From Lachnospiraceae bacterium (GTDB lineage Bacteria; Bacillota; Clostridia; Lachnospirales; Lachnospiraceae), in the NCBI GenBank assembly GCA_017465475.1, contig JAFTWC010000039.1, forward strand, positions 49,697 through 113,696: a DNA stretch of 64,000 nucleotides. Direction: 5' to 3'. This document shows, one piece after another, positions 1 through 64,000 of the stretch. The notes beneath the pieces were generated by a model. That model was not told the origin of the DNA and did not search any database. It worked only from the letters and a program-made list of their open reading frames with translations. The number at the start of each line of letters is the position of its first letter. Position 1 is the first letter of the stretch. Made by a program: the position numbers and the translations under genes.

Positions 1-834
1 CTTATCCTGAAGCGTCTGCAAAATCATTGAAATATACAAAATATTATTCCATCCCAGACTAACATCTGCAGCATTTCTATTTTCCATCAGCAGCTTTAAA
101 GAAGACAGCACTTTGGTCGGATCAACTTCCATTGCCTGCAACGATACATTATGCTCCCCATTACCAAGTATAGCATTAAAGCGCTTATTAATATTCTGGG
201 TCAGATCCTCAATTTCATCAATATTTAAAATCTGTTCCCCACTTTTCCTGTATTCCTCCGCGATACGCTCTAGCTCCGCTTTATCTATTGCATACTCATC
301 AAGCATCTTTTTAACAGGCGACAATCTAGAGTTTTTCATTTCTCCTTCTACATCGCGTAATGCCTTAATCACCTTTATATTCAAATATTTCCTTTGTGCT
401 GCACCAAAGATGCGAGTTACATCATCTTGCATAAAGATGACATATTCATATTCCTTGTTTCCATTGTCGTCCGTATGCGGAAAAAATCTATATGTTATTT
501 TCAGAGTTTCCATATCATTATCCCGCACTGTAGCCCCTTGAAGCATTGCAAGTACAGCTACATTTCCTCTATAGTTACTAATGTAAATACTGATTTCAAT
601 CTCTTCATCATTTTCCATCGGATTAGCCAATGTATTGTTAAAGTCAGATTCATCCAACCTTCTATCTTCGTCAGATAATGTGGGATCTAGAATAAGTTGT
701 AAAGCTCTTATAAAATTTGTTTTGCCTATATTGTTTTCCCCAATAATAATCTGTTTATGCCCCAACCTAATATCCACATCTTTAAAATTCCGATAATTTC
801 TAATTACAACTCTAGAAATATATAAACTACGCAT
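1..834 (-). CDS. OLD-family ATPase/endonuclease, N-terminal part (runs off window start)
   Basis: The minus-strand frame is open from an ATG at 834 to position 1 (278 codons visible). A GAGGAG-type RBS lies just upstream. The N-terminus has the SMC/RecF-like strand (RNYRNFKDV) followed by a Walker A motif GENNIGKT at residues 32-39, typical of overcoming-lysogenization-defect (OLD) family ATPases. In that family a C-terminal Toprim nuclease domain follows; it would lie outside the window. Members include stand-alone OLD nucleases and GajA of the Gabija defence system, which is followed by a UvrD-like helicase. The gene is divergent from a GHKL ATPase gene. The ATPase family is clear; the exact subtype cannot be decided from this fragment. 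Confidence 0.75.
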   Translation of the reverse strand, partial: MRSLYISRVVIRNYRNFKDVDIRLGHKQIIIGENNIGKTNFIRALQLILDPTLSDEDRRLDESDFNNTLANPMENDEEIEISIYISNYRGNVAVLAMLQGATVRDNDMETLKITYRFFPHTDDNGNKEYEYVIFMQDDVTRIFGAAQRKYLNIKVIKALRDVEGEMKNSRLSPVKKMLDEYAIDKAELERIAEEYRKSGEQILNIDEIEDLTQNINKRFNAILGNGEHNVSLQAMEVDPTKVLSSLKLLMENRNAADVSLGWNNILYISMILQTLQDK

Positions 835-1047
835 ACCCTTCTCCTCTTTCTCTTATTTTGCTATAAATATAAACTATATTTTCATGGTTTCTATATCTTT
901 TCCCAAACTCATCTAATTGCTTTAAATATATCATAATATCAATAAAATTGCAAACGCTTCGTCATGTATACAATCCTCTTGATTTATTATCAATAATCTG
1001 CAATAATAATTCTTAGACTATACTACTTAAAACAAGGAGGATTTAAT

Positions 1048-2049
1048 ATGATACAAGTGCCAAACTTAGATTTCGAATCTGCACTACGTTTTTCTCAAAC
1101 ATTGAATACTCATTCCATAGAAGAGAACGAAACTTTCGACTTTAGCCGCGTAACAAACTGTGATCCGTTTCCCATGCTTCTAGCATCAGCTGCTATACGG
1201 CAACAGAGAGGAAAAAGTTGTGTAAAGCATTGTATTGCCTCAAACTGCAATAATACATATGCAGAGCATATGCGCTTCTATAGAGCAACCGGAATTGCAC
1301 TAGGGAGAAACCTTGACGAAAATTATGGCAATAGCAATTATCTTCCCATCACTAAATTGGATGTAAAATCCCTAAGAGAAGACGGCATTCGTAATTTGGA
1401 GCGAATACAAGTGGTCTTAGAACGAAAATCCCGTCAAATGGCAATTGTATTATCACGCGGGAATACCTCATTTGCTAATTGGTTATCCTATGTTTTACTA
1501 GAGATGATGCGTAACATTCCTGAACACAGTGAGGCGGACTCCATTTGGTACTGTGCTCAATACTGGCCGAGACATGATTTAGTTGAACTTGCTATTTTAG
1601 ATGAAGGCAGAGGTATAAAAAATAGTTTCTTAAGCAATTCTGCATATACTGACAGTATCAAAGATGACATAGACGCCCTTAACCTCGCATTAGAACCCGG
1701 AGTATCCAGAACATTTGCTCCAGGTTCCTGCAACATTGATAACGATGAGTGGAAAAACTCTGGATACGGGATATACATGGTAAGCAATCTATGTGATAGA
1801 TTAGGTGGTAGTTTTATAATTGCTAGCGGAAATTCTGCTACTCTCTTAAGATCTGGTCAGCGTACTACGTATGATTGCCACTTGCAAGGCACCGGTATAC
1901 AAATTCGAATTAGGCCATCAAGAATTGGAAGATATAAAGAGATTGCACAGGATATACTAAACACTGGTGAACAGATTGCAAAAAATGGAGGCAACCGCAT
2001 TGTTTCTGCTTCGAAATCCACCCGAAGCCTTTTTACATTTGAGGATTAA
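1048..2049 (+). CDS. GHKL-type ATP-binding protein with STAS-like N-terminus
   Basis: 333 residues; an AAGGAGG RBS precedes the ATG. The first 110 residues look like an anti-anti-sigma/STAS-like region (FDFSRVTNCDPFPMLLAS). The rest is a GHKL (histidine-kinase-like) ATPase: N-box EMMRNIPEHS near residues 152-161, G1 box LDEGRGI near 187, G2 box NSGYGIYMVSNL near 232. No His phosphoacceptor, receiver or membrane segment is visible, so it is not an ordinary sensor kinase. Such cytoplasmic proteins occur as stand-alone ATPases near defence genes and mobile elements, but the role is unknown. Divergent from the OLD ATPase gene across a 213-bp gap. Confidence 0.7.
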   Translation: MIQVPNLDFESALRFSQTLNTHSIEENETFDFSRVTNCDPFPMLLASAAIRQQRGKSCVKHCIASNCNNTYAEHMRFYRATGIALGRNLDENYGNSNYLPITKLDVKSLREDGIRNLERIQVVLERKSRQMAIVLSRGNTSFANWLSYVLLEMMRNIPEHSEADSIWYCAQYWPRHDLVELAILDEGRGIKNSFLSNSAYTDSIKDDIDALNLALEPGVSRTFAPGSCNIDNDEWKNSGYGIYMVSNLCDRLGGSFIIASGNSATLLRSGQRTTYDCHLQGTGIQIRIRPSRIGRYKEIAQDILNTGEQIAKNGGNRIVSASKSTRSLFTFED

Positions 2050-2111
2050 TAAAACCTCTTCAAATACTACTCCATAAAGACCCCTCGCCTATATCTTTTT
2101 CGAACACATAC

Positions 2112-2150
2112 AAAGAAACGGAAGAATCATTGTGATTCTTCCGTTTCTTT
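2112..2150 (+). terminator. Perfect 18-bp stem, 3-nt loop hairpin
   Basis: AAAGAAACGGAAGAATCA at 2112-2129 pairs perfectly with 2133-2150 around loop TTG. The T-rich 3' arm lies 60 bp after the GHKL stop; it is likely the terminator of that gene. Confidence 0.7.
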
Positions 2151-2290
2151 AAAACACTATTCCCTACTCACCTACTTTGAATAGGGCTACAAACAACTAT
2201 CTGGTTCATATTTTCATCTTGTCTCTCAGAACAATCTCAAATGTTTAAACAAATTTGCTTACCGAACACTGAATCCGGTATGTGATATCT

Positions 2291-3049
2291 TTATTTTTCT
2301 TCCGCTATTGGAATAATGTAATAATCCTCACAACTCTGTTCCATAGCTTGCTTTTCACACTCTTCCTTCGTATCCGCATATCCTCTTGGATTCTGCATAT
2401 CATCAACCCAGTAATACTTGAAATCGTAAATGTTCTTTCCATGTAACATGGCAGACACCTGCATGATAATCTCATATTCTGCCTGACGGTATGGTGTGCT
2501 TATTTCTTGCTCTATTTCCTCGATATACGGGTCATCATGATGGACAAGGCTATCTAAAATCCATTCTAACGCTTTCGGGAAGCCACTTGCTTCTTCGTCA
2601 TTTCGGAAACATATAGAAAAACCATTATCAAAAACTTCTGTAACAATATATCCACGCTTCTTTAATACCACAGCTATTGTCATGATCCGCTCAAAGCCAT
2701 AATCTATAATATCAAAGAACTCTTCCAAGTCCTCGTCATTAATTACATACAAGCCTTTTTTGCAAATACTTCTGATTCGGCTTTCATATACCCTTTCTTC
2801 CATCTCGAACGCCTCATAACGCTCTTCTGTGTCTATCATGCGTCCATACATCATTTTTTCAACAGAAACGCCGAAATAGGCGCATACAGCGTGTAGAGCA
2901 TATATATCTGGCTTCCCTTGGTTACGTTCCCAAACAGATATCGTTTGTCTCGTTACATGCAGCTCATCTGCCATCTCCTGTTGCGATATCCCCTTCGTGT
3001 TCCTAAGTATAGATAAATTGCGCCCAAAATTGATTATGTTCTCATCCAT
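2291..3049 (-). CDS. XRE-family transcriptional regulator
   Basis: 252 residues from the ATG at 3049, which has an AAAGGGGG RBS 11 nt upstream. An upstream in-frame GTG at 3082 is less well placed. Residues 5-65 form a Cro/CI-type helix-turn-helix (ISQQEMADELHVTRQTISVWERNQGKPD). The remaining ~180 acidic residues have no recognised fold and may sense a signal or bind a partner. It lies next to the mobilization genes and reads in the same direction, so it could regulate them; this is inference. Confidence 0.8.
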   Translation of the reverse strand: MDENIINFGRNLSILRNTKGISQQEMADELHVTRQTISVWERNQGKPDIYALHAVCAYFGVSVEKMMYGRMIDTEERYEAFEMEERVYESRIRSICKKGLYVINDEDLEEFFDIIDYGFERIMTIAVVLKKRGYIVTEVFDNGFSICFRNDEEASGFPKALEWILDSLVHHDDPYIEEIEQEISTPYRQAEYEIIMQVSAMLHGKNIYDFKYYWVDDMQNPRGYADTKEECEKQAMEQSCEDYYIIPIAEEK

Positions 3050-3144
3050 AATTGTTTCATCCCCCTTTGTTTTTCTAACCACATTGTATCACCGAGGCAC
3101 TCAACCTGTCGAGCAATTCATTTTGACATACACTGCAAATCATT

Positions 3145-3657
3145 TTAACAATCCTTGGGATACGTCTCATATTTCACTTTGTACCCAACTTCCTGATTTG
3201 TCAGATCTGAAATAATTGTCATCATATTAGCAATAATATCTTCATCAAAATAAAGTCCTTTTCCGTTTTCGCACGAAATCGGATTCAGTGCAAAATGTAT
3301 ATGCGGACTCCGACCGCCCGTATGAATCCCAAAATATATTTGATATTCATTACCCAAACACTGTGCATCAAACAAATCTCCCAGCTGAACCATCCATTCC
3401 TTCAGTACATCTACAGAATATGTCCCTTTCGGAGAAATAGCAAAGTGCCTTACTTTTGTTGCCGGTTCTTTGTTATATAATTCTTGCGTTCTATCAAAAT
3501 CTATAGCTGCTTGTTCATAGTTACCACTGCACATCACACCATAAGTGTATGGCGCTTTATTCGTATCTCCTTCTTTTGCAATGTATTTCAGCACACTGCC
3601 TATAGATTCTTCATCCTTATATTTATTTTTCCCACAATAATTTAATAACATCATCAT
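3145..3657 (-). CDS. Short relaxase/mobilization nuclease
   Basis: About 170 residues. It contains a relaxase-type core: HFAISPKG followed by the metal-binding PHIHFALNPI (HxH) and an upstream tyrosine-rich region (YTYGVMCSG). HUH relaxases nick oriT and pilot single-stranded DNA to a recipient. It is much shorter than usual relaxases (300-600 residues), so it is a minimal relaxase domain without a helicase or primase tail. The start is uncertain: GTG at 3666 or ATG at 3657. It overlaps the upstream MobC-like gene, so the two are probably translationally coupled. Confidence 0.7.
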   Translation of the reverse strand: MMMLLNYCGKNKYKDEESIGSVLKYIAKEGDTNKAPYTYGVMCSGNYEQAAIDFDRTQELYNKEPATKVRHFAISPKGTYSVDVLKEWMVQLGDLFDAQCLGNEYQIYFGIHTGGRSPHIHFALNPISCENGKGLYFDEDIIANMMTIISDLTNQEVGYKVKYETYPKDC

Positions 3658-3910
3658 ATCTACCACAAACTCCTCTCAATTCAGTTGTATCTATATCTGC
3701 ATGCTTTAATTCTATTTTCTGTATAGCGGTATCCAATCTCTTAGTAATATTAGTCAGTTCTTTCTTTGTCCTTCTGTCTACACCCATATATGCATTTTCT
3801 AATACATCTTCCACCAGAGCTTCTACACAACCACTTGTTCCAAGTGGAGAGTCATATAAATACTTTGCCACTTGTTTACTTACCGTAATCTTCATCTGTT
3901 GTTTTCCCAT
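3623..3910 (-). CDS. MobC-like mobilization accessory protein
   Basis: 95 residues, with an N-terminal segment (MKITVSKQVAKYLYD) suggesting a ribbon-helix-helix or helical DNA-binding module, then a coiled-coil-like helix (ELTNITKRLDTAIQKIELKH). Its 3' end overlaps the relaxase start, as in mobCA pairs. MobC proteins bind oriT and help the relaxase open the strand. Assignment rests mainly on position and size; sequence recognition is weak. Confidence 0.5.
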   Translation of the reverse strand: MGKQQMKITVSKQVAKYLYDSPLGTSGCVEALVEDVLENAYMGVDRRTKKELTNITKRLDTAIQKIELKHADIDTTELRGVCGRYDDVIKLLWEK

Positions 3911-3971
3911 ATCAGGTCCTCCTCAATAAAGTTAAATTAGGTATACTATACCCCAGAGCCATATTCCGCAA

Positions 3972-4028
3972 GAGAACATGAAAAGTACCTGTTACTTTTT
4001 ACAGCAACTTCCGGCACAGCATGTTCTC
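3972..4028. repeat. Nested inverted repeats, candidate oriT or operator
   Basis: GAGAACATG (3972-3980) is repeated inverted as CATGTTCTC (4020-4028). Just inside the left arm, AAAAGTA (3981-3987) and TACTTTT (3993-3999) form a second hairpin. It lies directly upstream of mobC/relaxase, the usual place of an origin of transfer. Confidence 0.4.
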
Positions 4029-4193
4029 ACGAGTCTCTTTACAAATATGTTAGCTAATTTTAAAAGTTAAATATACTTTTTGACCATCTATCACATTCTT
4101 TCATCTTTATTTTATCTATTCCCTTATTCAAATACTTTTTTATCTTTTTTACAACTCAACATACAAATAAAAAACAATCAACGGAGGTATTCT

Positions 4194-4391
4194 ATGTTAT
4201 ACGACTATCCAGATATTTTATTTGTTTCAGACATCTGTGAATTACTGAATATATCGCAAAACACCGCTTGTTCACTGTTCCGCACAGGTTCTCTCCCGGG
4301 ATTTAAAGTTGGCAAGGCATGGTGTACGACAAAAGCAAGCGTAATTGACTACATTCAACGTCAGTGTACTTTTCCCACAAAAAAGAAATAA
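4194..4391 (+). CDS. Small helix-turn-helix (excisionase-like) protein
   Basis: 65 residues from the ATG at 4194, chosen for its CGGAGG RBS; an in-frame start 38 codons upstream is unsupported. The sequence ILFVSDICELLNISQNTACS with SLPGFKVGKAWCTTK is the MerR-like winged-helix pattern of the helix_turn_helix_17/excisionase family. It sits between the mobilization genes and the large serine recombinase, so it may be a recombination directionality factor or a regulator of the element; this is inference. Confidence 0.75.
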   Translation: MLYDYPDILFVSDICELLNISQNTACSLFRTGSLPGFKVGKAWCTTKASVIDYIQRQCTFPTKKK

Positions 4392-4469
4392 AGACTTCGG
4401 AACAAGAAAATTACCTTGCTGTTCTGTACTTCGTAAATGCGTAACAGTTTTCGTGACCGTGTACGCATT

Positions 4470-4495
4470 GGCCAGTGAGCGCAAACTCACTGGCC
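4470..4495 (+). repeat. 10-bp perfect inverted repeat
   Basis: GGCCAGTGAG (4470-4479) and CTCACTGGCC (4486-4495) with a 6-nt loop, between the excisionase-like gene and the 3' end of the convergent recombinase gene. No strong T-run follows; it may be a weak bidirectional terminator. The rest of 4392-4558 shows nothing else. Confidence 0.4.
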
Positions 4496-4558
4496 TTACA
4501 TATTTGAAAATAGGTATACTTGTGACAACACGCCCCACTACAAATCCCCTTAAAGCAT

Positions 4559-6352
4559 TTAGGAATGAATCTCCACCATAATTCCCACATGCATCACTTT
4601 ATTCTCTTTGTAACTGGTCGATTCGTAAACAAACGAAAGCAATTCAATATTGGCACTATACTTCCGCTCTTTATGTAATTGCTGTATCAGTACTTGGAGT
4701 TGCTTTGAATAGGTCCCAAAATTGCATTCATCCACAATAGAAGAAGGAAGACCGCTTCGATCTTCCTTCTTCTTCGCCTGCATATCAAACGATATTATTT
4801 CATTGGTTTTCAAAATGATATCAAGCTTTCCATTCCCATCGATTGTCATCTTGCTAATGAAGCTTTCAACAGTGGTACGATCCAGAGAATCCTTATCAAC
4901 AGTCTGCCACCCACTAATCTCCGCTTCGATAGCTTTCAATCTTTCCTCTATTGCATTTTCCTCAACAGTAACATTCTCCAACCGAGAAATATCCTCCTCT
5001 AATTGTTCAATCTCCTGTATCAGTTCATTATATTTACGATCTAGTTCTGCGAGCAGAGCCCCGGAAGCATATGTGAACTTCTCCATGACCTTATTTGCCT
5101 GTTTCCTAAGCTGCGCCATCTTCTTCCGCTTATCAGAAATCTCTTGTTGAGATGCATTATCTTCTCTGATAACGGTGCCCAATGTTTTCAGCAAAAGAGG
5201 AAAGCAATCTCGATGTTTATTTACTATACTGGATATCACCTCTGTAGTAATCGATTTCAAATCCTCTTCGTAGACTCGCTTAAAATTTTTGTTCGAACAT
5301 GACTGCAATGGATCACGAGAACGCATTTTGAATGAATCACGGTATATGCCTATCTGTTGTTTTCGGTCAGCATAGCCATGCACCATAGGGTAGCCGCATG
5401 TGCAGAACAAACACCCACTAAATAGATGGTTTCCCTTAAATCTCGCCTGTAATGTTCCATTCTTATCTGGCTCATAATATCTCCGTCGGCTTTCTCTTAT
5501 TTTCTGAGCCAGAATAAAAATGTCTGGATTTACTATAATAAGGTCTGGGCGCTCTACGATGACATGCTCTTCCGGCGGACGTTTAAAGCGCTTTGTCTTT
5601 TGCCCCGCTCCGACACCGAGTTCGCTACCTTTTTTATTCATTCGGAACCTTCCGATGTACGCAGTCTCTGTAAGACGATTCGTAACAGTATTAGCAGACC
5701 ATAAGATTCCTTTTAAGGCAAGATATTTTCGTAACTCAGCAACACCATATTCTTGAAATACATACAAATCGAACATCTCCCGGACAATATTCGCTTGTTC
5801 TTCGTCAATTACAATCTCCTTTTTCTCATCGTCCCAAGCATATCCGTATGTCAAATTATTCCGATTTAATCGCTTTGCCTCACACTTTTGTCGATGTGCA
5901 ATTCTCCCATACTCACTCTGAATATAAACTGCTTCCTGCGATATCAAAGACTCAAAGCCATAAAGCATACGATTCTGACTTGCGTTTGGATCATAAACCT
6001 GCCCCGTCGATAAAAGTATGATTTTGTAATCATAGCGTTTCGCATGTGAACTTAGCTTTGCTGAAACCTCCATCGATCTATTTAGCCGCTTCAGGTCTTT
6101 GACTAGAATATAGCGTATATCCTTTTTTTCAAGTCTCCGTAATAATTCTTGATACTTAGGGCGTTCATCCGACTTACCCGAAACACGCTCCGAAAATGTT
6201 TCCAACGGCTCTGCCAATTCTATTTCTGGATGCCGTTTTAAATAACTTTTAACAAGAGCTCTCTGATTTTCCAACGATTCATCCTGTTCCTCATGGGTTG
6301 TACTTACACGCTCATAGTATATTGCCCTTCCGGCAATTCCATTGTATTCCAT
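4559..6352 (-). CDS. Large serine recombinase (integrase)
   Basis: 597 residues, RBS AAGGAAGGAG before the ATG at 6352. Order: resolvase catalytic domain (residues 8-155, nucleophile Ser17 in YYERVST, later LVKDLKRLNRS), recombinase domain (about 180-300, YGYAWDDEKKEIVIDEEQA), zinc ribbon (CLFCTCGYPMVHGY and a later Cys) and a coiled coil (about 415-480, QEISDKRKKMAQLRKQ), the classic layout of large serine integrases. These cut attP and attB at a 2-bp core and integrate without host factors. Its start overlaps the next upstream gene by 49 nt, so it is co-expressed with the degenerate-resolvase protein. Confidence 0.92.
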   Translation of the reverse strand: MEYNGIAGRAIYYERVSTTHEEQDESLENQRALVKSYLKRHPEIELAEPLETFSERVSGKSDERPKYQELLRRLEKKDIRYILVKDLKRLNRSMEVSAKLSSHAKRYDYKIILLSTGQVYDPNASQNRMLYGFESLISQEAVYIQSEYGRIAHRQKCEAKRLNRNNLTYGYAWDDEKKEIVIDEEQANIVREMFDLYVFQEYGVAELRKYLALKGILWSANTVTNRLTETAYIGRFRMNKKGSELGVGAGQKTKRFKRPPEEHVIVERPDLIIVNPDIFILAQKIRESRRRYYEPDKNGTLQARFKGNHLFSGCLFCTCGYPMVHGYADRKQQIGIYRDSFKMRSRDPLQSCSNKNFKRVYEEDLKSITTEVISSIVNKHRDCFPLLLKTLGTVIREDNASQQEISDKRKKMAQLRKQANKVMEKFTYASGALLAELDRKYNELIQEIEQLEEDISRLENVTVEENAIEERLKAIEAEISGWQTVDKDSLDRTTVESFISKMTIDGNGKLDIILKTNEIISFDMQAKKKEDRSGLPSSIVDECNFGTYSKQLQVLIQQLHKERKYSANIELLSFVYESTSYKENKVMHVGIMVEIHS

Positions 6353-7380
6353 AATATCTCTCCTTCCTTTAAGGTATACAGCGGTTTATTCAGTCTGCGA
6401 AGCACTTTGAACAACACGCCTGCATTCTCACCCAACTTCACCAGCGAGTCCATCAGTACCACATCATAACAATTCAAAGTTTCCACTAAATTACCCAATC
6501 CCGTCATTCCAGACCGAATCGTATCTATGTACATATCAGCAATATCCCACTTCGTCTTCGTTCTAGTAAATACTTCGAATTTTTCTTGCTGTATCTCTGA
6601 AATATCCCTTTCATGCAGAGTTCGCTGTTTATCATATATCACCACTTTTTTCGTATCTCGCAGCCAAGAACAATCTCGATGTATCTCGATGCACCCTTCC
6701 TCCAAACTAAAAATCTTAGCATTTTTAGCAATTTCTACAACGGAACATAGTTTGCGGTTTAATAATTCCAGCCGTGTCACTACAATTATTTTAGGCACAT
6801 CATCTTCCTTAATCTTCTCATACCACTTACGGCTCATATTGTTCCAGTCGAGGTAGAGCCTCCCCCGGCTAGAACATAGCCGGGAAGCCTCCTCATATAA
6901 CTTATCAATCGCCTTCAATCCACTTATCGGACGATGCTCAGACATTGCTGCGCAATGATATATAATAGGCATACATTTGCACTCTTCCGGAGAATATGGA
7001 CCTATCTCGATGATTGTCACTCCCATATCCCTACAGATTGCCTCGAGTATCATCTTTTGCTCAGGACCGTTATATAAGCGTTGGTAACAATCAACAAGAA
7101 TTATATCAAGCTCACCTTGTAATGCCCGTAACATCATTAATTCCCAGTTCATGAACACCTGTCTCCCCCGAGAGGTACTTAGTCCAAGCCCCTCTGCACG
7201 TTCGCGGTCTTTCTCGCAGAACGCTGTAGACATATTGTCAATGTAAGTCCCATCGCATATGTATCCATTATCAAAACAGAATCTGTGAATCATATTGATC
7301 TGGTAATTCACAACTTCAATATTTGATACATAAGTTCTAACATATCCTACGACTCTTGGTTCATCTTGTCCATTTAACAT
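6304..7380 (-). CDS. Protein of repeated, degenerate resolvase-like domains
   Basis: 358 residues from the ATG at 7380 (AGGAGG 8 nt upstream). The N-terminus resembles a serine-resolvase fold (RVVGYVRTYVS, then DIILVDCYQRLYNGPEQKMI), but the YxRVS signature is distorted, so the nucleophile is probably missing. A second copy is suggested at about residues 150-240 (PKIIVVTRLELLNRK) and a third at 265-350 (DVVLMDSLVKLGENAGVLF). None has a clean active site. Its 3' end overlaps the large serine recombinase by 49 nt. It probably acts as a structural or regulatory partner of that recombinase; this is inference. Confidence 0.6.
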   Translation of the reverse strand: MLNGQDEPRVVGYVRTYVSNIEVVNYQINMIHRFCFDNGYICDGTYIDNMSTAFCEKDRERAEGLGLSTSRGRQVFMNWELMMLRALQGELDIILVDCYQRLYNGPEQKMILEAICRDMGVTIIEIGPYSPEECKCMPIIYHCAAMSEHRPISGLKAIDKLYEEASRLCSSRGRLYLDWNNMSRKWYEKIKEDDVPKIIVVTRLELLNRKLCSVVEIAKNAKIFSLEEGCIEIHRDCSWLRDTKKVVIYDKQRTLHERDISEIQQEKFEVFTRTKTKWDIADMYIDTIRSGMTGLGNLVETLNCYDVVLMDSLVKLGENAGVLFKVLRRLNKPLYTLKEGEILWNTMELPEGQYTMSV

Positions 7381-7392
7381 ATCTCTCACCTC

Positions 7393-7542
7393 CTAAGCTG
7401 CCTCAGCGGTGTAACTCTCGTTACACCGCTGAATTTCCTCAAGTACTTTTACCTTAGCCATCGTAACTTCAAAGTCTTCGATAAGCCCCTTTTTATACAA
7501 ATTATCAATCATATAGCAACATACCAAATATTTATCGTCCAT
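7393..7542 (-). CDS. Small conserved-looking protein, 49 residues
   Basis: ATG at 7542 with a GGAGG RBS 8-10 nt upstream; stop TAG at 7393 abuts the RBS of the next gene. The sequence YMIDNLYKKGLIEDFEVTMAK recalls SHOCT-type short helical modules. It sits in an operon with the HerA-type ATPase upstream and the recombinase pair downstream. The function is unknown. Confidence 0.6.
   Translation of the reverse strand: MDDKYLVCCYMIDNLYKKGLIEDFEVTMAKVKVLEEIQRCNESYTAEAA
7404..7431 (-). repeat. Perfect 12-bp inverted repeat inside the small ORF
   Basis: CAGCGGTGTAAC (7404-7415), loop TCTC, GTTACACCGCTG (7420-7431). It lies at the 3' end of the 49-residue gene and about 25 nt before the next start codon, where an mRNA hairpin could set the ratio of ATPase to recombinase products. 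Confidence 0.45.
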
Positions 7543-7554
7543 ATACCTGTCCTC

Positions 7555-8592
7555 CTATCTCAACTTTAACGGTCTGGTTATCTCGCACCCACTAACATTT
7601 TTAGCCCCTATAGCAATACACTCACCTATCTTCAAACCTTCTAATACCTTGCGCCAATATGATACACGCTTTGGGTCAATTGACTTTGCAACTTCCTGTA
7701 TTTCCGCATCAGTCGGCTTAAAAATTAAATGTGTAGCTGACTGCATCAACATAACAACAACATCTTTAGGAAATATATTGAGAGTCTGTGTACTCAATAT
7801 TACCCCTAAGCCAAAACGTCTACCCTCACGTAAAATAGTACGAATAGTGGATGCGTTCCCGAGTTTAAAGTGTTGAAACTCATCGATAACAATGGTTACT
7901 CTTCCCCACTCTTTAGGAATCCCAATGTTAAAAACCATTCGCCACAGATAACCAACAACAATCTCCGAAACTAATTCTGCTGCTCGTGGCTCCAATCCTT
8001 TCAAATCAATAATATTTACCATGCCGCCAAGAATTTTCTTAGTCCCGTTGCGAAATACACGAGAATGTAACACCGTCCAAAGTTTTTGATATACTTCCTG
8101 TCGTTTAATGTCTCGCTCATCAGATTCGAACGCCATGATAAGTGCTTCTGTTTCATCGCACCCCAACCTTTTTTGAATCTGAATAGCTTCACCTATTACT
8201 GTTCGCAGAGCTGCTTGTTGCCGAACCCCTAAAGATAATCCTGAACCTAACAGCGTTACATTACTGGATATAACATTAAACAAAGACTCTGTTTTCCCGT
8301 CATAACTGATAGGCTCTAAAAGGTGAAGATTTAATCCCATTTCAACGCCGTCAATACGATTAACCCGATTACAATATCTTTCCTTTATTGATGAAAGCAA
8401 ATACGCCTCCTGATGATTCTGGCTCGTATCTATACAGATTATGGTATCCCCTTTTTCCGCTGCATCCAACTCTATGATATTTTCTCTGCAAGATTTTCCT
8501 TCGCCAGACCTCCCCGTAATAATCACCGATTTATTTGGAGCCGTGTTCCCAATATAACAATTTACTCCTTCATCAACGCTACCGATGTACAT
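7555..8592 (-). CDS. HerA/VirB4-like P-loop ATPase
   Basis: 345 residues from the ATG at 8592, chosen for its AAAGGGGGCG RBS. Walker A GRSGEGKS at residues 27-34; Walker B VTIVIDEFQHF near 236; a sensor-like STQTLN follows. This is the DUF87/HerA-FtsK arrangement of hexameric DNA-pumping ATPases, found in conjugation coupling proteins (TraG/VirD4, VirB4) and HerA repair enzymes. There are no transmembrane segments, so it is not a typical VirD4. It overlaps the upstream gene by 31 nt, showing tight operon coupling. It could move DNA during mobilization; this is inference. Confidence 0.75.
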   Translation of the reverse strand: MYIGSVDEGVNCYIGNTAPNKSVIITGRSGEGKSCRENIIELDAAEKGDTIICIDTSQNHQEAYLLSSIKERYCNRVNRIDGVEMGLNLHLLEPISYDGKTESLFNVISSNVTLLGSGLSLGVRQQAALRTVIGEAIQIQKRLGCDETEALIMAFESDERDIKRQEVYQKLWTVLHSRVFRNGTKKILGGMVNIIDLKGLEPRAAELVSEIVVGYLWRMVFNIGIPKEWGRVTIVIDEFQHFKLGNASTIRTILREGRRFGLGVILSTQTLNIFPKDVVVMLMQSATHLIFKPTDAEIQEVAKSIDPKRVSYWRKVLEGLKIGECIAIGAKNVSGCEITRPLKLR

Positions 8593-9641
8593 GATAATCG
8601 CCCCCTTTCTTCTATGGTTAAACAATCGAGTGTATCCAAATGCTCTCTTGAAAAAATAAGAAAGCGAGCTCGAAGTTCTCCAAACTCCGTAAATATGTGT
8701 TTTTTTACAGAATAATTGTTCTTTGTAGCATTACAGCATAATGTACCTCTTCTTTGCAGTTCACCTTTTATTCTCGGATACGATATATTGTTGCACAATG
8801 AATTTATTGCTTTGTGAAACAACGCATCTGGAATATAATAAAACTTATCATCAAATAAAATAGCCTTTTTCTTATCTACAGCATCGTAAAGCGATTGGTC
8901 TATTCTGTCAATTGCACTAATAACAATATCCGAAGGATGTTCATCAATATATGAGTTTAAACTCCTCTGAACCGGCTTGATAATTTCCAAATCCGTCATA
9001 AGAGACACCATACTCATAGATTTGACTGCCTTTTTTAATTCATCGAGGCTTATTAATTCATCTTCCGTATGAATCAACGCATGGTTTAATGCCCAAGCCA
9101 CAGAAAACAATGTTGCTCCCAATAAAGAAGCATCTTCATCTTCACTATCATAAAGAGAACGTGCTTCTTTCATACACCCTACAATATCATTACCATTTTG
9201 GCGAATATACTCCATACATGTCCGAAACATTTCGAGCATATTCCCTATCGAATTCCGTTCTATCTCCAGATCTTCATACGATACAATCCCCGTATAGCGA
9301 TTAAGTTCAGGTGGAATAATTCCACACACTACCATAACCGGTAGAAAATTTTTACTAGTCATAAAACGGTAAATCCCTTCTTGGCTATAAAAAGGTTGGT
9401 ACTCAACAATTAGCATCTGGTAATTCGCACATTTCGGAATCCTAGTTCCATGTATTTCTCCTATAACCCCATTGAATTCACATAACATCCTAATTACATT
9501 CTCCTTTACCTTCTCATTGGAGAAATAAAGAATAATACCTTGCTCTAATCCAAAACCCGCATCTCCGACCAAAAAACGAATATCTGCATAAACAGATAAA
9601 AGCAACTGCTTTATTTCATTAATTTTATTATTCTCTCCCAT
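8562..9641 (-). CDS. Operon protein of unknown function
   Basis: 359 residues from the ATG at 9641 (AAGGAGGAGA RBS). I do not recognise a family with certainty. The region FLPVMVVCGIIPPELNRYTGIVSYEDLE resembles the ATPase-core C-terminal part of DUF927/primase-helicase-like proteins, but no intact Walker A is visible. The C-terminus (KGELQRRGTLCCNATKNNYS) resembles the winged-helix tail of such proteins. It lies between a partner gene that it overlaps by 31 nt and the HerA-type ATPase, so all three probably act together. Confidence 0.5.
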   Translation of the reverse strand: MGENNKINEIKQLLLSVYADIRFLVGDAGFGLEQGIILYFSNEKVKENVIRMLCEFNGVIGEIHGTRIPKCANYQMLIVEYQPFYSQEGIYRFMTSKNFLPVMVVCGIIPPELNRYTGIVSYEDLEIERNSIGNMLEMFRTCMEYIRQNGNDIVGCMKEARSLYDSEDEDASLLGATLFSVAWALNHALIHTEDELISLDELKKAVKSMSMVSLMTDLEIIKPVQRSLNSYIDEHPSDIVISAIDRIDQSLYDAVDKKKAILFDDKFYYIPDALFHKAINSLCNNISYPRIKGELQRRGTLCCNATKNNYSVKKHIFTEFGELRARFLIFSREHLDTLDCLTIEERGRLSCTSVALMKE

Positions 9642-10432
9642 GTGAGATCTCCTCCTTCGCAAAAATGATGTTCTCCCTCCGGTGTAGAAAACCAACCAAC
9701 CGTATACGGGACATAGATTTCGTCTGTGCATTCATCCACCAAGCTGACGATAAAGTTAAACAAAATCTGTTTTATGTGACTATAAGGCTTATACTGAAAA
9801 GTAATACCTACAGCCCCCAGTTTACGCTGAAGATAACCAGACGGTGCAAGTTTTTCAGCCGAAAGAAAAACTCGCTTCTCTTGCCCTTTTACCCTACAAT
9901 TCAGGCAATAGCAAAACAAATCGGTATCATCTGCACAGATGTAGGTAGTAATATACGGGCTACGCATGTTAGTAACTTCTACATCAGCCAAATCAATAAG
10001 CTTGTTCGTTCGAACAACAAGCGGTTTCCCATCAACATCTACTTTAACTTCCTCAATTTGAGCTCGCATCGCCTCGTTACAATGCATTTTAAAAAGAAAC
10101 TTCTTCTTATAGGTTCCAAGACTCGTCTCTTCTGCGTGCTCCCTCTTAATCATCGCAGCATTTGCACGAATAATCTGATTTGTACTTTCTCTCACAGCTT
10201 GAATCGCAAGATTGTGTTGCTCTTGTGGAGTTAATGTACATATGGTTTGCTCCGAATCTCCAACATTAAACTCAACCAATTCCTGTGGATTTGTAAAAAC
10301 AGTAAAATCCGGAATAATTCCTTCCTCTTTTTCCGACTTACCGTTTGCCATAGCAATTGGTCTTATCACTGGTTGCGCAGCATTCATTTTCGAAAAATCA
10401 TCTTTTCTTAGACGCTCATCATTAGTTTGCAT
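9611..10432 (-). CDS. DUF927-like N-terminal protein of unknown function
   Basis: 273 residues. The first ~90 residues are polar and poorly ordered. The middle (YITTYICADDTDLFCYCLNC) and end (EIYVPYTVGWFSTPEGEHHF) resemble the N-terminal part of DUF927 proteins of mobile elements. Together with the next gene it could be one DUF927-like protein split in two. It is the first gene of the operon that runs through the HerA-type ATPase. The start codon is ATG at 10432 with an AGGAGG box nearby. Confidence 0.5.
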   Translation of the reverse strand: MQTNDERLRKDDFSKMNAAQPVIRPIAMANGKSEKEEGIIPDFTVFTNPQELVEFNVGDSEQTICTLTPQEQHNLAIQAVRESTNQIIRANAAMIKREHAEETSLGTYKKKFLFKMHCNEAMRAQIEEVKVDVDGKPLVVRTNKLIDLADVEVTNMRSPYITTYICADDTDLFCYCLNCRVKGQEKRVFLSAEKLAPSGYLQRKLGAVGITFQYKPYSHIKQILFNFIVSLVDECTDEIYVPYTVGWFSTPEGEHHFCEGGDLTWERIIKLMK

Positions 10433-10492
10433 CTTTTTGCATCCTCCTTAATTCAATATAATTCATACTTTTTTCGATTCCTAATTGGCGCC

Positions 10493-10536
10493 AAAAAAAG
10501 GAACCGTCAAAGACATTTTGCCTTCAAAGGTTCCTT
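10493..10536 (-). terminator. Leader terminator upstream of the HerA operon
   Basis: Read on the minus strand: AAGGAACC, a 23-nt loop, GGTTCCTT, then a T7 run, about 60 nt before the first gene of the operon and well downstream of its promoter. It would stop transcripts before the genes unless antiterminated. Confidence 0.6.
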
Positions 10537-10555
10537 ACATACATTTATTAAGCTA

Positions 10556-10618
10556 TCAATCCAAAAGCTTCCACATGAACTCACTTTCTAAAATAACAAC
10601 TCGACCACACATAAACAT
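10556..10618 (-). CDS. Candidate leader peptide, 20 residues
   Basis: MFMCGRVVILESEFMWKLLD, inside the long leader and just before the leader terminator. Only a weak GAGAG box precedes it. It is offered because other genes of this element have a short ORF plus terminator. Confidence 0.25.
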   Translation of the reverse strand: MFMCGRVVILESEFMWKLLD

Positions 10619-10959
10619 TCACACTCTCAACATCAGAATACTTCTGCGGTCAAGTTACCTTTCAGAAAGACGGATTATAGCCTTAATATCAATTAAGAAT
10701 CCCTCTTTGGGCAAAACAACTCTACATAAACGTTTGCTTTTCAAAAAAGTATGTACATGACAAAGCAGAAACGTAAACAAAGAATTACTTCGAGTAACTT
10801 GCTGTTGGACCCTTCTTTAGGGTTGGAAAATGTTTTTGTGTATGTCTGCTTCGATTAAATAAACCGAAACATATATTAGTTCCGTAGAACTAAAACAACA
10901 GACTCGCCTAATACAATATTCAATTTTCCCGAATCTATCAACTGATTCGTTTGAGCCAT

Positions 10960-10987
10960 ATTATACAGAACAAATTTAAGATGTCAA
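10960..10987 (-). promoter_or_regulatory. Sigma-A promoter of the HerA operon
   Basis: TTGACA (10987-10982), 16-nt spacer, TATAAT (10965-10960). It implies a leader of roughly 520 nt before the first gene. The 10,433-11,228 stretch otherwise holds the leader terminator, a small ORF candidate and AT-rich sequence. Confidence 0.7.
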
Positions 10988-11134
10988 GTAGTTTTTGAAA
11001 AATTTTTTTACTTTTTTCAAACCTCATTTCATCCGCCCAACTTTTTAAGAAAAACCAGATAAAATTTTAAAAGCAAACCGTCATTTCTCCGGAACTTTTT
11101 TATTTTTCATTTAGGGTTTTATTTTTTCTTGGGC

Positions 11135-11178
11135 ACAAAAAGGCCGGAAGACGATTCTTTGATCACCTTCCGGTCTTT
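11135..11178 (-). terminator. Terminator of the 165-residue membrane protein gene
   Basis: AAAGACCGGAAG pairs with CTTCCGGCCTTT on the minus strand (11178-11139), followed by TTTTTG; it lies 50 bp after the stop of the gene at 11229-11726. Confidence 0.8.
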
Positions 11179-11228
11179 GATATTTTCCCACTATGTAATA
11201 TCGAATATCTCGATATCTCTTTAATTTT

Positions 11229-11726
11229 TTACGCTTCTCTTTTTTGTTTCTTTCCTTTGGATTTATCCTGTTGTGCTGTCAGTTCCAAATCCCCCAAAAG
11301 CATGTCAGTAAAAACATTCATTCTATCTACAACTTTTTTATCATCGGTTTCTTTTGTAATAAAAATAATCAAATCATAAAATTCATCATAAATCTGCTGA
11401 TTTGCAAATATTGCCAATCTTGCTTTGAATGAATTAAGCTGTATCTTTTGCTCACGAGAAAGTGAAAATCTATTATTCGGTATGTCTACCGAATAAGAAA
11501 ACATTGGTACGAAACCAATTAGTTCAGAATACAATTTTTCTTTTTCCATATATCGGTGCTGCACAATCTCGTTCTCAGACTGAGTTTTCACCACATCAAT
11601 GTTATTCTTCGCCGCAATACGGCTCTGAATGATAGAGCCGACAAAACCAATAACTCCACCAACAATAACGCCGAGAAAGGTCATCAGAACACTATTATCA
11701 TACCACACCTCAACAACTCCATTCAT
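11229..11726 (-). CDS. Membrane-anchored protein of unknown function
   Basis: 165 residues from the ATG at 11726 (GGAGGAATGAT RBS); a longer frame to 11807 lacks an RBS. One transmembrane helix near residues 12-34 (VLMTFLGVIVGGVIGFVGSI) is followed by a basic, coiled-coil-prone cytosolic region (AAKNNIDVVKTQSENEIVQH) and a Lys-rich tail. Similar one-TM proteins are common in integrative elements; no function is known to me. It is a single-gene transcript with its own terminator. Confidence 0.7.
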   Translation of the reverse strand: MNGVVEVWYDNSVLMTFLGVIVGGVIGFVGSIIQSRIAAKNNIDVVKTQSENEIVQHRYMEKEKLYSELIGFVPMFSYSVDIPNNRFSLSREQKIQLNSFKARLAIFANQQIYDEFYDLIIFITKETDDKKVVDRMNVFTDMLLGDLELTAQQDKSKGKKQKREA

Positions 11727-11868
11727 ATCATTCCTCCGCCATACCAACCAGCTTATAAAGCTTGTTCTTTTTATGTTTATTATAGCATCAGATATCATAA
11801 TCCACAAGAGGTCTCCCTAAAACACAACGACAGCAAACACCTCTTGTTTGCCGCCGTTGCAATACACC

Positions 11869-12459
11869 CTACTTCCTATATTTGAATTCCATTCCTTCAT
11901 ATACCCTCACCGGATTTCCTCTTACAATCTTTGTGTGTTCTCTCCACGCATCATTTATCTGCTTTCTCTGATTCGATTTGTTTTGCTCCGTCAAAATAGC
12001 GTTGAGCTTATTAAGTGCATCCTTACGGTTCATGAACTGACTTCGCTCCGAGGTAGAAGTTACGGTGATTCCCGTTGGCACATGAATCAACCGTACCCCG
12101 GTCTCAACCTTATTTACATTCTGACCGCCTTTGCCTCCACAATGGAATCGTTCAAAACGAACTTCTCCTTCCGAATAGATTGTTTCTACCTCCGGAAGAA
12201 TACTCCCATCCACAAACCAATTCTTACGCTGATGATTCGGACGATAGGGACTTTTGCAAATCCACTGGATACTTCCTTCTAACTCGGATAAGTCAAATCC
12301 GGTAGAGAAAAGGATAGAAGTAAAACATCCCTTTTCTTTCCCTACATGGTCCGAAAGTAATTCAATATCCGGGAATTCTTTTTTTAATGCTTCAAAGAGC
12401 TTACTTACTGCAAGCTCACATTCCACAGGGCCTTGCCCTGAACTAATCTGTACTATCAT
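11869..12459 (-). CDS. prfH: Peptide chain release factor homologue PrfH
   Basis: 196 residues, about half the size of RF1/RF2. It keeps the catalytic domain with the GGQ motif (HCGGKGGQNVNKVETGVRL) that triggers peptidyl-tRNA hydrolysis and lacks the stop-codon recognition domains. Reports on RtcB2-PrfH pairs link PrfH to release of nascent chains on ribosomes cut in the decoding centre, allowing RtcB to religate 16S rRNA. It follows rtcB by 9 nt with its own AAGGAG box, so the two form one operon, the usual arrangement. Confidence 0.93.
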   Translation of the reverse strand: MIVQISSGQGPVECELAVSKLFEALKKEFPDIELLSDHVGKEKGCFTSILFSTGFDLSELEGSIQWICKSPYRPNHQRKNWFVDGSILPEVETIYSEGEVRFERFHCGGKGGQNVNKVETGVRLIHVPTGITVTSTSERSQFMNRKDALNKLNAILTEQNKSNQRKQINDAWREHTKIVRGNPVRVYEGMEFKYRK

Positions 12460-12468
12460 AAATCTCCT

Positions 12469-13599
12469 TTACTGTCCGCCCGCCTTAAAATTATAGACAG
12501 GACGGATTCTCTTTTCGATGTTTACCGTGTCTTTGATAACCTCTGTGATATCCTCTACCGAACGATAAGCAAAAGGTGCCTCATCTAAGGTGTCCTTGCC
12601 GATACAGGAAGAGTAGATACCTTTCATTTCTGCTTTGTAGGCTGATACGGTATAATGCTGCTTAATCTCCTCACGCTTCATAATCCGTCCTGCACCATGA
12701 GGAGCGGAATAGTTCCAGTCCGTATTTCCAAGTCCTGTACCAAGCAGAATACCGTCACGCATGTTAATCGGAATAATAACCGTCTCGTTTTTCTTGGCAG
12801 AAATAGCTCCCTTCCGCAATATCGGAATGTTCCCGGAAAAATCCACATAGTTATGGATACAGGAATAGCTGTCGGTCACTTTCCATTTCATACCTTTTAC
12901 CAGCTCATCTAACATAATCTCCCGGTTCAGTTCTGCGAACTGCTGTACCAATTCCAAATCATGAAAATAGTCTTCTTTTAAAGCTCCGTCAAGCCATGTA
13001 AGTTCATACGGCGCTTGGATTCCCTGTGACTTTAGGTACTTTTGTCCTTCGTTCAGATAGTATTCCGTCACTTCTTTTCCAAGGTGGCGACTGCCGGAGT
13101 GAAGCACCACATAAAAAGTGCCCTCTTCATCGACATCCACTTCAATGAAATGATTGCCACCACCCAGTGTTCCGAGGCTGTGTAATGCCTTATCAAAACG
13201 GATGCTCTTATAACACCGAAGGTTGGACAGCTCCATCGCATCTGCGAAACGGTGTATTTTACTTCGGATGGCAAAGCCGGAAGGGATGTTCTCACGAATC
13301 ACCTTATCCAACTTTTGAAACTCTACTTTAGAAGTCTTCAGTTTTGCCAGTGTCATACCGCATCCGATATCAATACCAACCAAATTGGGCAAAATACGCT
13401 CTCCAACGGTCATTGTAAGTCCGATAGTTCCGACCTTTCCTGGATGTACATCCGGCATCACACGGATAACAGAACCTTTGGAAGTCTCGTTATCGCAGAG
13501 CATCTGAATCTGTGCAATGGCATAATCATCCACTGCGGTCTGTTCGTTGTTTGTTGTGAAAATTGTTGCGGAAGTACAGATTCCGTTTACTGTTCTCAT
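12469..13599 (-). CDS. rtcB: RNA-splicing ligase RtcB (RtcB2-type, paired with PrfH)
   Basis: 376 residues. Hallmarks: metal-binding MPDVHPGKVGTIG, VGIDIGCGM with the conserved Cys, GTLGGGNHFIEV, HSGSRHLGKEV and HGAGRIMKR near the guanylated His region. RtcB joins 2',3'-cyclic phosphate and 5'-OH RNA ends using GTP. Next to prfH it is expected to repair rRNA cleaved by ribotoxins. Start ATG at 13599 with an AAAGGA box. The leader contains a promoter, a 25-codon ORF and a terminator, which points to conditional expression. Confidence 0.95.
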   Translation of the reverse strand: MRTVNGICTSATIFTTNNEQTAVDDYAIAQIQMLCDNETSKGSVIRVMPDVHPGKVGTIGLTMTVGERILPNLVGIDIGCGMTLAKLKTSKVEFQKLDKVIRENIPSGFAIRSKIHRFADAMELSNLRCYKSIRFDKALHSLGTLGGGNHFIEVDVDEEGTFYVVLHSGSRHLGKEVTEYYLNEGQKYLKSQGIQAPYELTWLDGALKEDYFHDLELVQQFAELNREIMLDELVKGMKWKVTDSYSCIHNYVDFSGNIPILRKGAISAKKNETVIIPINMRDGILLGTGLGNTDWNYSAPHGAGRIMKREEIKQHYTVSAYKAEMKGIYSSCIGKDTLDEAPFAYRSVEDITEVIKDTVNIEKRIRPVYNFKAGGQ

Positions 13600-13643
13600 A
13601 TAAAAATCCTTTCTGTTGGTGGTGTTTCTTGCAAAAAAGGGCG

Positions 13644-13668
13644 CAAAAAAACACCTTCTCTAAAGGTG
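13644..13668 (-). terminator. Leader terminator upstream of rtcB
   Basis: On the minus strand CACCTT, loop TAGAG, AAGGTG, then a run of T's, about 45 nt before the rtcB start. The upstream arm can alternatively pair with the leader ORF region at 13769-13781. Confidence 0.7.
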
Positions 13669-13751
13669 CGGTGTCCATCCAATCACAAAGGGATACATAC
13701 AGTAATGGTATAGAATATAGATTACCCTATCTTAGATGCAGGCGCAAAGAA

Positions 13752-13829
13752 CTACATCCAGTAAAAAAGGACAACCGAACCTCTGTTAATAGCTATGAAT
13801 TTGTTGAATGATAAATTAATCTTCTGCAT
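13752..13829 (-). CDS. Leader peptide ORF of the rtcB-prfH operon, 25 residues
   Basis: ATG at 13829 preceded by AAAGGAGGACAATC, one of the strongest RBSs in the window; stop TAG at 13752. It begins MQKINLSFNKF and ends in VVLFYWM. It lies between the promoter and the leader terminator. Its 3' half includes 13769-13781, complementary to the segment next to the terminator. Likely role: ribosome-dependent attenuation; inferred. Confidence 0.65.
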   Translation of the reverse strand: MQKINLSFNKFIAINRGSVVLFYWM

Positions 13830-13903
13830 GATTGTCCTCCTTTCAAACGGGTTAATAGTTTCGATAATACAAGCGATTTGCAAAACCACTTGTTATGCTG
13901 TGT

Positions 13904-13932
13904 AGTATATCGGCAAAAATCGGTTTTGTCAA
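13904..13932 (-). promoter_or_regulatory. Sigma-A promoter of the rtcB-prfH operon
   Basis: TTGACA (13932-13927), 17-nt spacer, TATACT (13909-13904), directly upstream of the leader ORF. Confidence 0.8.
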
Positions 13933-13942
13933 TAGGTCTGTT

Positions 13943-14563
13943 CTAAAGTTCTCTTTTAAACTCTGCTTTTACCAACTTATAAAAAGAGCTTCGTTTAAGT
14001 CCCAATAACTCCATCGCTTTTTTTGCTGATATCTCCCCGGCATTCCATTTCTCCATTACTTCATCCCAGTTATCCGGCACAACCAAACGAGGGCGTCCCA
14101 AATACTTCCCTTTTGCTTTGGCTGCATCTATTCCTTCACGCTGTCGCTCTAAAGTTGTTTCACGCTCCTGTTCCGCAATACTAGCAAGTACTTCTATAAT
14201 GATATTTTCAATCATTTCTACAATCCACTCGTTTCCTTTTCCTTCTTCTATACGGATCATAGATGTCGGTAAATCAATAATCATTAATCGGATGCCATTA
14301 TCTTTGAACCATTGTAGTTCCTTTTTAATGTCAATCTTTCTTCGGGATAAGCGGTCTAATGATTTTATGTACAACACATCCCCCGCTCTAAGCCCCAACG
14401 GTCCCTTCAATGCCGTGTAGCCCGGTCTATCAAGCGACTTCCCTGACACTTTATCCACAACAATATTCTCCGGCGGAACATACTTACTCAGTGCTACTAA
14501 TTGACGGTCCAAGTTCTGCTCCTTTGTACTTACTCTGGCATAGCCCATAATTTTGTTTTGCAT
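13943..14563 (-). CDS. Small serine recombinase (resolvase/invertase family)
   Basis: 206 residues from the ATG at 14563 (AAGGAG box). Nucleophile Ser12 in YARVSTKEQ, then IKSLDRLSRR and IAEQERETTLERQREGI, and a C-terminal helix-turn-helix (GEISAKKAMELLGLKRSSFYKLVK): a complete Tn3/Hin-type resolvase. Such enzymes resolve cointegrates or invert segments at short dyad sites. It sits directly behind a leader with strong dyads (14588-14698) that could be both recombination sites and an RNA attenuator. It may stabilise the element or be a remnant of a resistance module. Confidence 0.9.
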   Translation of the reverse strand: MQNKIMGYARVSTKEQNLDRQLVALSKYVPPENIVVDKVSGKSLDRPGYTALKGPLGLRAGDVLYIKSLDRLSRRKIDIKKELQWFKDNGIRLMIIDLPTSMIRIEEGKGNEWIVEMIENIIIEVLASIAEQERETTLERQREGIDAAKAKGKYLGRPRLVVPDNWDEVMEKWNAGEISAKKAMELLGLKRSSFYKLVKAEFKREL

Positions 14564-14580
14564 ACTGTTTCTCCTTCCAT

Positions 14581-14647
14581 AAAAAAGTCCGTAAAGGTGG
14601 TTTAAGTTTTCGGACGTCCGAAAACTCAAACCCCAAACCTTTACGGA
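14581..14647 (-). terminator. Long zero-loop dyad and T6: attenuator terminator of the resolvase gene
   Basis: Arms 14588-14615 and 14616-14647 pair over almost their whole length (TCCGTAAAGGT outside, TTTTCGGAC inside, centred on GACGTC) with one 4-nt gap. On the minus strand it ends in TTTTTT just before the resolvase RBS. As DNA it could also be a resolvase binding site; it may also terminate the HEPN gene transcript. Confidence 0.65.
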
Positions 14648-14650
14648 TAC

Positions 14651-14728
14651 TTATTTGATACTTATATGCGCCGTCCAAAAAGGTACACCTTTCTGGACTC
14701 CGGGCCGGCCCATCGAGGGCCAATGCAT
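14651..14728 (-). CDS. Candidate leader peptide of the resolvase gene, 25 codons
   Basis: ATG at 14728, stop TAA at 14651. It starts MHWPSMGRPG and ends FWTAHISIK. No clear RBS is visible and the ATG lies only a few nt after a -10 box, so translation could be leaderless or start at the inner ATG. It covers the first hairpin of the attenuator. The layout resembles leaders of ribosome-targeting antibiotic resistance genes. Confidence 0.45.
   Translation of the reverse strand: MHWPSMGRPGVQKGVPFWTAHISIK
14673..14698 (-). repeat. Attenuator hairpin 1:2
   Basis: Minus strand GTCCAGAAAGGT (14698-14687) and ACCTTTTTGGAC (14684-14673). Each arm closely matches an outer arm of the following terminator (TCCGTAAAGGT and ACCTTTACGGA), so the arms can exchange partners. 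A perfect palindrome GGGCCGGCCC lies beside it at 14702-14711. Confidence 0.65.
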
Positions 14729-14732
14729 CAAA

Positions 14733-14761
14733 GTTATAATATATCATTGAAACATACGCAA
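14733..14761 (-). promoter_or_regulatory. Candidate promoter of the resolvase leader
   Basis: TTGCGT (14761-14756), 17-nt spacer, TATAAC (14738-14733). The boxes are acceptable but not consensus. Confidence 0.45.
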
Positions 14762-14797
14762 TACGCATCCAATAGTTATTGAATACACAACAACTGA

Positions 14798-16168
14798 TTA
14801 TCGCACTAATACAAACTCCAATAAATCAGCAATCTCATCATCTGTATAACCCAACTCTCGTAACACTATTGAGTAATTCATGTGCTCCATTAACCTTACA
14901 GCATGTATCGTTCTTTCGTTAGGTTCATAAGACCTTTTTGAATGTGCAAGTTCATTACGCCATTCATTTGCTTCTTTGGCAAGCGCCCTTATCTCTTCCT
15001 CATCAAACCACCCTTGCTTCAGACAATTTTTTAAAGGTCTCCAATCATCATATCCTTCATAATCTTTTACAATCTTATCTTCCAATGCAGGTTCCCTTAT
15101 TACATTTCTTTCGAGGGATAATGCTAACTTTCGAGCTTTATTATTAACGCTATTATTTTCAGCAAATTCTTTTAACAGCATTTTCATAATAGCATGATGG
15201 CTCTTTTCCTCCGTCATATCCGGCAGATACCTTCTAACATAAAACTCAAATGCCCCCGTAATCTGCAAGCTCTGCTGTAAATCTATTAGCATCCTACGTT
15301 TAACAGATGGATGAACACTTGAAATTGAAATACTTGCACACTTATCATCTATATCGTCTATATCCTTTGCAACTAACTCAAACAAGTTGTCAATATGAAC
15401 AAGAAAAGGCGAGGCATTAAAGGTTTTACTAATAACTTTTTTTGATTCGACATCTTCTCTATATTTATCAAAAAAGTACATATAGCTTTTACACCGTTTT
15501 ATACAATCAACAATTTTTTTCTCTTCAATCGTCTTTGCTGGATATATCCCGCGCAACTCCATTGATACGCAACCTGTATTTCTTCTGTTGCAAATAAAAG
15601 AAAATACAGAATCCACCAGTTGATAAATTTTCTGTATGAATTCCATATTATCCGTTGCTTCAAAAGTTATTGTAAGAATTGTTTCTGCCTGCATATAAGA
15701 ATTTGCAAATCCTGTTTTCCCGTTTGTCCCTAAACAAAAACATGCTTCGCACTTTGTACCCATAAGCTCAAAGGTAAATTTCTTAATCTCTTTTAACTCC
15801 CGTAAAAAAATAATCTTATTATCTTCTTGCTGCACTACCGAGGCTGATGGGCAAAAATACTGCAACTCATCAAACGAAAAAATCACCTTATCAAACTTGC
15901 TACCCGTCTCGTAACCTTGAATAAGCCAATCCACATGGTAATTAAACGTAATCGGAAATAGATGCATCTCCCCAATTTGCAATGGCAGCTGTGAAAAAAA
16001 TAGATACCTCTTATTATCAAAAGACCTTGTTAGTAAAGTATTTGAACCATCTATTTCCGGTATTGCATCATACAGATGTAGCGTTAATACTCCTTCTTTA
16101 AAATCGTATGCAAAATGTTCATTGTCCTTTGAAACGATATACCCAGAATGATCTACTTCTGTTGTCAT
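14798..16168 (-). CDS. HEPN-domain protein, ApeA-like anti-phage candidate
   Basis: 456 residues, RBS AGGAGAGGAGG before the ATG at 16168. The first ~200 residues form a beta-rich domain (YLFFSQLPLQIGEMHLFPI) resembling the ApeA N-terminal domain. The C-terminal third is helical and carries RNELAH at residues 404-409, the RX4-6H catalytic motif of HEPN ribonucleases. ApeA proteins are single-gene abortive-infection systems thought to cut RNA after phage sensing. Own promoter and a hairpin leader upstream. The HEPN motif is clear; the ApeA assignment is from pattern recognition. Confidence 0.7.
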   Translation of the reverse strand: MTTEVDHSGYIVSKDNEHFAYDFKEGVLTLHLYDAIPEIDGSNTLLTRSFDNKRYLFFSQLPLQIGEMHLFPITFNYHVDWLIQGYETGSKFDKVIFSFDELQYFCPSASVVQQEDNKIIFLRELKEIKKFTFELMGTKCEACFCLGTNGKTGFANSYMQAETILTITFEATDNMEFIQKIYQLVDSVFSFICNRRNTGCVSMELRGIYPAKTIEEKKIVDCIKRCKSYMYFFDKYREDVESKKVISKTFNASPFLVHIDNLFELVAKDIDDIDDKCASISISSVHPSVKRRMLIDLQQSLQITGAFEFYVRRYLPDMTEEKSHHAIMKMLLKEFAENNSVNNKARKLALSLERNVIREPALEDKIVKDYEGYDDWRPLKNCLKQGWFDEEEIRALAKEANEWRNELAHSKRSYEPNERTIHAVRLMEHMNYSIVLRELGYTDDEIADLLEFVLVR

Positions 16169-16213
16169 AGAAATGCCTCCTCTCCTTGTATTACCCCTAA
16201 TGCAATTACAGTA

Positions 16214-16274
16214 TAAAAGTAAAAGAGCACTACGAAATCCACATGACTACATGGGACTGGCTACTCGTAGTGCT
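16214..16274 (-). terminator. Terminator-like hairpin in the HEPN gene leader
   Basis: AGCACTACGA (16274-16265) pairs perfectly with TCGTAGTGCT (16235-16226) on the minus strand, loop 29 nt, followed by CTTTTACTTTTAT. It lies between the HEPN promoter and its RBS, so it may reduce expression of a toxic gene. Confidence 0.5.
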
Positions 16275-16340
16275 ACTCTTGTGACCTGAACGAATTAAAC
16301 GAAACAATTGAAGAAAACGTTTAACTCACTTCTTACTATC

Positions 16341-16369
16341 ATTTTACACCCGACAAAAATAACTGTCAA
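16341..16369 (-). promoter_or_regulatory. Sigma-A promoter of the HEPN gene
   Basis: TTGACA (16369-16364), 17-nt spacer, TAAAAT (16346-16341). Confidence 0.75.
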
Positions 16370-16391
16370 GTTTTCCAAAATTTTGCTTCTC

Positions 16392-16742
16392 TTACTTCTG
16401 AATAATCTCTCGAAGTAACTCCTTATCCTCCTGTGATAAACCATTATGCTTTATATACAAGGTCATAAAGTATAGCAGAGAACCATCAAATTTATCATCC
16501 AGAAGGTCACTAACCATCTTCGCCTTATACTCATCTTCACTCATCACCGATGTAACTACACTTTTAACATTTTGGAACAATCCATGCTCGCAAAGTCTGC
16601 GAAGCATTGTATAAGTCGTACTTTTGGCCCAACCAAACTCCTCTTTGCAAAGTGTGACTACTGCTCCGGAACCAATCCCTTCTCTTTCCCAGAGTAACTT
16701 TGCCATCTTCATTTCCATTTCACCAATTCCAAATCTTTGCAT
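16392..16742 (-). CDS. BlaI/MecI/CopY-family repressor
   Basis: 116 residues from the ATG at 16742, which has a GGAGATGAG box; a longer frame to 16814 lacks one. The winged helix (GEMEMKMAKLLWEREGIGSGAVVTL, AKSTTYTMLRRLCEHGLF) is typical of BlaI. BlaI proteins repress beta-lactam or copper genes and are usually inactivated by a BlaR1 protease, which is absent here. It is divergent from the methyltransferase gene and just upstream of the HEPN gene, so it could control either one; unproven. Confidence 0.8.
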   Translation of the reverse strand: MQRFGIGEMEMKMAKLLWEREGIGSGAVVTLCKEEFGWAKSTTYTMLRRLCEHGLFQNVKSVVTSVMSEDEYKAKMVSDLLDDKFDGSLLYFMTLYIKHNGLSQEDKELLREIIQK

Positions 16743-16884
16743 ATACTCATCTCCTGTTCGCTTTGACAATATAAAACTACAGTTTCTCCAATGACTACTA
16801 TACCTTAAATCCATGCGATTGACAATATACCTCTAAAAATTCTAGTACTAATAATATACCTATTCCTTGAAAATCATTTGAAGC

Positions 16885-16939
16885 CCTGGACTTTTTTAAT
16901 AATCTATGGTATTATTTTTTTAGAATGCCTGGACTTTTT
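16885..16939 (+). promoter_or_regulatory. Two direct repeats CCTGGACTTTTT upstream of the methyltransferase
   Basis: Copies at 16885-16896 and 16928-16939, 43 bp apart; the second is part of hairpin CTGGAC-GTCCAG. Each contains CCTGG, a form of CCWGG, a plausible target of the adjacent restriction-modification set. Likely operator for autoregulation or for the controller protein. Confidence 0.45.
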
Positions 16940-16985
16940 CGTCCAGATATGATATGATAATAAAAAAATGTGGAGGTATGCAACA

Positions 16986-18305
16986 ATGCCGTATGCAATC
17001 GACCTGTTCTGTGGTGCCGGCGGATGTTCCGAAGGCTTAATCCAAGCGGGTTTTCATATATTATTCAGTTCCGACATTAGCGATATGGTAGAACTGACAT
17101 ACAGACATAGACATGAACAACTCGGGTTAATACAAGGGGTCAATACATGGTTTGAGAGGTCTGACATCCGAGATTTAACCGGAGACACCATTCATCAACG
17201 TATCTCTGAACTTGAAATTTTTCAAGGTCAACCCATTCCTGAAATCGATCTCATGATTGGCGGGCCAAGTTGTCAGGGCTTCAGCCGAGCAGGACGGCGC
17301 GACCAAAACGACCCTCGAAACATGTTATTTGGCGAATATGTCCGAGTAATAAATGAAGTTCAACCGCGGTACATAGTATTAGAAAACGTTGAAGGTTTTA
17401 TGGATATGCAATTTATGGGATACGTTGGTATTACTGGCATTACATACCCGGATGGTAGTGTAACTCCTGATATTTTACGTAGTGAACTCGAAATTATCGG
17501 ATATCACACATTAGAACCGCAGATATTAAATGCGGCAGCATTTGGCGTTCCGCAGCGACGGAATCGGGCCATTTTCATAGGATACCGTGACGGACAAAAC
17601 GTTCCTCAATATCCGACCCCATTACTAACCGAAGAAAACTATGTTTCATTGAAAGATGCCATTGGAGACCTTATTACGAATCCTTCTATTAGAAGACGTG
17701 TTAACAGAACACGAAGTTCATATCAAATTGAAAGTGCAACGGGACGCACTCCCGATATTCACGGGAACCCAATACCTGTCGGCAGAACCTTAACTTGCAC
17801 TGCCCTGTCAAATGTAACAAACATTGTTACCGAACGTTTTAGCTTATTCCAACAAGGCGAGTCTGGCTCAAACCTAAAAAAACGTGTAATGGCACACGGA
17901 ATTGACATCTCTGACAAACCAGCACTACTCGAATTTTGCAGCAATCAATTCGAAATGTCTGCAGAAGAAGTCATCAGGTTATTTTTAAATCACGAGGCAA
18001 CCGAAGAACAGATTGAGGTTCTATTGACTAAAAAGAATATCCGACAACGCTGGGATGAAAATCAGCCTTCGGCAACCATTGTCAGCATTCCGGATGACTA
18101 CATAAGTCCTTGGGAACCTCGCACATTTAGTGTACGAGAAATGGCACGATGTCAATCATTTGATGACTCTTTTGAATTTCTCGGTAAAAGAACTACTGGC
18201 GGATTATTGCGAAGAACAGAAGTTCCTCAATATACACAGGTTGGGAATGCGGTTCCACCACTGCTGGCAAAAGCTATAGTTCAAGAAATATTAAGAGTGT
18301 TATAA
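16986..18305 (+). CDS. DNA (cytosine-5) methyltransferase
   Basis: 439 residues from the ATG at 16986 (GTGGAGG box). C5-methyltransferase motifs in order: I (AIDLFCGAGGCSEGL), IV (GGPSCQGFSRAGRR, with catalytic Cys), VI (YIVLENVEGF), VIII (VPQRRNRAIFIGYR), a variable target-recognition region, then IX/X (FSVREMARCQSF, QVGNAVPPLLAKAI). It transfers methyl from S-adenosylmethionine to a cytosine in a specific site. The MvaI/BcnI-like nuclease gene 2 kb downstream suggests a CCNGG-type target. It protects element and host DNA. Confidence 0.93.
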   Translation: MPYAIDLFCGAGGCSEGLIQAGFHILFSSDISDMVELTYRHRHEQLGLIQGVNTWFERSDIRDLTGDTIHQRISELEIFQGQPIPEIDLMIGGPSCQGFSRAGRRDQNDPRNMLFGEYVRVINEVQPRYIVLENVEGFMDMQFMGYVGITGITYPDGSVTPDILRSELEIIGYHTLEPQILNAAAFGVPQRRNRAIFIGYRDGQNVPQYPTPLLTEENYVSLKDAIGDLITNPSIRRRVNRTRSSYQIESATGRTPDIHGNPIPVGRTLTCTALSNVTNIVTERFSLFQQGESGSNLKKRVMAHGIDISDKPALLEFCSNQFEMSAEEVIRLFLNHEATEEQIEVLLTKKNIRQRWDENQPSATIVSIPDDYISPWEPRTFSVREMARCQSFDDSFEFLGKRTTGGLLRRTEVPQYTQVGNAVPPLLAKAIVQEILRVL

Positions 18306-18337
18306 GAAATCTCATTGGACCGACTGATATTAAGCTC

Positions 18338-18374
18338 AAAAAAGTACCTCTCTAAAGGCGAGAGGTACTTTTTT
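18338..18374. terminator. Bidirectional terminator
   Basis: AAAAAAGTACCTCTC (18338-18352) and GAGAGGTACTTTTTT (18360-18374), perfect 15-bp stem, between the convergent methyltransferase and SAP-domain genes. Confidence 0.9.
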
Positions 18375-18402
18375 ATGCTAATCTATACCAAGCCGAAAAA
18401 CA

Positions 18403-19587
18403 CTATTTCTTTAGCTTTGCTTTGATTGTCTGCAACCTTGCATTTTCTCTTTTCTCTGCACCCTTGTAAACAGCAGACAGTGTACTCTCGTCATTATGTA
18501 AACATGCTATCAAAATATCTGCACACTCATCAACCGTAAAAATACTACGAGGAAGTTGCACTTGCTTTAACTCATATAAGATTGCTTCTTTATATTCATC
18601 GTCATTCAGACCAAGAATACTCTGCATCTCTTTAAAAAATCCTACTATGCCCGGTGCGATTACCATTGACGATTCATTGTATGGTAAGAAACGTTCTAAC
18701 CGTCTTTCATATAAACTCAGGTAAAATTCCGGATCTTCTATTTCATATTCATACAGATGCTTTTCGTTGTTACCCAAACCACTTAAATCAACAGCAAGCA
18801 CTTCACACAGCAAGCGAAAAGCAGTCTTCGGTTTATTTTCTTCCGTTAAGAATCTATACATATCTAAACGTGTATTTCTATATAAACCAAAATCAAAGTT
18901 TCCGAAGTGAACTGTAGACTGTTCGTTAAAATATCCCCACAAAATATCCCTATAAGGATAATGCATTTCTGCTATTCTTTTATTCATCTCCCAAACTGTC
19001 ATATATCTATTTTTATGTAAATATGACACATATTGGTTTTCCTTCAGTTCCAACTCGCCTTTAGCCGTATGTACATAGTAACGCTCCGGATACTTTTCGT
19101 TTAAACCGCTTATGTCTCCTGTTTCCATCAATCTGTCAATAAGTTCTGCCTTCTTTCCCGTAACTTTTTGATTTAGAAGCTTCAGTTCCTCTTTTATCTC
19201 CGGTAGTTTTAATTTTTCTAATGCAGACCTTAAATCGCCTACCTCTATAAAACCTCTTTCGTATAATGAATCCAAAAGTTTTTGAGGTTCTGTCACAGAA
19301 TATTGGTAATACCAAAAATTCTGAAAGTTGTTATTCGATGTCTTAAAATGAGTTGCATACTCTAACATCATTATTTCATGAGGATATAAGCCTTGTTTGC
19401 TAGGTGTTGCTTCCTTCAATAACTCTTCTAGAGGTGCTGGTTCTGCAACCTCTATAGAAAAAGTCACCTCTGCTTCTAATGATTCTCTAATTACTTTTAA
19501 GGTTTCCTCTTTTACATTATCTAACTTTTTGGTTTCCTCATGCTTTACTTCCACAGCCTTTTTCTTAAAGAAATCAAACAACCCCAT
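18403..19587 (-). CDS. SAP-domain protein of unknown function
   Basis: 394 residues, RBS AAAGGAG. A short N-terminal basic helix (MGLFDFFKKKAVEVK) resembles a membrane or partner tether. At about residues 125-160 a SAP-like helix-extension-helix (LPEIKEELKLLNQKVTGKKAELIDRL) suggests DNA binding. The rest is helical without a recognised fold. It lies inside the restriction-modification set, between methyltransferase and nuclease, convergent with the former. A role in DNA targeting or regulation is possible but inferred only. Confidence 0.6.
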   Translation of the reverse strand: MGLFDFFKKKAVEVKHEETKKLDNVKEETLKVIRESLEAEVTFSIEVAEPAPLEELLKEATPSKQGLYPHEIMMLEYATHFKTSNNNFQNFWYYQYSVTEPQKLLDSLYERGFIEVGDLRSALEKLKLPEIKEELKLLNQKVTGKKAELIDRLMETGDISGLNEKYPERYYVHTAKGELELKENQYVSYLHKNRYMTVWEMNKRIAEMHYPYRDILWGYFNEQSTVHFGNFDFGLYRNTRLDMYRFLTEENKPKTAFRLLCEVLAVDLSGLGNNEKHLYEYEIEDPEFYLSLYERRLERFLPYNESSMVIAPGIVGFFKEMQSILGLNDDEYKEAILYELKQVQLPRSIFTVDECADILIACLHNDESTLSAVYKGAEKRENARLQTIKAKLKK

Positions 19588-19764
19588 ACCTTTGCTCCTT
19601 TATCAAATTCTTGCTTTCAGTGTAGCATAATTTACACGAAAAAAATAGCCTCATATAATATTTTCACTAAATATACAGTGGCTACCTTTAATATTCCCTT
19701 CGTTTACAGTCAGAGACTGATTGCTAAATAAACCAGTCTTTTTACCCTCAAAATTGCAAATCAA

Positions 19765-19840
19765 AAATCACAGACCCCTTAAAATGCCGTGTAGAAATCA
19801 CAAGCCCTTAAAATTGCTGTGCAGAAGTCACAGACAAACA
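19765..19840. repeat. 30-bp imperfect tandem repeats upstream of the controller-nuclease operon
   Basis: Units at 19765-19794, 19795-19824 and a partial third from 19825, each starting AARTCACA and containing CCCTTAAAAT in the first two. They overlap the promoter region of the XRE gene. A further dyad CTTTGCGGT (19844-19852)/ACCGCAAAG (19871-19879) flanks a TATACT box at 19855-19860. Confidence 0.6.
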
Positions 19841-19891
19841 CATCTTTGCGGTAGTATACTGAATCCAACAACCGCAAAGGAGTGACTGCAT

Positions 19892-20386
19892 ATGAGCAAA
19901 ATCAATTCGGACATCCTTTTTATGGACACAAAGATTTTCGGTTCTAATCTACAAGCTCTTCGTGAAGACAAAAACCTACGCTACGAAGCTTTTGGCGAGC
20001 TCATCCAATATGACCGAAATACACTATCCTGTCTGGAAGGAGGATTTCAAAACATCCAATTTCAAACAGCGGTCCGTATTGCTAAGAATCTTGATAAAGA
20101 TTTGGCGATGCTCTTCTCACGAAGTTTCCGGGATGATGAAAAACGATGTCAAAGCAAAAAATACTCAGACATAGATTACCTCGCCATCTTTAGAGCAAAT
20201 GCAATCAAAAGACTGACCACCAATCAAATGAATGTCACTGATATATCAGAAGAACACCGGGAAACGGTAAGCCGTATCCTCAATGGACACATCACAAATC
20301 CCAGAATAGGCACATTGAGCCTAATCGCTCATGGTTTGGATACTTCCCTTTGCGCTTTATTAACCCCACCGATTAAAAAGGAGTGA
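19892..20386 (+). CDS. XRE regulator, probable restriction controller protein
   Basis: 164 residues, RBS AAAGGAG. There are two helix-turn-helix segments: residues 17-65 (NLQALREDKNLRYEAFGELIQYDRN region) and 100-155 (MNVTDISEEHRETVSRILNG). The gene is 4 nt upstream of the MvaI/BcnI-like nuclease gene with a shared reading direction, the arrangement of C proteins, which delay nuclease expression until methylation is established. The 30-bp repeats upstream are likely its operators. It is longer than most C proteins (about 80 residues) because of the second module. Confidence 0.7.
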   Translation: MSKINSDILFMDTKIFGSNLQALREDKNLRYEAFGELIQYDRNTLSCLEGGFQNIQFQTAVRIAKNLDKDLAMLFSRSFRDDEKRCQSKKYSDIDYLAIFRANAIKRLTTNQMNVTDISEEHRETVSRILNGHITNPRIGTLSLIAHGLDTSLCALLTPPIKKE

Positions 20387-20390
20387 TTGA

Positions 20391-21641
20391 ATGATTTTTA
20401 CCGCATTACCTGACGAACAACGCAATATCAACATGATTCGAGAAGTAAGAGGTGGCGATTACGTGATTGTACGAATGACCCCCACTATGATAGCAAAAAA
20501 TAATCTTGATGCAAATGCTCTACTTCGGGATCTTCTTGAAAAAGCCGGAATCGTCAACTATGAAGAACTGGAAAACGGCCATGAACACAAAGTCTCCTCA
20601 ATTGCCGTTTTCATTCAAAAAAACAAAACGACTTCGGTGAAAATGAACTTTTACCGCGTAACGAACTCCCGCGGCGATAGACGGTTCTCTATCGAAACCA
20701 TCAAAAGAAAGATGCATGACAAAGAGGTTTGCGAAGGAGATTTGTTATACTTTGCAACCTACAGAGATATAGACGGGAATTCCCGCATCTTCATGATTAA
20801 CCTTACCTCCAATACTCCGTCGAAGGAGCAAATCATTTCCGCCGTCGGCATGGATAAGATTAGTCAGAAATTCGAGGAAATCAAGCCGCGCTTGGTCGAA
20901 ATCCTTGATGGTAGTTGGTTCGACAACAGCAAAGGAGAAGGTCCAAAAGACCCAAAAGATGTCGGCGACACCTTAGAAAGCTTACTCCTTGTTGAAACAA
21001 ACAATCGACACGATGCAGATTTGGATGGACTAATTGAGATCAAAGCCAAAGCCAGTAAGACCTTGGATACTCTCTTTACTCTGCGACCACGCTTTGAAGG
21101 AACAACTATTGCAACTGTTGAACCATCGGACAAATCCAGAGTTTCCGCCTTTACACGTTTTTACGGATATGAATCAGAAAGCCACCCAAATAGCAACAGC
21201 TTATACATCACAATCGGTTCTAAGGAAGCACCACAGAATACACAAGGATTCTATCTCGAAGTAGATGAAGAAAACTCCGTTGTAAATCTAATGAGGCAGT
21301 CTTCTTCTAACAAGTCAGAGGTAACTGCATTTTGGACTTTTGAGGATTTAAAGAAGCAGTTAGAAGATAAACATCCTTCAACCTTATGGGTGCGTGCCAA
21401 CGAACGAACTGTTGGCAATATGGTTCAGTTTCAATATACAGAAATTGAATTTTCTCGTGCCCCACAGTTCATGACCTTCCTTGCACTAATTAAAACCGGT
21501 GTTATCACATATGATTGGCGCGGATACACAACCAAAACCGGAAAGTATACCGGTAAAAACCACGGAAATGCATGGAGAATCCGACCAAAGTCAAAGTCCG
21601 ATTTATTTGGCGAAATCTCTATTGTTGACTTAACAAAATAG
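20391..21641 (+). CDS. Type II restriction endonuclease, MvaI/BcnI-like
   Basis: 416 residues, RBS AAAAGGAG. The middle carries a PD-(D/E)XK core: HDADLDGLIEIKAK with Asp208/210/212, Glu216 and Lys218, followed by TLFTLRPRFEG. The upstream VGDTLESLLLVETNN completes the MvaI/BcnI family pattern (LE..L..N, D-G-EIK, LF..P). Family members are monomers nicking both strands of CCWGG or CCSGG. The ~190-residue N-terminal extension is unusual. Together with the C5 methyltransferase it forms a restriction-modification set separated by the SAP gene. Confidence 0.65.
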   Translation: MIFTALPDEQRNINMIREVRGGDYVIVRMTPTMIAKNNLDANALLRDLLEKAGIVNYEELENGHEHKVSSIAVFIQKNKTTSVKMNFYRVTNSRGDRRFSIETIKRKMHDKEVCEGDLLYFATYRDIDGNSRIFMINLTSNTPSKEQIISAVGMDKISQKFEEIKPRLVEILDGSWFDNSKGEGPKDPKDVGDTLESLLLVETNNRHDADLDGLIEIKAKASKTLDTLFTLRPRFEGTTIATVEPSDKSRVSAFTRFYGYESESHPNSNSLYITIGSKEAPQNTQGFYLEVDEENSVVNLMRQSSSNKSEVTAFWTFEDLKKQLEDKHPSTLWVRANERTVGNMVQFQYTEIEFSRAPQFMTFLALIKTGVITYDWRGYTTKTGKYTGKNHGNAWRIRPKSKSDLFGEISIVDLTK

Positions 21642-21748
21642 GCCATAAATAGGCTATACAAACCTTATATAGCGTTAAAATCCTTCCTTGTAATGATATA
21701 TTATCACTATGAAACCAAAATAATATTTCATTATAAGGAGGGATTTTT

Positions 21749-22681
21749 ATGTCCGCAAATGTAGAAACAATGTTTTCCGTCCGCACCACTCCGTGGCACG
21801 GACTGGGAGAAGTCATCGCTGAAGCACCGAATTTTGAAACGGCTATCCGGCTTGCAGGTCTTGATTGGAATGTATACCAAACGGATCTTCTTACCGATGG
21901 TGGTCTGCCAATTCCGGGCTTTAAGGCAAACATCCGTGATATGGATGATAAAGTTCTCGGTGTAGTATCTGACCGATATAAGGTCGTACAGAATCGAGAA
22001 GCCTTCCAGTTCACAGAAGAACTTCTCGGAAAAGGTGTCCGTTATGAGACTGCCGGTTCGTTACAGGAAGGTAAAAAGACTTGGATTTTAGCCAAGCTAC
22101 CTAATGAGTATATTATCGGAGAAGATCAGATATCGCCGTATCTGGTCTTTTTTAATTCTCATGACGGAAGTGGTTCTATCCGGTGTGCTATCACACCAAT
22201 TCGAGTGGTATGCCAAAACACCCTTAATCTGGCTCTTTCCACCGCAAAGCGTAGTTGGTCTGCCGTACATACGCAGAGCATTGCAAATCGGATGCAGGAA
22301 GCTTCTCAAACACTTTTCTTTGCTGAGAAGTATATGACAGAACTGGGAAGAGAAATCTTTCAGCTTCAGAAGGTATCTTTATCTGATAAGAAGGTTATGG
22401 AGTACATTGATGAGTTTTTCCCGGATGATGTAACTGCTACTCCGGCACAACGCCGCAACACACGAACTCTCCGTGAAGATTTAAAGCGCCGGTATTTTGA
22501 TGCGCCGGACTTGACTTACGTAGGAAACAATGCGTACAAGTTTGTGAATGCAGTATCTGACTTTGCTACACATGCTGCACCGCTTCGTCAGACTTCCACT
22601 TACAGAGAGAACCTTTTCTTAAAGACAGTGGAAGGAAATGCACTGATTGATCGTGCTTATGGGATGGTGAAGGCTGCGTGA
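21749..22681 (+). CDS. DUF932 phage/plasmid-like protein
   Basis: 310 residues, RBS AAGGAGG. It starts with the family signature (FSVRTTPWHGLGEVI) and continues GVVSDRYKVVQNREAF and RVVCQNTLNLAL, typical of DUF932/TIGR03299 proteins found on phages and conjugative elements. The biochemical role is unknown. First gene of a co-directional operon with JAB, YqaJ, RecT and DUF5688 genes, the standard accessory recombination cluster of such elements. The next gene starts inside its stop codon (GTGA overlap). Confidence 0.85.
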   Translation: MSANVETMFSVRTTPWHGLGEVIAEAPNFETAIRLAGLDWNVYQTDLLTDGGLPIPGFKANIRDMDDKVLGVVSDRYKVVQNREAFQFTEELLGKGVRYETAGSLQEGKKTWILAKLPNEYIIGEDQISPYLVFFNSHDGSGSIRCAITPIRVVCQNTLNLALSTAKRSWSAVHTQSIANRMQEASQTLFFAEKYMTELGREIFQLQKVSLSDKKVMEYIDEFFPDDVTATPAQRRNTRTLREDLKRRYFDAPDLTYVGNNAYKFVNAVSDFATHAAPLRQTSTYRENLFLKTVEGNALIDRAYGMVKAA

Positions 22682-23178
22682 GAACACGAAAGGAAGTCAA
22701 TGCATTTATGCGTGAGCCAGAAGAGAATGGGAAAGTTTCCGTAGTCAGACATTCGGTTGTGTGTGAAGGGAGCCTTACCTATGGTGGGAAGAACACTATC
22801 TATGGTCCGAAAGTAGCGGTAGAGCTTGCAAATCAATTATTTCGTAATTCGGATAGAGAGATGACCTTGGTGTGTTCCCTTAATACAAAGAACCAGCCGC
22901 TCACAATTGAAATTGTTGCCATTGGTACGGTAAACGCATGTATGGTAGGCGTGGCAGAAGCATTTAAAACCGCCATTGTCAGTAATGCCGCCGGTATTAT
23001 GTTGTTCCATAACCACCCGTCCGGTGTATGCGCTCCAAGCAATGAAGATGTACAACTTACACAGCGGTTTATAGATGCCGGAAATCTTCTTGGGATTACA
23101 TTGAAGGACCACATCATCTGTGGTATGGAAGGAAAATATTTTAGCTTTAAAGAAAGCGGAATCATTGACGGCTTTTAG
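22678..23178 (+). CDS. JAB-domain (RadC-like) protein
   Basis: 166 residues if the GTG at 22678 is used; ATG at 22708 is an alternative. The MPN/JAMM metal motif is intact: HNHPSGVCAPSNED with an upstream Glu region (VGVAEAFKTAIVSNA). RadC-type proteins on mobile elements are linked with DNA recombination modules, though their true reaction is unresolved. It lacks the N-terminal helix-hairpin-helix of chromosomal RadC. Overlaps the DUF932 stop codon. Confidence 0.85.
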   Translation: MRTRKEVNAFMREPEENGKVSVVRHSVVCEGSLTYGGKNTIYGPKVAVELANQLFRNSDREMTLVCSLNTKNQPLTIEIVAIGTVNACMVGVAEAFKTAIVSNAAGIMLFHNHPSGVCAPSNEDVQLTQRFIDAGNLLGITLKDHIICGMEGKYFSFKESGIIDGF

Positions 23179-23231
23179 GAGGTATCTACGGATGCCTCCT
23201 ACATTTATGCCTTTTTGAAGGGAGGAAAATA

Positions 23232-24161
23232 ATGTACACTACTACGTCAATTTTGGGGATGCCCCACAAAGACTGGCTTGCTCTTCGTAAGACGGGTTTA
23301 GGTGGCTCTGATGCCGGTGCTATCTGTGGACTGAATCCTTATACAAGCTCCATTCATGTGTATAAAGACAAAGTAAGTGAAGATGTGGAAGATTCAGATA
23401 ACGAATCCATGCGCCAAGGCAGAGACCTTGAGGATTATGTAGCAAAGCGGTTTATGAAGGCTACAGGATTAAAGGTACGTCGTTCCAACATGATGTACCG
23501 AAGTACCGCGCACCCGTGCATGATTGCTGATGTAGACAGGCTTATTGTAGGTGAAGATGCCGGATTGGAATGTAAGACCGCTTCTGCTTACAACGCAGAC
23601 AAATGGAAGGATGATAAGATTCCGGCTCATTATCTGGCCCAATGTTATCACTACATGGCTGTCACCGGGAAGAAAGCATGGTATATCGCTGTTGTCATTC
23701 TCGGAAAGGAGTTTAAATACGCCAAGATTGAGCGTGATGAGGAGATAATAAGTAACCTTATCTCCATTGAAGAAAAGTTCTGGAAAGACCATGTGGAAGC
23801 AAAGGTAATGCCTGACCCGGATGGAACGGACGTCTGTGATGAGATTTTGGATGAGTATTTCCATATTGCAAAAAAGGAACAGGCAGTGGAACTTCTTGGG
23901 TTCGATGAAAAACTTCGCCGGAGAGAGGAAGTTATTGCCCTGAAGGACAAGCTGGAAACGGAGCAGAAGCAAATTGAACAGGAAATCAAACTGTTCATGC
24001 AGAATAGCGAAATCGCCTTTAGCGATAACTACCGTGTTTCATGGAGCAATGTAGATACGGCACGAATTGACACGAAACGTTTAAAGGAAGAACAGCCGGA
24101 GCTTTATAAAGAGTTTCTGAAGGTCACTACTTCGAGACGTTTTTCTGTAAAGGCAGCATAA
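23232..24161 (+). CDS. YqaJ-family viral recombinase exonuclease
   Basis: 309 residues, RBS GGGAGG. Motifs: KTGLGGSDAGAICGLNPY, the Asp in ADVDRLI, and the ECKTAS catalytic segment of lambda-exonuclease-like PD-(D/E)XK enzymes. It resects DNA ends to give single strands for annealing by RecT, encoded downstream. A coiled-coil segment lies near residues 230-255 (REEVIALKDKLETEQKQIEQ). Together they form a two-component phage-type recombination system used for repair or element maintenance. Confidence 0.9.
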   Translation: MYTTTSILGMPHKDWLALRKTGLGGSDAGAICGLNPYTSSIHVYKDKVSEDVEDSDNESMRQGRDLEDYVAKRFMKATGLKVRRSNMMYRSTAHPCMIADVDRLIVGEDAGLECKTASAYNADKWKDDKIPAHYLAQCYHYMAVTGKKAWYIAVVILGKEFKYAKIERDEEIISNLISIEEKFWKDHVEAKVMPDPDGTDVCDEILDEYFHIAKKEQAVELLGFDEKLRRREEVIALKDKLETEQKQIEQEIKLFMQNSEIAFSDNYRVSWSNVDTARIDTKRLKEEQPELYKEFLKVTTSRRFSVKAA

Positions 24162-24180
24162 AAGATTGGAGGATAGCCAA

Positions 24181-24687
24181 ATGGCAACTTTATTTATACT
24201 TCACGGCCACTGGGAAACCATGGAAGAAAGAGGCATGACGATTGTAAAAGCCTCGTATTCCGAGGATGAAGTGATTCGAATTCTCAATGGCATCGTGGAA
24301 AATGGCGCATCAAAGTATTGCAAAATCGAGGGAGATTTTGTTACTGAGGATTACCGAGCAACCATGTATGAACGGACGGATTCTGTAAACCATGAATTTC
24401 TCGGATTTTATATTACACCTCATCAGGTAGAGATTCCTGATACCTTGGAACAGGAAAGTTATGAAAAGGTAAAGAAACAGTATCTCTCCTGTGAGATTAA
24501 GAAGATGATGGCACATCTCCTTGGCAATGGTACTCTTACCACTCCACAATATGATTCCGCAGTGAATAACGAATCAGCGATTGATTCTATCGCTGAGCAG
24601 TACGAGAAGAACTGGGATAGGGATTTACCCTTTAGCGAGCAACTTGTAGAAGCAATTAAGAGCGTTCTTAATTGCGCGGATATGTAG
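24181..24687 (+). CDS. Hypothetical protein in the recombination operon
   Basis: 168 residues from the ATG at 24181, chosen for its TTGGAGGATAG box. Mixed alpha/beta protein starting MATLFILHGHWETMEERGMT; no recognised domain or membrane segment. Located between YqaJ and RecT genes and co-transcribed with them. Confidence 0.65.
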   Translation: MATLFILHGHWETMEERGMTIVKASYSEDEVIRILNGIVENGASKYCKIEGDFVTEDYRATMYERTDSVNHEFLGFYITPHQVEIPDTLEQESYEKVKKQYLSCEIKKMMAHLLGNGTLTTPQYDSAVNNESAIDSIAEQYEKNWDRDLPFSEQLVEAIKSVLNCADM

Positions 24688-24699
24688 GGGGTGACGTAT

Positions 24700-24900
24700 A
24701 TGGCTTATACATGGGACGGCATGAAAAAAATCAGTTTTTTAAAGGTCAGAAGACTTCATAAAAAAGGGAAGCTCGTGGGATGTTACCGGCTTTACCCGGA
24801 GTTCAACATGGAAGCACTGATTGGCGAAAACTATTCTTGGGCAGAGATTGTGGCCCATCATAAAGCCGGAGGAGAGTTTGGCTACGAAAAAGTGGCGTAA
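24700..24900 (+). CDS. Small hypothetical protein, 66 residues
   Basis: ATG at 24700 with GGGGGTGA upstream. A compact basic protein (MAYTWDGMKKISFLKVRRLH) with a Trp/Tyr-rich middle; no family recognised. It lies 18 nt before recT and probably serves the same process. Confidence 0.65.
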   Translation: MAYTWDGMKKISFLKVRRLHKKGKLVGCYRLYPEFNMEALIGENYSWAEIVAHHKAGGEFGYEKVA

Positions 24901-24918
24901 TGAAAGGAGATTTATCTT

Positions 24919-25710
24919 ATGGATATAAAGTCAGAGATTGAAAAAAAGGCGGCCGGGAGCAATGCCCCGGCTAAGATAACAAAGAGCATGTCTATTGCAG
25001 ACCTTATTAAGACCTTAGAACCGGAGATTAGAAAGGCGCTTCCGTCTGTCATCAGCACGGAACGATTTACAAGAATGGCATTATCTGCCCTTAATAATAA
25101 CCCTCAGCTTATGGAGTGTACCCAGATGTCCTTTCTCGCGGCTCTTATGAATGCGGCGCAATTAGGACTTGAACCAAACACCCCTCTTGGTCAGGCATAT
25201 CTTATCCCATATAAAAACAAGGGAAAGCTTGAATGTCAGTTCCAACTGGGCTTTAAAGGCATGATTGATCTTATTTATCGTAACGAGAACGTTCAGACTA
25301 TACAGGCTCATTGCGTACATGAGAACGATGAATTTGTCTATTCTTACGGTCTGAATCCGAAATTAGAGCACATCCCGGCAGTAAATGAAAAAGGTGACCG
25401 TGGAGAGGTTGTTCAGGTATATGCAATGTATAAGTTGGCAAACGGCGGATATGGTTTTGAGGTTATGTCAAAAACAGATATTGACCGCCATGCAGAGAAG
25501 TACAGTAAATCCTTTGGCTCGGACTTCTCCCCGTGGAGAACAGACTATGAAAGCATGGCAAAAAAGACGGTTATCAAAAAGCTGTTGAAATACGCACCAT
25601 TGAAAACTGATGTAATCCGAGCAGTCAGCACCGATTCATCCATCAAAAACGAGATTGCGGTGGATATGTCGGAGATTGCAAATGAAATCGAAGCAGAAGA
25701 AGTTGCATAG
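24919..25710 (+). CDS. recT: RecT-family single-strand annealing protein
   Basis: 263 residues, RBS AAAGGAG. Family hallmarks: ALSALNNNPQLMECTQMSFL, NAAQLGLEPNTPLGQAYLIPY, CQFQLGFKGMIDL and KKTVIKKLLKYAPL. It binds single-stranded DNA made by YqaJ exonuclease and anneals it to a complement. Full length with an acidic tail (EIANEIEAEE) that probably binds a host single-strand binding protein; inferred. Confidence 0.95.
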   Translation: MDIKSEIEKKAAGSNAPAKITKSMSIADLIKTLEPEIRKALPSVISTERFTRMALSALNNNPQLMECTQMSFLAALMNAAQLGLEPNTPLGQAYLIPYKNKGKLECQFQLGFKGMIDLIYRNENVQTIQAHCVHENDEFVYSYGLNPKLEHIPAVNEKGDRGEVVQVYAMYKLANGGYGFEVMSKTDIDRHAEKYSKSFGSDFSPWRTDYESMAKKTVIKKLLKYAPLKTDVIRAVSTDSSIKNEIAVDMSEIANEIEAEEVA

Positions 25711-25722
25711 GAGGATTTTTGT

Positions 25723-26613
25723 ATGACAGAATACAGAAAAATGATATTTAATGGAATCAAAAAACGTCACCCGGATTGCAAAGTAACCCTTGAATTTGTT
25801 AAAGGCAACAACGGAACCAGCTACGAAGGATTTTTAATCCAATTTGCTGACACACAGTGTTATCCGGTGATTGAATGCGAACGTCTTGAACTCCCTTTAC
25901 AGAACGGGGATTGTAGCTTAGAGGAAGTCCTTGATGAAATTGATATAATTTTAGAGGACCGTGTAGATTTAGATGCATCTTTCTTTATGGATTATGAAAA
26001 GATAAAGGACAAGCTCTATATCCGCCTCATTAACAAGTCTCAGAATGTGAACATGTTAGAACACGCCCCTCACAGAGATTTCCTTGATTTAGCGATTACA
26101 TACCGCATCGGACCGATTCACGCCGCCAAAGCGGAAGGAAACACACTGGTAACATATCCAATGTTTCAGGCGTGGGGAATCACAGAAGATGAACTTTTCG
26201 AGATTGCTTATGAAAATAGCTTTAAGAAATCCCCGGAAATAATTCCAATGTCAAAGTTAATGGGACAGATTCTTGCTGATACCGAAGATGAAATGGAGTT
26301 CTTCTCAGGACTTTCCTCTACCAAAGATACGATGTATGTCTGCGGATACAGGTCAATTGCCGGTGCGGCGTGCATGTTAAACAAATCGCTCTTCCAGAAG
26401 TTCTCAAAAGAAGTCGAAAATGACCTTCTGATTCTTCCAAGTTCAATTTACGAGCTTATCATCTTACCGATGAAGGAAGCTTACTCTACCGATGCCTTTG
26501 TACAGATGGTAGATACAGTCAACCGGGAACATGTTGCACCAAATGAAATTTTGTCCGGTCACATCTACAGATACGATCAAGAAAGGGATGAAATCATCGA
26601 TTTGTGTGCATGA
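25723..26613 (+). CDS. DUF5688 family protein
   Basis: 296 residues, RBS GGAGGA. Family pattern: NGTSYEGFLIQF, ATYR-type LAITYRIGPIHAAK, TYPMFQAWGITEDELFEIAYEN and GAACMLNKSLF. Common on Lachnospiraceae mobile elements; function unknown. Last gene of the recombination operon. A short relative is encoded at 48836. Confidence 0.8.
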   Translation: MTEYRKMIFNGIKKRHPDCKVTLEFVKGNNGTSYEGFLIQFADTQCYPVIECERLELPLQNGDCSLEEVLDEIDIILEDRVDLDASFFMDYEKIKDKLYIRLINKSQNVNMLEHAPHRDFLDLAITYRIGPIHAAKAEGNTLVTYPMFQAWGITEDELFEIAYENSFKKSPEIIPMSKLMGQILADTEDEMEFFSGLSSTKDTMYVCGYRSIAGAACMLNKSLFQKFSKEVENDLLILPSSIYELIILPMKEAYSTDAFVQMVDTVNREHVAPNEILSGHIYRYDQERDEIIDLCA

Positions 26614-26641
26614 TGCAACCAGAGCTAAAACAATGCGTTTT

Positions 26642-26657
26642 AAAACAAACTGTTCTT
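26642..26657. promoter_or_regulatory. Candidate operator AAAACAAACTGTTCTT
   Basis: It matches the motif seen twice at 26989-27030 (AAAACAAAATGTT) and lies just upstream of the small XRE gene; likely autoregulatory. Confidence 0.4.
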
Positions 26658-26692
26658 AATCAGAATATGCATAATAGTAATTGGTGATGCAT

Positions 26693-26926
26693 ATGAATTT
26701 TGAACGGATTCGTAATTTACGAGAGGATATGGATAAATCACAAAAGGATGTAGCAGAATACTTGAACTGCTCGCAGGTGGCTTATTCTTATTACGAACTT
26801 GGGCGCCGGGATATTCCAACAGAAACTTTGATACGGCTTTCCAAGTATTACAAATGCAGTACGGATTATCTACTTGGTTTGACTGACGTAAAAGAACCAT
26901 ATCCGGAGAAAACAACAAGAAAATAG
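26693..26926 (+). CDS. Small XRE-family repressor
   Basis: 77 residues from the ATG at 26693; nearby in-frame starts at 26681-26687 are less likely. A single Cro/CI helix-turn-helix (MDKSQKDVAEYLNCSQVAYSYYELGRRDIP) followed by the usual CSTDYLLGLTD tail. Flanked on both sides by copies of the same AAAACAAA-TGTT motif, so it probably represses itself and the downstream zinc-ribbon gene. Confidence 0.85.
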   Translation: MNFERIRNLREDMDKSQKDVAEYLNCSQVAYSYYELGRRDIPTETLIRLSKYYKCSTDYLLGLTDVKEPYPEKTTRK

Positions 26927-26941
26927 TATAAGAGGCGCAAG

Positions 26942-26975
26942 AAGACTGGTATGTTTGTGTACCAGTCTTTTTTTT
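26942..26975 (+). terminator. Terminator of the small XRE gene
   Basis: AAGACTGGTA (26942-26951), TACCAGTCTT (26960-26969), then T's to 26975. Confidence 0.85.
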
Positions 26976-26988
26976 GCAGATTTTGCGT

Positions 26989-27030
26989 AAAACAAAATGT
27001 TTTGTGTTGTATTTCAAAACATTTTGTTTT
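26989..27030. promoter_or_regulatory. Paired inverted operators upstream of the zinc-ribbon gene
   Basis: AAAACAAAATGTTTTG (26989-27004) and its exact reverse complement (27015-27030), spacer 10 nt. Same core as the site upstream of the small XRE gene. Confidence 0.55.
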
Positions 27031-27070
27031 AGAATATTAAAAGAACTATTCATACGAGGAGGAGAACATT

Positions 27071-29560
27071 ATGTGGTGTATATACTGTGGAAACAAATTG
27101 CCTGATGATGCAAAATTTTGTTTCAAATGTGGTAAAAATATCTCAGAAGCAATAGAAGGTAGTTCTGAACATATAGAAAGCTCTCCAAACGAGGAGACTG
27201 AGCCAATTAAGCATGAGATGATTAGCTTTAGCCTATTTAACAGAACCTTTGACTTAAGCAAAGATATTGAAGAATACGCAAGTGTGCATAGAGAATTAGC
27301 CGAATATGTGGATAAACTATGCAATGCATATCAATGGATGTTAATAGATAAAGTGCATAATATTGATGATTTTCTAGAAATCGGTATATCATCAATGGTA
27401 GAAGCTATTAATGCTGTTTTAAAACAAGGAATAAAAATATTGATAGATAATGGAATAGACAGCATTGACTTCGAGACCTTAAATGAAATTGCTTTCAAAT
27501 ATACGGATCCGACTCCCACAATAGAACCTTATTTAAAAGCTGCCGAAGAGATTGAGAGGTTATCAAATGAAATATGTGAGTATCGCTCCATACAAAGAGC
27601 TTCAAGGCCTAGGTGGTATGGTGGTGGCTTTGGAATAAAGGGTGCCTTAAAAGGTGCTTTACAAGCTGGTGTACTAAACACAGGTACTAGCATTATTTAC
27701 GGAATTGAAAATATGTTTCAAGATGCCAGCGATAAACGCCGGATAGAAAGAGCAAAAGAAGAAGCCTTTGACATTGGCGAAGAATCTGAGCGTATTATCC
27801 TTGGTTTTTATAAGTGCTGTATTGGTGTTGTCAATGCTGTATATGATATCATGGTCCAAGAAGGCAAAAGAAAAAGATACACCTTTGATTCTGAAAAGGA
27901 GATACGTGTATTAAATAATTATAGAGCTCTGTATGAGGAAAATTCAGATGAGTACGAGGATAGATTCATTGATAAATTGGTAGCATGTATCGCATCAAAT
28001 CCATATGAGATAGATTTTTATTTGGAAATGTATGATATACTCAAATATGAGGATGTTGAAATATCACACCAATATTTTTCTTTGGCCGGAGTATTTCAAA
28101 TTAAAACAATGATTGAGAGGATATTGTGGTTAAGAATTAGCGAAGACTTCGATGACGAAATTGATTCAAATGCAATGAAATCCGAACAAGAAATAGAAGA
28201 CTTCCGAAATATGATTACGTGGTACCGTTCCAGATTTTCCTTCTATAATTTTGATGAGTATGAAAAACATCTGCGGGAAAAAGAAGCACTTATTAATCAG
28301 GCTCAACAACTTGCGGAGCAATATGGCAAAGAATTCTGTAGTCTGGAAATGGTAGGGACATACATCAGTGACATTAATACCGCTATCGCCAGCAATGACT
28401 ATGAGTACTTCTATCGCAACTTGGATGAAAAGAATGGTTTCATAGAATATTACATCGAAAGAAACATCATTCATCATCTGTATGCTTCTGATATAGAGAA
28501 TCGTAATACAGACAAGATGTTAGGTATCGCCAAAACAATGGATAATCTTTCATGTGAAAACAGCAATTATTTTCAATATCTGTCCTTGGAAATTAAAAGA
28601 CGTATTGATGAGGTCAAGTATAATACTAGTTCTCATATTAGCTACATTGAATTAAACCGACTTATTCGCGATAAGAGCAAGTGTTGCATAAGTGCTCTTG
28701 CATGTAAAGGTTTTTATGATGTCGAGTCTGAACCATACGATTTCGGAAAGGAGTTATTATTACAAGCTATTCAGCATTATCATCCAATGGCTATGGCATG
28801 GCTGGGTAGTTACTACTATGACGGCAGAAAAGATACCCCTTGCGACCAAGCAAAGGGGCGTTACCTAATGAGTATCGCCGCTATTGCTCGACATCCGTAT
28901 GGGAAAAAACGAATGGATAAGATAGTCACGACTTCGGATCTGATGCCTATTACTGATATGACTCTCGAATTTTTTGAAAGCTTCATTAAATACTGTGAAG
29001 GTAAAACAAGAGAGATAAAGGAAGCAGAAAAGAAAACGCAAGAAGAGGAAATGACCCGGATTGCCGAGCAAAAAGCTGCAGAGCGAGCCGCAGAACAAGT
29101 CCGAATCGCCGAGCAAGAGGCCGCCCTACAAGCTAGATTGGCTGAACAAGAAGAAAAAAAGAAAAAAGAACAAGAGAAATTAAATGCCGCTCTAGAACAG
29201 GCAAAAGACGAATACAATTCCCTTCTTCAACGGCAAGAAACTACGGAAAAAGAATTGTTTTCTTCCTCTTCCTTACTAAGATTCGTAAAAACTTTAGTAA
29301 TCATCTTACAAGGAAGTGCCTTTTTAGCCGCAATTGTTGGAGTTATATGGATGCTAATCGCTAAAGGATTCTGGTGGATGGTGTTATCCGTTATAATCTC
29401 TTTTGTAATGTTAGTGATTGTTCTTTCGGTCTCTGAATCTATTTTTAAAGCAGTAAAGAGACTTGTTAATCGCGAAAAAGCTAATGAACTTGAGGCCCTC
29501 AACAAAGAAGTAGAAGAAAAAAAGAAAGCTCTTGATGCCTTAGAAGACCAGCTACTCTAA
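27071..29560 (+). CDS. Large zinc-ribbon membrane protein with Sel1-like and coiled-coil segments
   Basis: 829 residues, RBS GAGGAGGAG. The N-terminal zinc ribbon (CIYCGNKLPDDAKFCFKCGKN) is followed by a ~550-residue helical region, a Sel1-like stretch (MAWLGSYYYDGRKDTPCDQAKGRY written in parts: AMAWLGSYYYDG and CDQAKGRYLM), then an Ala/Glu-rich coiled coil (about 645-725) and two transmembrane helices near 745-795. A C-terminal coiled coil ends the protein. It is probably a membrane-anchored scaffold; the role is unknown. Its expression is probably repressed by the small XRE protein. Confidence 0.65.
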   Translation: MWCIYCGNKLPDDAKFCFKCGKNISEAIEGSSEHIESSPNEETEPIKHEMISFSLFNRTFDLSKDIEEYASVHRELAEYVDKLCNAYQWMLIDKVHNIDDFLEIGISSMVEAINAVLKQGIKILIDNGIDSIDFETLNEIAFKYTDPTPTIEPYLKAAEEIERLSNEICEYRSIQRASRPRWYGGGFGIKGALKGALQAGVLNTGTSIIYGIENMFQDASDKRRIERAKEEAFDIGEESERIILGFYKCCIGVVNAVYDIMVQEGKRKRYTFDSEKEIRVLNNYRALYEENSDEYEDRFIDKLVACIASNPYEIDFYLEMYDILKYEDVEISHQYFSLAGVFQIKTMIERILWLRISEDFDDEIDSNAMKSEQEIEDFRNMITWYRSRFSFYNFDEYEKHLREKEALINQAQQLAEQYGKEFCSLEMVGTYISDINTAIASNDYEYFYRNLDEKNGFIEYYIERNIIHHLYASDIENRNTDKMLGIAKTMDNLSCENSNYFQYLSLEIKRRIDEVKYNTSSHISYIELNRLIRDKSKCCISALACKGFYDVESEPYDFGKELLLQAIQHYHPMAMAWLGSYYYDGRKDTPCDQAKGRYLMSIAAIARHPYGKKRMDKIVTTSDLMPITDMTLEFFESFIKYCEGKTREIKEAEKKTQEEEMTRIAEQKAAERAAEQVRIAEQEAALQARLAEQEEKKKKEQEKLNAALEQAKDEYNSLLQRQETTEKELFSSSSLLRFVKTLVIILQGSAFLAAIVGVIWMLIAKGFWWMVLSVIISFVMLVIVLSVSESIFKAVKRLVNREKANELEALNKEVEEKKKALDALEDQLL

Positions 29561-29638
29561 ATCCCATCCACACAGTAGTTAAAAGCTTCTTTCCAGTACA
29601 CCGGAGTTACCAAATACAAAAACATATCAATGCATCCA

Positions 29639-29674
29639 ACAACAGGCTAGGAAATCTCCTAGCCTGTTGTTTTT
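29639..29674. terminator. Bidirectional terminator
   Basis: ACAACAGGCTAGG (29639-29651) and CCTAGCCTGTTGT (29658-29670) then TTTT; between the zinc-ribbon gene and a convergent small gene. Confidence 0.85.
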
Positions 29675-29701
29675 CATTCTCATCAAAAGGATTTCTTCCA
29701 T

Positions 29702-29965
29702 CTATGGCTCGGCAATATAGAATTTCAATTCGTCCAATGAAATATTAGCTGACCAAACGCACTCCCGGATATGATAAGTTAAAAGTAACGGAACGATGGA
29801 ATTTTCACTGTTCTGTAACTGACAATTATATTCTATTGTACTAAGCATTTGCGCCCTTTTAATACTCGAAACAATCTTAACTGAATCAGCACCAATCCTT
29901 ATATAAAGCGGTTTAATTGTACCAGTAGAATCGAATGAAGCAATAACAGGAAGCGGAACTATAAT
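29702..29965 (-). CDS. Small conserved-looking protein with an ATT start
   Basis: 87 residues. The frame has an AAAGGGGG box 5 nt upstream of an ATT codon at 29965 and an in-frame stop shortly before, so no ATG/GTG/TTG start exists. The sequence IVPLPVIASFDSTGTIKPLYIRIG continues in short with LLLTYHIRECVWSANISLDE; it matches a type of small protein I recall from Lachnospiraceae mobile elements. Function unknown. Confidence 0.55.
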   Translation of the reverse strand: MIVPLPVIASFDSTGTIKPLYIRIGADSVKIVSSIKRAQMLSTIEYNCQLQNSENSIVPLLLTYHIRECVWSANISLDELKFYIAEP

Positions 29966-30053
29966 GGTATCCCCCTTTAACTAAGTTATACACCCATTAT
30001 ACAGAACACATGTTCTTTTGTAAATGGTTTATTTTCTCATTCGACCATTTTAC

Positions 30054-30383
30054 TCAACATATATCCGAATATCTGCTTCTTCCCCCCACATTTTCATCTC
30101 TATTCCGGCAGACACTCAAGCAATACAGATCATGTGACTTAATTTCATCAATCGCCTTTCTTACCGAAATAAATTCTCCATGTTTATGATAATACATCTC
30201 TGTAATACTATGCTTATGATATAGCCGAATTGGCTTCCTAGAATCTATTTTTTTTATTATCCAACAGTGTCTGGTATTTTTGGAAATGATTTCAATATAG
30301 CCTTCTACCTCTCTAATGATAATAAAATAACCCGATTTTATCATTCTTTTCTCTGGTATATAAAACAATTTATAGCCCTCCAT
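30054..30383 (-). CDS. Small hypothetical protein at the element's right end
   Basis: 109 residues from 30383; ATG at 30344 is an alternative start. The core (IEIISKNTRHCWIIKK, YHKHSITEMYYHKHG, IKSHDLYCLSV) resembles short His-rich proteins common in Clostridia. No function is known. It is the last gene before the junction with cpaF. Confidence 0.55.
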   Translation of the reverse strand: MEGYKLFYIPEKRMIKSGYFIIIREVEGYIEIISKNTRHCWIIKKIDSRKPIRLYHKHSITEMYYHKHGEFISVRKAIDEIKSHDLYCLSVCRNRDENVGGRSRYSDIC

Positions 30384-30408
30384 ATAATAACTAATGTCAA
30401 TAAGATGC

Positions 30409-31299
30409 TCAACCCGCCTGTCCCGTATTCATGGCTTGCAACATATCCAGCGCCTCCGCTCCTCGTACTTCTCCCACAATAATACGATCCGGGCGCATTC
30501 GCAGTGCGGTTTTAATCAACTCCCGTACACTTACCGCACTACACCCCTCCGTACTTGCCTTTCTCACCTCCATGCGAATCAGGTTGGGAATTGTGGAAAT
30601 CTGCAATTCCGCTGCATCTTCTATTGTAATCACTCGTTCCGTATCGGGAATATATGCCGAAAGCGCATTTAAGAAGGTGGTCTTTCCGGAACCGGTTCCG
30701 CCACTGATAAAAATATTCCGACGGTTTTTCACCGCCTCCTCCATATACTCCCTCGCCTCTTCCGTAAGTGCTCCCAGTTCCACCAGTCTGCTCATAGTAT
30801 AAGGAACACGAGAAAACTTTCGAATCGTTACCGCCGGTCCGTCTAAGGAAGCCGGCGGCAACACGATATTTACTCTGGATCCGTCCGGCAATCTGGTATC
30901 CGCAATAGGACTGGCTTCATTGACCACCCGGTTGGCCACCGCCGCCATTTTCTGAATCACATCGTAGAGCCGTTCTTCCGAAGAAAACTGCTTTTCCCAC
31001 AAAAACAATTTCCCCTTTCGTTCATAGAAAATGTGTTGATGACCGTTTATCATAATTTCCGTTACCGATGCATCCGTCAATAATTCCTCCAATATGTCGA
31101 ATCCCCTGATTCCGTAAAATATCTCTTCTTTTAATCGAAGCTTTTCTTCTAACGGAAGAAAATGCTCTCTTCCGTAGGCCAAAATCTCTTCCTCTATCTC
31201 TGACCGTATCTGCTCATCGGTAAGTTCCTCCGACAAATCCATACGTTCCAATGTCCGTCTGCGAATGTCTTCCCTCATTTCCTCCCGGACGTTGCTCAA
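30409..31299 (-). pseudogene. cpaF: cpaF/tadA-type secretion ATPase, 3' part removed by the element
   Basis: 296 residues from a TTG at 31299 with an excellent GGAGGGG box. Present: Walker A ISGGTGSGKTTFLNAL, the Asp box (TIEDAAELQI), and RPDRIIVGEVRGAEALDMLQAMNTG. Family members then continue with HDGSLSTGHAN and about 120 further residues; here the frame reads QAG and stops. CpaF powers Tad/type IV-like pilus assembly. The Walker B-like and His-box regions are largely kept, but the C-terminal lobe is lost, so it is presumably non-functional. Confidence 0.85.
30411..30425. other. Putative element-chromosome junction (attachment site) in cpaF
   Basis: The reading frame of cpaF leaves its conserved sequence just after the codons for MNTG and reaches a stop at 30409. 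The breakpoint must lie within or next to GTCCCG (30419-30424). No repeat of it can be checked without the other end. Confidence 0.5.
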
Positions 31300-32251
31300 A
31301 AACTTCCCCTCCTTTTTTTACCGCCTCTCTGACTGCCTCCTCAAAATTTCCGTTTCCCACAACCGGAACCGAGAATTCAATCACACCGGAATACAACTTC
31401 GTTTCCTCGCTTTCCTTTAGCTGCCGCCTGAATTCTTCTTGTATCTTCCTCCCTTCTTCTGTCTCCCAAACCGGGATTAACACCTTGTCGCAACAGCGAA
31501 GCACCGTTCTCCCCGTTCTGTCAAACTGTCCCACCGCCACTACAAATGCGCGGTAGTCCGTATCCCAAATTTCCCGACAAAACAATCGCTCCAAATCCTC
31601 TGCCGTCACACTGTCCAAATCCGTAAACCAGCGTACCGGTCCGATGGCATCCATAAACTCTTCCCGTTGCAATAATGCTCGCAGATTGACTGCTCTCTCT
31701 TCCTCCTTTTGTCTGAGAAAAAACAACGCCTCGGAAAATCCGTCTCCCCACTCTCTTCCGTAACAACTGAAAGGAAACAATGAAAGGTATAATACTTTGC
31801 CGCCTGTTCCCATCTCCTTTGCTATCATACGAGAAAGCGTTTCTGCTTCTGCATTCCCCCCGGGTGAGAACACCCCCAGAATCGGAATCTTTTGCTCCAC
31901 CGTTTTTTGTTCCGTGAATATCCGTCCGATTTCTTTTGCTGACTGGTATCGGTACACCATCCCTGTTCCGGTTTCATCTCTGATGTCCTGCAACAAAAAC
32001 ACTTCTGTTTTTGTACCCGCCGCAAACTCCAGTACCTCTCGCTCAAACCGTTTTGCCGCCAAAATTGCAGCCACAGCCTCTCGTTTTACATACCCTTCTG
32101 TCTCCTTCGGGGAGGAAAACACAACTGCACGGTACGGAAAATTGCGACTCCCGTTTAAATACACCGCTAACCTTGTGGCGTATTCCGGTATCTCGTCTAT
32201 AATTCCTACAATTTTCTCCAACGATACCCTCTCTTTCGATTCAATTTTCAT
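31214..32251 (-). CDS. CpaE/TadZ-like protein of the tad locus
   Basis: 345 residues. The middle (KIPILGVFSPGGNAEAETLSRMIAKEMG, GKVLYLSLFPF) is a MinD/ParA-like fold with a degenerate P-loop, as in TadZ/CpaE localisation proteins, and DTDYRAFVVAVGQFDRTGRT matches the later core. TadZ positions the Tad secretion machine at the cell pole. It overlaps the cpaF start by 86 nt. No clear RBS is visible before the ATG at 32251. Confidence 0.7.
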   Translation of the reverse strand: MKIESKERVSLEKIVGIIDEIPEYATRLAVYLNGSRNFPYRAVVFSSPKETEGYVKREAVAAILAAKRFEREVLEFAAGTKTEVFLLQDIRDETGTGMVYRYQSAKEIGRIFTEQKTVEQKIPILGVFSPGGNAEAETLSRMIAKEMGTGGKVLYLSLFPFSCYGREWGDGFSEALFFLRQKEEERAVNLRALLQREEFMDAIGPVRWFTDLDSVTAEDLERLFCREIWDTDYRAFVVAVGQFDRTGRTVLRCCDKVLIPVWETEEGRKIQEEFRRQLKESEETKLYSGVIEFSVPVVGNGNFEEAVREAVKKGGEVFEQRPGGNEGRHSQTDIGTYGFVGGTYR

Positions 32252-32285
32252 GTGTGGGAAGAACGGCTTTGTATCAAAACCGCAT

Positions 32286-32339
32286 GCTCGAGTCGAGCTT
32301 CGATGTCACTATAATACCCGCTGCCAGCCGGAAAGTCAA
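32286..32339 (-). promoter_or_regulatory. tad promoter with dyad
   Basis: TTGACT (32339-32334), 17-nt spacer, TATTAT (32316-32311). A perfect dyad GCTCGA-G-TCGAGC at 32286-32298 lies just downstream, a possible operator. Confidence 0.6.
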
Positions 32340-32482
32340 TGGTTTTAAATCAATTTAATTATTTTCGTCTTTTTTACCAAACTTTTTCACTTTTTTTGTA
32401 TAAATTGACGAATTTTTTCAGTCGTCTTTTTTCAAAGAATCCTTTCTTTCTGCACATTTGCTTGCATTTTTATTCCCAGAAA

Positions 32483-32510
32483 TTTACACAACACTTTTTT
32501 TGGGTATAAT
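32483..32510 (+). promoter_or_regulatory. Promoter of the YaaL-like gene
   Basis: TTTACA (32483-32488), 16-nt spacer, TATAAT (32505-32510), 57 bp before the start codon. The rest of 32,340-32,482 is AT-rich without other signals. Confidence 0.65.
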
Positions 32511-32566
32511 TTGCCAATTTGCTGTCTATACTTACAATATCTTTATGAAAGGGAGTGCACTTACCT

Positions 32567-32788
32567 ATGGCATCATTATTTCAAAAAAAGAAAACACCGG
32601 AAAATCCGCTTCTAAAAGAGCTTCATGCAACCCGTCTCGAACTGGAAACCGCCTACTCGATATTCGAAAATGCAGTGGATCCGGATCTGGTCTCCAGCAG
32701 TATTTACCGCATCAATTCCGTACAAGAACGTTATCAATTTTTATTAAAACAAATTAAAAAGACCGAGGCTCTCTTGCAATCCTCTTAA
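32567..32788 (+). CDS. YaaL-like DUF2508 protein
   Basis: 73 residues from the ATG at 32567 (AAAGGGAG box). The pattern AYSIFENAVDPDLVSSSIYRINSVQERYQFLLKQ matches the YaaL/DUF2508 family, small helical proteins of Firmicutes usually found next to recR. Here it stands alone. Function unknown. Confidence 0.75.
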   Translation: MASLFQKKKTPENPLLKELHATRLELETAYSIFENAVDPDLVSSSIYRINSVQERYQFLLKQIKKTEALLQSS

Positions 32789-32901
32789 GAATCTTTTATA
32801 CTGAAACCAAAGAAAAACATCGGCATCCGATCAGACTGTATTATGGCACACATATCACTTGCCCGCAATACTTCCGGCCGGAACAGGAAAGAGAGGTCAT
32901 T

Positions 32902-35274
32902 ATGTCCATAAACCGCTATAATTTAGTTACAAGACACAATCCGAAATTATCTGCGGTGGATTTTTCTTCACCGTTGTCTGTAGGCAACGGTGATTTCGTA
33001 TTTACTGCGGACGTCACGGGATTACAGTCGTTATCTGCAGAATATAGAGAGACGTTTCCCCTTTGTACCATGGCACACTGGGGTGTACATACATTACCGG
33101 CAACTCATGCACGGTATTTAAAAAAGGAACCGCAACCGGCAAACCAACCTTCCGGCGTGCGCCAGGGCGGAACTCCGACACAGACTACAAAGCAGTCCGG
33201 CATTTCCTTTGCAGGGCCGGCTGCCTCTGCACAACCGACAGGCTGTGACGGTACTGCATGTACCGTTTATACACTTTCGGAGTTAAGTCACACCGCGTAT
33301 CCCTATCTTGACCGCACCGTCACCTATCCGGTGCACTGCGCACCGGGAGAAGAACCGATTTATACCTGGCTTCGGGAAAACCCTCACCGGGCCAATCTTG
33401 CAGAAATCGGCCTCCGTTTGAACGGACAGGCTGTCACCTCTGCCCGGCTTTCAAATATTTCACAGGAACTGGATTTATATACGGGAGTTATCCACAGTAC
33501 TTATTCCATCGGGGATACTGCCGGAATGCTTTTTTCCGATTGCTCCGTAAAAACCGTATGCGACGGAGACTCCGATACGGTTGCTTTTCAGATTACTTCC
33601 GATGCACTGCCGGATGAACTTACCGTCTGCATTGCTTTTCCTTTCGGCTCTCCGGAAAAATCCGGCGGCATCTTTCCGGCTCCCGACGAAGATCAGGAAG
33701 AACTCATTTTATATCCTACAGAAAATTCTTTTTTTTCCGAGTTTTCGGATTTGACACAGGTACTTACTTTACGTCGTCGCCAAAACAACGACAGTTATTT
33801 TGTGACGATTTCCACGGAAAACGGCACCATCGAACCGGGCCCGGTGCCTCATACCTATTGCATCCGTTCCTTAGGGGATACCACTCTTTCCTTTGCGGTG
33901 TCTTTTGATAAAAACAATCCTCCCGTCCCGCAGGAGTTTGAAACAGTTTCTTATCGCAGCGCCGTTGTGAAAAAAAAGTTTTGGGAAACCGGCGCCGCCA
34001 TAGATTTTTCCCGATGCAAAGACCCACAGGCAAAGGAACTGGAACGCCGTATGATTTTATCGGAGTATCTTCTTTCCATCCAGTCGGCAGGAAGCCTTCC
34101 GCCACCGGAAACCGGCCTTACCTGTAACAGTTGGTACGGAAAGTTTCATTTGGAAATGCACCCCTGGCATGCTGCATGGCTTCCTCTTTGGGGACATGGG
34201 GATTTATTAAAGAAAAGTCTTACCTGGTACGAATTACACCTGCCGGAAGCAAGAGAAAATGCAGCGAAAAACGGGTTTGCAGGAGCACGTTGGCCGAAGA
34301 TGGTGGGCGAAACCGGCATGGATTCTCCTTCTGTCATTGCCCCGCTTTTGATTTGGCAACAGCCCCATCTTATATTTATGTGCGAGCTTTTGTATCAAAC
34401 AGAACAAGACGAAGAGAAGAAAAAGGAACTTCTGTTACGATACTTCCCTCTATTAAAAGAAACCGCAGATTTTATGGCAGACTTTGGGGTCTATGATTCA
34501 GAAAAAGACGTTTACGTGCTTTTAGGTCCTATGATTCCGGCGCAGGAATGTCACAAACCGGCGGATACAAAAAATCCCACCTTTGAGGCGGAATATTGGT
34601 ATTACGGCTTAAAGACGGCCGCCAAATGGGGGGAACGCTTGGAAAGTTTCCAAAACAACAACGCTGCCTCCGACTCCCTTTCCGTCTCTTCTGACCATTG
34701 CAGAGACACGGCTAAAGACAACCGCATCCCGCCGGATTCCACCGGTATCGTGACGTCGGTCCGCACCTGGAACACCGTAGCGGACAAGCTGTACGTTCCT
34801 TCTCCGGACAAAAACGGGCTTTATCCGGCCCACGAAAATTGCCCGGATACGTTCACAAAATACAACGAGGACCACCCGTCCATGTTATGTGCCTACGGCC
34901 TTCTTTATACCGGTCGATTAGACAGGAACATCGCAGCAAATACCCTGGGAAAGGTAGAGGATTGTTGGGATTACAACTCCCTTTGGGGCTGGGATTTTGC
35001 AGTACTTGCCATGACCGCATTGCGTCTCGGTGATTGCGAACATGCCCTTTCTCTGCTGCTTTCGGACACCCCGAAAAACCGTTACGTAACAAACGGCCAC
35101 AACAACCAGGAAGGCGACTCTTCCCTTCCTCTTTATTTGCCGGGAAACGGTTCTCTGCTTCTGGCACTTGCCATGTTTGCAGGCGGATTCCCCGGAGCAA
35201 AACAACATGCCGGATTTCCGAAAAACGGATTATGGGATGACATTGAAATCGAAGGATTTGACACGAAAGATTAA
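32902..35274 (+). CDS. Putative carbohydrate-active enzyme, (alpha/alpha)6-barrel type
   Basis: 790 residues, no signal peptide, so cytosolic. The N-terminal half is beta-rich (SPLSVGNGDFVFTADVTGL), like the super-sandwich of GH65/GH95-type enzymes. The C-terminal half holds barrel motifs: NSWYGKFHLEMHPWHAAWLPLWG, GFAGARWPKMVG, FEAEYWYYGLKTAAKWG and WDYNSLWGWDFAVLA. A catalytic acid cannot be named with certainty. It probably acts on an oligosaccharide or glycoside. RBS GAGAGG; single gene followed by a small membrane protein. Confidence 0.6.
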   Translation: MSINRYNLVTRHNPKLSAVDFSSPLSVGNGDFVFTADVTGLQSLSAEYRETFPLCTMAHWGVHTLPATHARYLKKEPQPANQPSGVRQGGTPTQTTKQSGISFAGPAASAQPTGCDGTACTVYTLSELSHTAYPYLDRTVTYPVHCAPGEEPIYTWLRENPHRANLAEIGLRLNGQAVTSARLSNISQELDLYTGVIHSTYSIGDTAGMLFSDCSVKTVCDGDSDTVAFQITSDALPDELTVCIAFPFGSPEKSGGIFPAPDEDQEELILYPTENSFFSEFSDLTQVLTLRRRQNNDSYFVTISTENGTIEPGPVPHTYCIRSLGDTTLSFAVSFDKNNPPVPQEFETVSYRSAVVKKKFWETGAAIDFSRCKDPQAKELERRMILSEYLLSIQSAGSLPPPETGLTCNSWYGKFHLEMHPWHAAWLPLWGHGDLLKKSLTWYELHLPEARENAAKNGFAGARWPKMVGETGMDSPSVIAPLLIWQQPHLIFMCELLYQTEQDEEKKKELLLRYFPLLKETADFMADFGVYDSEKDVYVLLGPMIPAQECHKPADTKNPTFEAEYWYYGLKTAAKWGERLESFQNNNAASDSLSVSSDHCRDTAKDNRIPPDSTGIVTSVRTWNTVADKLYVPSPDKNGLYPAHENCPDTFTKYNEDHPSMLCAYGLLYTGRLDRNIAANTLGKVEDCWDYNSLWGWDFAVLAMTALRLGDCEHALSLLLSDTPKNRYVTNGHNNQEGDSSLPLYLPGNGSLLLALAMFAGGFPGAKQHAGFPKNGLWDDIEIEGFDTKD

Positions 35275-35293
35275 ATCAGAAAGGAAATGCACC

Positions 35294-35629
35294 ATGAAAA
35301 AAATCAAAATACTTTTTACATTTAACGTACTTCTTTGTATCCTTATGATTGTTGCAATGTGGCTTGTCAACAATCATCAGTCCGAGGGTCTGGCTGCCCT
35401 TACCGACGCTGCAATTTTTTTACTGTACTTTATTATTTTTCTCGTTGTAACGTCTATCTTTGGACTCATGACCATCGCATTATTGTTGATATATCTCTTT
35501 ACCAGGAACCGGGAAACCCCTTCCGACAAACCGTATAACATAGCGGCAATTGTATGGATTGTACTTCTTGCACTGGCTGCCGCCGGTGTCGTATTCGTAC
35601 TTATTTGGGGAACCGTGTTAAGTATATAA
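35294..35629 (+). CDS. Small membrane protein, three predicted helices
   Basis: 111 residues from the ATG at 35294 (AAGGAAATG box). Hydrophobic segments near residues 5-26 (ILFTFNVLLCILMIVAMWLV), 40-66 and 82-108. No family recognised. Ends 5 nt before a strong terminator. Confidence 0.7.
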   Translation: MKKIKILFTFNVLLCILMIVAMWLVNNHQSEGLAALTDAAIFLLYFIIFLVVTSIFGLMTIALLLIYLFTRNRETPSDKPYNIAAIVWIVLLALAAAGVVFVLIWGTVLSI

Positions 35630-35634
35630 AGAGC

Positions 35635-35672
35635 AAGGCTGACACTTTTCATCGGAAAGCGTCAGCCTTTTT
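35635..35672 (+). terminator. Terminator between convergent genes
   Basis: AAGGCTGAC (35635-35643) and GTCAGCCTT (35661-35669) then TTT, with extra CTTT/AAAG pairing inside. Confidence 0.85.
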
Positions 35673-35680
35673 CTCACCTC

Positions 35681-36772
35681 TTATCTCAGCAGTTCTAAAA
35701 TCTCTTTGAACTCCTTACAATCTCTCACCGGGTCCAGTGCCGCATCCGCCAGCCATTTATCCCGCAAAATCTCCCGAAGCGGTCTGGAATCCGCCGTATC
35801 ATAATTTACACTTTTAAGAACCACTTCTCCAAACAATAAACTTACCTTTGTTTCCTCCTCCGGACGATTATCAAAGGCGATGGCCGCTTCCGCAGACAGA
35901 CGAAGTTGCTCCCATGCCTCCTCCGTGCGGCTAAGCTTCACCAGACGCTTTGCTCGTTCCAAATGGTCCTGTGTAATGCCCCAGCAGGTATTCCACGGCG
36001 CATCATCTGTCATCAGTTTTTCCAGTGCTTCCACCTTCTCCAATACAGCAAGTGACTCTTCCGTAGGAAGCCCCGGGTCATATATCAAACCGTTGATTGC
36101 ATCTAACAAAAGGTCATAGGCCGCTCTAATGTACTTTCTGGTATGGGGAATCTTCTCATCCTCTTCCAATGCCCACCAGATTGCACGTTCTCGGCACCAT
36201 TCCATGGTGGGAAGCGTCTCGTAAATGGCTCTTCCGATAGCCTTTCTTCCCATTTCACAATGCTGAAATGCAAGCCGCGCCGTCGCCTCGGAACGAATCT
36301 CCACATCCGGACAATATTTCATAATGCGCTCCCCAAGGGCAATGATTTCTCCGTCATATTTCTCCATATTCTCTTTCCAGTTCGGAATATCCGCATCGTC
36401 ACTTCCCGCCACAAACAAGGCATACATCAAAAGATTCAACATCACGTAATTATTCGGAAATTCTGCAACACCTTCTCTTGCAATACGAATACACTCGTCC
36501 ACCGCTCCTTTGCTGATTGCCTTCTGAAACTCGGTGCGATACCGTTCCACCGCCTTCTTTTCCATCTCCTCATCCACGCCCAGCAGCTTATCCACCGACA
36601 CGGCAAAAAAGCCTGCAATGGTGGGAATCAGTTCCATGTCCGGATAACAGGTTCCGTTTTCCCAACGGGATACGGACTGACAGGATACCCCCAGCACTTC
36701 TGCAAATTCCTCCTGGGTAATCTCCCTTTCCTTTCGTAACTTCTTTATGGTTTCTCCGATTTTCAATTTCAT
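35681..36772 (-). CDS. XRE regulator with helical-repeat sensor domain
   Basis: 363 residues. Helix-turn-helix at 5-60 (ITQEEFAEVLGVSCQSVSRWENGTCYPD) and about 290 residues of TPR-like helices (EFQKAISKGAVDECIRIAREGVAEFPNN). This architecture is common in Clostridia, where the TPR part may bind a peptide or partner. Divergent from the leader-peptide/GNAT operon; a dyad lies between the two promoters. Confidence 0.8.
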   Translation of the reverse strand: MKLKIGETIKKLRKEREITQEEFAEVLGVSCQSVSRWENGTCYPDMELIPTIAGFFAVSVDKLLGVDEEMEKKAVERYRTEFQKAISKGAVDECIRIAREGVAEFPNNYVMLNLLMYALFVAGSDDADIPNWKENMEKYDGEIIALGERIMKYCPDVEIRSEATARLAFQHCEMGRKAIGRAIYETLPTMEWCRERAIWWALEEDEKIPHTRKYIRAAYDLLLDAINGLIYDPGLPTEESLAVLEKVEALEKLMTDDAPWNTCWGITQDHLERAKRLVKLSRTEEAWEQLRLSAEAAIAFDNRPEEETKVSLLFGEVVLKSVNYDTADSRPLREILRDKWLADAALDPVRDCKEFKEILELLR

Positions 36773-36822
36773 TCTTTTATCCTCACTTTCTTTTTATGGA
36801 AAGCAGCGCTCTTTCTGATTGT

Positions 36823-36851
36823 ATTGTACAGGAAATGCGCACCGGATACAA
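36823..36851 (-). promoter_or_regulatory. Promoter of the XRE-TPR gene
   Basis: TTGTAT (36851-36846), 17-nt spacer, TACAAT (36828-36823). A dyad TTCACT-ATGAG-AGTGAA at 36873-36889 separates it from the divergent promoter and is a candidate operator. Confidence 0.6.
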
Positions 36852-36902
36852 TATCACGCAGAGAGAGTTTTTTTCACTATGAGAGTGAATAACATTTTTT
36901 TC

Positions 36903-36932
36903 TTGACACCCTTCCCCCTCTTATGCTATCCT
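36903..36932 (+). promoter_or_regulatory. Promoter of the leader-GNAT operon
   Basis: TTGACA (36903-36908), 18-nt spacer, TATCCT (36927-36932). Confidence 0.65.
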
Positions 36933-36958
36933 AATAAAAAAATTTAAGGAGCACACAT

Positions 36959-37018
36959 ATGAATCAGAGCAGACAGACTTATGCGTATATTATTTATTAC
37001 AGACGTATTTGCTTGTAG
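36959..37018 (+). CDS. Leader peptide of the GNAT operon, 19 residues
   Basis: MNQSRQTYAYIIYYRRICL, with a TAAGGAG box 9 nt upstream. It lies between promoter and terminator; the rest of 37,019-37,211 is leader RNA. Such Tyr/Ile/Arg-rich short ORFs precede antibiotic-inducible genes in Gram-positives. Confidence 0.7.
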   Translation: MNQSRQTYAYIIYYRRICL

Positions 37019-37106
37019 CCCCGCAGTTCGCGCAGCTATAAGCCGATAGGTCTTATATGTCTGTGCGAAAAGAATGTACGCTTTGATTTTACTATAAAGA
37101 GCCTAC

Positions 37107-37142
37107 CGCATCGGACATAAAGACCTGTCCGGTGCGTTTTTT
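37107..37142 (+). terminator. Leader terminator of the GNAT operon
   Basis: CGCATCGGACA (37107-37117) with TGTCCGGTGCG (37126-37136) then T6. The segment 37115-37126 (ACATAAAGACCT) can instead pair with AGGTCTTATATGT at 37048-37060, giving an antiterminator. Confidence 0.8.
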
Positions 37143-37211
37143 ATTTAAAAAAACGCAAGCGGAACTCAATCATTAACCCTGATTCTTTGTACTCATGAAA
37201 AGGAGGACACT

Positions 37212-38180
37212 ATGAACCCGAACGTAACCCTAACTTTAGCAACAGAAAAAGATGCCGAACTGATTCACCTAATGAAATACGAAGCCTTTCTTCCCCTTTA
37301 CGAAATCTATCAGGACGACGAAACCAGTCCGGCGAAAGAAAGTATCGATAAAGTGATTTGGCAATTAACCCATCCGAATTCTCATTACCACCTGATTCTG
37401 GCAGATGGCGAGACGGTGGGGGCTGTTCGGGTTCGCCACACCACAGACCCGGATGCACCACAAAAAGAGGAACACATTTCACCGATTTTTATTTTACCAA
37501 AATATCAGAACAAGGGAATTGCGCAAATTGCCATGCATATGCTTTTCGAGCTTTACTCTGACACCGATGTATGGACCCTTGCCACCATCAAACAGGAAGC
37601 CAGGGATTGCCACTTCTACGAAAAACTGGGCTTTATTAGAACCGGAAGTGAAAAAGAAATCAATGACCAAATGACAATTATCGGCTATGAAAAGAAAAGC
37701 ATGTCGAACACTCGAATATCCCTACGCGCCTTACAAAAAGAGGACTATCCTTTCATTGATCTCTGCATGCAGGAATTACATACATTACATGTAAATGCCC
37801 GCCCTGATTTATATGCCCCTTTGGAGCATCCTTACTCCGAACAGGATTTTCTTAACATTGTAGAAGATAAAAATCATTTGACCGTTGCCGCAGTGAATGA
37901 AACGAACACCATTATGGGATTCGGTATTGCTACCTTAAAAGAGAAAAGCGGAATGATTACAGATTTCAAAACGGCATACATTGACGACATTTTTGTGCGT
38001 CCGGAATACCGCCGAATGGGACTTGCAAAAAGGATTTTTGAAGAAGTGGAATGCAAGGCAAAAGAACAGGGTGCAAAAAGGATTGACCTAATGGTCTGGG
38101 GATTTAATGAACCGGCATTAGAACTGTATCAATCTTTAGGCATGAAACCGCAACGATATATCTTCGAAAAAACATTATAA
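37212..38180 (+). CDS. Double-domain GNAT acetyltransferase
   Basis: 322 residues, RBS AAAAGGAGG. Two GNAT folds: 1-160 (ISPIFILPKYQNKGIAQIAM, FYEKLGFIRTG) and 165-322 (AYIDDIFVRPEYRRMGLAKRIFEE, ALELYQSLGMKPQRY); each has the R/Q-x-x-G-x-A acetyl-CoA loop. GNAT enzymes acetylate small molecules or protein N-termini. The leader-peptide attenuator suggests induction by a ribosome-targeting compound, so it may be a resistance acetyltransferase; this is inference. Confidence 0.88.
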   Translation: MNPNVTLTLATEKDAELIHLMKYEAFLPLYEIYQDDETSPAKESIDKVIWQLTHPNSHYHLILADGETVGAVRVRHTTDPDAPQKEEHISPIFILPKYQNKGIAQIAMHMLFELYSDTDVWTLATIKQEARDCHFYEKLGFIRTGSEKEINDQMTIIGYEKKSMSNTRISLRALQKEDYPFIDLCMQELHTLHVNARPDLYAPLEHPYSEQDFLNIVEDKNHLTVAAVNETNTIMGFGIATLKEKSGMITDFKTAYIDDIFVRPEYRRMGLAKRIFEEVECKAKEQGAKRIDLMVWGFNEPALELYQSLGMKPQRYIFEKTL

Positions 38181-38218
38181 TGTGATATAATTATCTTAAT
38201 TACAAGGAGGACACCCCT

Positions 38219-38983
38219 ATGATAACCGAAACCTTTGACAATAAAACCAACGCCATCATCACTCCGCAGCGTGTAGAGAACGCCCCGAAGGTAGATGCCT
38301 GCATCCAGACTTTTTCCTGGAAAATCGAAGATTTTGTACTGGCAAATTTTGACTGTAAGAAGATTACTTCCATCTGGTCCGCCACCGGCGAAACACCGGT
38401 ATACGGTTTTGAATACAAGGGCAAATACTTTGCTTTTTTTAAGACTTATGTAGGAGCCCCGGCCGCTGTTGCCAATACGGAGGATGCCTTACAGCTCCTT
38501 GACACGGACAAATTTATCGTGTTCGGCGGTGCAGGATGCCTCGCCAAAGAAATTGCCCGAGGGAAAGTCATGGTCCCGACGGAAGCCTACCGTGACGAAG
38601 GCACTTCCTACCATTACGCCCCGGCAGCAGATTACATCACTGTCAAAAACGCAGATATCGTTGCAAACTTTATGGAAGAGGCAGGGCTTCCTTATGTAAA
38701 GGGAAAGACTTGGACCACCGATGCGTTTTACCGTGAAACTACAGGGAACTTTGAAAAACGCAAGGCTGACGGTTGCATTTCCGTGGAAATGGAATGTGCC
38801 GGTCTGCAGGCCGTATGCGACTTCCGTGGTGTAGAACTTTACACCTTCTTTACCAGTGGAGATTTACTGGATGCACCAAAGTGGGACATGCGTCAAAAGG
38901 ACGGCCAAATCAAAAACACCCAGCACGATGCCGGACATTTTGATATTGCGCTGGAGTTAGCGTGGTATGTAGCAAACAGATAG
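38219..38983 (+). CDS. Nucleoside phosphorylase-type protein
   Basis: 254 residues, RBS AAGGAGG. PNP/UDP phosphorylase fold: FVIFGGAGCLAKEI-type glycine loop (VFGGAGCLAKEIARG), EAYRDEGTSYHY (phosphate/base region) and CISVEMECAGLQAVCDFRG, the nucleoside-binding Met-Glu pair. It cleaves a purine or pyrimidine nucleoside with phosphate to base and ribose-1-phosphate; the exact substrate cannot be read. Single gene. Confidence 0.85.
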   Translation: MITETFDNKTNAIITPQRVENAPKVDACIQTFSWKIEDFVLANFDCKKITSIWSATGETPVYGFEYKGKYFAFFKTYVGAPAAVANTEDALQLLDTDKFIVFGGAGCLAKEIARGKVMVPTEAYRDEGTSYHYAPAADYITVKNADIVANFMEEAGLPYVKGKTWTTDAFYRETTGNFEKRKADGCISVEMECAGLQAVCDFRGVELYTFFTSGDLLDAPKWDMRQKDGQIKNTQHDAGHFDIALELAWYVANR

Positions 38984-39008
38984 ATTCTAACAAAAAATAA
39001 TTTAAGTA

Positions 39009-39039
39009 TTGACTCTCACGTAACGTAACCCCTTACACT
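39009..39039 (+). promoter_or_regulatory. MerR-type promoter with 19-bp spacer
   Basis: TTGACT (39009-39014), 19 nt, TACACT (39034-39039). The overlong spacer with partial dyad (CACGTAACGTAACC) is the classic target of MerR activators, so the gene is likely autoregulated. Confidence 0.7.
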
Positions 39040-39059
39040 GTGATTGGAAAGGAGAACTT

Positions 39060-39899
39060 ATGAAAACAGTAAAAGAAGTATCGGAAATCACAGGAGTAAG
39101 CATTCGTACCCTACGTTATTATGACGAAATCGGTTTGCTTCCTCCCACAACAATCACAGAAGCAGGCTATCGCTTATACGACCAATATGCCTTGGAAAAG
39201 CTGCAGGAAATTCTTTTTTTCAAAGAACTGGAACTTCCGCTGAATGAAATCAGGGATATGATGAATCGCCCCGACTACAACAAGCAACAAGCTCTTGCTA
39301 CCCAAAAGCATCTGTTGGAATGTAAGCGAAATCGTCTGAACGGGATCATTGAATTAATATCAGATGTTATGAAGGGAGTCAATACCATGAGTTTTGGAGC
39401 ATTTAGTAAAGAAGAAGTAGAACAAATCGTAGACCACACATTACGCCATATGAATCCGGAGGCTTTGGCTGAGCAAATCGAGCAATTCGGAGGAGAAGAG
39501 GCTTACAAGAATTATCTTTCCAAAGGCTTTGAAAACGAAAAAGCCTCTGCCGAATTAATCAAATGGTACGGCAGCAAAGAAAAGGCCTTGCAAGCGGTGT
39601 TAGAAACACCGGACATCCCGGAACCAACCGCCTCTGCCGCAGACACCGAACTGATTTACCGGCAATTTGCACAGGCAAAGGAAAGCAACAACACCGCCCT
39701 TGCCGCTGATGCCGTAGAGAAGCTGGCAGACCACTATAAAACCATGTTCCACTTAGATAATGCACGAAATATCCTCTTGGATTTGGCAAAGGAATATGCC
39801 AAAGAGGATGTCCTTGCAAATGCTACCGACGCACAGTATGGAGAAGGTGTTTCTGCTTTTATTGCAAATACCATTCAATATTACTATGGTGCTATATAA
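39060..39899 (+). CDS. MerR-family regulator with TipAS-like ligand domain
   Basis: 279 residues, RBS AAAGGAG. The MerR winged helix (VKEVSEITGVSIRTLRYYDEIGLLPP) and dimerisation coil (60-110) are followed by a helical TipAS-type domain (about 140-279, ANTIQYYYG end). TipAS-type regulators bind thiopeptide or other hydrophobic antibiotics and activate transcription by DNA untwisting. Own 19-bp-spacer promoter. Confidence 0.88.
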   Translation: MKTVKEVSEITGVSIRTLRYYDEIGLLPPTTITEAGYRLYDQYALEKLQEILFFKELELPLNEIRDMMNRPDYNKQQALATQKHLLECKRNRLNGIIELISDVMKGVNTMSFGAFSKEEVEQIVDHTLRHMNPEALAEQIEQFGGEEAYKNYLSKGFENEKASAELIKWYGSKEKALQAVLETPDIPEPTASAADTELIYRQFAQAKESNNTALAADAVEKLADHYKTMFHLDNARNILLDLAKEYAKEDVLANATDAQYGEGVSAFIANTIQYYYGAI

Positions 39900-39981
39900 A
39901 AGAATTCTTTTTTGCAACCAAACCCACCCACTTTGCGAGTAGATAGAGGAAGAGCTCTATCATACGAGGGAGGTACAAACG

Positions 39982-40539
39982 ATGGACGATACACAAATTG
40001 TGGATTTATACTGGGCACGCAAGGAATGTGCTATTGACGAAACCGCAGCAAAATACGGTTCTTATTGTCATTCCATTGCTGAAAACATTTTACACAATCC
40101 CGACGATGCCAAGGAGTGCGTCAACGACACCTGGCTTGACGCCTGGAACAGCATGCCGCCACACCGCCCGTCTGTGCTGTCCACCTTTCTCGGAAAGCTC
40201 ACAAGACGTATCTCCATTGACAAATGGAGGCAGCGAAACGCAAAGAAACGCGGCGACGGACAACTCCCCCTGGTTCTTGACGAACTGGAGGATTGTATCT
40301 CCGACGGAAAAAGCATAGAGGAGGAAGCAGAACGAAAACTCCTTCGCGAAGTAATTGCTTCTTTTGTAAAAACGCTCCCGGAAACAGAACAAAAGGTGTT
40401 CCTATGCCGGTACTGGTACATGGACTCCGTAAACTCCATTGCCACCCGGTTCCGTTTTTCCGAAAGCAAAGTGAAGTCCATGCTTTACAGAACCCGTGAA
40501 AAGCTCCGTATCCGCTTAGAACAGGAGGGTTTGGTATGA
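39982..40539 (+). CDS. ECF-type RNA polymerase sigma factor
   Basis: 185 residues, RBS GGGAGG. Region 2 (YCHSIAENILHNPDDAKECVNDTWLDAWNSMPP) and region 4 (LPETEQKVFLCRYWYMDSVNSIATRFRFSESKVKSMLYRTREKL) are both present. The stop overlaps the ATG of the next gene (ATGA), as usual for sigma/anti-sigma pairs. Confidence 0.92.
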   Translation: MDDTQIVDLYWARKECAIDETAAKYGSYCHSIAENILHNPDDAKECVNDTWLDAWNSMPPHRPSVLSTFLGKLTRRISIDKWRQRNAKKRGDGQLPLVLDELEDCISDGKSIEEEAERKLLREVIASFVKTLPETEQKVFLCRYWYMDSVNSIATRFRFSESKVKSMLYRTREKLRIRLEQEGLV

Positions 40540-41831
40540 ATACTGACGATATTTTAGATGCACTGAACGAGGTAGACGATACTTGTATTAAAAACGCAAG
40601 AACACCAAAGAAAAAAGGACACAAGGCACTGTGGATTTCCACCGGTGCCGTAGCTGCGGCCTGTCTTTTGGTGGCACTACGGTTTTCTTTCTCCCTCCGG
40701 CAGACACCACCGAACAAACACATCCACCACGATGGATATTGCGATTGTCCGGACTGTCAAATCACGCCTACACCGGCAATCGGACAGAAAAGTTCCCTGG
40801 GAATCGCCTACAAAAACGACTTCCGACAGCGGAACGGTTCAGGCCTATATAGTCCTGAGTCTATGATTACATGGCCGTGGGAATATATTTTTATTTGCGA
40901 CCAATACCCGACTGTGGAATACAACGACATAACTTATCGTTCCCGTACCTCCTACACAGGAAACGCCGTATCCGAATCATGGATAGGGGCGAAAATTGCG
41001 GATACCGCAGCCAGGGGCGGATATGCTCCGGAACCGGCCTCCTACGCATACTCCATGGCCTGCGAACTGTTTGAGATAAAAGGCATTTCCACCGACCGGT
41101 TCCTGGCTGTCAAATACGAGGGTCACGAGGAATACTATGTCTTTATGCAAGATACGTTTAATCCTCCTGCCACCCTGGGCGATTTGATTACGGACTTAAG
41201 CCTCACCGAGACCTTTCCGCTTACATCTCTCTATTATGAGTCGGAATGTTACAGCTTATCCGAGACCGACAGTGATGCCTTATGGGAACTGTTTTTAACC
41301 CATGCCAACTGTAGCACCATTACCACTGATTTTGCCGAAGAACAGCTTTCTCTCGGAAAGAATGTAATGTCTTTCACCATAAATGCAGAAGCTCTTGGCA
41401 TATATAACAACGCATGGTCTCTTACCTCCGGCGGCTATCTGCGCACTAATATTGAAGATTACGGCTATTATTATAACCTGGGAAAAGATGCGGTAAAGGA
41501 AATCATGGACTTCGCAGAATCTCACAAAAAGGCCGCTCCTCCGAAGCAGGAGTTCACCATAATGGGGGAAGTCACCGAGATTACCGACACTTATATCAAG
41601 GTGGATGACACTGTTTTCATGGAACACCCGGAAGTAGGAGTGGAATTTACGGTGGAATTAAACGACCTACGGTTAGAACGTTATGTAGCCTGCGACAGAT
41701 TGCAGGTAGGTGACTACGTATTGATTTCTCATACCGGTTCGGATGCCGCTAACCCGACTCACATTGTCACCGCATACGATTTACGTATCGGTTACATTGA
41801 TGACACCGGCACAATATATATTCCTATGTAA
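40536..41831 (+). CDS. Membrane-bound anti-sigma-like protein
   Basis: 431 residues. An N-terminal cytosolic segment (DDILDALNEVDDTCIKNA) of the kind that holds ECF factors, one TM helix at about 33-50 (ALWISTGAVAAACLLVAL) and a large outer domain ending in an OB-like stretch (VACDRLQVGDYVLISH). Cys residues in DGYCDCPDCQI could bind metal or form a disulphide. It overlaps the sigma gene by 4 nt and presumably sequesters it until an envelope signal is received; family inference. Confidence 0.7.
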   Translation: MNTDDILDALNEVDDTCIKNARTPKKKGHKALWISTGAVAAACLLVALRFSFSLRQTPPNKHIHHDGYCDCPDCQITPTPAIGQKSSLGIAYKNDFRQRNGSGLYSPESMITWPWEYIFICDQYPTVEYNDITYRSRTSYTGNAVSESWIGAKIADTAARGGYAPEPASYAYSMACELFEIKGISTDRFLAVKYEGHEEYYVFMQDTFNPPATLGDLITDLSLTETFPLTSLYYESECYSLSETDSDALWELFLTHANCSTITTDFAEEQLSLGKNVMSFTINAEALGIYNNAWSLTSGGYLRTNIEDYGYYYNLGKDAVKEIMDFAESHKKAAPPKQEFTIMGEVTEITDTYIKVDDTVFMEHPEVGVEFTVELNDLRLERYVACDRLQVGDYVLISHTGSDAANPTHIVTAYDLRIGYIDDTGTIYIPM

Positions 41832-41844
41832 AAGCCCAAATTTC

Positions 41845-41873
41845 TTGACCGCATCCCATACCTGTGTTATTCT
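41845..41873 (+). promoter_or_regulatory. Promoter of the metalloprotease lipoprotein gene
   Basis: TTGACC (41845-41850), 17-nt spacer, TATTCT (41868-41873). Confidence 0.6.
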
Positions 41874-41911
41874 AAAACTAACAAATGAAGTACCAAAGGA
41901 GGCCATCGCTA

Positions 41912-44647
41912 ATGAAAAAGAAATTTTCGAACACGCACTATTTAGCAACGGGCATTTTATTATGTTCGCTCCTTCTCTCCGGTTGTAACAACGACCCGGC
42001 TGTCAATACCGATCTTCCTTCGGACCCTACACCGGAAGTTACCCGCGAAGTTTCCCCGGAGACTCCCCCGGAAACCACTCCAACCGAGGCTCCGGTGACT
42101 CCACCGACCGAGACTTCTGAAGTTGCTCCAACCGAAGCTCCGGCAGTTGCTCCGACCGAGGCTCCGGCAGTTGCTCCGACTGAGGCTCCGGTAGTTGCTC
42201 CGACTGAGGCTCCGGTAGTTGCTCCGACCGAGGCTCCGGTAGTTACTCCGACACAAAAACCGGACGACGGCTATGCAGACAGCATCCAAATTACTATTGA
42301 TGCAAACGGTCTGGCAAGTTGGAAGCCGGTTCGGAATGCGGTTTCCTATGAATACGATTTATGCCACTATGAAGACGGCGCTTTAATCGGCAGCGGTGAA
42401 GTAAAATCTACTACCGATACCTTCGTACAGTTAACACACGGTCAATTCCTGGAAGTTAAGGCTATTTTCAAAAACGGAGAATTCGGGCTGCCCGTACATA
42501 GCGAGGTTTTTGAACATACGAACATGAAGCTGGTCAGCTATCCGGAACATCTTGTAGAAGGCAGCCTTGTTTCCGAAAACGGAAACCTTTCCTTTACTCT
42601 GCAAACTCCGGACGCCAAGACGATCCGTATGATTGGTCACAAGTGTCGTGTGGAAGCCGACGGCACGATTGTCATATCTCCGGGCGGAGATTTGTTTACT
42701 GCGGACGAAGTTGGAAAGATTTTCAGTTTTTCTACAAAGTTGGCGGATAATACGGAGTTCTCTTTTTGCTACGGATATACCTTTAAAAAGGACGGTACTG
42801 TCACCTCCTGGAAAGAGGATACCTCCTACTATGGTTTTGGGGGAATTCCGAGAAACATGCCTACTGCAGATCTCTCCCCGAATTACCTGTGTTATGCTCC
42901 AAAAGAAGGAGAGGGGACCGTTTCTATTTCCTCTTTTACCATAAATTATACGTCGGGACGTACGGGCTTAAAGAGTTTGAGTTTTAACAGCGGATTTTTC
43001 CCTGAATTTTTACCGGGGGATCCATACAACAAATCCATTGAGGCAGCCTGGGATCCGGACAACGGTATTTTTGATTTCTACCTACTTGCGGTTCCGGATT
43101 CCCTGACCGGTACACCGGAAGCTAGCGAATATATTTACGGACCGTCAAACTATGTTACCGGTGATCTCAAGGACGGCAACGGAAAAATAGTGAGCAAGGA
43201 CGCTCCGTTACCGGAAGGTGCTACTTTAGAGGTTTCCATCGGCGATTACACCTATGACGTCCCACTGGTACAGGAGCAATACGTCGGTGCGAAGACGTTC
43301 CACGAATTACTTCCGTCGGTTTACCCGGAAGCTACGGGAGACTTAAATGTACTTGTAGTTCCGATTTGCTGGGCTGACCAGAAAAGTCGCGCAACCGAGA
43401 AAAACATGGACTTCTTAAAGAAGACCCTGGGTACCGTTTTAGACGCCAGCGGTAAAGCAACCGAATATTCCGTAAGCAATGACGGCAAGTTCTCTCTGAG
43501 TGAGTATTACGACATATCTTCCTATGGTAAGTTAAATGTACGGTCCTTTATTACCGACTGGTACAATTCCTCCGATGCCTATGCAGAGGTTCGGGACAAG
43601 TCCTTAGAGCAGGAAGACACGACCCAAATTGCCGATTGGGTAAGAAAAACCTACCCGAACCTGGACTGGTCTCTTTATGACAAGGACGGAAACGGCCTTA
43701 TCGATCTGGTCATCTTTATTAATACCGGTGATATGAGCGGTTCCGACAGCTTCATCACCCTTAGTAACGGTGGCGCATTTGCCCGTTTTTACAGTTACAC
43801 CGGTGAGTTGGCCGGCACAAAGAAAGCCCCGAATGTAAACAATTTCCTTAGCATCAATATGGGCATGCTTTACAGCGATCGTCTGATCGGAGATGAGGCG
43901 AATTATTTCCCGAATGTGCTGATTCATGAGTTTGCACACTGTCTCGGCTTGGTGGACTACTACGATGTAAACTACACCGGCATTGATGCGGTAGGCGGCT
44001 ACGATATGCAGTCCGCCAACTACGGTGACTGGAATGTCTACTCCAAGTACGGTGTGGGCTGGCTTACTCCTACCGTGATTACGGAACAATCCTTTGGAGG
44101 AAAGGACAGCATCGACGTTACCATTCAGTCCTCCGCATTGAACAACAGTGCCCTTGTGATTCCGGCTGCCGGCGAATCCCTTGACGGTTCCCCGTTCGGC
44201 GAGTACATTATGGTAGACCTGTTTACACCGGAAGGTGTTCACGAAAAGGATGCCGCACGATATGGCTTACAGGATACCGTAGGCGTGCGTATGTACCATG
44301 TACATGCACGGCAAATAAAGCGTGTTCTTACCGGTTCCGACGGAAAGACCTACACCATCGGTACGATTCAAATCGGAAACAACCAGGCTTACATGGGACA
44401 AAACTACGGATTTTACCATATTGAACTTATTCAGGCAAACGGCGATAACACCTTTACGGATTTATCCAATCTGAATTCCACTATTTCTAAAGATGATTTC
44501 TTTGGAGCAGGGGATACCTTTACCGCCGAAAGCTACGACGAATTCTTATACAAAGGAAAGATGGATAACGGTGTAGCGTTCGGCTACAGTGTTGAGGTGA
44601 TTTCCGTAACAAAGGACGGCGCAACCATACGGATTACGAAGAGATAG
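41912..44647 (+). CDS. M6-type metalloprotease lipoprotein
   Basis: 911 residues from the ATG at 41912 (AAAGGAGG box). Lipoprotein signal with lipobox LLSGC, then a Thr/Pro-rich stalk with repeated TEAPVVAP, a beta-rich region, and an immune-inhibitor-A/M6-like zinc protease domain: HEFAHCLGLVD with His672, Glu673, His676 and Asp682, followed by YYDVNYTGIDAVGGYDMQS. A Ca-binding-like DKDGNGLIDL precedes it. It is exported and tethered to the membrane and likely degrades surface or host proteins. Confidence 0.85.
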   Translation: MKKKFSNTHYLATGILLCSLLLSGCNNDPAVNTDLPSDPTPEVTREVSPETPPETTPTEAPVTPPTETSEVAPTEAPAVAPTEAPAVAPTEAPVVAPTEAPVVAPTEAPVVTPTQKPDDGYADSIQITIDANGLASWKPVRNAVSYEYDLCHYEDGALIGSGEVKSTTDTFVQLTHGQFLEVKAIFKNGEFGLPVHSEVFEHTNMKLVSYPEHLVEGSLVSENGNLSFTLQTPDAKTIRMIGHKCRVEADGTIVISPGGDLFTADEVGKIFSFSTKLADNTEFSFCYGYTFKKDGTVTSWKEDTSYYGFGGIPRNMPTADLSPNYLCYAPKEGEGTVSISSFTINYTSGRTGLKSLSFNSGFFPEFLPGDPYNKSIEAAWDPDNGIFDFYLLAVPDSLTGTPEASEYIYGPSNYVTGDLKDGNGKIVSKDAPLPEGATLEVSIGDYTYDVPLVQEQYVGAKTFHELLPSVYPEATGDLNVLVVPICWADQKSRATEKNMDFLKKTLGTVLDASGKATEYSVSNDGKFSLSEYYDISSYGKLNVRSFITDWYNSSDAYAEVRDKSLEQEDTTQIADWVRKTYPNLDWSLYDKDGNGLIDLVIFINTGDMSGSDSFITLSNGGAFARFYSYTGELAGTKKAPNVNNFLSINMGMLYSDRLIGDEANYFPNVLIHEFAHCLGLVDYYDVNYTGIDAVGGYDMQSANYGDWNVYSKYGVGWLTPTVITEQSFGGKDSIDVTIQSSALNNSALVIPAAGESLDGSPFGEYIMVDLFTPEGVHEKDAARYGLQDTVGVRMYHVHARQIKRVLTGSDGKTYTIGTIQIGNNQAYMGQNYGFYHIELIQANGDNTFTDLSNLNSTISKDDFFGAGDTFTAESYDEFLYKGKMDNGVAFGYSVEVISVTKDGATIRITKR
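42125..42244 (+). repeat. 24-bp tandem repeat, five copies
   Basis: Encodes TEAPxVAP-type repeats of the wall-spanning stalk; copies differ at a few third positions. Confidence 0.85.
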
Positions 44648-44716
44648 CTCTGCCGAATAAAGTGCAGATTGATGTTCCCTGAAAGACCCAAAAGATGCAT
44701 TAACAAAAGAACTATA

Positions 44717-44756
44717 AAAACCGGTCGGGTAATTCGGTAGTTTCCCGGCCGGTTTT
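44717..44756 (+). terminator. Terminator of the metalloprotease gene
   Basis: AAAACCGGTCGGG (44717-44729) with CCCGGCCGGTTTT (44744-44756). Confidence 0.85.
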
Positions 44757-44864
44757 CCTTTATATTCCTAAACATTTTGCATATTGAAACTCGACCCTAT
44801 GCATCTTTTTCCTTTTCCTGTATAATGAGAATATCAATCACCATTACTATCGGAGGTTTACACA

Positions 44865-45596
44865 ATGGAAGAATGGTTAAAACAAGTGGAAAAAAATATT
44901 GATTCCCTTGTGGAACATAATGCGGATTGGACTGCCGGTGCCACATCCGAACAACTACAGGAAGCACGAAACGGACAGCTTAAACTAAAGTTTTTTGATA
45001 AGGATGTCCCGGCAGAGTGGCTCAGTGATATCAAAGGAAAAAAAGTGCTTTGCTTAGCCGGTGCAGGCGGTTTACAAGCGCCGTTACTGGCTTGTGCGGG
45101 AGCGGACGTTACGGTTCTTGATCTTTCCGATAAAATGTTGGAGAAGGATCGCAGGATTGCAAAAACGGGAAATTTACCGATTCGGATTGAAAAAGGCAAT
45201 ATGTGTGATTTATCACGCTTCGGGGATTGCTCCTTTGATTATATTTTAAATCCGCCATCCCTAATGTATGTTCCGGACATCCGACCGGTCTTTAAAGAGT
45301 GCCATCGTGTACTGAAAAACGGGGGAACCTTTATCATGATGGCACCAAACCCCATCAATTATGTTTGCGACTTTGTCAATGACGAAACAGGCGGATACTA
45401 TAAAGCAGTAAACCGGATGCCTTATTGCTCCGCGGACCATGACCCGGAAAGCGATTGGATTGAATACGGTCATACCATGGAAGAATATATCGGCGGACAA
45501 ATCGATTGCGGTTTTCTGATGAACGGCTATATAGAATGCCAGTTGGAGGATATTACGGAGTTACACTTTATGACGAGAGCTGTGAAAAACGAATAA
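44865..45596 (+). CDS. Class I SAM-dependent methyltransferase
   Basis: 243 residues, RBS CGGAGG. Rossmann motif I GKKVLCLAGAGGLQAPLLA, acidic strand VTVLDLSDKML, then FDYILNPPSLMYVPDI and VLKNGGTFIMMAPNP. Methyltransf_11 type; substrate unknown. Single gene. Confidence 0.88.
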   Translation: MEEWLKQVEKNIDSLVEHNADWTAGATSEQLQEARNGQLKLKFFDKDVPAEWLSDIKGKKVLCLAGAGGLQAPLLACAGADVTVLDLSDKMLEKDRRIAKTGNLPIRIEKGNMCDLSRFGDCSFDYILNPPSLMYVPDIRPVFKECHRVLKNGGTFIMMAPNPINYVCDFVNDETGGYYKAVNRMPYCSADHDPESDWIEYGHTMEEYIGGQIDCGFLMNGYIECQLEDITELHFMTRAVKNE

Positions 45597-45687
45597 TTAT
45601 CGGAAGGACTTCTTTCTCCTATTCCCGCCAAAATGAGAATAGTTTTGTTGTAATGCGAAAGGATTTATGATATTTTATAAATAGAGT

Positions 45688-45716
45688 AAAACTTTTTTAT
45701 CAGGAAACGGTACTAT
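45688..45716 (+). promoter_or_regulatory. Shared-motif promoter P1 (sigma-fusion gene)
   Basis: AAAAC (45688-45692), 19 nt, ACTAT (45712-45716) followed by CTAACAG. First of four copies with identical spacing; suggests autoregulation. Confidence 0.7.
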
Positions 45717-45761
45717 CTAACAGCAGAAGAAATTCTGACTAAATGAAAAGGCGGACTGATT

Positions 45762-48755
45762 ATGGCAGCAGAAAAAGAATTGTTACGAGGCATTGCCCTC
45801 ATGAAGGAAGGAAAGGAAGAGGGATTTAATATCCTTTATTCCCACACCTACAATTTTGTCTACGCACGTGCACGGGCGGCTACAAAAACCGAGGCCGATG
45901 CACAGGACTTGACCCAGGAAACCTTTCTCCTGGCTTACAAAGGAATCGCTTCTTTGGAGGATGCCAACCATGTCTATGCCTGGTTAGGAGGTATCGTGTT
46001 CCGACAAGGCGCAAAACTTCACCATAAGACGGAACGAGAATCGTTAGTGGATGAAGACCAGGAATTCATTTTTGACAATATCGAAACAAAAGATGTAGAT
46101 TCCCTTCCGGAGGAAAGTGCGCAGTTAAAAGCCACTTCCGATGTAGTCATGTCCATGATTGAGGAATTACCGGAATTGCAACGTTCCGCCATTGTTTCCT
46201 TCTATTATGACCACATGAAACTGGAAGAAATCGCATCGATTTTCGACTGTTCCGTCAACACCATTAAAAGCCGTTTAAACTATGCAAAAAAGTTCTTAAA
46301 GGAGCGGGTAGAAGAACATCAGCTTCGCTACAATTACAAGCTTTTCTCCTTCTCTCCTGCCGTTTTACTTTTGGCACTCAGAGAGCTTATGGATTCCGAA
46401 AAATATACCCTGGCACCGGAATCCGCAGAAAAACTGTACCGTGTAGCCTGTGACTCTTTAGGTATTACAGCCTCTGCTTTGGCTACCGGTGCTGCTGTAG
46501 GTTCCGCTGCCACTGCTGCCACTACCGCATCTGCCACGGTGTCTGCTTCTGCGGCATCCACTGCCGCTACCGCAGCAAAAACTGTAGGCGCCATCGGAAA
46601 GTTTGCCGCTTATTCCGTAGCAAAAAAAGTAGGCGTCATCGCATTATCCGTCTCACTTTTAGCCGGAACCGTGACTACTGCAGTTCTACTGTCCAATCAA
46701 AAGGAAACTCCGGTGGTGGAACTGGCAGACAGCACCCCTACACCTCTTCCGACAGAAACTCCGATGCCGGAACCGACGGAAGTTCCAAGTCCGACTCCGG
46801 AACCAAGTCCGGAACCGACTCCGACTCCGGAAGTAGTACGCCATTCTGCCGACACCATGCGGGAGTACTATGAACTTTTGGGTGCGTTGGCGAAAACCGG
46901 TGTAGACGAAGTTACGGTAGCTCTCCATAGCTTTGCCCTTACAGAAGGACATATCCTAAATGACGTACCGGAATTACAGCGCTACGCGGGGATAAATGTA
47001 TCGTTAACAGCAACCGAAACCGGGACCTACCAGGTTAATCCGCTGTACTCTCTGATTCAGATAAAGTTTACTTACGGCGAAACAGAAATTGCAGCATATA
47101 GCAGCGAAGATTACTGGGACAAGATAAAGAAAGCGACAGAAAAGCAATTAGAAAAGTTTACGGTCTATTACTATCCAAAGAGTAGCTACGAATGGACTTT
47201 AACTCGTATTACTTATGTAGGCACCTTTTATCTTCCGGACGATTTTCCGTCAAATGCCGTTATCAAAAGAAATGTTTGTGCCACTACGCGCACACACAAA
47301 GGTGCGTTTGTCTCCGATACCTATGAGGTTATGTATATTGATAACAACGACGTCCGAATCAGTCATAATGATTATGCCAAGACAGCTATAACCGAATGGT
47401 ATGAAGGCGATAGAAATCCCGAGGTAACTTTTTATATCCGTTCTCAACTTTATACTGACGCCAACGGCCAGGAATATACAAATGACACAGCATACTATAA
47501 AAACTGGTTTTCCTCCACGTATCCTGACTCGGAATATCAATTAGAAGAGATTCTCACGGACGGAAAACCGATTTCCGATTTCTACGTTGCATTTGTCATT
47601 AAAAAAGCGGGAGAATCACTTCCACCTTCGGCTCCTATTGCACCAGCCAAAGAATCTGTTTCTTTGGCTCCTGTTGCTACGCCGAACCCTTCTCCTTCCT
47701 TAAAATACGACACCACGCTTGATGTCACTACTTTATCAAAAAACATTGTAAAGAACATTATCCACCCGGGAATGTCGGATTTAGAGAAAGTAAAAGCCAT
47801 TCACGACTATTTGGTCATGCACGTGGATTTAGATATTAAAAATACCGTTTCCGATACTCCTGTACCGGAAAGTACCACTGCCGTCGGTGCCCTCAGCATC
47901 GGATATGCAACTGCTTCCGGATACGCCGATGCCTTTAATCTCTTGTGTAAGGAAACCGGACTTGAAAGTTCTTCTGTCTCCGGAACCTATAAACCACTAC
48001 AAGGAAAATCACTTATTTGGCAACATGTTTGGAATCAAGTCCAAGTGGACGGACAATGGTACCATATAGATGTGGCAGCAGACGATCCTTTCAGTTCTCT
48101 GAAAGAATTTAGCGACCATTCCAAATGCTCTTATCAATACTTTTTAATAAACGACCAAGGAATCAATGCGTTCCAACACGTCATTTCCTCATCGGCACAC
48201 CCATGTACAGAAGAGTCGGTGTCTTATGACGCATCAAAATACGGTTGTCCATGGGAAACCATAGGATGGAATCCCACCTTGGAAGAAGTGGTTTCCCTTA
48301 CAGAGGAGGCCTGTAAGAAAGGCTATTCCGGCATAACACTTATCTATACAGAGGAGCTTGGCGATAACTTTGACATTTACTATGCTATAGATGAGGGACT
48401 CTGCAAACAATTGTATACTATTGACAAAGCCCACTCACGCGAACAAAGCCTCTTGTGGATTCCAAAAAGAATTTACTATGCTTATTATTTTCCGTTCGTA
48501 ACTGTGGATGGAACTCTGACTCCATGTTCTGTTTTAGATTCCGAGAAACATATTTCGACTGTATTGAATAACATCCTAAAAAACAAAAGGAGAAAGACAT
48601 TTGCTTATGCACCGGACAAAGCACTTGTTGAGAATGTAATACGTTCCTATCCTTTACCGGAAAATGTTACTTTACAATACCTCTTCTATGATATTGCCAA
48701 CACAACCTTTGTTGAAATCTTTTATGATCAAACTGACGGTGTAACTTTTCCGTAA
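45762..48755 (+). CDS. Membrane-tethered ECF sigma factor fused to an outer transglutaminase-like domain
   Basis: 997 residues in one frame; weak AAAGGCGG box. Residues 1-185 are an ECF sigma factor: region 2 (ADAQDLTQETFLLAYKGIASL) and region 4 (LPELQRSAIVSFYYDHMKLEEIASIFDCSVNTIKSRLNYAKKFL in parts). An Ala/Thr-rich linker leads to a TM helix at about 288-310 (VIALSVSLLAGTVTTAVLLS), a Pro-Thr stalk, and an outer region ending in a transglutaminase-like fold (about 640-800) with HVWNQVQVDGQWYHIDVAADDP. The catalytic Cys position reads Ala718 (ASGYADAF), so the fold is probably a binding sensor. Release by proteolysis is inferred. Confidence 0.8.
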   Translation: MAAEKELLRGIALMKEGKEEGFNILYSHTYNFVYARARAATKTEADAQDLTQETFLLAYKGIASLEDANHVYAWLGGIVFRQGAKLHHKTERESLVDEDQEFIFDNIETKDVDSLPEESAQLKATSDVVMSMIEELPELQRSAIVSFYYDHMKLEEIASIFDCSVNTIKSRLNYAKKFLKERVEEHQLRYNYKLFSFSPAVLLLALRELMDSEKYTLAPESAEKLYRVACDSLGITASALATGAAVGSAATAATTASATVSASAASTAATAAKTVGAIGKFAAYSVAKKVGVIALSVSLLAGTVTTAVLLSNQKETPVVELADSTPTPLPTETPMPEPTEVPSPTPEPSPEPTPTPEVVRHSADTMREYYELLGALAKTGVDEVTVALHSFALTEGHILNDVPELQRYAGINVSLTATETGTYQVNPLYSLIQIKFTYGETEIAAYSSEDYWDKIKKATEKQLEKFTVYYYPKSSYEWTLTRITYVGTFYLPDDFPSNAVIKRNVCATTRTHKGAFVSDTYEVMYIDNNDVRISHNDYAKTAITEWYEGDRNPEVTFYIRSQLYTDANGQEYTNDTAYYKNWFSSTYPDSEYQLEEILTDGKPISDFYVAFVIKKAGESLPPSAPIAPAKESVSLAPVATPNPSPSLKYDTTLDVTTLSKNIVKNIIHPGMSDLEKVKAIHDYLVMHVDLDIKNTVSDTPVPESTTAVGALSIGYATASGYADAFNLLCKETGLESSSVSGTYKPLQGKSLIWQHVWNQVQVDGQWYHIDVAADDPFSSLKEFSDHSKCSYQYFLINDQGINAFQHVISSSAHPCTEESVSYDASKYGCPWETIGWNPTLEEVVSLTEEACKKGYSGITLIYTEELGDNFDIYYAIDEGLCKQLYTIDKAHSREQSLLWIPKRIYYAYYFPFVTVDGTLTPCSVLDSEKHISTVLNNILKNKRRKTFAYAPDKALVENVIRSYPLPENVTLQYLFYDIANTTFVEIFYDQTDGVTFP

Positions 48756-48761
48756 CAAAAT

Positions 48762-48790
48762 AAAACCTTTTCCTTTGTCGGAGGAACTAT
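48762..48790 (+). promoter_or_regulatory. Shared-motif promoter P2 (small gene)
   Basis: AAAAC (48762-48766), 19 nt, ACTAT (48786-48790) followed by ATAACAGAAC. Confidence 0.7.
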
Positions 48791-48835
48791 ATAACAGAAC
48801 GCTAACAGTATCACCCCGACAAAGGAGGAAGTTTT

Positions 48836-49153
48836 ATGGACAAGAACTCAACCTACGAACAATTGCTTCAACCGTTACGCGCCACCCTTCCCATTGCGGA
48901 ACTGTATGACTTTGACCGGATTAAGGATCGGATTCGTACCGTCTTCCTGCAACGTCCAACCGGAGGGCACCCGGCAAACACACTTCCGCAGATTCCCATG
49001 GAGATTTCGGATTTAACAGGGATCTTCTTGGTGGAATTATATTCCGACCGGGAGTTTACCGTGGGATATCATATTACCCACCAGCATTTGGCACTATGGA
49101 ATATGACGGAGCAGGAGCTTTTAAAAACTCTGATACAGTCTTCCGATACTTAG
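48836..49153 (+). CDS. Small cytosolic protein with DUF5688-like segment
   Basis: 105 residues, RBS AAAGGAGGAAG. No signal or TM. The C-terminal half (GYHITHQHLALWNMTEQELLKTLIQ) resembles the middle of DUF5688 proteins (compare FQAWGITEDELFEIA in the gene at 25723). Function unknown. It has its own shared-motif promoter and its own terminator. Confidence 0.65.
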   Translation: MDKNSTYEQLLQPLRATLPIAELYDFDRIKDRIRTVFLQRPTGGHPANTLPQIPMEISDLTGIFLVELYSDREFTVGYHITHQHLALWNMTEQELLKTLIQSSDT

Positions 49154-49165
49154 TGTAAACAAATA

Positions 49166-49223
49166 AGGCTGTCACCATTACGAAGTACCGACACTATGTC
49201 AGACCTCGTAATTGCGACAGCCT
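49166..49223. terminator. Bidirectional terminator
   Basis: AGGCTGTC (49166-49173) with GACAGCCT (49216-49223), extended inside by ATTACGA (49177-49183)/TCGTAAT (49206-49212). Confidence 0.75.
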
Positions 49224-49249
49224 CTTTCATTTCTTACCTACACTTCACT

Positions 49250-49465
49250 CTACTTCTTTTCCGGCTCATCAGGAGCATATTTGATAATCTTTGTCACATC
49301 ACACTCCAACACCTGACACAACCAGTTCAAGGTATTCAATGTAACATTCTGATTATGCATGAGACTATTCAATGTCCCGCGACTGAGTCCATACGTATTA
49401 ATCAACTTATACTTCGAAATATTCTTTTCCTTTAGGGTTTCCCATAACGGTTCAAATGTAATCAT
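49250..49465 (-). CDS. Small Cro/CI-type helix-turn-helix protein
   Basis: 71 residues; YozG-like one-domain regulator (YKLINTYGLSRGTLNSLMHNQNVTLNTLNWLCQVLECDVTKI). It is the only minus-strand gene inside the shared-promoter region and could modulate it; unproven. An AGGAGTGATG box precedes the ATG. Confidence 0.85.
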   Translation of the reverse strand: MITFEPLWETLKEKNISKYKLINTYGLSRGTLNSLMHNQNVTLNTLNWLCQVLECDVTKIIKYAPDEPEKK

Positions 49466-49628
49466 CTCATCACTCCTTTCTTTTCTTATTATAAAGTGTT
49501 CCCGTCTTCTTGAAAATTACCGTTTTGCCGTGATTGTCGGCTTGACGATATTGTCGGTATAGTGGTAATATATATCTAATAAACATCGTATTGAAAGAAA
49601 ACTTTTTGAAAAAAATTTTGTTTTTTAT

Positions 49629-49657
49629 AAAACTTTTCCTGTTTTAATCGGAACTAT
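49629..49657 (+). promoter_or_regulatory. Shared-motif promoter P3 (AAA+ operon)
   Basis: AAAAC (49629-49633), 19 nt, ACTAT (49653-49657) followed by ACAGTAGAAC. Confidence 0.7.
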
Positions 49658-49688
49658 ACAGTAGAACATAAGAAAAGAGGTATTCTAT

Positions 49689-52562
49689 ATGGGATTATTA
49701 GACTTGATTCATGGACTGGTCATCGGTAACGACCCGTCCATCAGCGACGCATTTTTACAGGATAACATTCCGGCAGCCAACCAACAGGCAAGCGGTTCCA
49801 AACCACAGCCGACTCCGGTACAACCTGTGACACCTACACCGCCGAAGGAGCCTGCCCCGACGCCTGTCACACCAAAACCGGTCGTTCAACCGGAACCGAT
49901 GTCGGCTCCGCAAGCAACTCCGGTTCCGCAACCGGCACCGGCTCCTGCAGAGCCTCCGCTTATTATCCCGCCGCTCCCGGGGACAAATTCCGGCCCCAAT
50001 ACCATGTTTAGTTTCGACTTTCCGGAACTACTGGCCCGGGCCAAAAACGGTGACAGCGGCTTTGCAATTATGGTGGCAAGAGATTACTCGGACCGTTGCC
50101 CGGAGGAACATTGTTCCGACGACGCTGTCTATTGGATGTATGAAGCCTTTCGGAATTCCAATGCTCCCACCATTAATTTCATAAATTCCGCCATTACCTT
50201 GGGACGATGGTACACGTTAGGATTCCATGTTCCGGTCGACTATAACCGCGCTTTGGACTTCTTTGAACAGGCAGCTTCCCGCGGCAGCGAAACGGTACTT
50301 CCTTACATTAAAGAACTGCGGGAAGTAGTTGCACTCCAAAACAATCCGGAGCTTATCTATTTGGACCTGGTACAACTATTTGAAAAACTGGAACTTGCGG
50401 AACAAGAAGAAAAAGAAATTGTAACACTTTTTTATTCCAGAGAAATCATGAAAAAAGATCCGGGGCTTGGCTTTTCCCTTTACGGCGAATACATATTTTC
50501 CTGGAAACCTCTTGATTTTGAGGACCGCAACAATGACTTTGCCAGAGCATGCTTTCTCCGGGCCAAAAAACTCGGATATACCGATGTGGCATTATCCATT
50601 GCAAAATCCTATGAAGACGACTCCGTCTATGCCGGCAACCTGCCGCAATTACGACGTTGGGCAGAATTAGCCATCGAGCAAAACGAAGAGGGCGCACAGG
50701 AGTTCTTCGATGAAATGAAAGAAGCGGTAGAAGATTCTTACATTTTCATAGATGAATGGGAATCCGATGAGCCATTAATCGAGCAAGAATATCCCGACTG
50801 GTTTCTGGCCGGTATCTTTCAAACAGAGCTGCCAAAAACCGTGACCACCGGAGACAGCCGGACTTCAAACACCCCGATTTCGGAAGAACATACCGACCCG
50901 CGGGAACTTCCGGAAAATATCGATGGCTACTTTGAAGGCTTTATCGGTATGACCCATGTGAAAGAGCAGCTTCAAAAAATATACAATGCGGTAAAACTCC
51001 AGCAACGCAGAGACGAAATTCTGCGTCAAAGAGGGGAAGAACCGGCGCCGAATGACAAAGGCTTTAACTTCATTCTTTTGGGAAACCCGGGCACCGGTAA
51101 AACCTCCGTTGCCAGAATCATTGCAAAGATTCTGTACGACTTAAACATCCGGGAAAAAGACATTCTCTTGGAGGTGGAACGGTCCAAGTTGGTAGGGGAA
51201 CATATCGGAAGTACGGAAAACCGCATGCGGGCTGTGTTGGACAGCGTACAGGGCGGCACCCTTTTCATCGACGAAGCCTATACCTTATACAAGGAAGATT
51301 CCGACAACGATTTCGGTCAGGAAGCCATTGACGTACTCATGAAAGACATGGAAGACCACAGAAATTCCTACTCCGTCATTATGGCAGGGTACAAACAGCC
51401 CATGCTTACTATGATTAAAAATGCCAACAGCGGATTCTCTTCCCGATTTACTTATCAGATTGAGATTCCGGACTATACGGAAGAGGAACTGATTGAAATC
51501 GCTCACATTCACATTGACAAGTTGAAATATCAGATGGATGACGGTGTGGACGATGCCATCCGCAAATGCATCCGCCACGATAAAATCGACGACACCTTCG
51601 GCAATGCCCGCTACGCAAGAGAGTTGGTAAACCGTGCTGTTGAAAATCAGGCTACCAGGCTGAATGCATTGGAACACGCCACCGACGATGATTTGTTCCT
51701 GTTAACCGCAGCCGACTTTTGGGAAGGAACCATGGAAGAGGAGACGGTGGAAAGCCTCTTAAAAGAACTGGATTCCATGGTGGGACTGGCTTCCGTAAAG
51801 GAGGAGGTGAAAACCCTGATAAACCGAATTACAGTTATGACAGAAATGGAAAAGCGGGGCCTTGCCCTGTCAGGAGACTTCGGAACATTACACATGGCAT
51901 TTAAAGGAAACCCTGGCACCGGCAAAACCACCGTGGCAAGACTTTTAGGAAAACTATATGCCGCTCTCGGTATTTTAAAACGAAATGATGTGTTTGTGGA
52001 ATGTAATCGGGCCGGCCTGGTGGGAAAATACCAGGGACATACCGCTGCCAACGTGGAAAAGGTAGTACAATCCGCACTGAGCGGCATTCTTTTCATCGAC
52101 GAAGCCTATTCCCTGGTACAGGGCGAGGGCGACAGCTTCGGAAAAGAAGCGGTGGATACCTTAGTGGCAGAAATCGAGAACCACAGAAAAAATCTGGTGG
52201 TTATCTTTGCCGGCTACAGCGATGACATGGACCGGTTCTTTGAAAACAATCAGGGATTAAAAAGCCGTGTTCCGCTTTCCCTTACATTTGAGGATTACAA
52301 TGAAGAAGAACTGTTTGCCATTGCTGCCGGTATGATTGAAAGCCGACACTTAAAACTGGCAGAAGATGCCGCTTTGCCACTCACTCAACTGATTCGTACT
52401 AAATCCCACGAACAGGACTTCGGCAATGCCAGAGGCATCCGCAACCTGGTAGACGGCTTTATAAGACAACAAAACGTACGCATTGCAAAAGCATTAGGCA
52501 CCGATGCTTCCTCCGTAACCGATGAGGCATTGATTACCCTTATGAAAGAAGACATTTACTAA
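49689..52562 (+). CDS. Double AAA+ ATPase of the CbxX/SpoVK/EccA type with Sel1-like N-terminus
   Basis: 957 residues, RBS AAAAGAGG. N-terminal short segment, Pro-rich stretch (30-100), Sel1/TPR-like helices (115-330; DAVYWMYEAFRNSN, DYNRALDFFEQAASRGSE), then two CbxX-type AAA+ domains with Walker A GNPGTGKT near residues 464 and 741 and Walker B TLFIDEAYTLY and ILFIDEAYSLV. The RVPLSLTFEDYNEEEL sensor region is typical. Relatives remodel Rubisco (CbxX), act in sporulation (SpoVK) or with type VII secretion (EccA). First gene of a four-gene operon. Confidence 0.85.
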   Translation: MGLLDLIHGLVIGNDPSISDAFLQDNIPAANQQASGSKPQPTPVQPVTPTPPKEPAPTPVTPKPVVQPEPMSAPQATPVPQPAPAPAEPPLIIPPLPGTNSGPNTMFSFDFPELLARAKNGDSGFAIMVARDYSDRCPEEHCSDDAVYWMYEAFRNSNAPTINFINSAITLGRWYTLGFHVPVDYNRALDFFEQAASRGSETVLPYIKELREVVALQNNPELIYLDLVQLFEKLELAEQEEKEIVTLFYSREIMKKDPGLGFSLYGEYIFSWKPLDFEDRNNDFARACFLRAKKLGYTDVALSIAKSYEDDSVYAGNLPQLRRWAELAIEQNEEGAQEFFDEMKEAVEDSYIFIDEWESDEPLIEQEYPDWFLAGIFQTELPKTVTTGDSRTSNTPISEEHTDPRELPENIDGYFEGFIGMTHVKEQLQKIYNAVKLQQRRDEILRQRGEEPAPNDKGFNFILLGNPGTGKTSVARIIAKILYDLNIREKDILLEVERSKLVGEHIGSTENRMRAVLDSVQGGTLFIDEAYTLYKEDSDNDFGQEAIDVLMKDMEDHRNSYSVIMAGYKQPMLTMIKNANSGFSSRFTYQIEIPDYTEEELIEIAHIHIDKLKYQMDDGVDDAIRKCIRHDKIDDTFGNARYARELVNRAVENQATRLNALEHATDDDLFLLTAADFWEGTMEEETVESLLKELDSMVGLASVKEEVKTLINRITVMTEMEKRGLALSGDFGTLHMAFKGNPGTGKTTVARLLGKLYAALGILKRNDVFVECNRAGLVGKYQGHTAANVEKVVQSALSGILFIDEAYSLVQGEGDSFGKEAVDTLVAEIENHRKNLVVIFAGYSDDMDRFFENNQGLKSRVPLSLTFEDYNEEELFAIAAGMIESRHLKLAEDAALPLTQLIRTKSHEQDFGNARGIRNLVDGFIRQQNVRIAKALGTDASSVTDEALITLMKEDIY

Positions 52563-52585
52563 ACATACGACAGGAGGATTTTATT

Positions 52586-53191
52586 ATGGAAAATCAAACC
52601 CTTTTTCCTGACCAGATTAGCAGAGATCGTTTTTTACAGGACATGGAAGCCGCAAGACCTCACTTAGACGCCTTCACCACCGCTTCCACCCAAATTGCAT
52701 CCTATAACGATGCCATCAACAAGCAGGTAGCTGAACTGGACAACCTATCCCCCATAGAACGCTTAAAAACCATGAAATGGTTTTTACTGGCCATTCCGGT
52801 GCTCTATCTTCTTGCAGATCTTTGGATTGACTCCGGCTTAAAAGACGGCGGAACCCCCAATCCCATTGCCGTTGCCTTCGGCCTTGCTGTTTACGGTTAC
52901 ATGGGGCTTTGCATCATCCTTTGGTTTAAGTGCCAACATTTGTACCGCTATACAAAGGACTACAAACTTCAGCTTGCAGAAATCGAAGCAAAGCGGGAAG
53001 AGCAGAAAAAAATTATGGTAATAAAGAAAAACGAAGAAGAAAAGGTAATGCAACATATCAGTTACGTCCCGAGCAAATACCTGTGTGCTAAAACCTTATA
53101 CAAGTTAGAAGCCTTTATGCGTAACAACGGTGCAACCAATCTGGCACAAGCCATCAATATGTACGACCTTTATCGTCAGAATAACCACTAA
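52586..53191 (+). CDS. Membrane protein of the AAA+ operon
   Basis: 201 residues, RBS GGAGGA. Helices near 70-90 (WFLLAIPVLYLLADLWI) and 100-125 (IAVAFGLAVYGYMGLCIILWF) flanked by long charged helical arms. No family recognised. 24 nt after the AAA+ gene. Confidence 0.7.
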   Translation: MENQTLFPDQISRDRFLQDMEAARPHLDAFTTASTQIASYNDAINKQVAELDNLSPIERLKTMKWFLLAIPVLYLLADLWIDSGLKDGGTPNPIAVAFGLAVYGYMGLCIILWFKCQHLYRYTKDYKLQLAEIEAKREEQKKIMVIKKNEEEKVMQHISYVPSKYLCAKTLYKLEAFMRNNGATNLAQAINMYDLYRQNNH

Positions 53192-53203
53192 GGAGGCATT
53201 TTT

Positions 53204-54361
53204 ATGAACGAATTTTATGATCGCATTTATAAATCTATGGCAAAAAAAGAAAAGGAACAGTTAAATAAAACCGCAGGAAATATTATCCTCACTCCCCGGA
53301 TGTTAAAAATCTACCGAACCCGCGGAAAAGATTTTACTATGGATATTATTTCCCTACTCCCTACCCTGTTACTTCTTTTCTTTTTATGGTTTATCCAGTA
53401 CTCGGCAATGGAAACTTTGGAGAAAATGGAAGCTTCCGATTTTATCACTTATTTGGTGAGCGGAGTACTTTTCCTCTGGATTGCCTCCTGCCTTATTCTT
53501 TATTGCATAGATGTAAAGGCTTTGGAATGTTATTTTATCGGCTACAATAAGTCATCCTACTTTTTGTCCACCGGCACAAGACAAAAGCAGATTCGCTCCG
53601 ATAAAGGATTGATCGGTGAGTTCAAATCCTATATACTCAGTCGCACCTTAACCGTACCTCATAAAGTGTTATACAATGTCTGCGTTCCAATGGACAACGG
53701 AAATTTCCAGGAAATCGACAGCATCATCATTACCCGTCGTATGATTTATGTAATGGAGTGCAAAAACATGGAAGGTGAATTTATCGGCTCCTATGACGAT
53801 GAAGAATGGACCCAGATTATCGGAAGTAAGCAACACAAAAAGAAAAATGTATACCTGCAGAACCAGTTGCACACCATGGCATTGGATAAGTTCCTTTTAG
53901 ACCGGGGCATCATTCAAAACGGCCAAAATGTATGTATTAATATGGCGCTGATTTCCGGTAGCATTAAGTTTCCTCAGACCAACATTCCCATGGATTTCCG
54001 CTACGGTACCATGAACAAGCTATCCTCTTTTATTAACACCTACGACAAGCAGTACAGTAGTCAGGTAGAAGGAAACGGCCTTTTAGACACTGCTTACGAA
54101 GCACTTCTTCCGTATGCACTGTACACCGACGAAGAGCGCAAAGCCATGATGGCAGAGCGGGATATCAGAAAAGAATCCGGTGAGTTTACAAAAGGTGTCT
54201 TCCGTGAAGTAACAATTGAGGGCGGTATTCCGGGAATTACTCCGCCGGACAAAATCACCTTACTCCGTTACAACAATTTATACACACAGATTCAGATTTC
54301 CGACGGACGGTCCACCTGCTGGCAAACCAGAACCGATATTCCGGACGAATACTTACAATAA
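53204..54361 (+). CDS. NERD-domain membrane protein
   Basis: 385 residues, RBS AAGGAGG. Two TM helices near 47-66 and 84-105, then a NERD (nuclease-related) domain at about 150-275: VLYNVCVPMDNGNFQEIDSIIITRRMIYVMECKNMEGEFIGS in order gives the D...ExK-type core (Asp in EIDSI, ECKN). NERD domains are related to restriction-endonuclease folds and occur in signalling and defence proteins. Membrane-anchored, active side probably cytosolic. Confidence 0.8.
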   Translation: MNEFYDRIYKSMAKKEKEQLNKTAGNIILTPRMLKIYRTRGKDFTMDIISLLPTLLLLFFLWFIQYSAMETLEKMEASDFITYLVSGVLFLWIASCLILYCIDVKALECYFIGYNKSSYFLSTGTRQKQIRSDKGLIGEFKSYILSRTLTVPHKVLYNVCVPMDNGNFQEIDSIIITRRMIYVMECKNMEGEFIGSYDDEEWTQIIGSKQHKKKNVYLQNQLHTMALDKFLLDRGIIQNGQNVCINMALISGSIKFPQTNIPMDFRYGTMNKLSSFINTYDKQYSSQVEGNGLLDTAYEALLPYALYTDEERKAMMAERDIRKESGEFTKGVFREVTIEGGIPGITPPDKITLLRYNNLYTQIQISDGRSTCWQTRTDIPDEYLQ

Positions 54362-54374
54362 AGGAGGTATTTTT

Positions 54375-54542
54375 ATGAACTACAACAACGTGAATCATAT
54401 TTCAAAAGGTGTCAGCGAACAAAGAGTACAGGAATTTAAAGCAAAGTATCAGGAGCAAAAGCCCCTTCTTCTTTATAAAATTGTTTGGATTACATTTCTT
54501 GTCTGCTCCATTTCTGCTGTGTGGGTATTAGCTAATATCTAA
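54375..54542 (+). CDS. Small single-TM protein
   Basis: 55 residues from the ATG at 54375 (AAGGAGG box). Soluble N-terminus then one TM helix (LLLYKIVWITFLVCSISAVW). Last gene of the AAA+ operon, before a terminator. Confidence 0.65.
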   Translation: MNYNNVNHISKGVSEQRVQEFKAKYQEQKPLLLYKIVWITFLVCSISAVWVLANI

Positions 54543-54560
54543 CGACAAATCACCCCTTAG

Positions 54561-54604
54561 AGGCTGCCGCATTTTCCAAAAAAAAGAAGTTGCGACAGCC
54601 TTTT
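54561..54604 (+). terminator. Terminator of the AAA+ operon
   Basis: GGCTG-C-CGCA (54562-54571) with TGCG-A-CAGCC (54591-54600) then TTTT. Confidence 0.7.
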
Positions 54605-54634
54605 AAAAAAGTTTAAAAAAATTTTCAAATTTAT

Positions 54635-54663
54635 AAAACCTTTTTTGATTTAAACAGAACTAT
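54635..54663 (+). promoter_or_regulatory. Shared-motif promoter P4 (lipoprotein gene)
   Basis: AAAAC (54635-54639), 19 nt, ACTAT (54659-54663) followed by ATAACAGAAG. Confidence 0.7.
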
Positions 54664-54718
54664 ATAACAGAAGGGATGAAAACATCCCCAAAAAACTTAC
54701 AAAAAAGGAGATAAAATT

Positions 54719-55333
54719 ATGAAGAAAAGAACACTTATTTTAGCAGCAATGGTAACCTTATGTATCGTATTCGCCGCTTGCGGCGGCAAAACCACCGAAA
54801 CCTCCTCCGGAACCGAAACCAGTAAAGCGGAAACCACCAAGGAAAGTAACGACAGTAAGAAAAAAATCGTTCCGGAAGAAGAAATCGTTGTCCGCGTAGG
54901 TGACGTGGAAATCCCGCTTGCCTCCACCTGGACCGAATTATTCACTTTGGCATACGAACAGGGATGGGACGTGGATGATTCCCTCTATCCGAACGAAGCA
55001 GAAAAAAAATTCAGCAAAAAAGGGCATCTCTACACCCCACAGGGAGAAGTTTTAGTTTCTCTGATGGCAAATGAAGACAAGACTGAAGCAGTTGTGGAAT
55101 ACATTGCACTTTCTCCGTTCTACATGGAATCTGACGATGCCGACATCCTCGGTGTCAAAACAGACACTTCCGTAAAGAAAATCGGAAAATCCTTTGAACT
55201 CATAGAATCCGATGAAGAGACTTATTTCTATAAGGTGGACGACTTCGTTACCTTAAAAGTAAAGTTAAACACCGATGACGGCAAAAACACCGTAAGCGCC
55301 ATTCGAACCAAATACTACAACCGCGAAGAGTAA
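54719..55333 (+). CDS. Lipoprotein of unknown function
   Basis: 204 residues, RBS AAAGGAG. Signal peptide with lipobox FAAC at about 17-20, a Thr/Ser/Lys-rich linker, and a compact outer domain (VRVGDVEIPLASTWTELFTLAYEQGWDVDD in parts) of a type common in Clostridia. Probably co-regulated with the AAA+ operon through promoter P4 and possibly co-transcribed with the next gene. Confidence 0.7.
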   Translation: MKKRTLILAAMVTLCIVFAACGGKTTETSSGTETSKAETTKESNDSKKKIVPEEEIVVRVGDVEIPLASTWTELFTLAYEQGWDVDDSLYPNEAEKKFSKKGHLYTPQGEVLVSLMANEDKTEAVVEYIALSPFYMESDDADILGVKTDTSVKKIGKSFELIESDEETYFYKVDDFVTLKVKLNTDDGKNTVSAIRTKYYNREE

Positions 55334-55387
55334 ATCATCGAAGCACTGTGGTCGATATTATCTTTAAGAACAAAGGAGGGCAAAAGA

Positions 55388-56503
55388 ATGAAGAAAACCT
55401 TTTTATCCACCGTAACACTGTTTGCTTTTCTTATACTTTTCGCAGGTTGTAACACAATTTCTGCCGTAAAGGAACCTCACAAAACGGATAAAACAACACT
55501 GACAGAGAGTCCGGTGACAACCGGCTCTGCGGTTACAGCGGATCCTTTGGAGTCCACCAAGGTCCCGGCTCCTGCTTCGGAACCGACGGCCACTCCGGAA
55601 CCGACTCCTACCCCGGAACCGACTCCTACTCCCGAGCCGACTCCTACCCCGGAACCGACTCCTACTCCGGAACCGACTCCTACTCCCGAACCGACTCCTA
55701 CCCCGGAACCGACTCCTACTCCCGAGCCAACTCCTACTCCCGAGCCGACTCCTACTCCGAAACCAACGGCCACGCCAAAGCCGACCCCTACTCCGAAACC
55801 GACTTACACAATTACGGAGTTAGAAAAAACTATGTATGCCAAATCCACGGTTAATGTCAGGGATTTGCCTTCCACCGACGGAGCAAAACTCGGTTCTTTA
55901 TCCAAAAATGACGAGGTCTCCGTCACAGGACAATGTAAGGAAACCGGTTGGTATCAGATTGTTTATAAGAAAAAAACTGCGTACGTCTGCAATGATTATC
56001 TCGTGGACAATCTGCCGACCCCTGCCGCGCCATGGGCATCTTGGGAACCTTCCCCGGACGCAGAATATGCCGTCATTCCTATTGTAGGTGCAGAAGAACC
56101 GGGCGTAGAAGAAACCTATTATATTTTCCCGGTATTCGGAACGCTGGACCGGACTTTGGCTATAGAAACCTTTGACTATGCAAACCAAATCCGAAAAGAA
56201 CACGGATTACAAGAACTGGTTTGGGATGAAATGTTATATGAATGTGCAAGGATCCGTTCCGGTGAATCCAGCGTGTATTTTTCACATACAAGACCCATGG
56301 GTACTGACTGTTTTTCGATTTATGACCAATTACACGGCGAAAACCTGGCCAGCAATTATAACTCCGCGAAATCCGTTGTAGATGCCTGGATGACCTCCGA
56401 AGGCCATCGGGCAAATATCTTAAGACCGGAATACACACGAGGTGCTGTGGGCGTTTTCCAAACAACCAACGGTTGGTTTTACTGCCAGCTTTTCGGGTTT
56501 TAA
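55388..56503 (+). CDS. Lipoprotein with SH3b and CAP domains
   Basis: 371 residues, RBS AAAGGAGG. Lipobox LFAGC, a long EPTPTP stalk, a bacterial SH3 domain (about 155-210; STVNVRDLPSTDGAKLGSL, GWYQIVYKKKTAYVCNDYL), and a C-terminal CAP/SCP domain (DYANQIRKEHGLQELVWDEML, FSHTRP, HGENLASNY, WMTSEGHRANIL). CAP proteins are secreted and bind lipids or act at the surface. It follows the lipoprotein gene by 54 nt. Confidence 0.88.
   Translation: MKKTFLSTVTLFAFLILFAGCNTISAVKEPHKTDKTTLTESPVTTGSAVTADPLESTKVPAPASEPTATPEPTPTPEPTPTPEPTPTPEPTPTPEPTPTPEPTPTPEPTPTPEPTPTPEPTPTPKPTATPKPTPTPKPTYTITELEKTMYAKSTVNVRDLPSTDGAKLGSLSKNDEVSVTGQCKETGWYQIVYKKKTAYVCNDYLVDNLPTPAAPWASWEPSPDAEYAVIPIVGAEEPGVEETYYIFPVFGTLDRTLAIETFDYANQIRKEHGLQELVWDEMLYECARIRSGESSVYFSHTRPMGTDCFSIYDQLHGENLASNYNSAKSVVDAWMTSEGHRANILRPEYTRGAVGVFQTTNGWFYCQLFGF
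55580..55804 (+). repeat. 18-bp tandem repeat encoding EPTPTP
   Basis: One EPTATP unit, nine EPTPTP units (55598-55759), then KPTATP/KPTPTP units. A slippage-prone stalk spanning the cell wall. Confidence 0.9.
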
Positions 56504-56524
56504 TAACGCAATGTTGCTTTTCTT

Positions 56525-56556
56525 GACAAAACTACTCCTAAGGGAGTAGTTTTGTC
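56525..56556 (+). terminator. Terminator of the CAP lipoprotein gene
   Basis: GACAAAACTACTCC (56525-56538), loop TAAG, GGAGTAGTTTTGTC (56543-56556). Confidence 0.8.
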
Positions 56557-56585
56557 ATTTCTATCACAAACTCTTAAAACCAAAC

Positions 56586-56621
56586 TTGACACTCCTCCTC
56601 ATCTACTTTTCATGCTATACT
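56586..56621 (+). promoter_or_regulatory. Unusual promoter-like pair upstream of the nucleotidyltransferase
   Basis: TTGACA (56586-56591), 24 nt, TATACT (56616-56621). The same spacing and similar flanks occur at 58761. Confidence 0.4.
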
Positions 56622-56674
56622 TTATCATAACAACATTATCTGCTTAAAATAACATAAGAAAGGAAGTTTGATCT

Positions 56675-57397
56675 ATGAATAGAGACACCATTATAACTAC
56701 TCTTACCGAATTATTAAAACCGGAAGAATCCGTCCATGCCCTTTGGCTGGAAGGTTCCGATGCCACCAGACGGCTGGATGAATACTCGGACATTGACATA
56801 TGCATCTGTGTAGACGAGGGCTCCGTGGATGAGGTGTTTCAAAAGATACAAGAAACCTTCACCACGGACTATGTACATATAAATTATGACGACTCCGAGC
56901 GTCAAATGGTGTTTCACGTTGTCGGTACAAACAAATACCTGATGGTGGATTTTAATGCTTACTTTTATGGCAAAGCAAACACCACCTTTGTAACCGGGGA
57001 TACCATCGACGTATGTAAAGTGTTATTTGATAAAAAGGAAATCATTCAATATAAAGACTATGACCCCACCGAAGGTGCCGGAGACTGTGACTACTGGAAG
57101 AGCGAGAGCGAATACCTATTCAGTCAACTCTGCCGGGTGGAGAAGTATTGTTTGCGGGGCTTATACCCGGAAGCTTTTGTGTATTATCAAAAATATGTGG
57201 TAACGCCGTTGGTGTTTACTCTTCGCAGGAAGTACACTCCGACGAAAATCGGGTATTACATGGTACATATCTCCGACCATATTCCACAGGAAGAAGTAAA
57301 AAAACTGAACCGTGTACTTCAAGTTTCCGGTGTGGACGATATTTTGGCAAACCTTACCTTTGCGGAAGAATGGTATAAAGAATTAACAAAAGAATAA
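56675..57397 (+). CDS. Nucleotidyltransferase-domain protein
   Basis: 240 residues, RBS AAAGGAAG. Polymerase-beta-type motif WLEGSDATRRLDEYSDIDICI (GS followed by DxD) and a second acidic strand (YLMVDFNAYFYG), as in aminoglycoside nucleotidyltransferases and relatives. A helical C-terminal part (SEYLFSQLCRVEKYCLRG) matches the substrate domain of such enzymes. Target unknown; resistance is possible but unproven. Confidence 0.75.
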   Translation: MNRDTIITTLTELLKPEESVHALWLEGSDATRRLDEYSDIDICICVDEGSVDEVFQKIQETFTTDYVHINYDDSERQMVFHVVGTNKYLMVDFNAYFYGKANTTFVTGDTIDVCKVLFDKKEIIQYKDYDPTEGAGDCDYWKSESEYLFSQLCRVEKYCLRGLYPEAFVYYQKYVVTPLVFTLRRKYTPTKIGYYMVHISDHIPQEEVKKLNRVLQVSGVDDILANLTFAEEWYKELTKE

Positions 57398-57447
57398 GCA
57401 GAATGTCCTCTTACCGCATCATCTCAACGTCCACCTTGCTTGTACAT

Positions 57448-57489
57448 AAAAAAGAAGAACTCATGATTAAAACCCTCCATGAGTTCTTC
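57448..57489 (-). terminator. Terminator of the lipid kinase transcript
   Basis: Minus strand GAAGAACTCATG (57489-57478) with CATGAGTTCTTC (57465-57454), then TTTTTT. Confidence 0.8.
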
Positions 57490-57519
57490 AAACAATCTTT
57501 CTGACGCTATAGACACATA

Positions 57520-57720
57520 TTATGCTTTCAGTTTATATACCCTATATTTCTTCTCGCCTTCTGCAGCAACGATACCCTCTTCCACCATTTCTGCAAGTAA
57601 ATCACGAGCTCTGGAATCTTTTACTCCAAGAAGTACTGCAACATCTGAGGTTTTTGCTATAATCTTTTTTTTATCGCTACTTTCTCCAATTAGTAGCGAT
57701 AAATTAATTATCTTACTTCC
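57520..57720 (-). pseudogene. Remnant of a winged-helix C-terminal domain
   Basis: An open frame without a usable start codon, overlapping the end of the lipid kinase gene. It encodes KTSDVAVLLGVKDSRARDLL and EGIVAAEGEKKYRVYKL, a winged-helix tail like those of AlbA_2/Fic-type proteins. Probably the 3' relic of a lost gene. Confidence 0.45.
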
Positions 57721-58627
57721 TCACCATAATCGGAAACGCTCTCTGCACATTCTTAATTTCCACGTCCGTAAAGGTGCCGCCAAACTCTCCGTCCAGGGTC
57801 CAGTTTATTTCTTCTCTGCTCTTTATTTTCAAATAGGACGTCTTAAAGGACTGCATGCAAACCGCATCAAAGCTTTGCTTCAGAAGTGACATAATAATAT
57901 CATTCAGTTCCGCAATCGTGGCCGGGCGCCGGATTAATATTACCTCAAATTTTCCGTCGTCAAAGGCTACATTCTTTCCTGTAATATTTTTAAAACCGCC
58001 TACACTTAAGGAGTTTGTCACCATAGCATAAATGTAATTGCCATGTATCATTCCCTCGTCACATTCGATTTGTACTTCGTAAGACTGAATGGAGGACAAG
58101 CTTTTTACCCCCTCCAATATATATGCCACATGCCCGAACACATTCTTCCATTGTTGGTTTGTGGCATAAGATACATCCGTAAACAGCCCAAAGGCCGCAA
58201 TATAGACAAAATTTTCTCCGTTAAAATTTCCGGCATCACATAAAAACGGGGTTCCCCGGGTAATGATTTTCGTTGCTTCCTTGATGTCATCCGGAAGGCC
58301 CAGGCTTCTGGCAAAATCGTTGGTACTGCCTGCCGGAATATAGCCCACCGGAGTACTGACTCCGCTTTTCATCAGTCCGTTTACCACTTCCCGCAGGGTT
58401 CCGTCACCGCCGCTGCACACAATCAAATCGTACAAATCGGCGTCTCTTTTTTCTACCAGATTACAAGCATCTCCCCGCTCCTGGGTAGGATACACCGTCA
58501 CTGAATCCTTTGCCTTGGCAAAGGCATCCATAATCTCATGCAGGTTCTTTACTACGGTCCCTTTTCCTGCCTTCGGATTATACACAAATAAAATCCGTTT
58601 CGGCTCTTTCTTCGATAGTTTTTTCAT
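57713..58627 (-). CDS. Diacylglycerol/lipid kinase (YegS/BmrU family)
   Basis: 304 residues. Catalytic-domain signatures: RILFVYNPKAGKG, DLIVCSGGDGTLREVVNGL, GYIPAGSTNDFARSLG; the C-terminal lobe has WTLDGEFGG. It phosphorylates a membrane lipid such as diacylglycerol or undecaprenol with ATP. Single gene with a strong terminator downstream. Confidence 0.92.
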   Translation of the reverse strand: MKKLSKKEPKRILFVYNPKAGKGTVVKNLHEIMDAFAKAKDSVTVYPTQERGDACNLVEKRDADLYDLIVCSGGDGTLREVVNGLMKSGVSTPVGYIPAGSTNDFARSLGLPDDIKEATKIITRGTPFLCDAGNFNGENFVYIAAFGLFTDVSYATNQQWKNVFGHVAYILEGVKSLSSIQSYEVQIECDEGMIHGNYIYAMVTNSLSVGGFKNITGKNVAFDDGKFEVILIRRPATIAELNDIIMSLLKQSFDAVCMQSFKTSYLKIKSREEINWTLDGEFGGTFTDVEIKNVQRAFPIMVRK

Positions 58628-58760
58628 GTTCCATCCTCTCCTATTACCTTACTAATCTATATCCCTTATATTTCCAAAGTATACTACCGGAAAATATTAT
58701 TTTCAACCCCCCAAAATGCTTATTTTATTACCTTTCTTCAATAAACACTTTAAAACAAAC

Positions 58761-58796
58761 TTGACACTATCCATTCCTCCTCCCCCGTGCTATACT
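58761..58796 (+). promoter_or_regulatory. Unusual promoter-like pair upstream of the ABC exporter operon
   Basis: TTGACA (58761-58766), 24 nt, TATACT (58791-58796). Flanks AAACTTGACACT and GCTATACTTTAT match the copy at 56586. Confidence 0.4.
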
Positions 58797-58833
58797 TTAT
58801 TATGAAATAACATGAGAAAGGACGAAAGAAACA

Positions 58834-59616
58834 ATGAGGCAACCGTTTCGCGCCGGTCTTGCCACTGCAAAGTTGTGTTTAAAGGAACAAAGCTATTTCG
58901 GCTTTGCAAACCTTCTGGCTCAATATCTTTTGCAGGCGGGAGCTCTGGCTGCACTGTTAATGATATGGCGTTCCCTGTTTTTACAAGGTGTTGACTTGGA
59001 GGGAATGCATTTAGAACAATTCTATACGTATACTGTTTTATCCACGATGCTGGCACCGCTTTTAAATGTTCACACGCCGGCCTCCGGCTGGCTTCATGAC
59101 GGCACCATGTTAGGACTATACCAGCGTCCGGCAAGCATCTTTGCCCAACTGGCGGCCCATACCGTAGGCGGTTGGGGGATGCGCTTTTTATGCCTTTCTC
59201 TTCCGGTGTTTGTGATTTCCCTTTTGTGTGGACTTGACATGCATCCGGTGAGCCTCTGGTTTTTCCCGTCCCTGCTTTTGTCGGTGTTGCAAGGCTTTGC
59301 GGTGGACTTTTTGTTTGCTTGTCTATTAATCCGTATACAAAATCTGGAATGGACGGTGCATTGCCTCAGAGAAGCATTGACTGCACTGTTTACCGGTTCT
59401 TTGATTCCTTTTGCGGTACTTCCTTGGGGCATCGGAGACTTTTTGCAGTTATCTCCCTTCGGCACACTGGCGGGTGCTCCACTTTCCATTTACACGGGAC
59501 TTTCGGAACCGGGCATTCTTATCATTACACAACTTATTTGGAACCTGATTCTATGGCCTCTTGCCATATATTGCTTCAGAGCTTCCGGAGAAAGGATGGT
59601 GTCCTATGGCGGATAA
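58834..59616 (+). CDS. ABC-2-type transporter permease (first)
   Basis: 260 residues with about six hydrophobic segments (LLAQYLLQAGALAALLMIW, FVISLLCGLD, LLLSVLQGFAVDFLFACLLI, IITQLIWNLILWPLAIYCF). It matches the ABC2_membrane_6-like permeases that pair with a second permease and one ATPase. Overlaps the next gene by 11 nt. Confidence 0.8.
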   Translation: MRQPFRAGLATAKLCLKEQSYFGFANLLAQYLLQAGALAALLMIWRSLFLQGVDLEGMHLEQFYTYTVLSTMLAPLLNVHTPASGWLHDGTMLGLYQRPASIFAQLAAHTVGGWGMRFLCLSLPVFVISLLCGLDMHPVSLWFFPSLLLSVLQGFAVDFLFACLLIRIQNLEWTVHCLREALTALFTGSLIPFAVLPWGIGDFLQLSPFGTLAGAPLSIYTGLSEPGILIITQLIWNLILWPLAIYCFRASGERMVSYGG

Positions 59617-60451
59617 TATAAAAAGTCTGTTGAAACTTTGGAAACTGTATGCCCGCATGGACTTACACTGGCTGTTACAGGACAAAGCCACCGTGCTCCT
59701 TGTAGTCATCACGGAAACCTTAACCAACCTGTCCGGCATGGCAGGGGTGTTACTTCTCGCTGTCCGATTCGGCGGCGTAGGGGGACTCTCTGCAGATGAA
59801 ATCTTATTTATGCTGGGCTTTTTCGAACTGGCAGACGGTCTGAGCTGGATGTTATTCGGAAACTACAATGTCATCCACATCAGTCGCCGTATCGGCAGAG
59901 GCCAGGTAGATCACATGCTGATACAACCGAGACCCCTATGGATGCAGCTTCTCACGGAAGGCTTTATGCCATTTTCCGGCTGTCACGGCCTAATCATCGG
60001 CATTGCTCTCACCGCTTTGGGTATCTCCCGACTGGACCTTTCCTTGTCACCGACCTGGTTTTTACTGTTACTTTACTACCTTGTGATTCACACGGTGTTG
60101 CGACTGTCCCAAAGCTTTCTTTACGGCTCTGCTGCCTTTTATAAACCGGTGGCCTGCGAGGAGATCTCATCCATGATTTTGGATATGAACAGCCAGTTGG
60201 GGCGATTCCCGCTGTTTGGTCTGCCTACCTGGCTGGGAACCATCTTACATACCGTACTTCCCATCGGACTCTTAGCCTATTTCCCGGCACTGGCACTGCT
60301 TCGTGACCTGGGAAAACCTACGGAACTGGCGTTTCCGTTTCTCGTGGCGATGGTATTTTTAACTGCCGCCCTGATTTGCTTTAAGAAAGGACTTACGCAC
60401 TATGCAAAATACAGTTGTAACCGATACAAAGAAATGGGACACCGTTGTTGA
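59606..60451 (+). CDS. ABC-2-type transporter permease (second)
   Basis: 281 residues from the ATG at 59606 (AAAGGA box). Six hydrophobic segments (LVVITETLTNLSGMAGVLLLA, CHGLIIGIALTALGI, FLVAMVFLTAALICF) and a conserved cytosolic loop RRIGRGQVDHMLIQPRPLW of the DUF990-type permeases. Overlaps the ATPase gene by 50 nt. Confidence 0.8.
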   Translation: MADNIKSLLKLWKLYARMDLHWLLQDKATVLLVVITETLTNLSGMAGVLLLAVRFGGVGGLSADEILFMLGFFELADGLSWMLFGNYNVIHISRRIGRGQVDHMLIQPRPLWMQLLTEGFMPFSGCHGLIIGIALTALGISRLDLSLSPTWFLLLLYYLVIHTVLRLSQSFLYGSAAFYKPVACEEISSMILDMNSQLGRFPLFGLPTWLGTILHTVLPIGLLAYFPALALLRDLGKPTELAFPFLVAMVFLTAALICFKKGLTHYAKYSCNRYKEMGHRC

Positions 60452-61397
60452 TATTTCCGGTGTCACTAAATATTTTGATCAAAACCGCCCGGTTTCTTTA
60501 TTTAAACGGGAAAAACACCGCATTTATGCTTTAAAGGATGTATCTTTTACCTTACAAAAAGGCGAATTTGCCGCATACGCCGGACCAAACGGTGCTGGAA
60601 AATCCACCACCTTTAAGCTTCTCTCCGGCATGCTTTGTCCTCAGGAAGGAACCGTCCGCATCTTCGGTATGGACCCGAACAAGTCCCGTATCCCGGTCAT
60701 GCGTCGCACCGGAATTTTGTTCGGCAACCGCAGCGAACTGTGGTGGGACCATCCGGTCCGCGCTTCCTTCGAGTGGAAAAAAGAAGTTTGGGATATCAAG
60801 GATGCGGATTATGAGCGTGTTCGTGAAGAACTGACAGAGCTTCTTTCTCTCGGCGACCTTTGGAACAGCTACGCCAGAGAACTGTCTCTCGGTCAGCGCA
60901 TGCGGGCAAACTTAGCCCTTATGCTGTTACATGAACCGGAACTGGTGCTCCTGGACGAACCAACACTTGGCCTGGATGTCCTTGCCAAACGCCAGATGAT
61001 TGAATTCCTCAAAAAAATCAACCGGGATAAGCAGGTAACCATTCTTGTTACCTCCCACGATATGGACGATTTAACGGAAATGGCAAATCGAATTCTTCTC
61101 ATTAACGAAGGACAGCTTGCCTTTGACGGCGACTATGAACAATTAATCCGTATGACCGGAGACAACCGGGTCATAAAGCTGACCGCAAAGGGAGAGGCCC
61201 CGATGCTTCCCGGCGCTGATTTTGTAGGTACTGAAGAAGGGAAACACCTCTACCGCTATGACGCAAGCAAACTCTCCGTTCCGGAACTGTTCGGAAACAT
61301 TTCCAAACTTTCGTCAGTAGAAGATGTAGAGCTGGGGCATGAAGCCATCGAACAAGTCATTGCCAAGCTTTACGAGAACTGGAAAAATAAGGATTGA
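60402..61397 (+). CDS. ABC transporter ATP-binding protein
   Basis: 331 residues. Walker A GPNGAGKST, signature LSLGQRMRANLAL, Walker B LVLLDEPTLGLD, His loop VTSHDMDD. The FGNRSELWWDHPVRASFEWKKEVW insert (read in parts) and a C-terminal extension match DrrA-like exporters working with two different permeases. Substrate unknown; drugs or lipids are likely for the class. Confidence 0.92.
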   Translation: MQNTVVTDTKKWDTVVDISGVTKYFDQNRPVSLFKREKHRIYALKDVSFTLQKGEFAAYAGPNGAGKSTTFKLLSGMLCPQEGTVRIFGMDPNKSRIPVMRRTGILFGNRSELWWDHPVRASFEWKKEVWDIKDADYERVREELTELLSLGDLWNSYARELSLGQRMRANLALMLLHEPELVLLDEPTLGLDVLAKRQMIEFLKKINRDKQVTILVTSHDMDDLTEMANRILLINEGQLAFDGDYEQLIRMTGDNRVIKLTAKGEAPMLPGADFVGTEEGKHLYRYDASKLSVPELFGNISKLSSVEDVELGHEAIEQVIAKLYENWKNKD

Positions 61398-61446
61398 CAA
61401 TCAATAGGTAATATGTTACTTTATTTATGTAACAAGTTACCTATTG
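61394..61446. promoter_or_regulatory. MarR promoter/operator
   Basis: TTGACA (61394-61399) overlaps a large dyad: CAATAGGTAA-TA-TGTTAC (61402-61419) and GTAACA-AG-TTACCTATTG (61429-61446), 16 of 18 positions symmetric. It covers the -10 region and touches the RBS. Confidence 0.75.
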
Positions 61447-61456
61447 GAGGTCAATT

Positions 61457-61927
61457 ATGAATATCAAGGATATCATACGAAACGAAAACGTAGATTTTAC
61501 CGGGATTGAAGCCCCGAATTTCCTACTTGGCCTGATCAGTGCCTTTGAAAACCGTTTTCAGGCGGTGGCTGACAATGCCATGCAGGAAATCAGTTGGAAA
61601 CAATTTTTTGCCATTATTTGTATCAACATGTGCAAAACGCCCCCCACGATTAAAGAACTGGCAGAGATTATGGGAAGTTCTCATCAAAACGTAAAACAGA
61701 TTCTTCTGAAGTTAGAAAAAAAAGGCTTTGTCCGTCTTACAACAGATGAGAGCGACAAACGGAAACAACGCATCGAACTCATGCCTTACTGCTACGAATT
61801 TTGCAGAAAAAACGATGACAAAAGTACCGAATTAATTCGTAAGATGTTTGACGGTATTTCCGAGGAACAGTTACAGACCACCATACAAACCATTCTTCAA
61901 ATTGAAGATAATCTAAAGGAGATTTAA
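61457..61927 (+). CDS. MarR-family regulator
   Basis: 156 residues, RBS TTGGAGG. Winged helix KTPPTIKELAEIMGSSHQNVKQILLKLEKKGFVRLTTDESDKRKQRIELM (read in parts), with long flanking dimerisation helices. It very likely binds the dyad over its own promoter and controls the following flavodoxin and peptidase genes, which follow with 4-nt and overlapping spacing. Confidence 0.9.
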   Translation: MNIKDIIRNENVDFTGIEAPNFLLGLISAFENRFQAVADNAMQEISWKQFFAIICINMCKTPPTIKELAEIMGSSHQNVKQILLKLEKKGFVRLTTDESDKRKQRIELMPYCYEFCRKNDDKSTELIRKMFDGISEEQLQTTIQTILQIEDNLKEI

Positions 61928-61931
61928 TACG

Positions 61932-62468
61932 ATGAAGGGCATTATTTTATATCAATCCAAATACGGAGCCACAAAAAAATACGCAGACTGGCTGGCGGAG
62001 GAAACCGGCTACGACTGCATGGAAACGAAAAAGGCGAACCTTGCGTCTTTGCAAAACTACGATACCATCATTTTAGGCGGCGGAGTGTACGCTTCCGGCA
62101 TTGCGGGGCTTTCCTTCTTAAAGAAAAATGCCGGTAATCTGTCCGGGAAGAAACTGGCAGTCTTTGCCGTAGGTGCTTCCCCTTACGATGAAAAAGCCAT
62201 ACAGCAAATCCGGGAGCTTCATTTTAAAGACACCTTAAGCAGGGTTCCGCTGTTTTATTGTCGCGGTGCCTGGGACGAAGAGAAAATGACCTTCGGTCAC
62301 CGCACCCTTTGCAGAATGTTACAAAAGGCTGTGGCAAAACAAGACCCGACCACCTTTGAACCGTGGCAGACCGCATTACTTGGCGCCGTGGGACAAAAAT
62401 GCGACTGGACGGATAAAACCTATCTGGAACCTTTATTACGTTATTTGGGAGAGAACGGGAATGAATAG
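61932..62468 (+). CDS. Flavodoxin-domain protein
   Basis: 178 residues. FMN phosphate loop IILYQSKYGATKKYADWLAEE (HemG/flavodoxin type), TIILGGGVYASGIAG and AVFAVGASPYDE. Small FMN electron carrier or HemG-like oxidase. RBS AAGGAG lies in the end of the MarR gene. Its stop overlaps the next ATG (ATGAATAG). Confidence 0.85.
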   Translation: MKGIILYQSKYGATKKYADWLAEETGYDCMETKKANLASLQNYDTIILGGGVYASGIAGLSFLKKNAGNLSGKKLAVFAVGASPYDEKAIQQIRELHFKDTLSRVPLFYCRGAWDEEKMTFGHRTLCRMLQKAVAKQDPTTFEPWQTALLGAVGQKCDWTDKTYLEPLLRYLGENGNE

Positions 62469-63759
62469 AAAACAGTTTGAGGAGATTTACGAAAACTACA
62501 GCGAACGCACTTACCCGCCGGAAACGGCAGAAAGTGTCCGCAGATGTCACGTCCCTTATGAGAAAAAGGACGCTGCTTGCAAAGAAGCCGATATTTTACG
62601 GAAGCTCACAAAACAACAAGCGACGGCGGATGTGATTGATTTTTTCAATTGTCTGAAACGCACCTACTGCGGTTATGATTACTTTTTCACAGATGAGAAG
62701 TGTGACAAACTCCAAGAAACAATCCTAAAGACAATCAAGGGAAGACTGGGAAAAATCAGCAATAAAACGTTAGCTCGTTACCTTTTTCGGGAGCTGTATC
62801 CGATTCTCAATGACTGCCACTTTCGTCTGTATGTCTGCAAACGCGAACGTTTTTTTCGAAAGAATTATACTGCTTATGTGACCGATATCATTCTCCGCAA
62901 AGTAGACAACATCTATGAGATTGTGAACGAAACTTCCGAGGTTCCGAAAGGCTCTTTCTTCACAGAAGATGAAGTCAGAGAGTTTTTACTTCCCACACTG
63001 TATGTAGGGGAAGACAGCAATCCGGAAGACGAATACTATCTGCTTGGAAAATATTCTGTAGCAAAAGTAAACTCTCTTACTATCATGGGAAAGAAGTTTA
63101 AAACCCACCGGATTTTATGCGACTCAGTGACACAAACAGGCACTGACCGGATCCTTCAAAAAGACGGATATGTCATTGTCAACCACAGCTCCTACGGCAT
63201 GCCTTGGAATGATGAAGACTTATTACAGGAGTATTATAATGACGGCTGTAACTGCGCCAAAAGCGACGCTGTCATACTGAATCTGGCCGGAAACGGCGGC
63301 GGTTGCTCCGATTATGCTGAACGTTTCTACAAAGGCTTAAACGGAAGCAATGAAGACGGACTTCACGGTGCCTTCCTGCCTTTCCCCGCGGAACTTCCCG
63401 ATGAGACAAAAAGCTACCAAATGCGTTATCCGGAGGAGAACACTGTCTCTCCTACCTATGAGGGTACCCTGTATGTTGTCATGAATAAGGCCACTGCCTC
63501 GTCGGCAGAAATGGGTGTTTCCCCGTCCTACTTTGTAAAAAACGCCGTCCGTGTTGGCTCCGGAACCTTCGGATGCACTACCTTCGGCAACTGTTTCTTC
63601 TACCAGCTGCCTCATTCCAAGATTTGTCTCATGTACGGAAACAGACTTTTCTATTATGAAAACTTTGAAGAGGGCAAAGGCTTTATGCCGGATTATTGGA
63701 TTGATGATAAGGACCCGGTAGGGGTTGTGGAAGCATATATCAAAAAGCAGGCTCGTTGA
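62461..63759 (+). CDS. S41-type (C-terminal processing) peptidase
   Basis: 432 residues from the ATG at 62461, which overlaps the flavodoxin stop. Helical N-terminus, then the S41 fold: YVIVNHSSYGMPW, SDAVILNLAGNGGGCSDYAERF (tail-protease core) and MNKATASSAEMGVSPSYF with nucleophile candidates Ser347/Ser348, ending in FGCTTFGNC and GFMPDYWIDDKDPV. No signal peptide and no PDZ, so it is a cytosolic, tricorn-like member rather than CtpA. Confidence 0.8.
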   Translation: MNRKQFEEIYENYSERTYPPETAESVRRCHVPYEKKDAACKEADILRKLTKQQATADVIDFFNCLKRTYCGYDYFFTDEKCDKLQETILKTIKGRLGKISNKTLARYLFRELYPILNDCHFRLYVCKRERFFRKNYTAYVTDIILRKVDNIYEIVNETSEVPKGSFFTEDEVREFLLPTLYVGEDSNPEDEYYLLGKYSVAKVNSLTIMGKKFKTHRILCDSVTQTGTDRILQKDGYVIVNHSSYGMPWNDEDLLQEYYNDGCNCAKSDAVILNLAGNGGGCSDYAERFYKGLNGSNEDGLHGAFLPFPAELPDETKSYQMRYPEENTVSPTYEGTLYVVMNKATASSAEMGVSPSYFVKNAVRVGSGTFGCTTFGNCFFYQLPHSKICLMYGNRLFYYENFEEGKGFMPDYWIDDKDPVGVVEAYIKKQAR

Positions 63760-63776
63760 ATTGTAAAAACTCGCGA

Positions 63777-64000
63777 ACCCAACGAAATGAAGAAAAATGA
63801 CGGGTTCGTTGGGGTGCTACGACGAATGGCACCCAACGAGAAGCAGAAAAAGTCGATTTTGTTGGGTTACAACGCCGAATGGCACCCAACGAGAAGCAGA
63901 AAAAGTCGATTTCGTTGGGTTACAACGCCGAATGGCACCCAACGAAAAACGGAAAAAGTCGATTTCGTTGGGGTTCTACGACGAATGGCACCCAACGAAA
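63777..64000. repeat. 53-bp tandem repeat array with hairpins, runs off window
   Basis: GGCACCCAACGA recurs at 63828, 63881, 63934 and 63987, period exactly 53. A diverged first unit starts near 63777 (period 54). Each unit carries CGTTGGG and CCCAACG, which form a hairpin across units. There is no ORF through it. It may terminate the S41 operon and is probably a repeated intergenic element. Confidence 0.85.

Follow-up and report, generated by a model that had tools for sequence, protein, structure and literature searches.

Which sigma factor reads a promoter-like motif that recurs four times around a gene for a membrane-fused sigma factor in a Lachnospiraceae genome? A sequence-only reading of the window (the whole 64,000-nucleotide stretch of DNA analysed here) had proposed that AAAAC followed after exactly 19 nucleotides by ACTAT marks an autoregulated regulon of the fused protein. 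In this study, we compared these sites and the sigma factor with the rest of the genome and with related genomes. Our best explanation is that the sigma domain of the 45762–48755 gene product recognises the four sites (P1–P4) as ECF-type promoters and that they form a local autoregulated regulon; we assign this a probability of roughly 0.8 on the basis of sequence comparison. The features of the locus are as follows.

45688..45723, + strand: candidate promoter P1 of the sigma fusion; exact motif match, AAAACTTTTTT...GTACTATCTAACAG
45762..48755, + strand: fused sigma factor, 997 amino acids (Pfam, hydropathy, AF2 with Foldseek, alignment to 9crn)
48762..48797, + strand: candidate promoter P2; exact motif match, AAAACCTTTTCC...GAACTATATAACAG
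48836..49153, + strand: DUF5688-like protein of 105 amino acids (weak partial family match)
49629..49664, + strand: candidate promoter P3; exact motif match, AAAACTTTTCC...GAACTATACAGTAG
49689..52562, + strand: tandem AAA+ ATPase of the SpoVK/CbbX/EccA type with AAA_lid_6 (family search)
52586..53191, + strand: 201-residue protein without a family match, assigned to the AAA+ operon by spacing
53204..54361, + strand: NERD-domain protein (family search), assigned to the AAA+ operon by spacing
54375..54542, + strand: 55-residue ORF 3' of the NERD gene, with AAAGGAGG ahead of its start (read from the sequence)
54635..54670, + strand: candidate promoter P4; exact motif match, AAAACCTTTTTT...GAACTATATAACAG
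54719..55333, + strand: 204-residue lipoprotein, called from its N-terminus
55388..56503, + strand: SH3_3-CAP protein (family search)

The DUF5688 match of the 105-residue protein covers positions 86–164 of the 290-position profile; its score, 26.1 bits, falls short of the curated cut-off (34.5). The SH3_3-CAP gene lies 54 nt downstream of the lipoprotein gene and is probably co-transcribed with it. The window also contains a second ECF-like sigma gene, at 39982, and a small helix-turn-helix-like ORF, read from the sequence, on the minus strand at about 49250–49465.

All four copies of AAAAC-N19-ACTAT stand exactly where they had been placed, at 45688, 48762, 49629 and 54635. The window holds five matches against 0.28 expected, a number reached in none of 100 shuffles; the fifth, at 16773, has neither the T-run nor the downstream block. 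In leave-one-out scoring over 127,928 window positions each of the four sites ranked just after the other three, with scores of 25–34 compared with 15–18 for the best remaining position. The finer consensus of the sequence-only reading fits less evenly: AAAACYTTTT-N14-ACTAT describes three of the sites and fails at 49629, which reads AAAACTTTTCC, and the block proposed to follow ACTAT appears as TAACAG after AT in two sites and after CT in one, with CAGTAG instead at 49629. We therefore used a 36-nt form, AAAACYTTTN15ACTATNNARYAG. As it was derived from the four sites, their exact fit is built in, and its real test is its emptiness elsewhere in the genome and its recurrence in other species. 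Searched in the source genome (3.07 Mb in 81 contigs, 88.8% complete), it gave four exact matches, all at the locus, and none, one and three matches at one, two and three mismatches, respectively (eight in total). The same pattern read backwards gave 23 matches at up to three mismatches, so that matches found at looser settings are put down to background, unlike the four exact ones. A wrong-spacing control with one extra N had one exact match, off the locus, and 33 matches at up to one mismatch versus 88 backwards. The motif thus passed, genome-wide, the earlier suggestion that it be checked for equal frequency in random intergenic sequence.

The 997-residue protein consists of sigma2 and sigma4, a linker, one predicted transmembrane helix and an ectodomain. 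Pfam places sigma2 at 25–78 (Sigma70_r2) and sigma4 at 129–179 (r4_2), and TIGR02937 matches with 69.2 bits against a cut-off of 42.9. ECF sigma factors are defined as having only sigma2 and sigma4, joined by a linker of fewer than 50 residues (PMC8103513), and the window protein has this make-up. In an AF2 model of residues 1–313 the Foldseek matches are ECF sigmas, including sigmaE and SigW chains, and sigma2 alone matches 4lup at 1.7 Å. According to hydropathy, sigma4 is followed by an Ala/Ser/Thr-rich linker, a hydrophobic helix from about residue 292 and a Pro-rich stretch. The juxtamembrane helices at 199–233 have low model confidence and give no basis for proposing that the sigma domain is covered by them, and the ectodomain was modelled poorly (mean pLDDT 39.7). 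A transglutaminase-like domain is found at 661–770. Transglutaminase-like enzymes (PF01841) have a Cys-His-Asp catalytic triad; in the alignment of this domain to 9crn the full triad is absent, with Ala at the Cys position and the His and Asp kept. A separate co-transcribed anti-sigma gene is absent downstream, where the DUF5688-like ORF and the AAA+ operon follow, both preceded by a motif of their own; the sigma factor itself carries the membrane part as a fusion.

This architecture recurs. All 32 proteins examined (those of the window, G001 and G003 and the homologues with loci, some cut at the locus end and six short-frame rows excluded) have a hydrophobic helix beyond residue 200 followed by 149–686 residues, and 53 of 59 homologue rows lie in open frames longer than 350 amino acids. 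The ectodomain does not recur in the same way. Close orthologues whose sigma parts are about 80% identical bear unrelated ectodomains: transglutaminase-like without the Cys, BspA repeats, or a solute-binding domain with BspA repeats. Among ten proteins of the clade, ectodomains are similar in three of 45 pairs and cytoplasmic parts in all 45. The outer domain may act as a sensor.

The sequence-only reading had proposed comparing motif sites with the genes near fusion orthologues. Within the genus, motif and orthologue coincide: at up to one mismatch the motif occurs in all three genomes with a close sigma-fusion orthologue (the source genome, G000, together with G001 and G003) and in none of the seven without (Fisher 0.008, with rows treated as independent). 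It lies upstream of the sigma orthologue in G001, its one site in that genome, where lipoprotein and CAP orthologues were not found in the 32 kb around the locus. In the sister species G003 a CAP gene precedes the sigma gene, and the motif is upstream of this probable CAP–sigma operon, in an upstream stretch lengthened because the CAP gene lies between motif and sigma gene. The same genome has the motif upstream of a lipoprotein orthologue 59% identical to that of the window and, on a contig other than that of the sigma gene, ahead of an unlinked lipoprotein with Ltp repeats. In other genera, related sites are found before and just after the sigma gene in G075 (sigma 52% identical) and before it in G388 (44% identical). 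Counting the source genome, the motif or a close variant thus stands upstream of its own sigma gene in four genomes and of a probable operon in a fifth.

Seven of the 13 clade rows (G401, G171, G011 and four G338 copies) have no match upstream of their own gene, and scans of the G171 and G338 regions gave nothing convincing; the upstream match in G151 has no T-run. Across 396 genomes outside the source the motif gave nine matches, compared with about 36 backwards, and only those in G388 and G401 stand out from background. In a selection of 24 genomes, a looser pattern gave 15 matches versus 52 backwards, eight of the 15 at known sites and seven background-like. When named genomes were searched with the sigma alignment, the hits were ECFs at 25–34% identity (80 loci), with no close orthologue among them. 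As to the AAA+/NERD/lipoprotein set that the regulon had been thought to control, the lipoprotein recurs in G003, which has the sigma factor, the lipoprotein and the CAP protein in common with the window, and the AAA+/NERD part does not look like a conserved core on this comparison, the AAA+ gene being present in one of ten genus genomes (E ≤ 1e-60).

The geometry of the sites is that of ECF promoters. Upstream of sigma homologues, AAC-N18-(GTCT/AACT/TACT) is found in 19 of 58 cases, compared with one to six of 58 at each other spacing from 10 to 29 and one to seven on the reverse strands. The 58 upstream stretches, some shorter than 350 nt, are those of the 58 non-own homologue rows, less G101, whose contig starts at the gene, plus G004. 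This peak at 18 identifies the window motif as having ECF promoter geometry and bears out the original assignment. The −35 AAC is present in all four window sites and in each of the 12 sites aligned, a set selected by its motif; within this set, selected likewise by its boxes, the intervening stretch varies and the boxes are constant. At −10 the window sites have ACT, not the CGT of the ECF promoter criterion; the definition of ECFs was later limited to the sigma2/sigma4 make-up (PMC8103513). Eleven other homologues have GTC at −10. The sigmas of the clade carry Trp74-Ile78-Arg81, and in the 11 rows with a GTC match the residue aligned to Arg81 is Asn in ten and Cys in one. Judged by its spacing from Trp and Ile, the Arg81 position is that of N88 in SigH, the wedge that contacts the first opened −10 base (PMC6411747). 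The unusual −10 (ACT for GTC) thus goes with Arg for Asn at the predicted −10-contacting residue. The 13 [FY]RQ rows, from which L069, L190 and L192 are excluded as having the letters RQ elsewhere in the segment, form one clade (100/96), so the correspondence of −10 and residue counts as one event; the Fisher values treat rows as independent, and rows without a match were left out of the test on −10 type.

The four sites could instead be promoters of another ECF sigma of this genome, with the fused sigma merely nearby. We regard this as unlikely, though the genome has several more ECF-like sigmas, including the one at 39982 within the window and one on contig C29 whose gene is preceded by an identical −35, AAACCTTTT. 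At the −10-contacting position the C29 sigma carries Asn, and its own −10 is GTAT, not ACT. The 39982 sigma has close orthologues in G001 (85%) and G005 (88%) and a best relative of 55% in G003, a distribution that does not match that of the motif (G000, G001 and G003). The motif, moreover, accompanies the fusion gene in the other genera, G075 and G388. These two sigmas are the ones compared among the ECFs of the genome. The 39982 sigma was set aside as the driver for the distribution mismatch and because no AAAAC-N19-ACTAT lies upstream of its gene; a weak position at 39867, 115 nt before the gene and inside the end of the preceding gene, scores 15–17 versus 40–44 for P1–P4 when all of them are included in the model.

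It is far less probable that the promoters are ordinary ones and that the shared sequence beside them is an operator bound by a regulatory protein. The helix-turn-helix-like ORF could encode such a regulator, and P2 lies within a 22-nt imperfect inverted repeat, but the motif lacks symmetry, has two parts at a constant distance, and fits the AAC-N18-xxCT geometry found upstream of homologous sigma genes. A sigma-70 scan found no promoter-like match on the + strand overlapping any of the four sites; there was one minus-strand match over P2 and two + strand matches upstream of P3. Least probable of all is that the four copies represent one duplicated stretch or a functionless chance similarity. 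They do lie within 9 kb on one strand, and P3 and P4 have A/T-rich flanks in common. Against duplication, the boxes, by which the 12 sites were picked, stay constant and the sequence separating them does not; they turn up again in other species, in one instance on a contig other than that carrying the sigma gene of the same genome; and the source genome has no further exact or one-mismatch match. Chance similarity as the origin of the four sites was rejected on the whole-genome search together with the leave-one-out ranking.

An autoregulated local regulon under the fused sigma is thus well supported by the comparison and is the best reading of P1–P4, as originally proposed, given the co-occurrence of motif and orthologue in the genus, the AAC-N18 spacing peak upstream of sigma homologues, and the sigma residue that differs along with the −10 sequence. 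In such a regulon, the fused sigma would sit inactive at the membrane until a signal on the outer domain set the sigma part free, for which regulated intramembrane proteolysis is the most likely route. Once released, the sigma part would transcribe its own gene, giving positive feedback, together with three neighbouring units: the gene of the small protein at 48836, the AAA+/NERD operon, and the lipoprotein gene with that of the CAP protein. Exchange of the outer domain during evolution, with sigma and promoter code retained, suggests a one-piece receptor whose sensor can be exchanged. Whether this extends to a broad class of one-piece transmembrane sigma receptors across this bacterial family, in which outer domains are freely replaced, sigma and promoter code are kept so that each species couples its own sensor to one transcriptional output, and one clade has shifted from GTC to ACT with wedge Asn to Arg, we consider an even bet.

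Several known systems share parts of this arrangement. The C-terminal extensions of ECF41, ECF42 and CorE-type sigmas are generally soluble, and the window protein differs in that its predicted helix crosses the membrane. They are alike in being ECFs with a fused regulatory C-terminus (PMC8999054, PMC8103513, PMC3426412). ECF52 (SCO4117 of Streptomyces coelicolor) is also an ECF sigma with a C-terminal transmembrane segment, a Pro-rich stretch and an extracellular domain, and its putative motif is found, among other promoters, at one of its own (PMC5826349; PMC8999054). It differs in combining a zinc finger with a carbohydrate-binding domain; the group is called exclusive to Actinobacteria (PMC5826349). 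The window protein has the transmembrane segment and Pro-rich stretch of ECF52 and a different ectodomain; Pfam finds in it no zinc finger and no carbohydrate-binding family, and an N-terminal zinc ribbon is present in two of 32 homologues. The SCO4117 motif, CSGYN-17bps-SRHA, is unlike that of the window. SigI is not known to be an ECF, and SigI–RsgI comprises two proteins, a sigma and a separate anti-sigma, whereas the window protein is a single fused protein with ECF matches. The resemblance lies in the outer domain, which senses different substrates across the nine RsgIs of Clostridium thermocellum; RsgI is cleaved by RseP and then ClpXP (PMC12203970). IutY (ECF243, Pseudomonas putida) is likewise a single protein, in which a sigma is joined to an anti-sigma part bound to the membrane and proteolysis brings about activation; it serves iron-starvation cell-surface signalling and has another fused part, and section 16 of PMC8999054 mentions no outer-domain exchange. 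Among literature titles and abstracts we recognised no paper on a fused-sigma architecture with such ectodomains, and a named group may exist in the 2021 ECF re-classification. The sections consulted of PMC5171806 and PMC7438776 describe no such promoter, and the consensus sequences of the three C. difficile ECFs are stated to be still to be identified (PMC7438776).

Fused membrane ECF sigmas have been little studied, and IutY is given in a 2022 review as the only one with experimentally characterised proteolytic activation (PMC8999054). The present locus offers a compact, testable case. Four target promoters are predicted, sister species retain the promoter next to sigmas with different outer domains, and a residue-to-base rule is predicted in which wedge Asn to Arg goes with GTC to ACT. 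If this reading is true, the input of such sigmas would be reprogrammable by exchanging outer domains, and the promoter code would allow regulons to be predicted from sequence in related bacteria.

The four AAAAC-N19-ACTAT sites that the sequence-only reading had assigned to an autoregulated ECF regulon of a fused sigma factor are all present precisely as claimed. The gene at 45762 encodes sigma2 (residues 25–78) and sigma4 (129–179), followed C-terminally by a linker rich in Ala, Ser and Thr, a single hydrophobic helix starting near residue 292, a stretch rich in Pro and a transglutaminase-like domain (661–770). In a structure model of residues 1–313, sigma2 is confident (block pLDDT 88–96), sigma4 is fair to good and the part beyond residue 240 is poor; the structures it resembles most are those of E. 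coli sigmaE and further ECF chains. Aligned to the solved protein 9crn, the transglutaminase-like domain retains His and Asp and has Ala at the Cys position, so that a role in binding is more probable than a catalytic one. The features of the locus are as follows.

39982–41831, another ECF sigma (185 aa) and, after it, a protein whose N-terminus has a single hydrophobic stretch; the two may form a conventional sigma/anti-sigma pair
45688, predicted promoter P1, before the fused sigma gene; ACTAT to start codon 45 nt; ARYAG block at 45719–45723
45762–48755 (+), fused sigma gene, 997 aa
48760–48781 and 48816–48837, 22-nt inverted repeat, 86% complementary; left arm spans the P2 -35 box, right arm the ribosome-binding site and start codon
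48762, predicted promoter P2, before the DUF5688-like gene; 45 nt; ARYAG block at 48793–48797
49250–49465 (-), small helix-turn-helix-like ORF (read by eye), flanked by the DUF5688-like gene and the AAA+ operon
49629, predicted promoter P3, before the AAA+ operon; 31 nt; ARYAG block at 49660–49664
54635, predicted promoter P4, before the lipoprotein gene; 55 nt; ARYAG block at 54666–54670
54671–54689, leader downstream of P4, with AAGGG at its start and TCCCC at its end

The third block, ARYAG, is conserved two bases past ACTAT and would lie near the transcription start. A purine-rich stretch precedes the start codon of all four units, and the 49629 site deviates slightly (TTTTCC; CAGTAG). Across the 3.07 Mb genome the 36-nt form of the motif, AAAACYTTTN15ACTATNNARYAG, is matched exactly at these four sites and nowhere else, and allowing one mismatch adds nothing; the further matches at two mismatches (one) and at three (three) fall short of the 23 given by a backwards control. 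Leave-one-out scoring over 127,928 positions of the window ranked each site immediately after the three others.

Ten genomes of the genus were searched with a 312-residue sigma query at a cut-off of 1e-15. A close orthologue (71–100% identity over most of the query) is found in three, namely the window's own genome (G000), G001 and G003; one further genome has a 32% relative and the other six have no match at this cut-off. When no more than one mismatch is allowed, the motif occurs four times in G000, once in G001, three times in G003 and in none of the remaining seven, while at two mismatches it is found in five genus genomes, as expected by chance. It lies upstream of the sigma gene in G001, where no orthologue of the lipoprotein or CAP protein turned up within the 32 kb fetched. 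The G003 sites lie before a lipoprotein orthologue (59% identical), before a CAP gene situated upstream of the sigma gene and, on a separate contig, before a lipoprotein with Ltp repeats. The G003 locus resembles that of the window, with an M6-type lipoprotein upstream (85% identical) and kinase-like and permease genes downstream (translations judged by eye); its 30 kb fetched holds no relatives of the DUF5688-like, AAA+, 201-aa or NERD proteins, and the AAA+ protein was found in one of the ten genomes at E<=1e-60. Since the CAP gene of the window lies 54 nt downstream of the lipoprotein gene, the predicted regulon would include sigma, lipoprotein and CAP protein in both species, differently arranged. 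Both linked G003 sites (locus L204) are followed by an AAGGG-to-TCCCC leader (at about 7828–7852 and 11287–11311) as after P4, possibly a small 5' hairpin in the transcript. The ECF sigma at 39982 has matches at E<=1e-15 in nine of the ten genomes, up to nine per genome.

Variants of the motif occur in other genera, upstream and directly downstream of the sigma gene in G075, upstream of it in G388, and upstream of a lipoprotein gene on a different contig in G401. Twelve sites from six genomes, chosen by the motif itself, align without gaps across the boxes, with AAAAC and ACT invariant and the intervening stretch variable. At the corresponding position two loci have ARYAG-like letters, L068 (GTCTGCTTATCAG) and L065 (GTCTATAGAATAG), the latter lacking an AAC at the expected distance. 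In the upstream stretches (350 nt at most) of 58 homologous sigma genes, AAC-Nn-(GTCT, AACT or TACT) matches 19 upstreams at n=18 and 1–6 at every other n from 10 to 29 (1–7 on the reverse strands), a background from which part of the 19 will be chance. The form AAC.TT-N15-GTC is found in 7/58 upstreams; 300 shuffles gave 0.19 on average and never more than 3. This peak and these matches bear out the ECF promoter geometry that had been proposed; the window motif is the geometry of the homologues with ACT replacing GTC.

The replacement was compared with residue 81 (Trp74 + 7), which we matched to N88 of M. tuberculosis SigH through its spacing from a conserved Trp and Ile. The SigH report describes N88 as a wedge contacting the first opened -10 base; its authors suggest that it perhaps helps to set -10 specificity and note Arg in some sigmas (PMC6411747). 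Residue 81 is Arg in the window's clade, and among GTC-matching rows outside it, 11 in all, it is Asn (10) or Cys (1). Among 61 rows, the 13 with [FY]RQ give an ACT match in six (one of which, G001, has an additional GTC match without the T-run) and none in seven; the 48 others give ACT in three (none with the T-run), GTC in 11 and neither in 34. When AAC.TT is required, the counts are five ACT and no GTC for [FY]RQ rows, and no ACT and seven GTC for the rest. Because the 13 rows form a single clade (support 100/96), the Arg/ACT change counts as one event, not 13. A separate ECF gene of the same genome (G000:C29, locus L006) has Asn at the -10 residue and, upstream, TGAAACCTTTT and GTATTATAAG, a -35 identical to that of the window motif with a differing -10 (GTAT).

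Pairwise comparison of ten clade proteins finds similarity over residues 1–190 in 45/45 pairs and over the ectodomains in 3/45, each between proteins with BspA-type repeats. The closest relatives of the window protein are about 80% identical to it over these 190 residues, and their ectodomains comprise BspA repeats in G003 and, in G001, BspA repeats together with a solute-binding domain. A hydrophobic helix beyond residue 200, followed by 149–686 residues, is present in all 32 homologues examined, the best helix in G011 being the first of two candidates. The open frame is longer than 350 aa for 53 of 59 homologue rows and 187–234 aa long for the other six. In G338 the fused sigma gene is present as four closely similar copies on one contig within about 17 kb (G338:C7:4709-22069), with no AAC-N18 match upstream of any.

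The finding is real and its interpretation as an ECF regulon largely right. Beyond the architecture, the motif, its distribution and its geometry, which computation establishes, we infer that the fused sigma would be sequestered at the membrane, that its outer domain would receive a signal, and that the sigma part, released by proteolysis, would exert positive feedback on its own gene. IutY and ECF52-type fusions are precedents for a fused sigma (PMC8999054) and SigI–RsgI for its way of working (PMC12203970); ECF52 has a zinc finger, whereas the window protein does not. The present case, a fused ECF sigma that spans the membrane, with ectodomains exchanged between relatives and a changed -10 element, is a variation on these known designs, and the linked genes for a lipoprotein, a CAP/SH3 protein, an AAA+ ATPase and a NERD protein suggest an envelope-related response.
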